IMG/VR virus record: IMGVR_UViG_3300025769_000662
Location: 1-27,447 of that record
Origin: a virus
Reading direction: 5' to 3' (one strand)
DNA length: 27,447 nt
Part shown: positions 1 to 27,447 of the stretch, one piece after another
Position numbering within the stretch: the first letter of the stretch is position 1
Layout of the letters: the number at the start of each line of letters is the position of its first letter
Program-made: the position numbers and the translations under genes
Notes under the pieces: generated by a model
The model's database searches: none
The model's input: only the letters and a program-made list of their open reading frames with translations
Told to the model about the DNA's origin: nothing

Positions 1-204
1 CCTGAGATGGCACGTATGGTACTACCTCAGAGCATGTTTACTGAGTGGTACTGGACAGGCAGCCTTATGGCCTTCATCAGGGTGTGTTCTCTTAGGATTA
101 AGGAAGATGCACAAGAGGAAACCAAAGACATTGCATCTATGATAGATGTAGAGTGTTCACATCTTTTCCCTGTATCTTGGGAACAACTAATGAAACTCTC
201 GTAG
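1..204 (+). CDS. thyX: Flavin-dependent thymidylate synthase ThyX, C-terminal part (5' end outside window)
   Basis: The reading frame is open from base 1 and ends at TAG 202-204. The visible 67 or so residues contain PEMARMVLPQS, then TEWYWTGSL and LRIKEDAQEETKDIA, and end near FPVSW. This is the characteristic C-terminal part of ThyX, where the Arg of 'AR.VLP' and the 'TE.YWTGSL' helix contribute to the dUMP/FAD site. ThyX makes dTMP from dUMP with methylenetetrahydrofolate and FAD, and phages use it to supply thymidylate during replication. The signature motif RHRxxSxNxxS would lie upstream of the window. The last ten bases overlap the tRNA that follows. Recognition is by motif, without an alignment. 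Confidence 0.88.
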   Translation, partial: PEMARMVLPQSMFTEWYWTGSLMAFIRVCSLRIKEDAQEETKDIASMIDVECSHLFPVSWEQLMKLS

Positions 205-270
205 CTCAATGGATAGAGCAACAGACTTCTAATCTGTAGGTTGCAGGTTCGAGTCCTGCCGAGAGTGCCA
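195..270 (+). tRNA. tRNA-Arg (anticodon TCT)
   Basis: A full cloverleaf can be drawn. The acceptor stem ACTCTCG (195-201) pairs with CGAGAGT (260-266). The D arm is GCTC...GAGC. The anticodon stem ACAGA (221-225) pairs with TCTGT (233-237) around loop CTTCTAA, with anticodon TCT at 228-230. The T arm is GCAGG-TTCGAGT-CCTGC. A discriminator G and an encoded CCA (268-270) complete 76 nt. It reads AGA, which is the common Arg codon in the genes of this window, so it likely supports phage translation. Its first ten bases lie inside the end of thyX. Confidence 0.95.
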
Positions 271-275
271 AATAA

Positions 276-300
276 ACAGTTGACTTATAAAAGTAACTGT
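276..300. promoter_or_regulatory. Inverted repeat overlapping the -35 region (operator or processing hairpin)
   Basis: ACAGTT (276-281) and AACTGT (295-300) are inverted copies, as are ACTT (283-286) and AAGT (291-294), with one unpaired G at 282 and loop ATAA. The repeat covers the -35 hexamer and most of the spacer of the promoter. It could be an operator for a dimeric repressor, or a hairpin at the 3' end of the thyX-tRNA transcript. There is no U-tract directly after it, so a classical terminator is less likely. Confidence 0.45.
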
Positions 301-308
301 GCTATAAT
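280..308 (+). promoter_or_regulatory. Sigma70-type promoter with extended -10
   Basis: TTGACT (280-285) and TATAAT (303-308) are separated by exactly 17 nt, and the -10 is preceded by TGC, the extended -10 form. Transcription would start near 314-316. It lies between the tRNA and the small heat-shock gene and is the only strong promoter I see in the window. It would use host RNA polymerase holoenzyme to transcribe the plus-strand operon to 6067. Confidence 0.8.
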
Positions 309-358
309 TCGTGTACTCAAATAAAGAATGCTTTAAGGTTCTTTATAATCTTGCTCAT

Positions 359-364
359 AAGGAG
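359..364 (+). promoter_or_regulatory. Shine-Dalgarno of the Hsp20 gene
   Basis: AAGGAG sits 7 nt before ATG 372. It favours that ATG over the in-frame TTG at 351. Confidence 0.8.
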
Positions 365-371
365 AAAAAAT

Positions 372-812
372 ATGATTACAACTACACCTAATCTACCTTC
401 CCATGTATGGAATGATTTCTTTGAATACTCTGTAGGATATGATCAACTTCTTCGTAAAATAATGACTAGTCATAAATACAGAAGTCAGAACAATTCATAC
501 CCTCCTTTTAATGTTTCAAAAAAAGACAGTACAAGTTATGAAATTTCTATAGCTCTTGCTGGATTTACTTCAAAAGACATTGAGGTAACTCAAAAAGATA
601 CTATCTTAACAATTAGAGGCGAGGCAAAAGAAGAAGATACTACAGAATACTTGGTAAAAAATATAGCTTCTCGCGTATTTACAAAAACTTTTGCATTAAA
701 TGAACATGCTAGAGTAGATAACGTATCATTAAATAATGGTATCTTATCTATCATTATTAAGATAGAAGTTCCAGAAGAACAACAACCTAAAACATTTAAG
801 ATTGAGGAGTAA
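372..812 (+). CDS. Small heat-shock protein (Hsp20/IbpA-like chaperone)
   Basis: This 146-aa protein has an alpha-crystallin domain at about residues 38-130. It begins with YPPFNVSKKD and continues with YEISIALAGFTSKDIEV, LTIRGEAKEED, YLVKNIASRVFTKTFAL and NGILSIIIK. The tail PEEQQPKTFKIEE resembles the IbpA-type end with its I-x-I/V anchor. Such proteins are ATP-independent holdases in the cytoplasm that keep unfolding proteins soluble, and they are known from marine phages. ATG 372 is chosen because AAGGAG lies 7 nt upstream. It is the first gene after the promoter, with 2 nt to the next gene, so it should be the most strongly transcribed member of the operon. Confidence 0.88.
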   Translation: MITTTPNLPSHVWNDFFEYSVGYDQLLRKIMTSHKYRSQNNSYPPFNVSKKDSTSYEISIALAGFTSKDIEVTQKDTILTIRGEAKEEDTTEYLVKNIASRVFTKTFALNEHARVDNVSLNNGILSIIIKIEVPEEQQPKTFKIEE

Positions 813-814
813 GT

Positions 815-1594
815 ATGACACAGACATATAATATTTATGTAGGCTATGATCCTAAAGAAGAGATAGCATATGAAATTCTTAAATGGAATTTAGAACGTAT
901 TGCCAAGAACCCTGTAAATGTTTTTCCTTTGCGTAAAGATATTCTTGAAAAGATTGGAATGTATAGTCGAGAGTACACAGATATCAAAGGACAAAAGATT
1001 GATAAGATTGATGGCAAACCTTTCTCTTCTGATTTTTCTTTTAGTCGCTTTTTAGTTCCTGCCTTGAACATGTATCAAGGATGGGCCTTGTATATGGACT
1101 GTGACATGTATCCAAGGAGTGATATCTGTGAATTGTTTGAAGAATACAACGATCCTTTTCATCCTATTTATTGTGTTAAGCATGAGTACACACCTGAAAA
1201 TAATACGAAGATGGATAATCAGAAACAGGAACAGTATTATAGAAAGAATTGGTCAAGCCTCATGCTGTTCAATTGCTCGCATCCTCAAAATCAAATGCTT
1301 ACTCCATATGTAGTCAACACTCAGACAGGTCAGTACCTTCATAAGTTTGGATGGTTGCCTGATAAGCCAGCAGATATTGGTTCTATTAAGGAAGAATGGA
1401 ACTGGCTTGATGGTCACTCACCTGAAGAGATCGAGGCTAAGAATGTTCACTTCACTACTGGCGGTCCTTGGTTTTATAACTGGAAATGTAAACGAGAAAT
1501 GGATGGTAAGTATGCAGCAGAGTGGAACAACGATGCAATTTACCTCCAAACAATTGGTGTACTTAAAGATGAAGTACATAAATATTTTTTATAA
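815..1594 (+). CDS. GT-A fold glycosyltransferase
   Basis: This 259-aa protein starts with YNIYVGYDPKEEIAYEI, the usual opening strand of nucleotide-sugar glycosyltransferases related to family 8. It has a DxD motif at D95-C-D97 (YMDCDMYPRSDICELF), which in this fold binds the metal and the sugar nucleotide. A C-terminal stretch HFTTGGPWFYNW resembles the acceptor-side loop of related enzymes. The donor and acceptor sugars cannot be told. A strong GAGGAG ribosome site precedes ATG 815. Its place next to a second glycosyltransferase and two methyltransferase modules suggests a role in building or decorating a glycan on the host surface or the virion. Confidence 0.78.
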   Translation: MTQTYNIYVGYDPKEEIAYEILKWNLERIAKNPVNVFPLRKDILEKIGMYSREYTDIKGQKIDKIDGKPFSSDFSFSRFLVPALNMYQGWALYMDCDMYPRSDICELFEEYNDPFHPIYCVKHEYTPENNTKMDNQKQEQYYRKNWSSLMLFNCSHPQNQMLTPYVVNTQTGQYLHKFGWLPDKPADIGSIKEEWNWLDGHSPEEIEAKNVHFTTGGPWFYNWKCKREMDGKYAAEWNNDAIYLQTIGVLKDEVHKYFL

Positions 1595-1609
1595 GGAATA
1601 ATAACACAG

Positions 1610-4030
1610 ATGACTAATGTTAATTTTGTAACTTCTTTTAATGAAAATTTATTTGTAGATACTTCATATAAATTTTTAGAATCTGTCTTGTCTAAGTGGG
1701 AACCCAAGATTAAACTTAATTGTTATACCCATAACGTAGACTTAGAAAACTATGTAGTACCTGATGCAAAGAATATTACTTTCAATTCTTTACATGACGT
1801 AGAAACATATGATTCTTTTCATGAGACGTTTAAAAAACACAACGGTACTGAAGGTAAGACAGTAGACTACAACTGGAAGCTAGATGCTTTACGTTGGTCA
1901 CATAAAGTATTTGCCCTTACAGAATCTGCATTCAATCTAGTAGCTGCCTCTGATAATCCTGGGTGGTTGATCTGGATTGATGCAGATTCTTATACCTTGA
2001 ATAGACTTACAAAAAAAGATATCTTGGCTATTCTACCTGAAGGTGCTGATGTTGTATGCCTTGAACGTACTGATCAAGAGTATCATGAAGGTGCATTCAT
2101 GGCATTCAATCTTAATAGTAAGTCAACTCAAGACCTTCTAGGAGACTTACGAGGTGCTTATATTTCTGGAGAAGTATTTAACTACAGAGAATGGCATGAT
2201 TCTTTTATCTTTACTAGACTACTAACCATCTATAAAGCACATGGTTTAAAAGTATCTAACCTTGGTATTAATGCTAACACAGAAAAGCTCAGTGCCTTTG
2301 AACAGTCTCCTCTTGCCTCGATGTTCCTACATTTTAAAGGAGCAGATGCTACTTCTCTGAAGAACTTGAGAGATGAGAATGGAGAGAGGTTTGTATCCTT
2401 GTCAGAAGATACAACGCATGACATTCTTCCCAGTAGATATACCCTGTTGTCAGACATTATGAAGCATTATAAATCTGAAGGAACTATCATAGAGACAGGC
2501 ACCTGGAATGGTGGTCGTGCCATTCAAATGGCTATGACTATGTTTGAGAATACTGACAAGGTACACTACATTGGTTACGATTTGTTTGAAGAAGCTACTG
2601 CTCAAACAGATGAAGAAGAGTTTAATGTAAAAGCTCATAACAAAATGAGTGCTGTTGATAAAAGACTTACTGATTTTAGCAACATCATGTTGAAAAGAAA
2701 ATCAAAGTACTTTACCTTTGAACTTATCAAGGGTAACACCAGAGATACACTAAAGAAAAGCGATGCTGACTTTGTTCTTCTAGGAGGTGGTAATAGTTTT
2801 GAGACAGTAAACAATGAGTATGAAAAACTTAAACACAATAAAGTAATTGTTCTTGATAATTTTTATATGACAGATAGCTCTGAGAGAAACGTAGTTGAGA
2901 AGTATCAGGGTGTAAACAAAGTCTTTGAATCTATTAAAGAGAATAAAAAAGAAAATAAGGAGGAAGACGAAGAAGGTTGGACATCCTTTGACGATACAGA
3001 TACAGGAGTAAGAAAACTTATTCTTCCTTCATCTGATGATGTAAGAGGTGGAGGCATTGCACATATCTGTTTGATCTTGAATGATCCTGATCTGCCTGAA
3101 GTACCTAAGAAATTTAAACAAGTTCCTATTGTTGTTAATCCCAGAGACTGTGTATCAAAAGATTACATCAGAGATAACATTAAATCTAATCTTAAAATGA
3201 TTGATCATAATAGATTTATGCATCGTATTAGTCCTCATAACCAAACAGCTTTAATTGTATCAGGTGGTCCTTACCTAAACATCAAAGAACTTAAAGATAC
3301 TATTAAAGAAAATCCTGGATGTAAGGTTGTGTGTGTCAAGCACAGTTATAATAAACTTCTGGAGAATAATATTAAACCTTGGGCATGTGTCTTACTTGAT
3401 CCTCGTCCCATTACAGGCATCAGTACTCATGGCGTTACACGTAAAGATTTATTCAAGAAAGTTGATCCTTCTACTAAATTCTTTGTGGCATCCATGACTG
3501 ATCCCTCAGTGACAGAACATCTGATTAAAAAGAAAGCTGACATATATGGATGGCACGCCTTTACTGAATCTTTAAGAGAAGAAGATGAGCGTGGCGTACA
3601 GATTGTAAACAATCAAGTGCATCTGGTTGATGAGCTAGGTATTCCTCAAGGATCAACTTTAATTACAGGTGGTACATGTGCAGCAATGAGAGCTATTGGT
3701 ATCATGAACACAATGGGTTTCAGAGAGATGCATCTGTTTGGTTTTGACTGCTCTATGGAAGAGCCTACTGAAAAACAAATGGAAGAAACTACAGGGGCTG
3801 AAGATGAAGAGCCTAAAGCTAAGTATATGAAAGTCACTGTGAATGACAAAGACTTCTGGACTACAGGAGAACTCTTGGCAATGGCACAAGACTGTGAGCG
3901 TACATTCAGAGATGCTAACTCAGCAATTAATTTTACTTATCATGGTGAAGAAACAATGGTAGCAGAGCTATGGAAAATTATTGAATCAGAAAGACCTCTG
4001 CCTAATTTCAAGGAGGTGTTTGATGACTAA
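1610..4030 (+). CDS. Three-domain fusion: glycosyltransferase, SAM methyltransferase, MptE-like (DUF115) domain
   Basis: This 806-aa protein has three recognisable parts. Residues about 1-260 look like a GT-A glycosyltransferase with DxD at D124-A-D126 (WLIWIDADSYTLNRL). Residues about 265-470 look like a class I SAM methyltransferase of the TylF/macrocin type: ETGTWNGG near 293-300, then YIGYDLFEE, LIKGNTRDTL, and GGGNSFETVNNEYE near 390 in place of the usual DGxHxY region. Residues about 540-800 match the 6-hydroxymethylpterin pyrophosphokinase MptE-like/DUF115 family, with LIVSGGPYLN near 548, NIKPWACVLLDPRP, and GGTCAAMRAIGIMNTMGF then HLFGFDCS from about 687. DUF115 domains also occur in motility-associated Maf proteins linked to flagellin glycosylation. 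An acidic Lys/Glu linker near residues 445-460 separates domains two and three. The combination suggests one polypeptide for several steps of glycan modification. The substrate is unknown. Confidence 0.75.
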   Translation: MTNVNFVTSFNENLFVDTSYKFLESVLSKWEPKIKLNCYTHNVDLENYVVPDAKNITFNSLHDVETYDSFHETFKKHNGTEGKTVDYNWKLDALRWSHKVFALTESAFNLVAASDNPGWLIWIDADSYTLNRLTKKDILAILPEGADVVCLERTDQEYHEGAFMAFNLNSKSTQDLLGDLRGAYISGEVFNYREWHDSFIFTRLLTIYKAHGLKVSNLGINANTEKLSAFEQSPLASMFLHFKGADATSLKNLRDENGERFVSLSEDTTHDILPSRYTLLSDIMKHYKSEGTIIETGTWNGGRAIQMAMTMFENTDKVHYIGYDLFEEATAQTDEEEFNVKAHNKMSAVDKRLTDFSNIMLKRKSKYFTFELIKGNTRDTLKKSDADFVLLGGGNSFETVNNEYEKLKHNKVIVLDNFYMTDSSERNVVEKYQGVNKVFESIKENKKENKEEDEEGWTSFDDTDTGVRKLILPSSDDVRGGGIAHICLILNDPDLPEVPKKFKQVPIVVNPRDCVSKDYIRDNIKSNLKMIDHNRFMHRISPHNQTALIVSGGPYLNIKELKDTIKENPGCKVVCVKHSYNKLLENNIKPWACVLLDPRPITGISTHGVTRKDLFKKVDPSTKFFVASMTDPSVTEHLIKKKADIYGWHAFTESLREEDERGVQIVNNQVHLVDELGIPQGSTLITGGTCAAMRAIGIMNTMGFREMHLFGFDCSMEEPTEKQMEETTGAEDEEPKAKYMKVTVNDKDFWTTGELLAMAQDCERTFRDANSAINFTYHGEETMVAELWKIIESERPLPNFKEVFDD
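4010..4017 (+). promoter_or_regulatory. Shine-Dalgarno deciding the methyltransferase start
   Basis: AAGGAGGT lies inside the end of the upstream fusion gene, 5 nt before ATG 4023. It supports that start over the in-frame ATG at 3981. Confidence 0.8.
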
Positions 4031-4655
4031 ATTATCTAGAAAAAATCCATCAGAAAGATATGAAGAACTGGTTGAGAAGTATAAAGAAATACATGCACAA
4101 GGACCAGGATATTTTAATGGTAAAAGTTTGTTAAAGTATGTACCTCAAGTACATCAGAAACTTATTGCACATGAATGTAAAACACTACTAGACTATGGTG
4201 CAGGTAAAGGACTTCTCTATACAGATCAGTGTGCCACTGTACAACCCTTGTTGTCAGGTGGTAAGGTAATGACCAGACCTTTACAAGAACTATGGAATCT
4301 TACTAGCCATCGTTGTTATGATCCTGCTTATGAAGAACACTCTACGAAACCAAAGGGAAAGTTTGATGCTGTTATTTCTATTGATGTTCTTGAGCATGTA
4401 AATGAGGATGATCTTGAATGGGTATTGAATGAAATCTTTTCTTACTCAAAGAAGATGGTCTTTCTTAATATAGCTTGTTTCAAAGCTGCTAAACATTTTA
4501 AAGATGGTGAGAACGTACACATAAGTGTATTCAATCCTGAGTGGTGGTATGTCCTGGTATCTGATATCATGAAAAGTTATCCTGATATTACTACTTATTT
4601 ATTGTGTGAGAAGGTAGGACACCTATCAGACTATGTAATCAGAGGAGGAGAGTAA
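4023..4655 (+). CDS. Class I SAM-dependent methyltransferase
   Basis: This 210-aa protein carries the SAM-binding motif I as LLDYGAGKGLLY (D57-Y-G-A-G-K-G). It has the motif IV-like strand FDAVISIDVLEHVNEDD at about 114-130, where the 'DVLEH' form is typical of small-molecule and sugar methyltransferases such as the UbiE/BioC-like group. The N-terminal RYEELVEKYKEIH and YFNGKSLLKYVPQVH are seen in related phage proteins. The start overlaps the previous gene by 8 nt and has a near-perfect ribosome site, which points to translational coupling. It probably methylates a product of the neighbouring glycosyltransferases. A DNA methylase is unlikely, as no target-recognition or NPPY/PC motif is present. 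Confidence 0.78.
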   Translation: MTKLSRKNPSERYEELVEKYKEIHAQGPGYFNGKSLLKYVPQVHQKLIAHECKTLLDYGAGKGLLYTDQCATVQPLLSGGKVMTRPLQELWNLTSHRCYDPAYEEHSTKPKGKFDAVISIDVLEHVNEDDLEWVLNEIFSYSKKMVFLNIACFKAAKHFKDGENVHISVFNPEWWYVLVSDIMKSYPDITTYLLCEKVGHLSDYVIRGGE

Positions 4656-4656
4656 C

Positions 4657-5061
4657 ATGCTAGGAATTGCAGAAAGTGTTATTGGAGTAGCAGGTAAAGT
4701 CCTTGATAAATTTGTAGAGGATAAAGATTTAAAAACTAAACTTGATGCAGAGCTTCGATCACAGTTAATTAATCTAGATACCCTTCAAGCACAGACAAAT
4801 ATAGAACAAGCCAAACATGATTCTATTTTCGTGGCTGGGGCAAGACCAGCTATCATGTGGATATGTGCCTTTGCTTTGGCTTGGCAGTACATTTTAGCAC
4901 CTATGGGAGCATGGGCATTAGCTGTTTGGTATCCTGTTGTAACACTCCCAGAGCTAGGCACTGAAGAACTTACAGGTCTTGTCATGGCATTATTAGGATT
5001 GGGGGCAGCTAGGTCATACGAAAAAGCCAAGGGCGTGGCAAGGAACAGCATGAATAGATAG
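4657..5061 (+). CDS. Holin of the 3TM / GTA-holin type
   Basis: This 134-aa protein has an amphipathic N-terminal half (LGIAESVIGVAGKVLDKF, then a charged helical stretch). It continues with ARPAIMWICAFALAWQYIL, a second hydrophobic stretch near PMGAWALAVWYPVV, and LTGLVMALLGLGAARSYEK near the C terminus. The segment ARPxIMWxCAFALAWQY is a hallmark of the 3TM holin family first described from gene transfer agents. It would sit in the inner membrane and open it for the endolysin at lysis. AGGAGGAG lies just upstream. It is separated from the endolysin, which is on the other strand at 7514-7894. Confidence 0.85.
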   Translation: MLGIAESVIGVAGKVLDKFVEDKDLKTKLDAELRSQLINLDTLQAQTNIEQAKHDSIFVAGARPAIMWICAFALAWQYILAPMGAWALAVWYPVVTLPELGTEELTGLVMALLGLGAARSYEKAKGVARNSMNR

Positions 5062-5072
5062 GGGTCTTTATT

Positions 5073-5519
5073 ATGAAAGAAGGAAAAGTATGGGGAACAA
5101 CAGAGAACATTTATTCTAATAGTTCTTTTGAGTTCCATCGTATCGAGTTTAAAAAAGATAGTGAATGTAGTAAACATAAACACCAGTATAAATGGAATGG
5201 ATTCTATGTATCTCAAGGAACATTGTTGATAAGAGTATGGAAAAATTCTTATGATCTAGTGGATCAAACAATTCTTAAAGCAGGAGACTTCACCAAAGTT
5301 AAACCTGGAGAGTACCATCAATTCAAAGGTCTTGACGATGGAGTAGCCTTTGAGTTATACTGGGCTGAATTTAATCATGATGATATTGAAAGGGAATCAA
5401 TTGGAAAAGGACCAAGAGGATACATTGAAGAAGACAACTCCTCTACATACGAAGGATTGGTACATAAAGTGGGCAGCTTCACTGATCCTATTAGTTGGAA
5501 TGCTCCTGACAAGCAATAA
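5073..5519 (+). CDS. Cupin-fold protein
   Basis: This 148-aa protein has a single cupin barrel. Motif 1 is CSKHKHQYKWNGFYVSQG (metal ligands H35, H37 and possibly a downstream residue), and motif 2 is GDFTKVKPGEYHQF with H82. The fold and length match small phosphomannose-isomerase-like or WxcM-like cupins, which isomerise or epimerise sugars or sugar nucleotides. The exact activity cannot be told. Its place in the glycan cassette makes a sugar-modifying role likely. Its last 95 bases also encode the start of the next gene in another frame. Confidence 0.72.
   Translation: MKEGKVWGTTENIYSNSSFEFHRIEFKKDSECSKHKHQYKWNGFYVSQGTLLIRVWKNSYDLVDQTILKAGDFTKVKPGEYHQFKGLDDGVAFELYWAEFNHDDIERESIGKGPRGYIEEDNSSTYEGLVHKVGSFTDPISWNAPDKQ
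5414..5420 (+). promoter_or_regulatory. Shine-Dalgarno for a TTG start inside the cupin gene
   Basis: AAGAGGA ends 4 nt before TTG 5425. It is the best ribosome site for the nested membrane protein. The upstream in-frame ATG codons at 5377 and 5380 and the TTG at 5350 have none. Confidence 0.5.
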
Positions 5520-5670
5520 TGTTTTTCCTATAAATCTATTCTTTCATGTAGTAGGTTTATCAGGATGGTTGATTGTAGCCATGATGTGGAATGACAGAGC
5601 TTTAATTATTATTAACTCTGTGTCTATTGCTATCTTAACAAATGGATTGATACATTACTATGCCTCTTAA
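5425..5670 (+). CDS. Small membrane protein, start nested in cupin gene
   Basis: With TTG 5425 as start this is 81 aa, opening as (M)KKTTPLHTKDWYIKW. Two to three membrane helices follow: AASLILLVGMLL, then INLFFHVVGLSGWLIVAMMW, then ALIIINSVSIAILTNGLIHYY. The pattern W-AASxILLxGMxLTSNN-x-P-INLFFH resembles small membrane proteins I know from marine phages and cyanophages (DUF6552-like, by memory). The function is not known. The first 95 nt lie within the cupin gene, and the last 11 nt overlap the terminase gene. It could be a second holin or antiholin, given the holin two genes upstream, but that is inference. Confidence 0.65.
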   Translation: MKKTTPLHTKDWYIKWAASLILLVGMLLTSNNVFPINLFFHVVGLSGWLIVAMMWNDRALIIINSVSIAILTNGLIHYYAS

Positions 5671-6067
5671 TGCTAAACAAGAAAAGTTTGCACAAGCCTA
5701 TGTGTTACATAGGAATGCAACAGAAGCTGCCAAGGCAGCAGGATATTCTGATAGGTCTGCCAATAATCAAGGTTATCGACTCCTTCAAATGGATGAGGTT
5801 ACTGAGAGAATTGCAGACCTAGAGAATGAACTAGTCACTGACATTGATGTAGTAGATGAGCTTGAATCTCAATACACATTTGCTGCTACTAATGGACATA
5901 CTAACAGTGCTATCAAGGCTCTTGAGTTATTGTCTAGAGTCAGAGGTGCCAAGTCAGATAGAACTACGCATCTATCTACAGAGACAATAGAGAATGAGAT
6001 CGTAGGTTACATGGAAGCTTTGGGTAAAGATAAGATAGATGATCTAATCAAGAAGTGTAAGTTTTAA
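5660..6067 (+). CDS. Terminase small subunit (Terminase_2-like)
   Basis: This 135-aa protein opens with LNAKQEKFAQAYVLHRNATEAAKAAGYSD..SANNQGYRLLQMDEVTERI. That is the helix-turn-helix DNA-binding domain typical of small terminase subunits (KQxxFxxxYxxxxNATxAAxxAGYS). The C-terminal part (ALELLSRVRGAKSD, then an acidic helix) fits oligomerisation and large-subunit contact. It recognises the packaging site and helps load DNA into the ATPase terminase. No large subunit follows: the gene is the last of the plus operon and meets the minus-strand operon head-on, with a 20-bp overlap. Its start lies in the end of the small membrane protein gene and has no clear ribosome site, so coupled translation is likely. 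Confidence 0.82.
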   Translation: MPLNAKQEKFAQAYVLHRNATEAAKAAGYSDRSANNQGYRLLQMDEVTERIADLENELVTDIDVVDELESQYTFAATNGHTNSAIKALELLSRVRGAKSDRTTHLSTETIENEIVGYMEALGKDKIDDLIKKCKF

Positions 6068-7514
6068 ACTTCTTATCATACTCGTCTTGCATACTACCTG
6101 TATCTATATCTTTAGCATACTTCCAATCTTCAGGCGCTCTTACTGCCTTGCCTCGTAGAGTTCTAAAGTTGTCTGCTGTGTAAGAGAAGTTATTCTTAGT
6201 CTCAAACGTATATGTTATTTGAGATGCAAGATCACCTTTAGCAGCTTCAACACGATAGATATCTATAGGTTCTCCATCTGCTCCCATGACTGTATCACCC
6301 TCTTGTAACCACATTACTAGAGCAGCAGTTCCATCACCCTTAACAATCCATTCTCTACCTGTAACCATTGTATCATTTAGATGCCAAATATTTCTACTTC
6401 TATTTACACTTAGAGAGATGATAGGTTTAGCCTCTAGTTCTGTAGTCCACTTCCTTGTTTTCTTATCTTCAGGGAATGACATAACAACATCACCTATTTT
6501 TAAATCTTCAATGTTTTGATAAGTGCAGTCACCCATCAATACTTTTGTACCTGCAACCCAACAAGCATCAGCATCCCCATCACCAGGATCATCAGCATCA
6601 CCCTCTCCTGGACCTCCAGAACCTTCTGGTCCTCCCATTCCTCCTTCATCTCCAAATCCACCAAACCCAGGACTACCTGGAATGCCTCCTGAAAGATCAA
6701 CAGGACTTTTACCAAAACCATCGAAGTCATCAAAACCTGGACCTGTAATACCAGGCATACCCTCTATTCCTATACCTAACCCACTTGTAGCAGCATCTAC
6801 ACCAGTACCAGGAGCAGACCCTGCTCCAGGACCTTCACCAGAGGGTCCTTCTTCCGCAAAGAAGGCATCATATACAAATTTTACAAGCATAATAGGAAGA
6901 GCAAGTATAGGAAATGATGTTGCTAAAAATCCTAAACCTATATTTGTAATCGCTTTAGGGGCATTAAATGGCTTGCCCTCAAGCTTGTCTCTGAGTGCGT
7001 CAACTAGACCACCAACAATAGGAACAGCTGCGCGTGGTGCAGCACGCGAGACAGCGGTTTTAGCAAGATCAAAGGCTACATCTTTTCCTACTTCTTTTGC
7101 AAAATTTACTGGGTTCTCAAAAACTTCGTCAACTTTTGCTCCTATTCTATCTCCAAAGTTGCTAAATTTTCCTGATATATCTTCTCCTATATTTTCTAAA
7201 CCTTCTGTTATTGTATCAAAACTAACTTCAGGCGCACCTTGAAATGCATCATCTGCTTCATCACTCACAGGAATTAAAGAAGAAATACCTTGAGGCAGAC
7301 CTGGAGCTAACTGTTGAGGATTTGCTATCTGTCCTATATTAGTTGTAGTTTGAGCAATAGGTCCACCAGAAATACGTCTACCAAAAATATCAAAGTTTAA
7401 TTTGTTATCAGCTATCTGACCTATATCTAACTCTTGATTAGGCACACCACCTTCCTGCCTACGAATAGGAATAAAACCAGATAATCCAGATTGATTAATT
7501 GGCTGAGTAAACAT
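6048..7514 (-). CDS. Virion-associated protein with C-terminal Hint (intein/hedgehog-like) domain
   Basis: This 488-aa protein has several zones. Near the N terminus it carries IPIRRQEGGVP (from residue 15). A helical region (100-180) leads to a hydrophobic stretch (190-219, NIGLGFLATSFPILALPIML) that could cross a membrane. A Gly/Pro/Asp-rich linker covers about 222-316. A Hint domain begins at C318 (CWVAGTKVLMGD, then YQNIEDLKIGDVVMSF) and ends with FSYTADNFRTLRG. The nucleophile Cys and the G-T-x-V strand are intact. The block B T-x-x-H reads T-G-R-E, and the final His-Asn is absent. It is the last gene of the late operon, starting at the endolysin stop (TAATG). An internal virion or ejection role is inferred from the hydrophobic stretch, the shared motif and the gene position. 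Confidence 0.68.
   Translation of the reverse strand: MFTQPINQSGLSGFIPIRRQEGGVPNQELDIGQIADNKLNFDIFGRRISGGPIAQTTTNIGQIANPQQLAPGLPQGISSLIPVSDEADDAFQGAPEVSFDTITEGLENIGEDISGKFSNFGDRIGAKVDEVFENPVNFAKEVGKDVAFDLAKTAVSRAAPRAAVPIVGGLVDALRDKLEGKPFNAPKAITNIGLGFLATSFPILALPIMLVKFVYDAFFAEEGPSGEGPGAGSAPGTGVDAATSGLGIGIEGMPGITGPGFDDFDGFGKSPVDLSGGIPGSPGFGGFGDEGGMGGPEGSGGPGEGDADDPGDGDADACWVAGTKVLMGDCTYQNIEDLKIGDVVMSFPEDKKTRKWTTELEAKPIISLSVNRSRNIWHLNDTMVTGREWIVKGDGTAALVMWLQEGDTVMGADGEPIDIYRVEAAKGDLASQITYTFETKNNFSYTADNFRTLRGKAVRAPEDWKYAKDIDTGSMQDEYDKKFKTYTS
6050..6074. terminator. Possible bidirectional hairpin between converging operons
   Basis: AAGAAGT (6050-6056) and ACTTCTT (6068-6074) form a 7-bp stem around an 11-nt loop, exactly where the two operons meet. 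No long T-run follows on either side, and the stem is AT-rich, so termination would be weak. It lies within both coding ends. Confidence 0.3.
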
Positions 7515-7894
7515 TACTTATAGCTCCACACCCAAGGACGAGGGTGCGTATCAGATGACATATCATCTAGGTGTATGAACCTACGCTCATGTGCGCCTCT
7601 CTGAGAGACTCCTATGCCTGTCATACCATGCTTTATAGCCAAGTATATAATATCATAGGCTACCTCTCCCATTGCTGCCACATCTACAGCTTTACCATAC
7701 ACATGAGGAGAGTCTTTAACACCTCCTATGGCACTGTTATGTGCAGGATGTCGATAGCCTGATGTTATGATCATGGGTCTACCTAAATCTTCTCGTATCT
7801 TAATTAACTTTTCTAGGAAACCATCATCTATCTGACATTCATCAGTGCCTTTACATTTAAGTTCATCTATAGAAAAGTATTCATTCTCTATCAT
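7514..7894 (-). CDS. Endolysin, peptidase M15 family (L-Ala-D-Glu or D-Ala-D-Ala type)
   Basis: This 126-aa protein (start ATG 7894) shows EYFSIDELKCKGTDEC, then MIITSGYRHPAHNSAIGG, SPHVYGKAVDV and RFIHLD. These give the expected zinc ligands H64, D71 and H108, with R48 of the SGYR motif nearby. It matches the M15_3-type phage endolysins, which cut the peptide cross-links of peptidoglycan. There is no signal peptide, so release to the cell wall should need the holin at 4657-5061. The start at 7894 is preferred because CAGGAG lies 6 nt upstream. An upstream in-frame ATG at 7924 would add ten residues and has no ribosome site. The gene overlaps the preceding spanin-like gene by 14 nt and the following gene by 1 nt. 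Confidence 0.87.
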   Translation of the reverse strand: MIENEYFSIDELKCKGTDECQIDDGFLEKLIKIREDLGRPMIITSGYRHPAHNSAIGGVKDSPHVYGKAVDVAAMGEVAYDIIYLAIKHGMTGIGVSQRGAHERRFIHLDDMSSDTHPRPWVWSYK

Positions 7895-8237
7895 CTTTAA
7901 CTCCTGTATCTGGATGGCTTCCATTATGCATGTGAGATAATTTATCTGTATCTTTTTGAAGCTGTTCTATTTCTGTCTTCATTCTTTCCAAGCTACGATG
8001 TAACTGTTCTCTATTTTCAGGGGATAGTATAGAAGTCAATACTCCTATCTTATTTTCTGATACTTGTGTACTAATATTGTTCCTCTCTAGGTTATCAAAG
8101 AGTTCACTAATATTCTTTTGCATTGCCTTAGAATCTTCTTCAAGCTCAATACACTTCTGTCTTGTAACAACAAAGCTTGTTATAACACTGATCAACATAC
8201 CTCCCAGTGTTATCAGTAGTCTAGCATCTAGCTCCAT
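7881..8237 (-). CDS. Small membrane-anchored coiled-coil protein, possible i-spanin
   Basis: This 118-aa protein has one N-terminal membrane helix (about 6-25, RLLITLGGMLISVITSFVV). A long heptad-like charged region follows (about 30-100; ELEEDSKAMQKNISELFDNLER and RSLERMKTEIEQLQKDTDKL), and then a short polar tail. Topology and place directly before the endolysin fit an inner-membrane spanin (Rz-like) that helps disrupt the outer membrane. No o-spanin lipoprotein gene is seen nested inside it or after it, so a different role is possible. Its ATG directly follows the TAA of the 1367-aa gene. Confidence 0.5.
   Translation of the reverse strand: MELDARLLITLGGMLISVITSFVVTRQKCIELEEDSKAMQKNISELFDNLERNNISTQVSENKIGVLTSILSPENREQLHRSLERMKTEIEQLQKDTDKLSHMHNGSHPDTGVKDDRE
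7901..7906 (-). promoter_or_regulatory. Shine-Dalgarno of the endolysin gene
   Basis: On the minus strand CAGGAG, 6 nt before ATG 7894, decides the endolysin start. Confidence 0.65.
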
Positions 8238-11200
8238 TTATCTACCGCCAGTATTACTTATATCAATAGTGAGTAAAGGAGTATTTACTTGGTTAGCATA
8301 CCTAGCTTCTATCTCTTTTATTAAAGCTTCTCCTTGACCTTTAGGTAGCTCACGTTTAATTTTTTTCAATTTATTTTTAATTGTAAAGGGAGTAAATATA
8401 CCTCTTTCATTAGTACCTCTATCTGCAATACCTTTAAGTAAGTTATCATCAATTTTTTCAGTACCTTCTCTTGATAATAACTTATATAAATCCTTATCTG
8501 ACATTGAATGTTCAGTAACATTACCCTTTTTATCTTTTTTTCTGTAGGATAAACTTTTCATATCATCGTATAAACTAGTAAGTTTTGCCTGTTCATCTCT
8601 AGATTTAACCACAAGATCATCTAATTTTTCAAAAAGTTTATTTTTTAATTCTACAGTTATTTGTGGATATTGTTGTAATTTAGATATCTCTCTATTAAAT
8701 ACATTCTCATAAGTTTTAATTTTAGAATTTATTTTATAAGCATTGTAACGTAAATTTTTTCCTAGATCAACAGTGACTTGTCTAGTACCATAAAGTCTAG
8801 CTAGTTTATCCTCTAATTTTTTAGGATATCCTGTTGGTCCTACATCTGTTTTTCCCACTAAGTCTACAATCTCTCTAATATCTTTAATAGTTCTTGGCTC
8901 TAAAGGTGCTGCTGCTTTACCTAGTCTAGTTACTAATTCTCCTACACCTCCTTCACCAATAGGTTGTCCATATTCATCCTCACCTGTTACAGCTTCTGTA
9001 ATAGATTGGACCATAAGGCTTGGTCCTACTACAGGAGCAAGTAATGCTAAATTATCCATTAAATATTTATCAAAAGGAATATGATTTACATCTTCCTCTC
9101 CAGGACTTGATGCATATGCTGCTGTAATTTTATATATTTTTCTAATAACATCATAAGGATCAGAAAAACTTTGATTAATATATGTGTAACCAATATCTCC
9201 TCTTTCATCCATCATTAAAGGAGTTTGGTATTCTTTTAATGTAGTACCGTTTTCCCAACGAGGCCCAAGAGAAGATAATATTTTATCTGATTTTGGATCA
9301 ATACCCATATCAGCATTTTGATAAGTAAAATATTCTTCTGCTCCATAAGCAACAGCACCCATCGAAGCTACACGCCTTGTTCCTATGCGTGTCAACATAG
9401 CTCCCTGTTTTATTAATTCTTTATCTCCAGAAGCAATTCCTCTAGCTGTTAGTGCTGAACCCTTTTTTAAATCCTTCATGCCTACCTTGGCTATGTTTTT
9501 TGCTGTTCTAATTGACTCAACAAAGAAAGCAGGGAAGGCTCCAAGAGGCGCTCCTTTAAGAGCTTTAATAGCTCTAGGTAAATTAGAATAACTAGGTAAT
9601 GTATTCTTTACTACTTCAGCAGCATACTGTTCAATCTGTTCTGTAGGCATATCAGGAAATGCTTTTGCATATTGATCTAATTCTTTGTAATAAGATAATA
9701 ATTTAAAAGCAGCATCTTCTCCACGATAGACATTACTTAAAGGATCAATTACTTTTTCTCTTACCTTGCTTAAAACTGGTCCTTTAAAAGTAGAATCAAA
9801 TCCTTTTGTAAGCATTTCTGCTGTAACACTGTTATCAATTAATCCTAACCTATACATTTTACTTAACTCATCTACATTTATATCTTGGTCTTTAAAGGTA
9901 ACTCCTTTTGTAGTACGACCATATAAGTTTTGAAGTTTAGGTACAGCTTGAACCACATCTTTAACATTTTTTGCTTTAGTAAATAAAGCATCTAAGTTAC
10001 CATTAGCTGCCATCATAATCATATTACCTTTAACATTGATTAGATGCGTAGCTTCTGACAATACAGTTTGTGATAATGAAGCAGCAGAACCAAGACCTGC
10101 TAATGATTTAGTAATTACATTATCAGGATAAGCAACCTCTAGTCCTTTATCAAACATTTCTTTAAAATCTTGTGTCACAAAGACATCAGCTAATGGATTT
10201 TTACCTAGAGCTTGTTCCACATATGGAGAAGCTGATCCTTCCAGTGGTTTAGTAAATTTTCCTGATGCTCCTTTTGCTACATTATATATATCAGAAGAAT
10301 ATCCAGAGTCATCTGCTATTTTTTTAATGTCGTTTATAAAATTTACTTCAGATATTAAGTCTGTCTGTTTTTTAAGAGTGGCTGAAACCCTTTGTAGAGG
10401 ATCGTCTACTTGTCTGAGAACTCGACGCAATTCAGAAGGTATTAACTCTCTTGTATTTAAAACCTTATCTGTTCCTGGTCGAGATGATTTAAGTGATTTT
10501 TGTCCTGATAAAAAATCAAATAATTCTACATCTCCTTTAGTGATAGATTCTACAAATTGATTCATTAATCCATCTACATCAGCACCTTCTTTAGGGTTTA
10601 ATTCTAACTGACGTTTGAAAAAATTTCTAGCTCCATCTAAAGCTTCAACTAATTCTAAGTCATCTACATCTTTACCTTGCATAGCCTTTTTAAGCTTCTT
10701 CATATAAGCAGGATTAACAAATGCTTCATATTCAGTATTCATATAGATACCATTCTTAGCATCAATAGTAGCGTTAATTTTTTTATTAAAACCTAGCTTA
10801 GATAATTCATTACTATAAGAATCAATAGACCTTCTCATTTCTAAAACAGTATCTCTTAACTCTTCAGGTAAAGAATCTAAAGCTTCTTTTTGATTAGCTC
10901 TTGCAGCATCATTTAATTGAGAATAATAACCTTCTAGTATTTCTCTGTCCTTATCTGTTCTTTTAGAAATAGGTTTTTCAAAAGCAGTCTTAATTTTTTT
11001 AGACATACCTTCACCAATAGAAAGTTCTTTACCTAATGCATTGTTTAGAGTTGTAATTTGTTCAGGATTTAAATCTTTATATTTAATACCAAAAGCTTGT
11101 TCAATTGCTCTCTGTAATTTTTTAGATTTATTTCTAATAACAACAGCATCTGCTCCTGCTTGATCTGACTTTTTATTAAAAGCTCTAAATGTCTTCTCAT

Positions 11201-12341
11201 CAAATCCTTGCCTAGAAGTTAAATTTCTAGAAAGCCAGTTAGTTTTAGCACTCCCTTTATTAGAATCTGTAAGTAAACTTATAGGTTGATTAACCTTAAC
11301 CTCTTGTACAAATTCTCCATTATCATTTACAATATTAACCTCTTTAATTTTATCATCAACAGGTACATCTTTAGATTTTAGTATTCCATCTTTAATAGCT
11401 TTAGTTTTCTGTATGCCTATACTTGCGCCTCTGATAATTGAACTTAAACTTCCTACTATAACACCTTCCTGTATAAGACGTTTAAAATATTCTGTGGCTC
11501 TAGGGTCTGTAGGATTAACGACCAATGCATTTAAATATTCTTTACTTTCAGGAAACGATTCTGTGATAGAATTTACAAGAGATTCGTCAGCATCAGTCAT
11601 AAGTATAGCAGCAGTACCAAAAGAAAAAACATCTTCTCCTATATCTTTTACCATAGATTTAGGAATAGATTTTCCTGTCACTTTACTAATAGTGCTTTTA
11701 GCTATATCTTTAATTAATTTTCCACCTAACAAGACAGCGCCAGTTTCGCCTATATCTTTTTCTATCCCACCTACTTGAGGAGGATCAGCTAAAGGTGCTG
11801 CTGCTCTAGCCAACTTTTCAGCTACACTATAAATAGACTCACCCTTCTCACCTATTTCAATAGATTTAAAATAATTTGCTAACTCTTCTTGAGTTTCATC
11901 AGGAAGTAAATCAACAGCAATACCTGTTAGTTCTCCAATAGATTTAAATATACCAGCTTTAACAGCAGATGATATGTTAGGTAAACTAGAACCTTGAGTT
12001 TCTTTTCTTACTTCTGTAGGTATACGAACATTTATACCACCTTTACCAAAAGCTCCTATCTCTTGATCTTTACGTTTTAAAAGTAAATTAGTTTTATCTT
12101 GACCTACTAACTCTAGCTCACCTGTTTTTATTTTTTCTAAAGCATCTTCATAAGATTGAATTTCTTTAGAATATAACTTATGCTCTCTTAAAAAAGATTC
12201 AGTAGCTACGTTAGGATTAAGTTTACCTAACACATCAGACACAGTTTTAGCGTTTACTTCTAAATTGTCTTTAGCAATAGTATCAAAGACTTTTGCATTT
12301 AAGTCTTGAAAAAATTCTGTGTCGTAATTTAAAGTATCCAT
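8238..12341 (-). CDS. Large internal virion / ejection protein (1367 aa)
   Basis: This is the largest gene of the window. The protein is mainly helical and charged, with hydrophobic stretches in the first 350 residues (VGSLSSIIRGASIGI; TGAVLLGGKLIKDI). A long region after residue 750 includes SEATHLINVKGNMIMM, GEDAAFKLLSYYKELDQYA, TLPSYSNLPRAIKALKGAPLGAFPAFFVESIRT and RRVASMGAVAYGAEEYF. The segment LPRxIKALxxxPxGxFxAFxxExIRT is one I know from very large virion proteins of marine phages. Size, position after the tail hub genes and before lysis genes, and lack of enzyme motifs fit an ejection protein like T7 gp16 or P22 gp16/gp20. I see no transglycosylase motif. No strong promoter or ribosome site is visible in the 36-nt gap before it. 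Confidence 0.6.
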   Translation of the reverse strand: MDTLNYDTEFFQDLNAKVFDTIAKDNLEVNAKTVSDVLGKLNPNVATESFLREHKLYSKEIQSYEDALEKIKTGELELVGQDKTNLLLKRKDQEIGAFGKGGINVRIPTEVRKETQGSSLPNISSAVKAGIFKSIGELTGIAVDLLPDETQEELANYFKSIEIGEKGESIYSVAEKLARAAAPLADPPQVGGIEKDIGETGAVLLGGKLIKDIAKSTISKVTGKSIPKSMVKDIGEDVFSFGTAAILMTDADESLVNSITESFPESKEYLNALVVNPTDPRATEYFKRLIQEGVIVGSLSSIIRGASIGIQKTKAIKDGILKSKDVPVDDKIKEVNIVNDNGEFVQEVKVNQPISLLTDSNKGSAKTNWLSRNLTSRQGFDEKTFRAFNKKSDQAGADAVVIRNKSKKLQRAIEQAFGIKYKDLNPEQITTLNNALGKELSIGEGMSKKIKTAFEKPISKRTDKDREILEGYYSQLNDAARANQKEALDSLPEELRDTVLEMRRSIDSYSNELSKLGFNKKINATIDAKNGIYMNTEYEAFVNPAYMKKLKKAMQGKDVDDLELVEALDGARNFFKRQLELNPKEGADVDGLMNQFVESITKGDVELFDFLSGQKSLKSSRPGTDKVLNTRELIPSELRRVLRQVDDPLQRVSATLKKQTDLISEVNFINDIKKIADDSGYSSDIYNVAKGASGKFTKPLEGSASPYVEQALGKNPLADVFVTQDFKEMFDKGLEVAYPDNVITKSLAGLGSAASLSQTVLSEATHLINVKGNMIMMAANGNLDALFTKAKNVKDVVQAVPKLQNLYGRTTKGVTFKDQDINVDELSKMYRLGLIDNSVTAEMLTKGFDSTFKGPVLSKVREKVIDPLSNVYRGEDAAFKLLSYYKELDQYAKAFPDMPTEQIEQYAAEVVKNTLPSYSNLPRAIKALKGAPLGAFPAFFVESIRTAKNIAKVGMKDLKKGSALTARGIASGDKELIKQGAMLTRIGTRRVASMGAVAYGAEEYFTYQNADMGIDPKSDKILSSLGPRWENGTTLKEYQTPLMMDERGDIGYTYINQSFSDPYDVIRKIYKITAAYASSPGEEDVNHIPFDKYLMDNLALLAPVVGPSLMVQSITEAVTGEDEYGQPIGEGGVGELVTRLGKAAAPLEPRTIKDIREIVDLVGKTDVGPTGYPKKLEDKLARLYGTRQVTVDLGKNLRYNAYKINSKIKTYENVFNREISKLQQYPQITVELKNKLFEKLDDLVVKSRDEQAKLTSLYDDMKSLSYRKKDKKGNVTEHSMSDKDLYKLLSREGTEKIDDNLLKGIADRGTNERGIFTPFTIKNKLKKIKRELPKGQGEALIKEIEARYANQVNTPLLTIDISNTGGR

Positions 12342-12377
12342 TATTTTAAATACCTATATTTAATGTTATCTACGAGT

Positions 12378-14435
12378 TTACTCTGGTATTCTTTTTGTCT
12401 TTATCTTTGTTTCAGCAACTGGTGCTGGATTTACCTTCTTAGTAGTACCATCACCAAGTTCAGGTTTTTCCTTCTTAGGATCAGGAGGAGGAAATCTTCC
12501 AACTGCTATAGCAAGTGCTGCTGATTGATCACCACCAGTTTGGCTTAAAGCTGTAGCATAATCTCTAAGAGCCTCTGCCATTACTTTTTGAGCAGATTGT
12601 AATACACTTGAATCTAATGGTGCTTTACCAGTTGTTGATACTAACTGCCCATCTTTAAACATAGCACCTACTCCTTTTGATTGTAATGCTTGATTGGTAA
12701 TAGCATTAACATTAGCAGGATTAGTTTTAAATAGAGCAAGTCTTTTAAGTTCATTAGCAGTTATAGACGTTTTATTTTTTAAAGCATTAATAGCATTAGT
12801 AGCTAACTTATCAAGAATAGCTATGTCTTGATCTGTATCTTTTTCTCCTCGCGCTAACATTCTTTCCATTGCTGCAATCTCTGCATCTTCACCAGCAGTT
12901 TGTAAAGCTTCTTGTCTAAGAGCAGCTTCAGATGCAAACTTCTCATCAGTTGCCATACGTTCTGCTGCAATCTTTTGAGCTTCCTCCCCTATAGTACCTA
13001 ACTGCGCTCCCTCTGGATTACCTCTACCTGCTGCACTTAACATTCTAAACAAAGCAGTAGTATTAAATCCTACACCAAAAGGATCACGTCTTTTACCTTC
13101 ACGATCTAATCTTGCTTGAGCAGCAGCTTCAGCACGTTTAGCTCTATCTGTCAATTGTTTTTGTTGTAGTGCTGCAATTGCTTTAGCTTCTGCTTCTCGC
13201 TTTGCTCTGCCTTCAGGTAAATTTTCATACATTCCTTTTAAAGAGGCATTTCTTCTTGTTAAAGGATTATTAATATTTATTGGGTCAAATCCTAGTTCTC
13301 GTAATTCTCCAGCAGTAGGTTCAGGCGCTCTACCCTGTTGCCTACGAATAAGAGGAACAAGCCCACCTTCTCTACGAGAAACAACACCACCATGTTGCCT
13401 CGCAGTCTTTCCACCTAGCTGACCAAATAGATTACCCACTCCTGTTCCTATAGCACCTACATTAGTAGCTAAGTTTTGGAATGGAGAAGGTCCAAAGGTA
13501 GTAGGATTCTGCCTGACTTCTTGTTTTAACTGAGGAAAGCCAAATGCTGCTCCTTGCATTCTGTCAAGAACCTGTTCAGGAAATGCTTGTTCTTCCAGAA
13601 ACTCTTTGTATAGTTCATCAAGTGCAGATTGCGTTTGTTGTTGTTGTACAGCACCTACTTTTTCTAGACCCTGTAGTTCTCTAGTCTGTTGACCTAGTTG
13701 AGCAGGAGATAGTCCCATCAAGGCTGTAGCCTCTCCACGTTCTCTAGCCTTCTGTTGTTCAAAAGCTTTTAATCCTGTGTTGTAAGCTGACTGCAATCCC
13801 TTGGCTTGAATATCTCCCAGAAATTGTTGCTGACCTCTCATAGCTTCTGCTTCTAAGATAGCTCCTCTACTACCACCAAACGATCCTGCTTGTATCTGAG
13901 CAGCTTGTACTTTAGGAAGAACTTCTTGCTCAAACTTTTGCTGTGCCTCTCTTTTCTCTATGTCTATAACAGCTTGTTGGAAAGGAGACATAAATCTTTC
14001 AGCAACATCACCTGTAAATTCTTCACCTTGTCCACGTATTAAAGCTTCAGCATCTTGAAAGCGAGTACCAGAAAGTCCTGGTCCTGTTCTTTCTATAGTG
14101 CGTTCTCCAGTGACAGGATCAATTGTAGTTTCAAATCCAGCAAGACTCGTAAGACCACTTTGAGCAGCAAGTTGTTCAGGAGTAAACTCTGCAATAGTTT
14201 GTCCTGTATAAGCCTTGTACCCACCTGGGTCTATGGGTTGACCTGCATCGTCAAGAACTAATTCTCCCTCTTCATCTCTTAGACCCTCTGAGCGTAGTGA
14301 AGCTAAAGCAGATTCACGCTCAAGGTAATCTTTCATGAATGGAGCAATCTCGTCTGCCAGAGATTGTTGAGTAATAGTTACTCCACCTGGACGAGCCTGT
14401 GGTTGGAAAAACCCTGTACCTAATGTTGATGCCAT
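12378..14435 (-). CDS. Internal virion / DNA-transfer-like protein (685 aa)
   Basis: This 685-aa, Ala/Gln/Glu-rich, mostly helical protein has the stretch QAAQIQAGSFGGSRGAILEAEAMRG followed by Q-rich helices. The motif QAGSFGGSR is typical of a family found in marine short-tailed phages and placed among internal or ejection proteins. A glycine-containing linker near residues 345-370 carries KTARQHGGVVSRREGGLVPLIRRQQGR, sharing its motif with neighbours. The C-terminal half is rich in Ala-Glu helices (AERMATDEKFASEAALRQEAL) and ends in a Pro/Lys tail. A weak ribosome site (AAGGAA) precedes ATG 14435, 11 nt after the stop of the upstream gene. No enzyme motif is seen. Confidence 0.58.
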   Translation of the reverse strand: MASTLGTGFFQPQARPGGVTITQQSLADEIAPFMKDYLERESALASLRSEGLRDEEGELVLDDAGQPIDPGGYKAYTGQTIAEFTPEQLAAQSGLTSLAGFETTIDPVTGERTIERTGPGLSGTRFQDAEALIRGQGEEFTGDVAERFMSPFQQAVIDIEKREAQQKFEQEVLPKVQAAQIQAGSFGGSRGAILEAEAMRGQQQFLGDIQAKGLQSAYNTGLKAFEQQKARERGEATALMGLSPAQLGQQTRELQGLEKVGAVQQQQTQSALDELYKEFLEEQAFPEQVLDRMQGAAFGFPQLKQEVRQNPTTFGPSPFQNLATNVGAIGTGVGNLFGQLGGKTARQHGGVVSRREGGLVPLIRRQQGRAPEPTAGELRELGFDPININNPLTRRNASLKGMYENLPEGRAKREAEAKAIAALQQKQLTDRAKRAEAAAQARLDREGKRRDPFGVGFNTTALFRMLSAAGRGNPEGAQLGTIGEEAQKIAAERMATDEKFASEAALRQEALQTAGEDAEIAAMERMLARGEKDTDQDIAILDKLATNAINALKNKTSITANELKRLALFKTNPANVNAITNQALQSKGVGAMFKDGQLVSTTGKAPLDSSVLQSAQKVMAEALRDYATALSQTGGDQSAALAIAVGRFPPPDPKKEKPELGDGTTKKVNPAPVAETKIKTKRIPE

Positions 14436-14446
14436 CTTTTAGTTCC

Positions 14447-16477
14447 TTATCCTAAACTAGTTAAGCCTGATTGTAAAGCTTTAGTTCCATTAATTTCGTT
14501 AGGTTGTTTCTTTGTACCATAGGCTCTTTGACGAATACTTTTAATAGTCTGATCCATAATCTTTGCGCCTTCATCTGGATTGCCATTGCCCAGTGCTGCC
14601 ATAGTATATGCATCCACTACATATTCTTTAGGACTTACAGCCAAGGTTGCAACCTGTTCACCATCAGATACAATAGGCATTTGTACATTGTCTTCCATGC
14701 CATGACCATCACCACCTATCATTCCTGAAAATTCACCACCTCTGGCTCTGTTGACAAGACCACCTTGTTTTGCTTGTCTATCAGGAAATAGTAAAGATAG
14801 AATAAAATCTTCATTATCTTCATCTGGATCAATAATAGGAATTTCTTTTCTTCTATTATCCAAAGCTACTTGATTTACAAAATTTCTATCTGGTAGAATA
14901 CCTCCTGAACTCCACTGAGAACTAAAATCAGGATGACCAAAATTGGCAAAAGGAAAATCACGATAGTCTGCTTCATAGTCATCATAAAGACCTGCTCCTC
15001 TTTCTCCTCCCTGATCATAACTAAAAATAATTGGACCTCCAGTATTATCTCTTTGTTCTAATACAGTAATTCTTCCCTGTCTTAAAGACTGTGGGTCTAA
15101 AGCACCTATACCACCATGAGCATCTAACCATTTTTTATAAGCAGTAAATGCAGGGTCTGGTTGACCACCTTTATTTAAACTAACAAGCCCACCTTGCTTT
15201 GCTGTCTGAGTACTGGGAAGATAACTGACTCCTCCTACCAAATCTTGAGCAGTAATTTCTTTACCTCTATGAATTGTTTTACCTTTTGTCCTTAACTCAA
15301 GAAGTTGTTTTTGACTGAGTTCTCTTCTATCTACATTAGCCGCACGTACTGTTGCTCTTCTATTTAAATCAGGTATAAACTTAGAAGGTCTTCCTAAACC
15401 ACCTTGTCCTTGATTAGGATCAGTAGGAATAGCACTCTGTCTCTCTGCCTCAGACATAACAGCAGAACCTATAGGAACAAGACTACGTTGAAGCAATCCT
15501 TTTCTAGAGAACTCAAGCGCCCCTTGTGGACCAGTTGGTTTGAATACTCCACTGTATCTACCTACTCTAGATAGAAAATCATCTTTATCATCTTTTATCC
15601 TTGCCCTTCTTCTCTCGCGTACACCTTCAATCTGACGATCTCCTTCTACCTTTTCAGCAGCGGTAATAGCATTTTTTTCAAATTTTCGTTTTAATTCTTC
15701 TTCTTCCTTATCTACATCAAAACCATAAAAATCACGCTCCTCTTTAGGTCTAGTAGCATAATCTCCTAATGCTCCTGCTGCAAAATCAAAACCAAAGCTT
15801 CCTATATTTGGTCCTTGTCCTTCATCAAAATATTCACTGAATCCATAATCTAATGCTGCATTAGTTGCTGCACCAGTAAGTCCTCTACCAAGAGAAGAAT
15901 CAAAGAAATCTCCTACAGGTGAAGTACCATCACTACTTGTAAAACTATCTGCTACAGCACCTATACCAGCACCAACAACATCTCCTACCACAGCCTTACC
16001 TATGTTTATTCCCAAGTCTTTTAGAAATCCTCCAAAACCTGCATTTACTTGAGGCATATCTAATTCTTCATTAAATTTATCAATAGTTAAAACATTAGGC
16101 ATATTATATTGATTAGTGTCAATACCTACATCAAATAAATCTGGGTCTATAGAAGATAAACCCACTTGAGGACTTAACATATTTTTTATATTTTTAGTGC
16201 CTATGTTTAATTCTTTTTGTTCTTCATAAAACTTATCAAAAAAAGCAGGATTCTTTGCTAACAAAGCTTCAGCATAAAGTTCAGGTAAAGAATCTCCTCT
16301 CTTGGCTATAGGTTCTACATCCATATCTTCCTCTTCCATCATGGCAGGACCACCTCCTTGTCTAGCCATTACTGGTTTATTTGACATGTAGTTGACCATC
16401 TCCATACGATCATCCAAAGAACCTCCTTGAATCATATCGCGAAAATCCATGAACTCTTCAAAGTTTTTATTTTGCAT
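14447..16477 (-). CDS. Virion protein with conserved 'LGNGNxDxGAK' C-terminal region (676 aa)
   Basis: ATG 16477 gives 676 aa. A TTG 18 nt upstream would add six residues. The end contains GGDGHGMEDNVQMPIVSDGE, then KEYVVDAYTMAALGNGNPDEGAKIM and IRQRAYGTKKQ. This is a module I know from many short-tailed marine phages (SDGE-VVxAxxVxxLGNGxxDxGAK). A hydrophobic Gly-rich region lies near residues 150-180 (DLGINIGKAVVGDVVGAGIGAV), and a second Ala/Gly-rich region follows. Three copies of an A-R/K-Q-G-G motif are spread along it (residues near 41, 430 and 570). An internal/ejection role is inferred from the hydrophobic segments and from neighbours. The start overlaps the preceding gene by 11 nt. 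Confidence 0.6.
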   Translation of the reverse strand: MQNKNFEEFMDFRDMIQGGSLDDRMEMVNYMSNKPVMARQGGGPAMMEEEDMDVEPIAKRGDSLPELYAEALLAKNPAFFDKFYEEQKELNIGTKNIKNMLSPQVGLSSIDPDLFDVGIDTNQYNMPNVLTIDKFNEELDMPQVNAGFGGFLKDLGINIGKAVVGDVVGAGIGAVADSFTSSDGTSPVGDFFDSSLGRGLTGAATNAALDYGFSEYFDEGQGPNIGSFGFDFAAGALGDYATRPKEERDFYGFDVDKEEEELKRKFEKNAITAAEKVEGDRQIEGVRERRRARIKDDKDDFLSRVGRYSGVFKPTGPQGALEFSRKGLLQRSLVPIGSAVMSEAERQSAIPTDPNQGQGGLGRPSKFIPDLNRRATVRAANVDRRELSQKQLLELRTKGKTIHRGKEITAQDLVGGVSYLPSTQTAKQGGLVSLNKGGQPDPAFTAYKKWLDAHGGIGALDPQSLRQGRITVLEQRDNTGGPIIFSYDQGGERGAGLYDDYEADYRDFPFANFGHPDFSSQWSSGGILPDRNFVNQVALDNRRKEIPIIDPDEDNEDFILSLLFPDRQAKQGGLVNRARGGEFSGMIGGDGHGMEDNVQMPIVSDGEQVATLAVSPKEYVVDAYTMAALGNGNPDEGAKIMDQTIKSIRQRAYGTKKQPNEINGTKALQSGLTSLG

Positions 16478-16661
16478 TACCAGAGCCTTTTCCAAAAGAA
16501 GAATAGTTAGACTGTTGATTATTATTTATACTAGATACATTTTGTATTGGATTAAACTTCTGTTGAATATTATATAATTCAGGCAGCATAATCTGTCCCT
16601 GATTTAAATTACTAATCAAAGTACTATCATTAATAAATTTAAAATATTCTTTATTTGTCAT
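16467..16661 (-). CDS. Small Asn/Gln-rich protein (64 aa), unknown
   Basis: The ORF begins with MTNKEYFKFINDSTLISNLNQGQ and becomes very polar (NNNQQSNYSSFGKGSGNAK) at its end. Its ATG overlaps the stop of the upstream gene (TAATG), and its stop overlaps the start of the next gene, so it is wedged into the operon in a typical way. I recognise no family. The low complexity C-terminal part may be flexible. Given its position it may be a minor virion or assembly protein. Confidence 0.55.
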   Translation of the reverse strand: MTNKEYFKFINDSTLISNLNQGQIMLPELYNIQQKFNPIQNVSSINNNQQSNYSSFGKGSGNAK

Positions 16662-16942
16662 TAGTTAAAGTCTTTCCATGTTGTTGATGCAGCAGTACTA
16701 ACATATCCTCTAAACTTACCACTACTTGCAGAGTAAGCAATATCTCCCCCTTTAGGACGACCAATGTCTGATACTGTTACAACTGTATATATATTTGTAG
16801 AAGGCGCTCCCTCACTTACTTGATCACGTAAATCAAGTTCGCTTATTAAAGCAGCACCCCATCTCTCTACTTGATTATATACTTTTCTAGCTTCAGGTTC
16901 TTCTACATTTAATAGAAAAGGAAGATCAGGATAACGTGACAT
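16661..16942 (-). CDS. Conserved small phage protein after the tail hub (93 aa)
   Basis: The 93-aa protein opens with MSRYPDLPFLLNVEEPEARKVYNQVERWGAALISELD. It ends with IGRPKGGDIAYSASSGKFRGYVSTAASTTWKDFN. The N-terminal helix (VYxQVxxWGxxLIxELDxRD) and the C-terminal 'GDIAYSxxxGKFRGYV' stretch resemble proteins I know from other marine short-tailed phages, where the gene also follows the gp10-like hub gene. The C-terminal half looks like a small beta-domain of the kind found at the ends of tail fibres. It starts and ends with TAATG overlaps. The precise role is unknown. Confidence 0.6.
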   Translation of the reverse strand: MSRYPDLPFLLNVEEPEARKVYNQVERWGAALISELDLRDQVSEGAPSTNIYTVVTVSDIGRPKGGDIAYSASSGKFRGYVSTAASTTWKDFN

Positions 16943-18783
16943 TATCTTCCCCCATCAGGTTGAAGTGCTACACGTATTGCACCCCATCTCCATTTAGCTT
17001 CAGTTGAATTGGTAGATACTTTAACACTGGCTTGTCTTCCTCTAGCTCTAAAATCTATTTTCTTTGTAGACTTACTAATTGTAAATGGTCCTTTAGTTAC
17101 TGACTCTGTACTCTCAGGATATTCTTTAGTAGTAATAGAAAATTTAATATTACCATCTGTTAAATCAAAGTCAGGTATCATCTTGTTTAAAAACATTAGT
17201 TGATTACCATCCTCAATATCAAAGTCTGCTGACTCAATAAAGGATGTTAATGCTTCTCCTGAACCTGTCTGTAAATTAAAGCCTACAGGCTCATTGTCGT
17301 ATAGATTACTCCCACCCACTGTAGTTCCTGTGGTGATAGTATTACCAAACACATACTGATCAGCAAAGGTAGTAAACAAGGTACTCCCTATTGTCCAGTA
17401 GTTACCCTCTGGTGAAAAAATAACATACTTATCACAATCATTATTTGTTGTATTCTTAGAAGGATATAACCAGATAATTTCATTAAACTCAGAACTAATT
17501 CCTGCGTAAATTTTATCTGCTTGATCTAAGTTTAATTCATCAAACACATGCTTTCTAACAGTGCAAGGCAAAGTTCTGACTTGTCCATCGTTTATATAAA
17601 AGTTATCATGCCCCATCCAGACAGAGGCTCCATTATAATCTACTGCTGCATGAGGTGCAATCAATCCACAGTTTGATCCAAGTTGTTGAAACTTAAATAC
17701 AAAAGGAGGACCAACAAAACTCATAGCCCACAAAGCATTATCTGTCCAAATGTTAATCGCCTGTCTTGACCTGACTCCACCTACAATTCTTGTGCCATCT
17801 GTTAAGAGATTATCCCCTGCATTAGAACTAACAGAGGGAGTCCAGTTATCTCTTCTATTGGTATCACACCATCTAACCAACATGGGATTATAGTTACCTG
17901 CCAAATCATTGGCACCCATGGCTACAATGTGTCTATCGTTAGGAGATACTAAAACAGAATCAACAGTAGCAGGAGAATTTGTTACTGTGGTTAGACGTAT
18001 AGGAGAAGTAGAAGCATCTGTATCAAAAAAGAATATAGGTCCTTTTCTTCTATTGGCAACTACGTCTTCACCATAATTATCAAGACTCCATTGCGTAATT
18101 TGTGTAACCAATCCTGATGATCCTGCTGACGCTGGTTGATTCCAGGCTCTTGTTTGAGAAGCACACACAGTTGCTTGATACTTTGCAGCACTATATCCCA
18201 GACCTTCAACAGCAGTCGATGTGCCTGTAGAAATTAAATAATTCAGAGTAGCATTACCTGCTTGAGTGCTAGTAGCATCTGCTGCATCTGTTACACTAAT
18301 AGTATAAACATTAGTATTTACAACAGAGTTAATAGCATAGGTATTACCTGTTAAATTAATATTACCACCAAGGTTTGTACTTGCTGAAGTAAAGTTTACA
18401 AAATTACCTACTACAGCATTGCTTGCATTATCAGATACACATACTCTAGTTGACCCTGCTGATGTACCAAAACAATTACTTAGGGTAACAGCAGAAGCTA
18501 AAGGTGTCACATCAAATAAAGTATCTCCATGAAACTCAAATAACTTTTTATCAGTTCCAAACATTGCTCGTTTTGTCTGACTATTATCAACCCATGTCAA
18601 TAAGTCTCTGGCATTACCATCAAAGGTATCGTCTATCTTAGGCTCATATCCTCTAAGACATTCAGGCTTTCCATCACGAAAACGAACTCTATCTGCATTA
18701 AACCACTTTCCTTCTTCAGCATATTCAGTAGACTCTTTAAATATACCTGCTGGAAAATCAAGTTTAATTAATTTACCTGTCAT
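16942..18783 (-). CDS. Tail hub / packaged DNA stabilisation protein, P22 gp10-like (613 aa)
   Basis: The N terminus KLIKLDFPAGIFKESTEYAEEGKWFNADRVRFRDGKPECLRGYEP is a strong signature of the phage family often annotated as packaged DNA stabilisation or tail hub protein. The rest is beta-rich with repeated W-containing blades: LLTWVDNSQTKRAMFGTDKKLFEF, AINIWTDNALWAMSFVGPPFVF, GASVWMGHDNFYINDG and NEIIWLYPSKN. This suggests a propeller-like fold. In P22, gp10 sits below gp4 and carries the tailspikes. In this genome it lies in the same operon as the gp4-like adaptor (25343-26017), with the fibre genes between the two. Homology at domain level is confident, the exact structural role less so. 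Confidence 0.78.
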   Translation of the reverse strand: MTGKLIKLDFPAGIFKESTEYAEEGKWFNADRVRFRDGKPECLRGYEPKIDDTFDGNARDLLTWVDNSQTKRAMFGTDKKLFEFHGDTLFDVTPLASAVTLSNCFGTSAGSTRVCVSDNASNAVVGNFVNFTSASTNLGGNINLTGNTYAINSVVNTNVYTISVTDAADATSTQAGNATLNYLISTGTSTAVEGLGYSAAKYQATVCASQTRAWNQPASAGSSGLVTQITQWSLDNYGEDVVANRRKGPIFFFDTDASTSPIRLTTVTNSPATVDSVLVSPNDRHIVAMGANDLAGNYNPMLVRWCDTNRRDNWTPSVSSNAGDNLLTDGTRIVGGVRSRQAINIWTDNALWAMSFVGPPFVFKFQQLGSNCGLIAPHAAVDYNGASVWMGHDNFYINDGQVRTLPCTVRKHVFDELNLDQADKIYAGISSEFNEIIWLYPSKNTTNNDCDKYVIFSPEGNYWTIGSTLFTTFADQYVFGNTITTGTTVGGSNLYDNEPVGFNLQTGSGEALTSFIESADFDIEDGNQLMFLNKMIPDFDLTDGNIKFSITTKEYPESTESVTKGPFTISKSTKKIDFRARGRQASVKVSTNSTEAKWRWGAIRVALQPDGGR

Positions 18784-18786
18784 GGT

Positions 18787-19710
18787 TTATCTCTTAAAAT
18801 CATAAAGCATTACTGCATCAATTGTGGTAGCACTTCTAGCACTGTATACTAACATATCCACTGCTGCTGCTGTAGTAGTAAGAACAGGAACTGATCCACT
18901 TACAAACTTATATACTGTATTATAACCCAGAGTTCTGTTTCCTGTACTATCTTGTATTATATAGATCAAACCTGTTTGACCTGCTGTAGCATTAGAAGGA
19001 GCAGCAAGCGTTCTATTATCTGCAAGAGTCACAAGAAAATTATTCCCTGTTAAAAAGTCAACAGCAATAGAAGTTGCATCAGTCAAAGTTGTAATTGGAT
19101 TTACAGCCCTTGCAGAAGTACTGATAATGAATTGACCATCGCGTATAGTCTTGGTTCCTAGAAGCGTTGTATTGACTGTCACAGAGGTTCTAAGATATCT
19201 TATATCAGCAAGAGAAGTATCAGGAACATTCGTGGCACATACACCTATGTCTGCACTAGCTGCTGTCCCTAAACTAAATCCTTTAGTATTGGTAGGAAGA
19301 ACAGAAGTTGCATCACAATAAACCCATCCTATTCCTCCAAGAGGAACATCATACCCATCTCCACCAGCAGTTTTAATTTTAATGATATCGCTTGCAGTTG
19401 TATTGGCAGATACTGCATTGTTAATTAAATAATGTTTAGTATTACCTGGAATAACCAAAGAGATAGTATTATGAATTCCTCCTACTGTTCCTTTAATATG
19501 TATAATAGCAGACCTAGCTTGATCTCCTGATCCATTATTAGTAGTCAAAGTAACAGAAGTTGTAGCTCCTACATCAATAGTAGTAATACCTGCAATAGCC
19601 TGATCAGTTAAACTAATAACACCATTGTTTAATACGTCACCCCAAGAGTTAGGATTATCTCCATCCCCTTGCTTGTTTAATCGTATATTAGTTGTAAATG
19701 TACTTGCCAT
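18787..19710 (-). CDS. Tail fibre-like protein (307 aa)
   Basis: The N terminus MASTFTTNIRLNKQGDGDNPNSWGDVLNNGVISL is a common opening of fibre-like proteins in marine phages and probably the virion-attachment part. The middle is Thr/Asn/Ser-rich beta structure. The last 90 or so residues (AVDFLTGNNFLVTL, PSNATAGQTGLIYIIQ, LGYNTVYKFVSGSVPVL) match the C-terminal part of the repetitive fibre at 23116-25044, so both share a terminal domain. It likely sits at the tail and contacts the cell surface. A strong ribosome site is not seen. The ATG lies 3 nt after the preceding stop. Confidence 0.68.
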   Translation of the reverse strand: MASTFTTNIRLNKQGDGDNPNSWGDVLNNGVISLTDQAIAGITTIDVGATTSVTLTTNNGSGDQARSAIIHIKGTVGGIHNTISLVIPGNTKHYLINNAVSANTTASDIIKIKTAGGDGYDVPLGGIGWVYCDATSVLPTNTKGFSLGTAASADIGVCATNVPDTSLADIRYLRTSVTVNTTLLGTKTIRDGQFIISTSARAVNPITTLTDATSIAVDFLTGNNFLVTLADNRTLAAPSNATAGQTGLIYIIQDSTGNRTLGYNTVYKFVSGSVPVLTTTAAAVDMLVYSARSATTIDAVMLYDFKR

Positions 19711-19713
19711 TAT

Positions 19714-20088
19714 TTAAATTCCCTTATTAATTTTTGGTGTACCAGCAGCTACTATGTAACCTACCAACATCTTATCAGGTGTAGTTATTCTCATTATAGA
19801 AGTTTCTATCTTGTTATAATCTTTATATCCTGCAATTACTTTATCAACTATAAATAACTTAGGTTGTCCTATAAATCTAATACACTCTTGAGACAGTCTT
19901 TTTTTCATAACTTCACCAACATATGCTTCTCTACTCTTAGAATCTGCTAGTGCTAGGTCCATTATATCTTTCTCTTCTTTACAGATGAAAAAAGCAGCTA
20001 CCTTATCTCCCTTGCTCCATACTTCTTGTGCTGCTATACAAGTGGGCAGTATTGTAAAACAGGCAATAAGAAATAGTTTGGCAAGCAT
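19714..20088 (-). CDS. Secreted small protein with signal peptide (124 aa), unknown
   Basis: The likely start is ATG 20088. A longer frame to 20154 would place a signal peptide internally. From M1 it reads MLAKLFLIACFTILPTCIAAQEV, a clear signal peptide (K, hydrophobic core, then A-A before Q). The mature part of about 100 residues has two cysteines (FFICKEEKD and SQECIRF), which may form a disulfide in the periplasm. A final stretch KIETSIMRITTPDKMLVGYIV is likely a beta strand pair. The gene sits between a fibre-assembly-like and a fibre gene. A role in host-surface change, such as blocking superinfection, is one idea; the sequence does not show it. Confidence 0.6.
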   Translation of the reverse strand: MLAKLFLIACFTILPTCIAAQEVWSKGDKVAAFFICKEEKDIMDLALADSKSREAYVGEVMKKRLSQECIRFIGQPKLFIVDKVIAGYKDYNKIETSIMRITTPDKMLVGYIVAAGTPKINKGI

Positions 20089-20092
20089 CTGA

Positions 20093-20647
20093 CTATGAAC
20101 TTTCTCTAGGATTTCTAGGCCATTCGTCAAACTCTGAGGCTTTCTTACCTGCATCTTTCATTGCTTCTGTAAAGACTGTCATTGCTTCAAGACCTGCAAC
20201 ATCTGACTTTGCATCTATGGCAGTCTCAAGAGCAGCAGCTTTTTCTCTTAGGTCTGTACGCCACTTGGCAAGGTCTGCTGGCTTGGCAGTACCATTGTCT
20301 TGTTCTCTGATGACAATCCAATCAGTTTGCGCCAAGGTACTCTGAAGAACAGAAGATACATGGTTCTTCATTGTAGCCTTAATATCCTTTATGTCTCTAG
20401 CAGTTTGTGATCTGGTGACAACAACCTTGTCTGCCTGTACCGCAGGAGAAGACTCAGAAGAAGTGTAGAACATATTCTCTACACTACTGCCTTCATATAC
20501 ATAAGGTACAATACCTAATGCTTTACGTTCTTCATCTGTCCAAGCAGACGTAAAGATAGCTTTTGAATATTGGACATTATTAATTGTCATTGCTTTAGGA
20601 TTAGAAATTGTTTGTACAATTTTATTATCCACAATTCTTGCCCACAT
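20093..20647 (-). CDS. Tail fibre assembly / chaperone-like protein (184 aa)
   Basis: The N terminus MWARIVDNKIVQTISNPKAMTINNVQYSKAIFTSAWTDEERKALGIVPY is shared with small phage tail proteins. The C-terminal LAQTDWIVIREQDNG, then LAKWRTDLREKAAALETAI, resembles the tail fibre assembly/tail assembly chaperone family (x-x-DW-x-x-R-x-x-x-G then a short helix with R-x-x-LR). Such proteins help fibres trimerise and attach. The middle is a coiled-coil-like linker (TARDIKDIKATMKNHVSSV). It lies directly after the large LamG fibre gene, the expected place for its chaperone. A strong ribosome site (AAAGGA) precedes ATG 20647. Confidence 0.65.
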   Translation of the reverse strand: MWARIVDNKIVQTISNPKAMTINNVQYSKAIFTSAWTDEERKALGIVPYVYEGSSVENMFYTSSESSPAVQADKVVVTRSQTARDIKDIKATMKNHVSSVLQSTLAQTDWIVIREQDNGTAKPADLAKWRTDLREKAAALETAIDAKSDVAGLEAMTVFTEAMKDAGKKASEFDEWPRNPRESS

Positions 20648-20689
20648 AGTTTAATTTCCTTTCTTAAAACTCGTTACTTTTCTGACACT

Positions 20690-23113
20690 CTATTGACCAT
20701 ACACAGGAGGTAGTGTACCATTACCAGAGATTTTTCCAAAACTCCAACCAACAAAAGTGAGAGTGTTGGAGTTCATGTCTGTGGAACTATTTCTAAGTTT
20801 TGCAGCACTAGATAAAAGATCAGTGGCAAAACCTGTGCTGTCACCCTCAGCAGTAAGCTGGTTAAATAATAAAGATTTCATACTAGAGTCATTAAATGGT
20901 TCACGTGCTTTATCCAAAACAATATGTTCAGTGGCATGTGTTACTGTCAGTTTTGTTGTTAAAAATTCTGGCTGTGCATTAAGAGAAATAAAAGGACCAT
21001 TGGTGTTACTGTTTCCAACATATGAGAAAATATCAATCACACCCTGCGTCTCTGCTAAAACACAATAGTCGTATGTGGCGGTTGCTGCTGCTGAACCAAT
21101 ATCAAATGTGTTTGCTGTAATATCAGTAATTACTGTACTAGAAAATGGTAAAACATTTGTGTTTAACGCTAGTAAATTTCCTGCTGATACATCTGGGTGA
21201 TAATAAAAAATATCGCTGCCAGAACGAGAAAAAAGCAAAACAATGTAGCGACTGCTACCTAAATTGTGCGTGACCGTTGTATCGCTGCCATTGCTATGTG
21301 ATTGGCTTCCTGCTGCTGTTCCTGCGCTAGAAGAAATATCAAGGCTGTAGCCAACCCAATTGTCTGTTCCAGAGAAAGAACGAAGTGAACCGTAGGTCAT
21401 ATCTGTGTTGTTGGCTGGTAAGATGTATTCATTGCTGGCGTCGTGACTGAAACTAAATCCCCATGTTTCAGTTGCGCTTGCGCTGGCTCTACTTTTGTAA
21501 AAACGTAGATAACCGCTAAAAGATGATTCAGCAGTTTCCATGTCTGATAAAAGGGAACCTTCTTGAGCAAGTGTGACCGCAAAATGATCAACACCTTGTG
21601 AGTCTGGTGCTGTGAGGTTTGCAGAATTAGGAGCCAAAAAACCAGATGGCACAGCATACTTAAAGTTGCCATGCCCATTTTCATCAGCATTGCCACCAGC
21701 AGTTATGTTGCCAGACATGGTAGGGTTGTCACCAAAATTCATAACACCTATGTCAGATGATCTAGATGCGCCCATAATAAAAATATAATCTTGTACTGTG
21801 AGTTGGTCATCATGGTTATTAATATCTAACGTAGTGCTATCTGTTCCAGACCCATTTCTCCAAGTACCCTCTACTCCAATCCATACTTTTCCTGTGCTTG
21901 GCTCAAACGCCATTTGTTGTATGTCACCAGCCTGTGCTGTGGTAAAACCAGAAACAGAAGCACTGCCATTATCATACAGTGTACCTCTGTAAAAAAATGC
22001 TGATTCTCCTCCAGCACCAAAATAACCATTGCCATTACCAGCATTAAAATTTGCAATAGCTATTCCATTACCTAGTCTTCCACCATCTCCAGATACAGAC
22101 CCAGTTTCAACGTAATATTCCCAATAAATTTTAGGATCATTTGGTTGTATTAAAGTTGTACCTATTAGCCCTTTTGCTACTTGATTGCCACCACTGTACA
22201 CCATACGGTTGCTTCCAAAACTCATTGTATAACTAGACGCCAAGTCTCCACTAGGAATACCAATGTTTGAAATTTTGGGATACACTAAACTAGGTGTATT
22301 AGTTGATTGATTAACCGCCGCCATACTGTTAGGTGTATAATCATTATTGTTGGAACTAATATCATTTCCCAGATCAGCACTATTTGCAAAATCAAGACAG
22401 AAGCTATTACCTCCTGCTGTGGAGGCAAGAGCAGCTATGTCTGCATCTGCTTTTGGAACAAACTGAGAACCATTTGTACCAAATGTAAAACTATCAAGTA
22501 GATCAGTAATACTCAAATCACCATTCTGAAAGGATTTATTTTCAAGCATAGTAAATTGTGTTAGATAGGCATGACCATACTGGCTACCGTTAAAACTATA
22601 TCTACCAATTTCCTGTGTAACATTATCATTAAAAGCACTTGTTTCTCCGCTAGGGGTATCTGTACTTGCAGACAAGTCTGTAACTTCAATGCCGTTCACA
22701 AATAATTTAATCCTATCACTGGCGGTAACGCCGCTACCTGAATCAAAACTAACACAAAGATGGTACCACCCTACATCTCTGTACTTAGCACTGCTTGTTT
22801 TTCGTGCAGTTGTGGCACCTTGATAAACTGCAAAATCAAACCTGTCTGCGTCATCAAATCTGATCCAACTTAAATTTGAAGTAGAAGAACCAGCACTGAA
22901 AATTGTATGGGCGTTTGCAGCATTACCAAATTCGGTGCGTTGTACCCAAGAAGACCATATCCAACGAGTTGTTGTACCTGCACTAGGTGTTTTATTTAGA
23001 TAATCTGCTGATCCATCTATCCAAACAGAGTTACCAATCAAAGTTGTGTCAAATGGTGTAGCACCACTACTAGCTGCTGCTGCACCAAATAATAAATTAT
23101 TAGAAAATACCAT
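20690..23113 (-). CDS. Large LamG/SPRY-like tail fibre protein (807 aa)
   Basis: Residues about 28-215 form a LamG/concanavalin-like sandwich (SVWIDGSADYLNKTPSAG, WIWSSWVQRT, YHLCVSFDSGS, KLFVNGIEVTDL). Residues about 325-470 look SPRY/B30.2-like: WEYYVETGSVSGDGG, YFGAGGESAFFYRG, QQMAFEPSTGKVWIGVEGTW. A 'NFGDNPTMSGNITAGGNADE' stretch follows, then a C-terminal region with GVIDIFSYVGNSNTNGPF and EHIVLDKAREPFN, reminiscent of DUF7483-like domains in phage fibres (from memory). Such sandwiches usually bind sugars, so this is a good candidate for a receptor-binding protein. The next gene is a probable assembly chaperone. Its codon choice looks somewhat less AT-rich than that of neighbours, an impression that needs counting. 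Confidence 0.72.
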   Translation of the reverse strand: MVFSNNLLFGAAAASSGATPFDTTLIGNSVWIDGSADYLNKTPSAGTTTRWIWSSWVQRTEFGNAANAHTIFSAGSSTSNLSWIRFDDADRFDFAVYQGATTARKTSSAKYRDVGWYHLCVSFDSGSGVTASDRIKLFVNGIEVTDLSASTDTPSGETSAFNDNVTQEIGRYSFNGSQYGHAYLTQFTMLENKSFQNGDLSITDLLDSFTFGTNGSQFVPKADADIAALASTAGGNSFCLDFANSADLGNDISSNNNDYTPNSMAAVNQSTNTPSLVYPKISNIGIPSGDLASSYTMSFGSNRMVYSGGNQVAKGLIGTTLIQPNDPKIYWEYYVETGSVSGDGGRLGNGIAIANFNAGNGNGYFGAGGESAFFYRGTLYDNGSASVSGFTTAQAGDIQQMAFEPSTGKVWIGVEGTWRNGSGTDSTTLDINNHDDQLTVQDYIFIMGASRSSDIGVMNFGDNPTMSGNITAGGNADENGHGNFKYAVPSGFLAPNSANLTAPDSQGVDHFAVTLAQEGSLLSDMETAESSFSGYLRFYKSRASASATETWGFSFSHDASNEYILPANNTDMTYGSLRSFSGTDNWVGYSLDISSSAGTAAGSQSHSNGSDTTVTHNLGSSRYIVLLFSRSGSDIFYYHPDVSAGNLLALNTNVLPFSSTVITDITANTFDIGSAAATATYDYCVLAETQGVIDIFSYVGNSNTNGPFISLNAQPEFLTTKLTVTHATEHIVLDKAREPFNDSSMKSLLFNQLTAEGDSTGFATDLLSSAAKLRNSSTDMNSNTLTFVGWSFGKISGNGTLPPVYGQ

Positions 23114-23115
23114 GT

Positions 23116-25044
23116 TTAACTATTTCCATATGCGTTAGTTAAAATTGCATGAATGTTTTCTCCAGTATTATCACTAGAGACAGATACTACAATATAATCG
23201 AGTCTTCCCACTGCACCATTACTTACATCCAGAGTTGGTACACTTGCTCCTATAAATTTCCAACAAGTGTTATAAGCCAATGTACCACTGCCTCCTGACT
23301 GAACTAAGAAAATGCTTCCTGTTTGTCCTTTGGTAGCATTAGTAGGTCTAGCCAGGGTATGTGCTGCTGTAACTGTGGTAAGAAAGTTTTGAGCATTAGA
23401 GAAGTTTAAGGATACAGAAGTTATACCATTAATAGCTGTTGCTGATATAGCTGCTGCTCCTGACTTAGCCAAGAACAATTGACCACCCAGACTTACATTA
23501 CCTGTAATCTGTGCTGCCCCACCAATCGTAGCTGTACCTCCTACATGTAAATTACCTGATACTGAAGCATCATCATCAAATGTTGCAGCACCTGTTGCCA
23601 AGAACGTACCTCCTATCGAAGTATTACCAGCTACATCTAACGTGCCTCCAACAGTTGTATTACCACTTACACGTACTGTTCCCAAGAATCCTGCTGCACC
23701 ACTAACAGTGGCAGTGCTTAAAAGATTAACTGCACCTCCAATAGATACAGCCCCTCCTATTGAAGCTGCACCAACTACTGTTGCTGTTCCACCAATAACA
23801 ATATTACCTGATACAGATACATCATCATCAAAGGTAGCAGCACCTGTAGACATAAACGTACCACCAACTGAAGTGTTACCTGCAACATCTAGCGTACCAC
23901 CAACTGTTGTGTTACCACTGACTCGCACAGTTCCCAAGAATCCTGCTGCACCTGATACTGTGGCTGTACTGAGAAGATTAACTGCACCACCAATTGATAC
24001 TGCACCTCCTATAGATGCTGCACCTACTATTGTTGTACTACCTCCTACTACTAAATTACCACTTACAGATACATTAGTTTTAAATGTAGCATTACCTGAT
24101 ACTGTGGCTGTACCTCCTACAAGAAGATTAGTAACTGAAACATTTCCTTCAACTGGGGCTGTAATTCCTGTTAAGTTAGAGCCATCTCCAAAGAAAGCAC
24201 TTGCACAAACTTTAGCATTAGTGGCTTGAAGATTACCACCTGCTATTGTAACTGTACCTCCAATATTAACATTACCACTTACAGATACATCATCTTTAAA
24301 ATGTCCTGCTCCTGCTACAGTAACAGTTGATCCTAAGACTGTAGCCCCTTCAAGCGAGGTAGCACCACTAACTCTAACAGACCCTAAGAATCCTGCTGCA
24401 CCACTAACTGTAGCAGTGCTTAAAAGATTTACCGCACCTCCTATAGATACTGCACCTCCTATTGAAGCTGCTCCTGCAACAGTTGCTGTACCTCCAATAT
24501 TTACATTACCGCTTACAGATACATCATCATCAAACGTAGCTGCTCCTGTTGTTATAAGAGTTCCTCCTACAGAGGTATTACCTGCAATATTAAGAGTACC
24601 ACCCAGTGTAGTATTACCACTTACTCTAACTGTACCAAGAAATCCTGCTGCTCCACTAACAGTAGCAGTGCTTAAAAGATTAACTGCACCACCTACAGAA
24701 AGAGTTCCTCCAATTGTAGCAGTGTTTGCAACTATAAGAGAACTTACAGAAGTATCTCCTGTTGCTATAATACTGGTAAGATGTCTACCACTTCCAAAGT
24801 AAGAACTTGCACATACATCTCCATTAACTTTTAAAGAGCCTCCTACAGAAGCACTAGAAGATACTGCAAAGGCACCTCCTATTCTAATAGAATCAGTGGC
24901 TACAAGTAAAGCAGTGTTAGTACCATCTCCTCCCTCAACTTGTGTAAGAGAAGAAGATACAGCACCATTACCACTTACAGCAAGTTTAAGCAGACCTTTA
25001 TAAGTATCAGCTATTCTTTTACCTGTTAAATCAAAATCACTCAT
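23116..25044 (-). CDS. Repetitive beta-rich tail fibre protein (642 aa)
   Basis: The 642-aa protein begins with MSDFDLTGKRIADTYKGLLKLA, a likely attachment region. From about residue 50 to 530 it consists of short repeating strands such as TATVSGAAGFLGTVRVSGNTTVGG, TLDVAGNTSVGG and TFDDDVSVSGN. These look like a beta-helix or stacked-strand shaft. A unit of 84 residues can be traced at four places, and a short module VCASxFFGxGxxLT occurs twice (C78 and C280). The final 90 residues resemble the end of the 307-aa fibre at 18787-19710. It likely forms a trimeric shaft with a receptor-binding tip. Its start overlaps the stop of the Zn-ribbon gene (ATGA). Confidence 0.72.
   Translation of the reverse strand: MSDFDLTGKRIADTYKGLLKLAVSGNGAVSSSLTQVEGGDGTNTALLVATDSIRIGGAFAVSSSASVGGSLKVNGDVCASSYFGSGRHLTSIIATGDTSVSSLIVANTATIGGTLSVGGAVNLLSTATVSGAAGFLGTVRVSGNTTLGGTLNIAGNTSVGGTLITTGAATFDDDVSVSGNVNIGGTATVAGAASIGGAVSIGGAVNLLSTATVSGAAGFLGSVRVSGATSLEGATVLGSTVTVAGAGHFKDDVSVSGNVNIGGTVTIAGGNLQATNAKVCASAFFGDGSNLTGITAPVEGNVSVTNLLVGGTATVSGNATFKTNVSVSGNLVVGGSTTIVGAASIGGAVSIGGAVNLLSTATVSGAAGFLGTVRVSGNTTVGGTLDVAGNTSVGGTFMSTGAATFDDDVSVSGNIVIGGTATVVGAASIGGAVSIGGAVNLLSTATVSGAAGFLGTVRVSGNTTVGGTLDVAGNTSIGGTFLATGAATFDDDASVSGNLHVGGTATIGGAAQITGNVSLGGQLFLAKSGAAAISATAINGITSVSLNFSNAQNFLTTVTAAHTLARPTNATKGQTGSIFLVQSGGSGTLAYNTCWKFIGASVPTLDVSNGAVGRLDYIVVSVSSDNTGENIHAILTNAYGNS
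23560..24790 (-). repeat. Four copies of an 84-aa repeat unit within the fibre gene
   Basis: The marker sequence for GFLG(T/S)VRVSG lies near 23686, 23938, 24388 and 24640, giving spacings of 252, 450 and 252 nt (84, 150 and 84 codons). Protein copies are nearly identical in the stretch SIGGAVNLLSTATVSGAAGF, while the DNA copies differ at many third positions. The 66 extra codons between copies two and three include the second VCASxFFG module. It is coding sequence, not a CRISPR array. Confidence 0.85.
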
Positions 25045-25343
25045 GCGCTATTCCATACTGGTGAAACTACTTGATCACTCATGTTATTAGGAGTACCCTC
25101 CCAAAGTAAGTTAGCTGTATTCCACACTAGGTTACGACCTCCTGAATCAGGTCTAGGATTATCTATTTTAACATCATCCCTTACATCAGGAATTTTATTT
25201 TGGGGATGATTCTTTAAATCGAAAGCACCTTCATAATCTTCTGGACAAACTAATAAACCAAAACTATTTAGTTTCATTACCCTATGAGGATATCTAAAAC
25301 CACAAGTATCACATATAGCTAATGCTTTACTATCTGTTGCCAT
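25041..25343 (-). CDS. Small Zn-ribbon-like phage protein (100 aa)
   Basis: The 100-aa protein opens with ALAICDTCGFRYPHRVMKLNSFGLLVCPEDYEGAFDLKNHPQ. C11-x-x-C14 and C33 (with a nearby Asp) look like an incomplete metal-binding knuckle. The middle KIPDVRDDVKIDNPRPD and the tail NLVWNTANLLWEGTP are conserved in proteins I know from marine phages, where the gene likewise follows the gp4-like adaptor. It is likely a small tail or head-completion protein. The start overlaps the adaptor stop (TAATG), and the stop overlaps the next start (ATGA). Confidence 0.65.
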   Translation of the reverse strand: MATDSKALAICDTCGFRYPHRVMKLNSFGLLVCPEDYEGAFDLKNHPQNKIPDVRDDVKIDNPRPDSGGRNLVWNTANLLWEGTPNNMSDQVVSPVWNSA

Positions 25344-26017
25344 TAGACTGTCCTGATTTTTGGTCTAAAGAAAATACTTGCACGTTCTTTATCTTCTTCC
25401 ATTGCTCTAAGTAATAGTTCTTCATAGTTTCCTTTAAGCATTGCAATTTTTGCTGGATCAATGTTAGGTCTTTTCATTGACATATAATAAGCTAGACCAC
25501 ATGTAAGACAAGGCAAGAATCTTTTAGGCATGTCAGCATTTTGTCCTGCTGACTTATTAACATCTTCTAATTCACTTATACGTTCTATCTTTAATATATC
25601 TGTACTGTTATCAGGTAAAGGCCAGATGCTTAATGTTGGATTATCTCTATCTCTTTTAACAGTATATTGAGTGGCTCTACCTGTTTGTTTTTTATTAGGT
25701 ATTAATAAATATTCTTCAAAAGAAATTCTGGTTAATTGAATATCAGTATCATCTCTATTTACAACTACTTCTAGAGCATCAATAGTAGAATTACTCAAAG
25801 CATATGAAGTAACACTGGCAGCTACTGTAACTGCTGTTACTTCAGTAGACCATAGAAGAACACCTCTGTTCTGCCAATCAGTCAGCATCAGATTAATAGA
25901 GCGACGAGCAGAAGCAGGTTCATGACCAAGGGTATTTTCTCCCCCAATCATTTCAGTTGCTTCTTGTATAACCTCATCTATATCAAGGTTAAAATTAAAT
26001 GTACCACTAGTTGCCAT
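25343..26017 (-). CDS. Tail adaptor / head completion protein, P22 gp4-like (224 aa)
   Basis: The protein opens with the helical stretch LDIDEVIQEATEMIGGENTLGHEPASARRSINLMLTDWQNRGVLLWS, a hallmark of the gp4-like (packaged DNA stabilisation/tail accessory) family. A beta section follows (ALSNSTIDALEVVV, LTRISFEEYLLIPNKKQTGRATQYTVKR, PTLSIWPLPDNSTDILKIERI). It ends with a helical part FLPCLTCGLAYYMSMKRP. In P22 gp4 closes the portal and supports gp10, and a gp10-like gene is present at 16942-18783. The 224-aa length fits a gp4-size protein. It is the first recognisable tail gene of the operon in the window. Confidence 0.75.
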   Translation of the reverse strand: MATSGTFNFNLDIDEVIQEATEMIGGENTLGHEPASARRSINLMLTDWQNRGVLLWSTEVTAVTVAASVTSYALSNSTIDALEVVVNRDDTDIQLTRISFEEYLLIPNKKQTGRATQYTVKRDRDNPTLSIWPLPDNSTDILKIERISELEDVNKSAGQNADMPKRFLPCLTCGLAYYMSMKRPNIDPAKIAMLKGNYEELLLRAMEEDKERASIFFRPKIRTV

Positions 26018-26175
26018 TACCTACCTACTTTTTTTATAGCTTTTTTATGTGCAGCAGTAAAAGTATCTCCTTGTGACATACGAGTTCTCATGTATGTCAT
26101 ATGTTTTTTAGTATGATGTTTAGAATGCCTAGCTAAAGTATCTTCTTCTCTTTTAGTTAATTTTTTTACAATCAT
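26017..26175 (-). CDS. Very small basic protein (52 aa)
   Basis: ATG 26173-26175 on the minus strand gives 52 residues (MIVKKLTKREEDTLARHSKHHTKKHMTYMRTRMSQGDTFTAAHKKAIKKVGR, read here in parts: LTKREEDTLARHSKHH, KKHMTYMRTRM, GDTFTAAHKKAIKKVG). It is rich in Lys, His and Arg. TAGGAG lies upstream, and its stop forms TAATG with the adaptor start. I know similar proteins (LTKRQxxxLxxHSKHHxxKHMxxMRxxM) from marine phages in the same position before the adaptor, where they have no assigned function. DNA or capsid-interior binding is only inference from charge. Confidence 0.72.
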   Translation of the reverse strand: MIVKKLTKREEDTLARHSKHHTKKHMTYMRTRMSQGDTFTAAHKKAIKKVGR

Positions 26176-26184
26176 TAAAATCTC

Positions 26185-26616
26185 CTAAGAATCGTAACAA
26201 GAAGCTACAAGCACTTGACCACCACGTTTAGCAAAAGTTTTTACCATAGTAGGTTTACCGCCTACGCCTTGAGCTTTAGATCGTTTACGTTTAACTGCTG
26301 AACTTTTTTGAGATGAACTCATACTCTTAGCTTTAGCCAGTGGTACACATTTAGGATATTTTCTTTTACTTCCCTTTGTAGATTTACGTCCACATGGTTG
26401 ATACTTACCATCTTTCTTAGGCGCTCCTATATCAACCCACTTCTCATCTACCCACTTTCTAAGTCCACCACCTTTTTTAGCTTTAGCTTTCTTTTTTCCT
26501 CCTGGTTTTACTTTACCAGAGCATACGGCAGATGCATACATGTTAGCATATGCTGATGGATACACATCAAACTTACGCTTTGCAGCAGCTTTACCTTTAG
26601 GACAAAGTTTTGCCAT
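26185..26616 (-). CDS. Basic Lys-rich protein with KWVDEKW domain (143 aa, DUF5872-like)
   Basis: A Cys/Lys-rich N-terminal part (MAKLCPKGKAAAKRKFDVYPSAYANMYASAVC) leads to a Lys-Gly run. The conserved block LRKWVDEKWVDIGAPKKDGK and QPCGRKSTKGSKRKYPKCVP follows, the type I associate with DUF5872 proteins of marine phages and some large viruses (from memory). It ends in KTFAKRGGQVLVASCYDS, containing the GG motif seen in several virion proteins of this window. Strong positive charge suggests nucleic-acid or capsid-interior binding. It follows the next-upstream basic gene by one base. Confidence 0.68.
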   Translation of the reverse strand: MAKLCPKGKAAAKRKFDVYPSAYANMYASAVCSGKVKPGGKKKAKAKKGGGLRKWVDEKWVDIGAPKKDGKYQPCGRKSTKGSKRKYPKCVPLAKAKSMSSSQKSSAVKRKRSKAQGVGGKPTMVKTFAKRGGQVLVASCYDS

Positions 26617-26617
26617 C

Positions 26618-26917
26618 TTAACATTTCCATCTTTTACGTGCTTGTCTAAGTCTTGAATTAGGATTCTTAGCTGCTTTTGGAAACTTCTTCATTTGTCCTG
26701 CTGATCTGGCACAGTAGCTCTTACGTCTAGCTGCTCTCTTTCCAGTAGGTTTTGATTCAGTTACAGCAGTCTTTAGTTTACTTCCAGGATTCTCTCTACG
26801 ATATTTAGCCACACCTTTAGCAGTCATACCTGCTCCAGACCTAGTAGGGCGTTTCTGCCCTCCACGAATGGTATGACCCTTCATACCTTTACCAGTACTT
26901 TTTCTTTTAGGAGGCAT
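26618..26917 (-). CDS. Basic small protein (99 aa, DUF6321-like)
   Basis: Lys/Arg/Gly-rich N terminus, then SGAGMTAKGVAKYRRENPGSKLKTAV, GKRAARRKSYCARSAGQMKK and NPNSRLRQARKRWKC. The 'GKRAARRKSxCARSAGQM' block is one I know from marine phage and large-virus proteins of the DUF6321 type (from memory). The protein is extremely basic, so binding to DNA or to the inner capsid seems plausible. Two cysteines at the conserved end could bind metal or pair. The ATG directly follows the previous stop, and its own stop lies one base before the next ATG. Confidence 0.68.
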   Translation of the reverse strand: MPPKRKSTGKGMKGHTIRGGQKRPTRSGAGMTAKGVAKYRRENPGSKLKTAVTESKPTGKRAARRKSYCARSAGQMKKFPKAAKNPNSRLRQARKRWKC

Positions 26918-27121
26918 TTAAATCTGCCCACCTTTTTTGTAACCATACATAATTCCTTGATTAACCATGTCTTTAGGAATTTTCATTTCAATATTAAAGT
27001 CTCCACCACCACGCTTATTAATCTTCTTCATTTTTTTCTTTTTAGGTTTATCTTTTATATTAAGTTCATCCTGATCTTTAGGCAAGTTATTGTAGCTACG
27101 TCTTACTAGTTTAAGTCCCAT
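26918..27121 (-). CDS. Small Lys-rich protein ending in GGQI (67 aa)
   Basis: The 67-aa protein (MGLKLVRRSYNN, then Lys-rich PKKKKMKKINKRGGGDF) ends with KIPKDMVNQGIMYGYKKGGQI. AAGGAGAA lies before ATG 27121. No family with known function is recognised. It shares the K-x-G-G-Q-(I/V) ending with its two neighbours in the operon (26185-26616 and the LysM protein). It is probably a small virion or assembly protein, from context only. Confidence 0.6.
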   Translation of the reverse strand: MGLKLVRRSYNNLPKDQDELNIKDKPKKKKMKKINKRGGGDFNIEMKIPKDMVNQGIMYGYKKGGQI

Positions 27122-27132
27122 TTTAATTCTCC

Positions 27133-27447
27133 TTAATTATACAAAGAAGAAACAAGATCATTACCTGACATAACTTGTCCACCTTCTTTACGTTTATAAA
27201 TCTTACCACCATATTTTTTCTTAGGCATGGATATTTTTTTCATTTCAGATTTAGACATACCTTGATAAACAGACTTACGATCTTTTACTTTAGGCATAGG
27301 AATTTTAATAGCTTGTCCTAGTTTAATTTTATTAAGGTCTTTAATCTGTGGATTAGCTGCTTTAAGTTTTTTTAGAGTAGTTCCATTATCTCTGGCTATC
27401 TCAGAAAGAGTATCACCCTTCTTAACTTTATAAGATTTAGAAGAACT
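27133..27447 (-). CDS. LysM-domain protein, C-terminal part (5' end outside window)
   Basis: On the minus strand the frame is open from base 27447 to TAA 27135-27133, giving 104 codons. It shows a LysM fold: YKVKKGDTLSEIARDNGTT, LKKLKAANPQIKDLNKIKLG and QAIKIPMP. LysM binds N-acetylglucosamine polymers such as peptidoglycan. After it comes a basic tail with KYGGKIYKRKEGGQVMSGND and the end VSSLYN. The N-terminal part is missing, so it may belong to a larger virion lysin or a short binding protein. It is the most upstream visible gene of the late operon. Confidence 0.8.
   Translation of the reverse strand, partial: SSSKSYKVKKGDTLSEIARDNGTTLKKLKAANPQIKDLNKIKLGQAIKIPMPKVKDRKSVYQGMSKSEMKKISMPKKKYGGKIYKRKEGGQVMSGNDLVSSLYN

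Follow-up and report, generated by a model that had tools for sequence, protein, structure and literature searches.

A phage thyX gene whose stop codon lies within a tRNA-Arg gene

At the start of a linear virus record of 27,447 bases, the whole of which is called the window here, a protein-coding frame enters a tRNA gene of the same orientation and terminates inside it. Does the tRNA supply the stop codon of the protein gene, is the arrangement inherited, and what would it mean for a transcript that carries both genes?

The junction and the upkeep of its tRNA

Read from base 1, the coding frame closes with ...CTA ATG AAA CTC TCG TAG. Its 67-residue translation matches the end of the Pfam Thy1 profile (E 9.1e-14, positions 134-191 of 191), so the window starts in the C-terminus of ThyX and the N-terminus lies off the window. 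Relatives are 81-93% identical over these 67 residues, and their full ORFs are 229-235 aa long. The features of the region are as follows.

1-204, plus strand: 3' part of thyX (flavin-dependent thymidylate synthase; Pfam Thy1), its 5' end beyond the window edge
193-201, plus strand: final thyX codons AAA CTC TCG (K-L-S); 195-201 form the 5' strand of the acceptor stem
194-195, plus strand: expected RNase P cleavage point, predicted from the tRNA 5' end
195-270, plus strand: tRNA-Arg(UCU) gene with encoded CCA (ARAGORN, anticodon TCT; Infernal/Rfam RF00005)
202-204, plus strand: TAG, both thyX stop and tRNA nucleotides 8-10 (reading frame and tRNA alignment)
260-266, plus strand: 3' strand of the acceptor stem, covarying with 195-201 among relatives
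280-308, plus strand: promoter-like TTGACT-17-TATAAT (11 of 12 matches), beginning at the tenth base past CCA, upstream of the Hsp20 gene
351-812, plus strand: Hsp20-like gene (PHROG 432, 4e-36; start codon provisional)

A preliminary description of this DNA had held that the TAG (202-204) coincides with T8-A9-G10 of the tRNA and that the final ThyX codons lie in the acceptor stem. ARAGORN, Rfam and the reading frame bear this out. The tRNA scan sets the tRNA 5' end at 195; A195 is thus nucleotide 1, the AAA codon (193-195) finishes there, and CTC and TCG occupy nucleotides 2-7. The RF00005 match (195-267) scores 75.7 bits in Infernal against a gathering threshold of 29 and spans the model completely (1-71 of 71). 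The same description had credited the stop to the near-invariance of T8. That the tRNA supplies an inherited stop stands, with the refinement that T8 by itself forms no stop: TAG is found at 8-10 in 831 of the 1856 viral tRNAs surveyed below, and some stop triplet in 52%. An alternative code is unneeded, the 15 ORFs of the window ending in TAA (12), TAG (2) and TGA (1). In these ORFs AGA accounts for 177 of 294 Arg codons, which fits with tRNA-Arg(UCU) being of use.

The tRNA is maintained, since its acceptor stem covaries. All 21 pairs are standard throughout an alignment of 17 tRNAs, 13 of them distinct; six of the seven acceptor pairs vary on both sides and are 100% paired across the 13 distinct rows; none of 500 shuffles matched any of five measures. 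Three rows (L117, L095 and L115) came from a pattern search in which the core was fixed and the acceptor stem free, and one row is phage CRP-7. A tRNA pseudogene is ruled out by this covariation. Among the thyX rows the 5' strand of the stem reads ACTCTCG, ACTCTCA or GCTTCCG, each with a matching 3' strand. The ThyX C-terminus follows the stem sequence, the Lys and Leu codons being retained and Ser alternating with Pro as the stem covaries (KLS or KLP in the group that stops at 8-10; QLP in L118). The minimum free energy fold of 150-310 has the cloverleaf stems (z -2.0), with 11 of 200 shuffles folding equally well, and was not counted as evidence. A Plastid-ycf2 hit to the complementary strand falls short of the Rfam gathering threshold (38 against 65.7 bits) and was discounted as a tRNA look-alike.

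Relatives and the history of the junction

The stop at tRNA nucleotides 8-10 is common to the window and 24 further viral contigs, 16 of them found among 80 loci of ThyX relatives and 8 more by a search with the tRNA core; an assembly or annotation artefact is ruled out by this recurrence. Across these 25 rows, the window included, there are 10 different sequences at the junction and 16 different ThyX proteins. Because certain contigs nearly duplicate one another or share a metagenome, the 24 are not independent events. In 23 of the 80 loci the thyX stop ends no more than 10 nt from the start of a tRNA-Arg, and the core search found 50 contigs, 33 with thyX just upstream (counting L102/L021, where a gene is inserted).

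The preliminary description had proposed checking whether thyX of relatives ends ahead of the tRNA, and the result is mixed. In 34 thyX-tRNA rows including the window, the stop lies at 8-10 in 25, at nucleotide 1 in four and earlier in four, and one row has an insertion. The stop at nucleotide 1 is a TAG whose G is the first tRNA base (L018, L019, L022, L121); the earlier one is a TAA ending 5 nt ahead of the tRNA (L020, L023-L025); and in L021/L102 the inserted gene is NifU-like and terminates at nucleotides 21-23 of the tRNA. Since L020 and L023-L025 retain thyX and the tRNA although thyX stops earlier, the overlap is dispensable in at least one lineage. A ThyX tree of 65 rows, which left out 25 of the 80 loci, places 24 of the 25 rows that stop at 8-10 in one clade (100/97), and L118 apart from them with the L018 group. 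We conclude that this is probably a genuine, inherited same-strand overlap between a phage protein gene and a tRNA gene under selection, in which the tRNA supplies the thyX stop.

The boundary takes several forms. It reads ATG AAG CTT CCG TAG (L-M-K-L-P-stop) in L007, ATG TAG CTT CCG TAG (L-M-stop-L-P-stop) in L018 and ATA CAG CTT CCG TAG (L-I-Q-L-P-stop) in L118; L020 has its own TAA, yet I-K-L-P-stop can still be read past it. The tRNA is kept in the same frame relative to thyX in all four. At four loci without the tRNA (L027, L029, L033, L036) ThyX ends in ALM-TP-stop or ALM-TS-stop, so the K-L-S/P tail accompanies the tRNA, and ThyX does not need the tail, since the L018-type protein ends at ALM. 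The simplest history would be that the tRNA came in this frame, that its stop was used first, and that upstream stops were gained later elsewhere. The stop before the tRNA could instead be ancestral and the order the reverse, since polarity was assigned by parsimony and the relevant forks of the tree are weak (91/90, 80/38).

No cultured phage with the thyX junction was seen in three records examined for it. CRP-212 (65% identical), taken from the 40 listed of 494 phage records matching ThyX, lacks a tRNA over the 4189 bases read. Two phages that match the tRNA-Arg, Melnitz-1 and CRP-7, have it 13 and 8 nt, respectively, after an unrelated CDS. Other genes also precede the same tRNA-Arg. An endonuclease-like ORF stops on its nucleotides 8-10 in L117, and a ribonucleotide reductase (RNR) ends with a TAA whose last A is nucleotide 1 in six contigs (L082, L085, L093, L122, L124 and L127, the family being tested for L082). 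A 119-aa ORF ends 5 nt before the tRNA in five contigs, and no ORF of at least 40 aa ending close to it was found in 5 of the 17 non-thyX contigs (L084, L095, L105, L115, L119).

The wider gene order was read from the larger ORFs of L114, the contig of L008: DNA polymerase, an ORF without assignment, a Cas4-type exonuclease, a protein matching NAD synthetase/homing endonuclease, a second unassigned ORF, ribonucleotide reductase, thyX, tRNA-Arg and Hsp20. We take this order to resemble that of HMO-2011-type marine phages. Far from the junction, on the minus strand at 23116-25044 of the window, a long ORF contains, by eye, many near-repeats of a short Val/Ser/Gly/Thr-rich unit; its product is perhaps a tail or fibre protein.

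Reading frames that enter viral tRNAs

The wider use of nucleotides 8-10 was surveyed in 477 viral loci picked by T-arm patterns, with 1856 distinct tRNAs. We retained the 632 tRNAs with at least 100 tRNA-free codons upstream and excluded 1224; an earlier version, in which 7 of 18 ORFs at 8-10 had another tRNA inside or at their start, was superseded. ORFs of at least 100 aa ending between -90 and +75 number 218 after identical tRNA contexts were dropped and 5 ORFs merged by clustering. Upstream of the tRNA end 167 and inside it 51, of which 24 stop exactly at 8-10; ORFs were called mechanically, and on inspection some among the 24, L157 and L581, seem spurious. In a bacterial control (116 loci, 132 tRNAs, 42 ORFs) 6 ORFs end inside tRNAs and 1 at 8-10; most of these ORFs are implausible by eye, and no contrast between phages and bacteria is claimed.

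Such counts might arise from chance compaction, in which overlaps are random and 8-10 is a hotspot only since about half of tRNAs have a stop triplet there. The anatomy would be the same as under an inherited overlap favoured for its safe stop, and the two differ in selection. The 52% frequency of stop triplets fits this account, as does the tight packing of phage genes, 85 of the 167 upstream-ending ORFs stopping within 10 nt of the tRNA. The frame of entry argues against it, since that frame is set before any stop within the tRNA is reached. Of 57 ORFs open at the tRNA 5' end, 33 are in the frame of T8 (p 1.2e-4, a count independent of where the ORF ends). That frame is used by 27 of 40 where 8-10 is a stop triplet (binomial p 1e-5), versus 6 of 17 where it is none, and longer cut-offs give 22/29 versus 6/16 and 15/20 versus 3/11. 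The contrast between the two kinds of tRNA is modest (one-sided Fisher p 0.025), and the test was unclustered, ORFs from the same contig or from kindred phages not being independent; with one ORF per contig and frame the counts are 28, 12 and 12. Phage ORFs entering tRNAs generally prefer the frame that stops at 8-10, and we regard chance compaction as a real possibility though not the probable one.

Many of the genes that stop at 8-10 are endonuclease-like: 16 of the 24 by Pfam or PHROGs, some with matches below the Pfam curated cut-off (e.g. L699a). Their families are HNH, endonuclease VII, GIY-YIG or T5orf172, and DUF559 and related ones; the remaining ORFs include one cytidylyltransferase, one resembling nucleoside 2-deoxyribosyltransferase, and others with weak or no matches. 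Endonuclease regular expressions, written after the 24 had been seen, match 12 of the 24 versus 13 of the 167 ending before tRNAs (p 1.7e-6), and 7 of the 27 ending elsewhere inside tRNAs, where Pfam finds HNH 3, HNH_3 3, DUF559 1 and PDDEXK_5 1. For the 167 controls only Pfam was used, with counts per family, as against Pfam and PHROGs for the 24; HNH, HNH_3, HNH_5, GIY-YIG and SegE sum to at least 26 there, doubles included, among the first 25 of 59 and of 81 families. Fisher tests using 25/167 were set aside because the control matches were counted per family, from Pfam only, and incompletely listed. The excess of endonucleases at 8-10 over ORFs ending before tRNAs is suggestive only.

Endonuclease-like ORFs are seen in phage tRNA clusters, often ending on 8-10 of the next tRNA (L155, L161, L276, L281, L286, L290, L365, L508, L542, L543, L595, L640, L671, L699, and L728 and L729 from cultured phages). 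In Pseudomonas phage PPSC2 an HNH gene ends on TGA at 8-10 of tRNA-Leu. The same kind of HNH-like ORF ends on tRNA-Leu in phiPsa347 (L729, MT670420.1 28497-29543) and is unannotated in the deposited record, perhaps owing to the tRNA overlap. The HNH ORF ends at tRNA nucleotides 13-15 in Vibrio phage D69 and 1 nt before the tRNA in mistaenkt and Maleficent, so that members of one HNH family stop at 8-10, at 13-15 or 1 nt ahead of the tRNA; the five phages compared were chosen from 113 records that matched a single query. The stop triplet present at 8-10 of many tRNA genes is apparently used repeatedly by phage genes, and annotation can miss these.

Predicted consequences for the transcript and comparison with known systems

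We suggest that a tRNA-Arg(UCU) gene came to sit at the 3' end of thyX and provided its stop. Translation would go three codons into the acceptor stem and terminate on T8-A9-G10, a built-in stop. Because that stop costs only about three residues, such junctions should be tolerable, and tRNA 5' ends may in this way be acceptable neighbours for genes without a stop of their own. Ribosomes that reach the end of an mRNA lacking a stop codon need rescue, as by trans-translation. If thyX and the tRNA are co-transcribed, RNase P cutting before A195 would leave a thyX mRNA ending in ...CUA AUG AA, which would call for such rescue. Cleavage and thyX translation would compete on any single molecule, and a ribosome terminating at 202-204 would mask the acceptor and D stems. 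The earlier statement that a single transcript cannot yield both an intact mRNA and an intact tRNA follows from this anatomy as far as the cut is concerned, and is too strict in that one molecule could be translated first and cleaved later, or the tRNA have a separate transcript.

A tRNA transcript of its own, from a promoter inside thyX, would remove the conflict. Phage promoters can be non-consensus, which leaves room for one, but a consensus scan found no sigma-70-like site in 1-194, a negative of little weight, the nearest being that at 280-308, beyond the tRNA; we hold this reading to be quite improbable. The scan of 1-1000 gave 4 sites versus 3.9 expected from shuffling, and a promoter-like site of at least 9/12 follows the tRNA in 11 of 16 rows examined, a count made without a shuffle control. 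An imperfect inverted repeat (ACAGTTGACTT...AAGTAACTGT, 276-300) overlaps the -35 of the window's promoter-like site, and similar sequence is present in L002-L004, L016 and L017. A hairpin-like GAGGTGCCG...GGGCCTC follows the promoter-like site in L007, L008, L010, L018 and L022 and is partly visible in L004 and L016; the window differs there.

Could the conflict be of use to the phage? Processing of the tRNA might act as a damper or switch, making upstream mRNAs stop-less, capping the output of ThyX (elsewhere of homing endonucleases) and coupling it to tRNA maturation. The conservation of the junction in 24 further contigs, the endonuclease-like 16 of 24 (12/24 versus 13/167 by regular expression) and the preference for the stopping frame (27/40) agree with such a role, and the same logic has been proposed for selB-selC (PMC8124441). 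Against it, thyX and the tRNA coexist in L020 and L023-L025 without overlapping, orthologous HNH genes end 1 nt before the tRNA in two cultured phages, T4 segB ends 5 nt before tRNA-Arg, and the endonuclease excess extends to ORFs ending elsewhere in tRNAs (7/27). A damper is unlikely in our judgement. We are equally doubtful of tRNA maturation as a timer in general use among phages, under which thyX and homing endonucleases in the 8-10 frame would be translated only until RNase P frees the tRNA and leaves the message stop-less. Because thyX stops before the tRNA in one lineage that retains the two genes, tolerance together with a safe built-in stop is favoured over a damper. Most likely the phage tolerates the cost of the conflict, which need not be regulatory. 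If cleavage does make the message stop-less, the junction would tie the maturation of phage tRNAs to mRNA decay and ribosome rescue in a simple way.

The open-licence literature searched yielded no report of a phage coding sequence that terminates at nucleotides 8-10 of a tRNA, and neither the phage thyX case, the 8-10 stop nor the frame preference was found there. Related arrangements are known. In mitochondrial tRNA punctuation, stop codons are completed after tRNA excision. The window is similar in that a tRNA adjoins or overlaps the 3' end of a coding sequence and its excision would set the mRNA end. It differs in that its cut mRNA would end in AUG-AA and not in a T or TA completed to TAA, so added A residues would make Lys codons and no stop; at L018-type and RNR-type junctions, unlike the window, the cut RNA would end in UA. 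Overlapping mitochondrial tRNAs are the subject of PMC4284800.

SegB-type homing endonuclease genes beside phage tRNAs offer a second likeness, tRNA clusters with tightly packed upstream ORFs (PMC13096335); 'overlap' and 'stop codon' are both absent from the main text of that paper. The window differs from such a cassette, its upstream gene being thyX, and segB itself ends before its tRNA-Arg. An endonuclease-like ORF lies directly upstream of the tRNA elsewhere, for example in L117 and L728.

We know of no pathway shared by ThyX (Thy1) and tRNA-Arg, whereas the protein and tRNA of selB-selC are partners. In Mukai 2021 (PMC8124441), tRNA-Sec is nested in or partly overlaps selB, relatives have the stop before the tRNA, and tRNA folding and processing are proposed to repress full-length SelB. 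This overlap is close prior art: an in-frame bacterial ORF runs into a same-strand tRNA, some lineages stopping inside it and relatives before it, just as thyX stops inside the same-strand tRNA-Arg gene, with the overlap conserved in 24 further contigs. The differences are that the selB ORF either crosses the tRNA completely or ends at nucleotides 46-48 (Dyella/Luteibacter), whereas the present case concerns a phage, unrelated partners and a stop that is the built-in triplet at 8-10.

Follow-up and report, generated by a model that had tools for sequence, protein, structure and literature searches.

What does a virus do with a glycosyltransferase, a methyltransferase and an MptE-like domain in one polypeptide, and are all three parts of the chain active? 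We addressed this question for a viral stretch of 27,447 nucleotides (positions 1 to 27,447 of IMG/VR record IMGVR_UViG_3300025769_000662, hereafter the window), for which the original prediction had proposed a three-enzyme chain that acts with adjacent genes on a glycan. The features discussed below are collected in Table 1.

Table 1. Features of the window, with their positions, strand and the evidence for each
Feature	Position	Strand	Evidence
Apparent thyX (flavin-dependent thymidylate synthase) gene; window starts inside it	1-204	+	By eye; ORF 7-204 resembles the C-terminus of a protein encoded by a relative (cluster 28)
Small heat-shock protein Hsp20	351-812	+	PF00011 54 bits, phrog_432
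Upstream GT8-like glycosyltransferase, conserved DxD (MDCDM)	815..1594	+	phrog_28018, E 3.9e-50
806-aa three-domain fusion protein	1610..4030	+	ORF calls, Pfam, AlphaFold2 model, co-linear relatives
Domain 1, aa 1-261, GT-A glycosyltransferase fold, DxD intact	1610..2392	+	2p72 match
Domain 2, aa 262-494, class-I O-methyltransferase fold, SAM motif ETGTWNGG kept	2393..3091	+	Fold, residue states, tree
Domain 3, aa 505-800, PF01973 MptE/Maf-like	3122..4009	+	PF01973 profile, 8sd5 fold
Stand-alone Methyltransf_23-type methyltransferase, 210 aa	4023..4655	+	PF13489 29.8 bits vs cut-off 27
Cupin (WbuC-like, weak), accessory	5073..5519	+	Cupin_2 27.5 bits vs cut-off 27.2
488-aa protein; C-terminal part from CWVAGTKVLMGDCTYQNIEDLKIGDVV looks intein/Hint-type	6048-7514	-	By eye; one weak PHROG match with function unassigned
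642-aa protein of internal repeats (GGTATVAGAASIGGAVSIGGAVNLLSTATVSG-like), probably tail-fibre-type	23116-25044	-	By eye

Architecture and distribution of the fusion protein

The fusion is encoded by a single unbroken frame with an ATG at 1610 and a TAA at 4030, and every motif on which the prediction was built is found in it, i.e. D124-A125-D126, ETGTWNGG (residues 295-302), LIVSGGPYLN (548-557) and GFDCS (711-715). An AlphaFold2 model built on 63 related sequences (mean pLDDT 87.8, pTM 0.55) resolves three domains, and the fold matches along the chain bear out the predicted succession of glycosyltransferase, methyltransferase and MptE-like parts. Residues 2-261 match a GT-A enzyme of PBCV-1 (2p72; VIA-align Z 14.8, 2.9 Å over 181 residues), and Foldseek matches this domain to GT6/GT8 enzymes. 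Domain 2 matches O-methyltransferases with Z 14.4-15.9, CalS11 and MycF being found at Z 14.3-14.5, while residues 509-779 match MptE (8sd5; Z 14.9, 3.4 Å over 198 residues). For the full-chain model both Foldseek and VIA-align put the glycosylation protein Maf (5mu5) on top, with the last two domains matching at Z 18.7.

Sequence searches contribute less to these assignments. Profile searches with the fusion returned weak matches only, and phmmer of the whole protein against the PDB found nothing; domains 1 and 3 were thus assigned to families by fold and Pfam. The domain-wise profile searches that had been proposed as a check succeed for one part: PF01973 scores 54.6 bits (cut-off 34.6) over residues 522-717, but the TylF profile stays below its cut-off of 23 with both the fusion (19.6 bits) and the window domain alone (21.8 bits), and no Pfam model matches the N-terminal part. 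PHROGs and NCBIfam hold no model covering the chain, and a literature search on DUF115, phage MptE or MptE structure returned nothing relevant. The best match in BFVD comes from an uncultured Caudovirales phage, whose protein of 714 aa aligns over nearly the whole chain.

Scans of IMG/VR yielded hundreds of contigs with full-length, co-linear relatives (496 confirmed candidate stretches), so that the fusion is neither a chance event nor an assembly artefact. The family belongs to mostly marine viruses of bacteria. Larger records carrying the fusion are about 55-60 kb long, and a virion protein of the window shows distant similarity to HTVC023P-type pelagiphages and other podoviruses. Among 50,697 phage records none carries the fusion and none has a detectable C-terminal half. 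The only match in genome_contigs, a Sneathiella MAG contig, was set aside as probably viral, its length of 33,035 b being that of one IMG/VR contig. The Hsp20 gene of the window lies directly 5' of the cassette in many relatives. L047, L057 and L060 have ORFs of about 250 aa located 3' of the terminase small subunit gene; that of L060 resembles dihydroorotate dehydrogenase, at scores well below the curated cut-offs.

The window copy of domain 1 retains its DxD motif (D124-A125-D126). This motif is lost in 63 relatives, by two changes on the tree, and reads DPx or NTN there (L068, L070, L086, L101 and relatives; L052, L053, L055, L073, L081, L089, L093, L097-L099). All of these lie inside the clade of the window that is defined below, and their GT-A domain is under purifying selection as strong as elsewhere. 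Directly 5' of the fusion, a second glycosyltransferase is present in all 226 loci with room for it, 127 of them in the Gly state and 99 in the Asp state of position 392. It has homologs in cultured phages and matches Pfam Glyco_transf_8 weakly, under the cut-off.

State of the methyltransferase site in the middle domain

The SAM-motif residues E295, G297, G301, R303 and D324 of domain 2 are invariant in all aligned sequences. To describe the remainder of the site we compared the window with 238 relatives, which gives 239 unique full-length sequences. Of these, 108 have Asp at position 392 and the other 131 have Gly, with one change on the tree. The Asp group reads DGGHS...DD except for seven members, whereas the Gly group has GGGNS/GSGNS...DN/DH, with Asn (rarely Asp) at 395 and Asn or His at 417; the altered GGGNS/GSGNS motif is itself conserved across the group. 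The window carries G392, N395 and D416-N417, and has thus lost the metal Asp 392 and the presumed base 395 and is changed at 417.

In the HMMER alignment, DGGH and DD of the members that retain Asp pair with IDAAKG and DN of the methyltransferase TrmR, Asp 392 falling on the Asp of IDAAKG. The corresponding positions are established metal ligands in COMT-like enzymes, and MycE and MycF have a metal Asp, a base His three residues on and an Asp pair. COMT-like enzymes accept Asn where the fusion has residue 417, so that an impaired site is argued more strongly by the losses at 392 (Asp) and 395 (presumed base). MycE works with Mg2+ and a His base (PMC9539859). With the sugar O-methyltransferases of the TylF/MycF/CalS11 and Methyltransf_24 type the window domain has the fold and the SAM motif in common; Asp-retaining relatives also keep the metal and base positions of this type, whereas the window clade has lost both and the window domain falls below the Pfam cut-offs, for Methyltransf_24 with 20.1 against 26.3 bits. 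This profile recognises 31 of 31 intact domains scanned and, more weakly, 21 of 32 site-lost ones.

Stand-alone homologs of domain 2 in fusion-free phages (L355, L379) keep DGGHS and DD, and when the trees of the three domains are rooted with outgroups, the Gly group is in each case monophyletic and nested within a grade of Asp members (support 0.63, 0.92 and 0.99). The intact Asp state is thus ancestral and that of the window derived. Median dN/dS lies at 0.075-0.14 for each domain, whatever the group; the site-lost methyltransferase domain, at 0.09-0.11, is therefore not decaying. Sequencing error and random decay of the site were considered and are ruled out by this dN/dS of about 0.1 and by the recurrence of the same motif classes in 131 sequences. 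Judged from its residues, the middle domain of the window is predicted to be catalytically retired. The notion of three enzymes in one chain accordingly breaks down for the window copy, the metal Asp 392 and presumed base 395 being lost and 417 changed throughout its clade. Loss of active-site residues across homologues had been named in advance as counting against the prediction; it is found for the methyltransferase part, and many relatives are also without the GT-A DxD.

Within the Asp clade, L150, L151, L153 and L243-L246 have NN for DD at 416-417, and in three of them residue 395 is Asn as well. These seven members have no separate methyltransferase gene; they possibly represent a second loss of the site.

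A separate methyltransferase gene beside the fusion

In the window, a stand-alone methyltransferase gene follows whose start overlaps the stop of the fusion (ATGACTAA), with a Shine-Dalgarno sequence AAGGAGG upstream; an overlap of 4-11 bases is seen in 96 of 121 loci. The encoded protein has conserved DYGxGKG and DVxEH motifs. Its distribution follows the state of position 392: it lies directly 3' of the fusion in all 121 Gly loci with room and in none of the 101 Asp loci with room. Whole records give the same picture (six of six Gly against none of 14 Asp), and the Methyltransf_23 profile agrees.

We consider it probable, if by no means certain, that the locus is a phage glycan cassette in which methylation has moved from the internal domain to a separate, translationally coupled protein. 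The upstream glycosyltransferase and the GT-A domain of the fusion would transfer sugars, and the PF01973 domain would be a Maf/sialyltransferase-like transferase working on the same glycan. In the ancestral form, the chain's own metal-dependent O-methyltransferase domain would methylate this glycan. In the clade of the window, where the metal Asp and the presumed base have disappeared from this domain, its work was probably taken over by the separate downstream methyltransferase. The inactive domain, still under purifying selection, may have been retained for structure or binding, comparable to the degenerate Rossmann domain that accompanies PF01973 in Maf. The loss of catalysis, the functional replacement and the glycan target, on host envelope or virion, are what we infer, the first of them from a site loss read from sequence alignment. 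Counting against this reading are the intact SAM-binding residues, the NN members of the Asp clade without a separate gene, a domain placement unlike that of Maf, and L363, which has a TylF-like ORF next to its PF01973-Methyltransf_23 fusion.

The invariance of the SAM-motif residues and the strong constraint on domain 2 would also fit a chain with all three domains active, in which the GGGNS domain is a metal-independent methyltransferase and the separate enzyme adds a second methyl group. The conserved GGGNS/GSGNS motif agrees with this, and there is a precedent in A061L, which acts beside A064R (PMC9614988). We regard such an arrangement as unlikely: no member of the clade has kept either the metal Asp or the presumed base, and gain of the gene coincides with loss of the site, as would not be expected from a second methylation step.

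As both changes fall on one branch, the association between site loss and separate gene counts as a single event. Position 392 changes once and all site-lost loci descend from that branch, leaving no independent replicate, so that two unrelated changes on the same branch might have been inherited together by coincidence. This explanation appears distinctly improbable to us. The same upstream glycosyltransferase family adjoins Methyltransf_23 genes in unrelated phages (Caulobacter phages, DLP_6 and a spring-water podovirus), PF01973 is fused to this same type of methyltransferase in L350, L351, L357 and L363 (the last with the TylF-like ORF in addition), and the gene order with overlapping starts is kept. 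The association gains weight from these neighbours and fusions.

The glycan cassette idea itself, put forward in the original prediction, holds up well: glycosyltransferase and methyltransferase genes adjoin the fusion, and the search for split or alternative fusions that it proposed was fruitful, with other phages carrying the components unfused or fused differently. Caulobacter phage C1 encodes a PF01973 protein (gp162, below cut-off), a glycosyltransferase (gp165), a methyltransferase (gp166) and a GT9 protein (gp167). In another Caulobacter phage, CcrColossus, gp126 (PF01973 below cut-off) is annotated as alpha-2,3-sialyltransferase-like and adjoins a tail gene, and a cluster of Stenotrophomonas phage DLP_6 holds a methyltransferase, a glycosyltransferase and a GT29 sialyltransferase-like protein. 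L355 has PF01973, GT-A, Methyltransf_24 and the upstream glycosyltransferase as four separate ORFs. Like the window, these four thus unite homologous glycosyltransferase, methyltransferase and PF01973 or GT29-like proteins in one cluster; they differ in having separate genes without the three-domain fusion, and their functions there are putative. With such components encoded separately in cultured phages and in L355, a glycan cassette is the best reading of the locus. The cupin, which had been counted among its parts, is present in the window but found in only part of the relatives (cupin cluster 17, in a subset of loci), and its cupin_WbuC match is below cut-off.

In S-SCSM2R the glycosyltransferase homolog neighbours genes annotated KdsB and KdsA. 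L086, a member of the Gly clade, has a KdsA gene at 7593-8501 (TIGR01362, 381.7 bits against an equivalog cut-off of 314), about 2 kb 3' of the fusion and flanked by the genes for the terminase small subunit and endolysin. As a lead, such Kds genes near the homolog or the fusion hint at a CMP-Kdo-type donor.

The PF01973 domain and known systems

Domain 3 is the most invariant part of the chain (53 of 326 positions, against 18 of 270 and 20 of 210 in the other two domains). PF01973 is named for MptE, and the clear fold match to 8sd5, a 6-hydroxymethyl-dihydropterin pyrophosphokinase that depends on ATP, could be taken to mean that domain 3 is a pyrophosphokinase producing a diphosphate cofactor, pterin or otherwise, and that the cassette serves metabolism rather than glycan modification. 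The likeness lies at the level of profile and fold. MptE is a stand-alone archaeal enzyme, whereas the domain of the window sits in a glycosyltransferase/methyltransferase cassette; its fusion partners and the genes next to it are of the glycosyltransferase and methyltransferase types, the Maf match spans two domains of the chain, and the comparable clusters of cultured phages carry a GT29 or alpha-2,3-sialyltransferase-like protein. We therefore think a pyrophosphokinase very unlikely. A sialyltransferase-like role is likely for the PF01973 domain, whose chemistry would be that of a glycosyltransferase.

In Maf, a CstII-like PF01973 domain is preceded by a degenerate Rossmann domain whose methyltransferase motifs are weak (PMC11339370), and the fusion shows the same order of a Rossmann/methyltransferase-like domain and PF01973 as Maf of Magnetospirillum (5mu5). 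A separate model of its last two domains (pLDDT 89.2, pTM 0.71) again has 5mu5 as top match (Z 19.2, 342 residues). The rmsd of 14 Å over both domains shows that their relative placement differs from Maf, and a rigid Maf-like unit is not supported. The fusion further differs by its additional N-terminal GT-A domain, and in the AlphaFold2 model the chain ends shortly after the PF01973 region, without the C-terminal helical bundle that follows it in Maf. Flagellin, whose Ser/Thr residues receive a CMP-nonulosonate or Kdo from Maf, was not seen among the ORFs of the window.

The original prediction knew of no three-enzyme chain with a defined product. A064R of PBCV-1 is one, a viral chain of three transferases with a solved product and a separate partner methyltransferase, A061L (PMC9614988). 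The window protein resembles it as one viral chain of three transferase domains, with an N-terminal GT-A domain of the same fold (2p72) and a small methyltransferase as partner. The order of domains differs, being Rha-transferase, Rha-transferase and 2-O-methyltransferase (GT-GT-MTase) in the chlorovirus protein and GT-MTase-PF01973 in the window. A064R comes from a virus of eukaryotic algae and the likeness is one of fold and architecture, with no sequence relation claimed. Its methyltransferase domain is active, and the presence of three active transferase domains sets it apart from the window chain, in which the methyltransferase site is lost. The window protein works like parts of A064R and Maf and is a proven member of neither.

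The relatives collected here form a dense natural series of one phage glycan module in its intact, site-lost, split and differently fused forms. They also offer a case, open to testing, in which a catalytic domain is retired yet preserved and its task seems to have passed to a separate enzyme. Tentatively, the inactive domain might serve as a docking or allosteric pseudoenzyme by which the coupled methyltransferase is recruited or regulated, and the family might display the passage from an enzyme chain to a Maf-like scaffold plus transferase with its sites switched off stepwise. The series suggests how the degenerate Rossmann domain of the Maf flagellin glycosyltransferases may have evolved, and it draws attention to a glycan-modifying system, so far uncharacterised, of viruses whose bacterial hosts are mostly marine.
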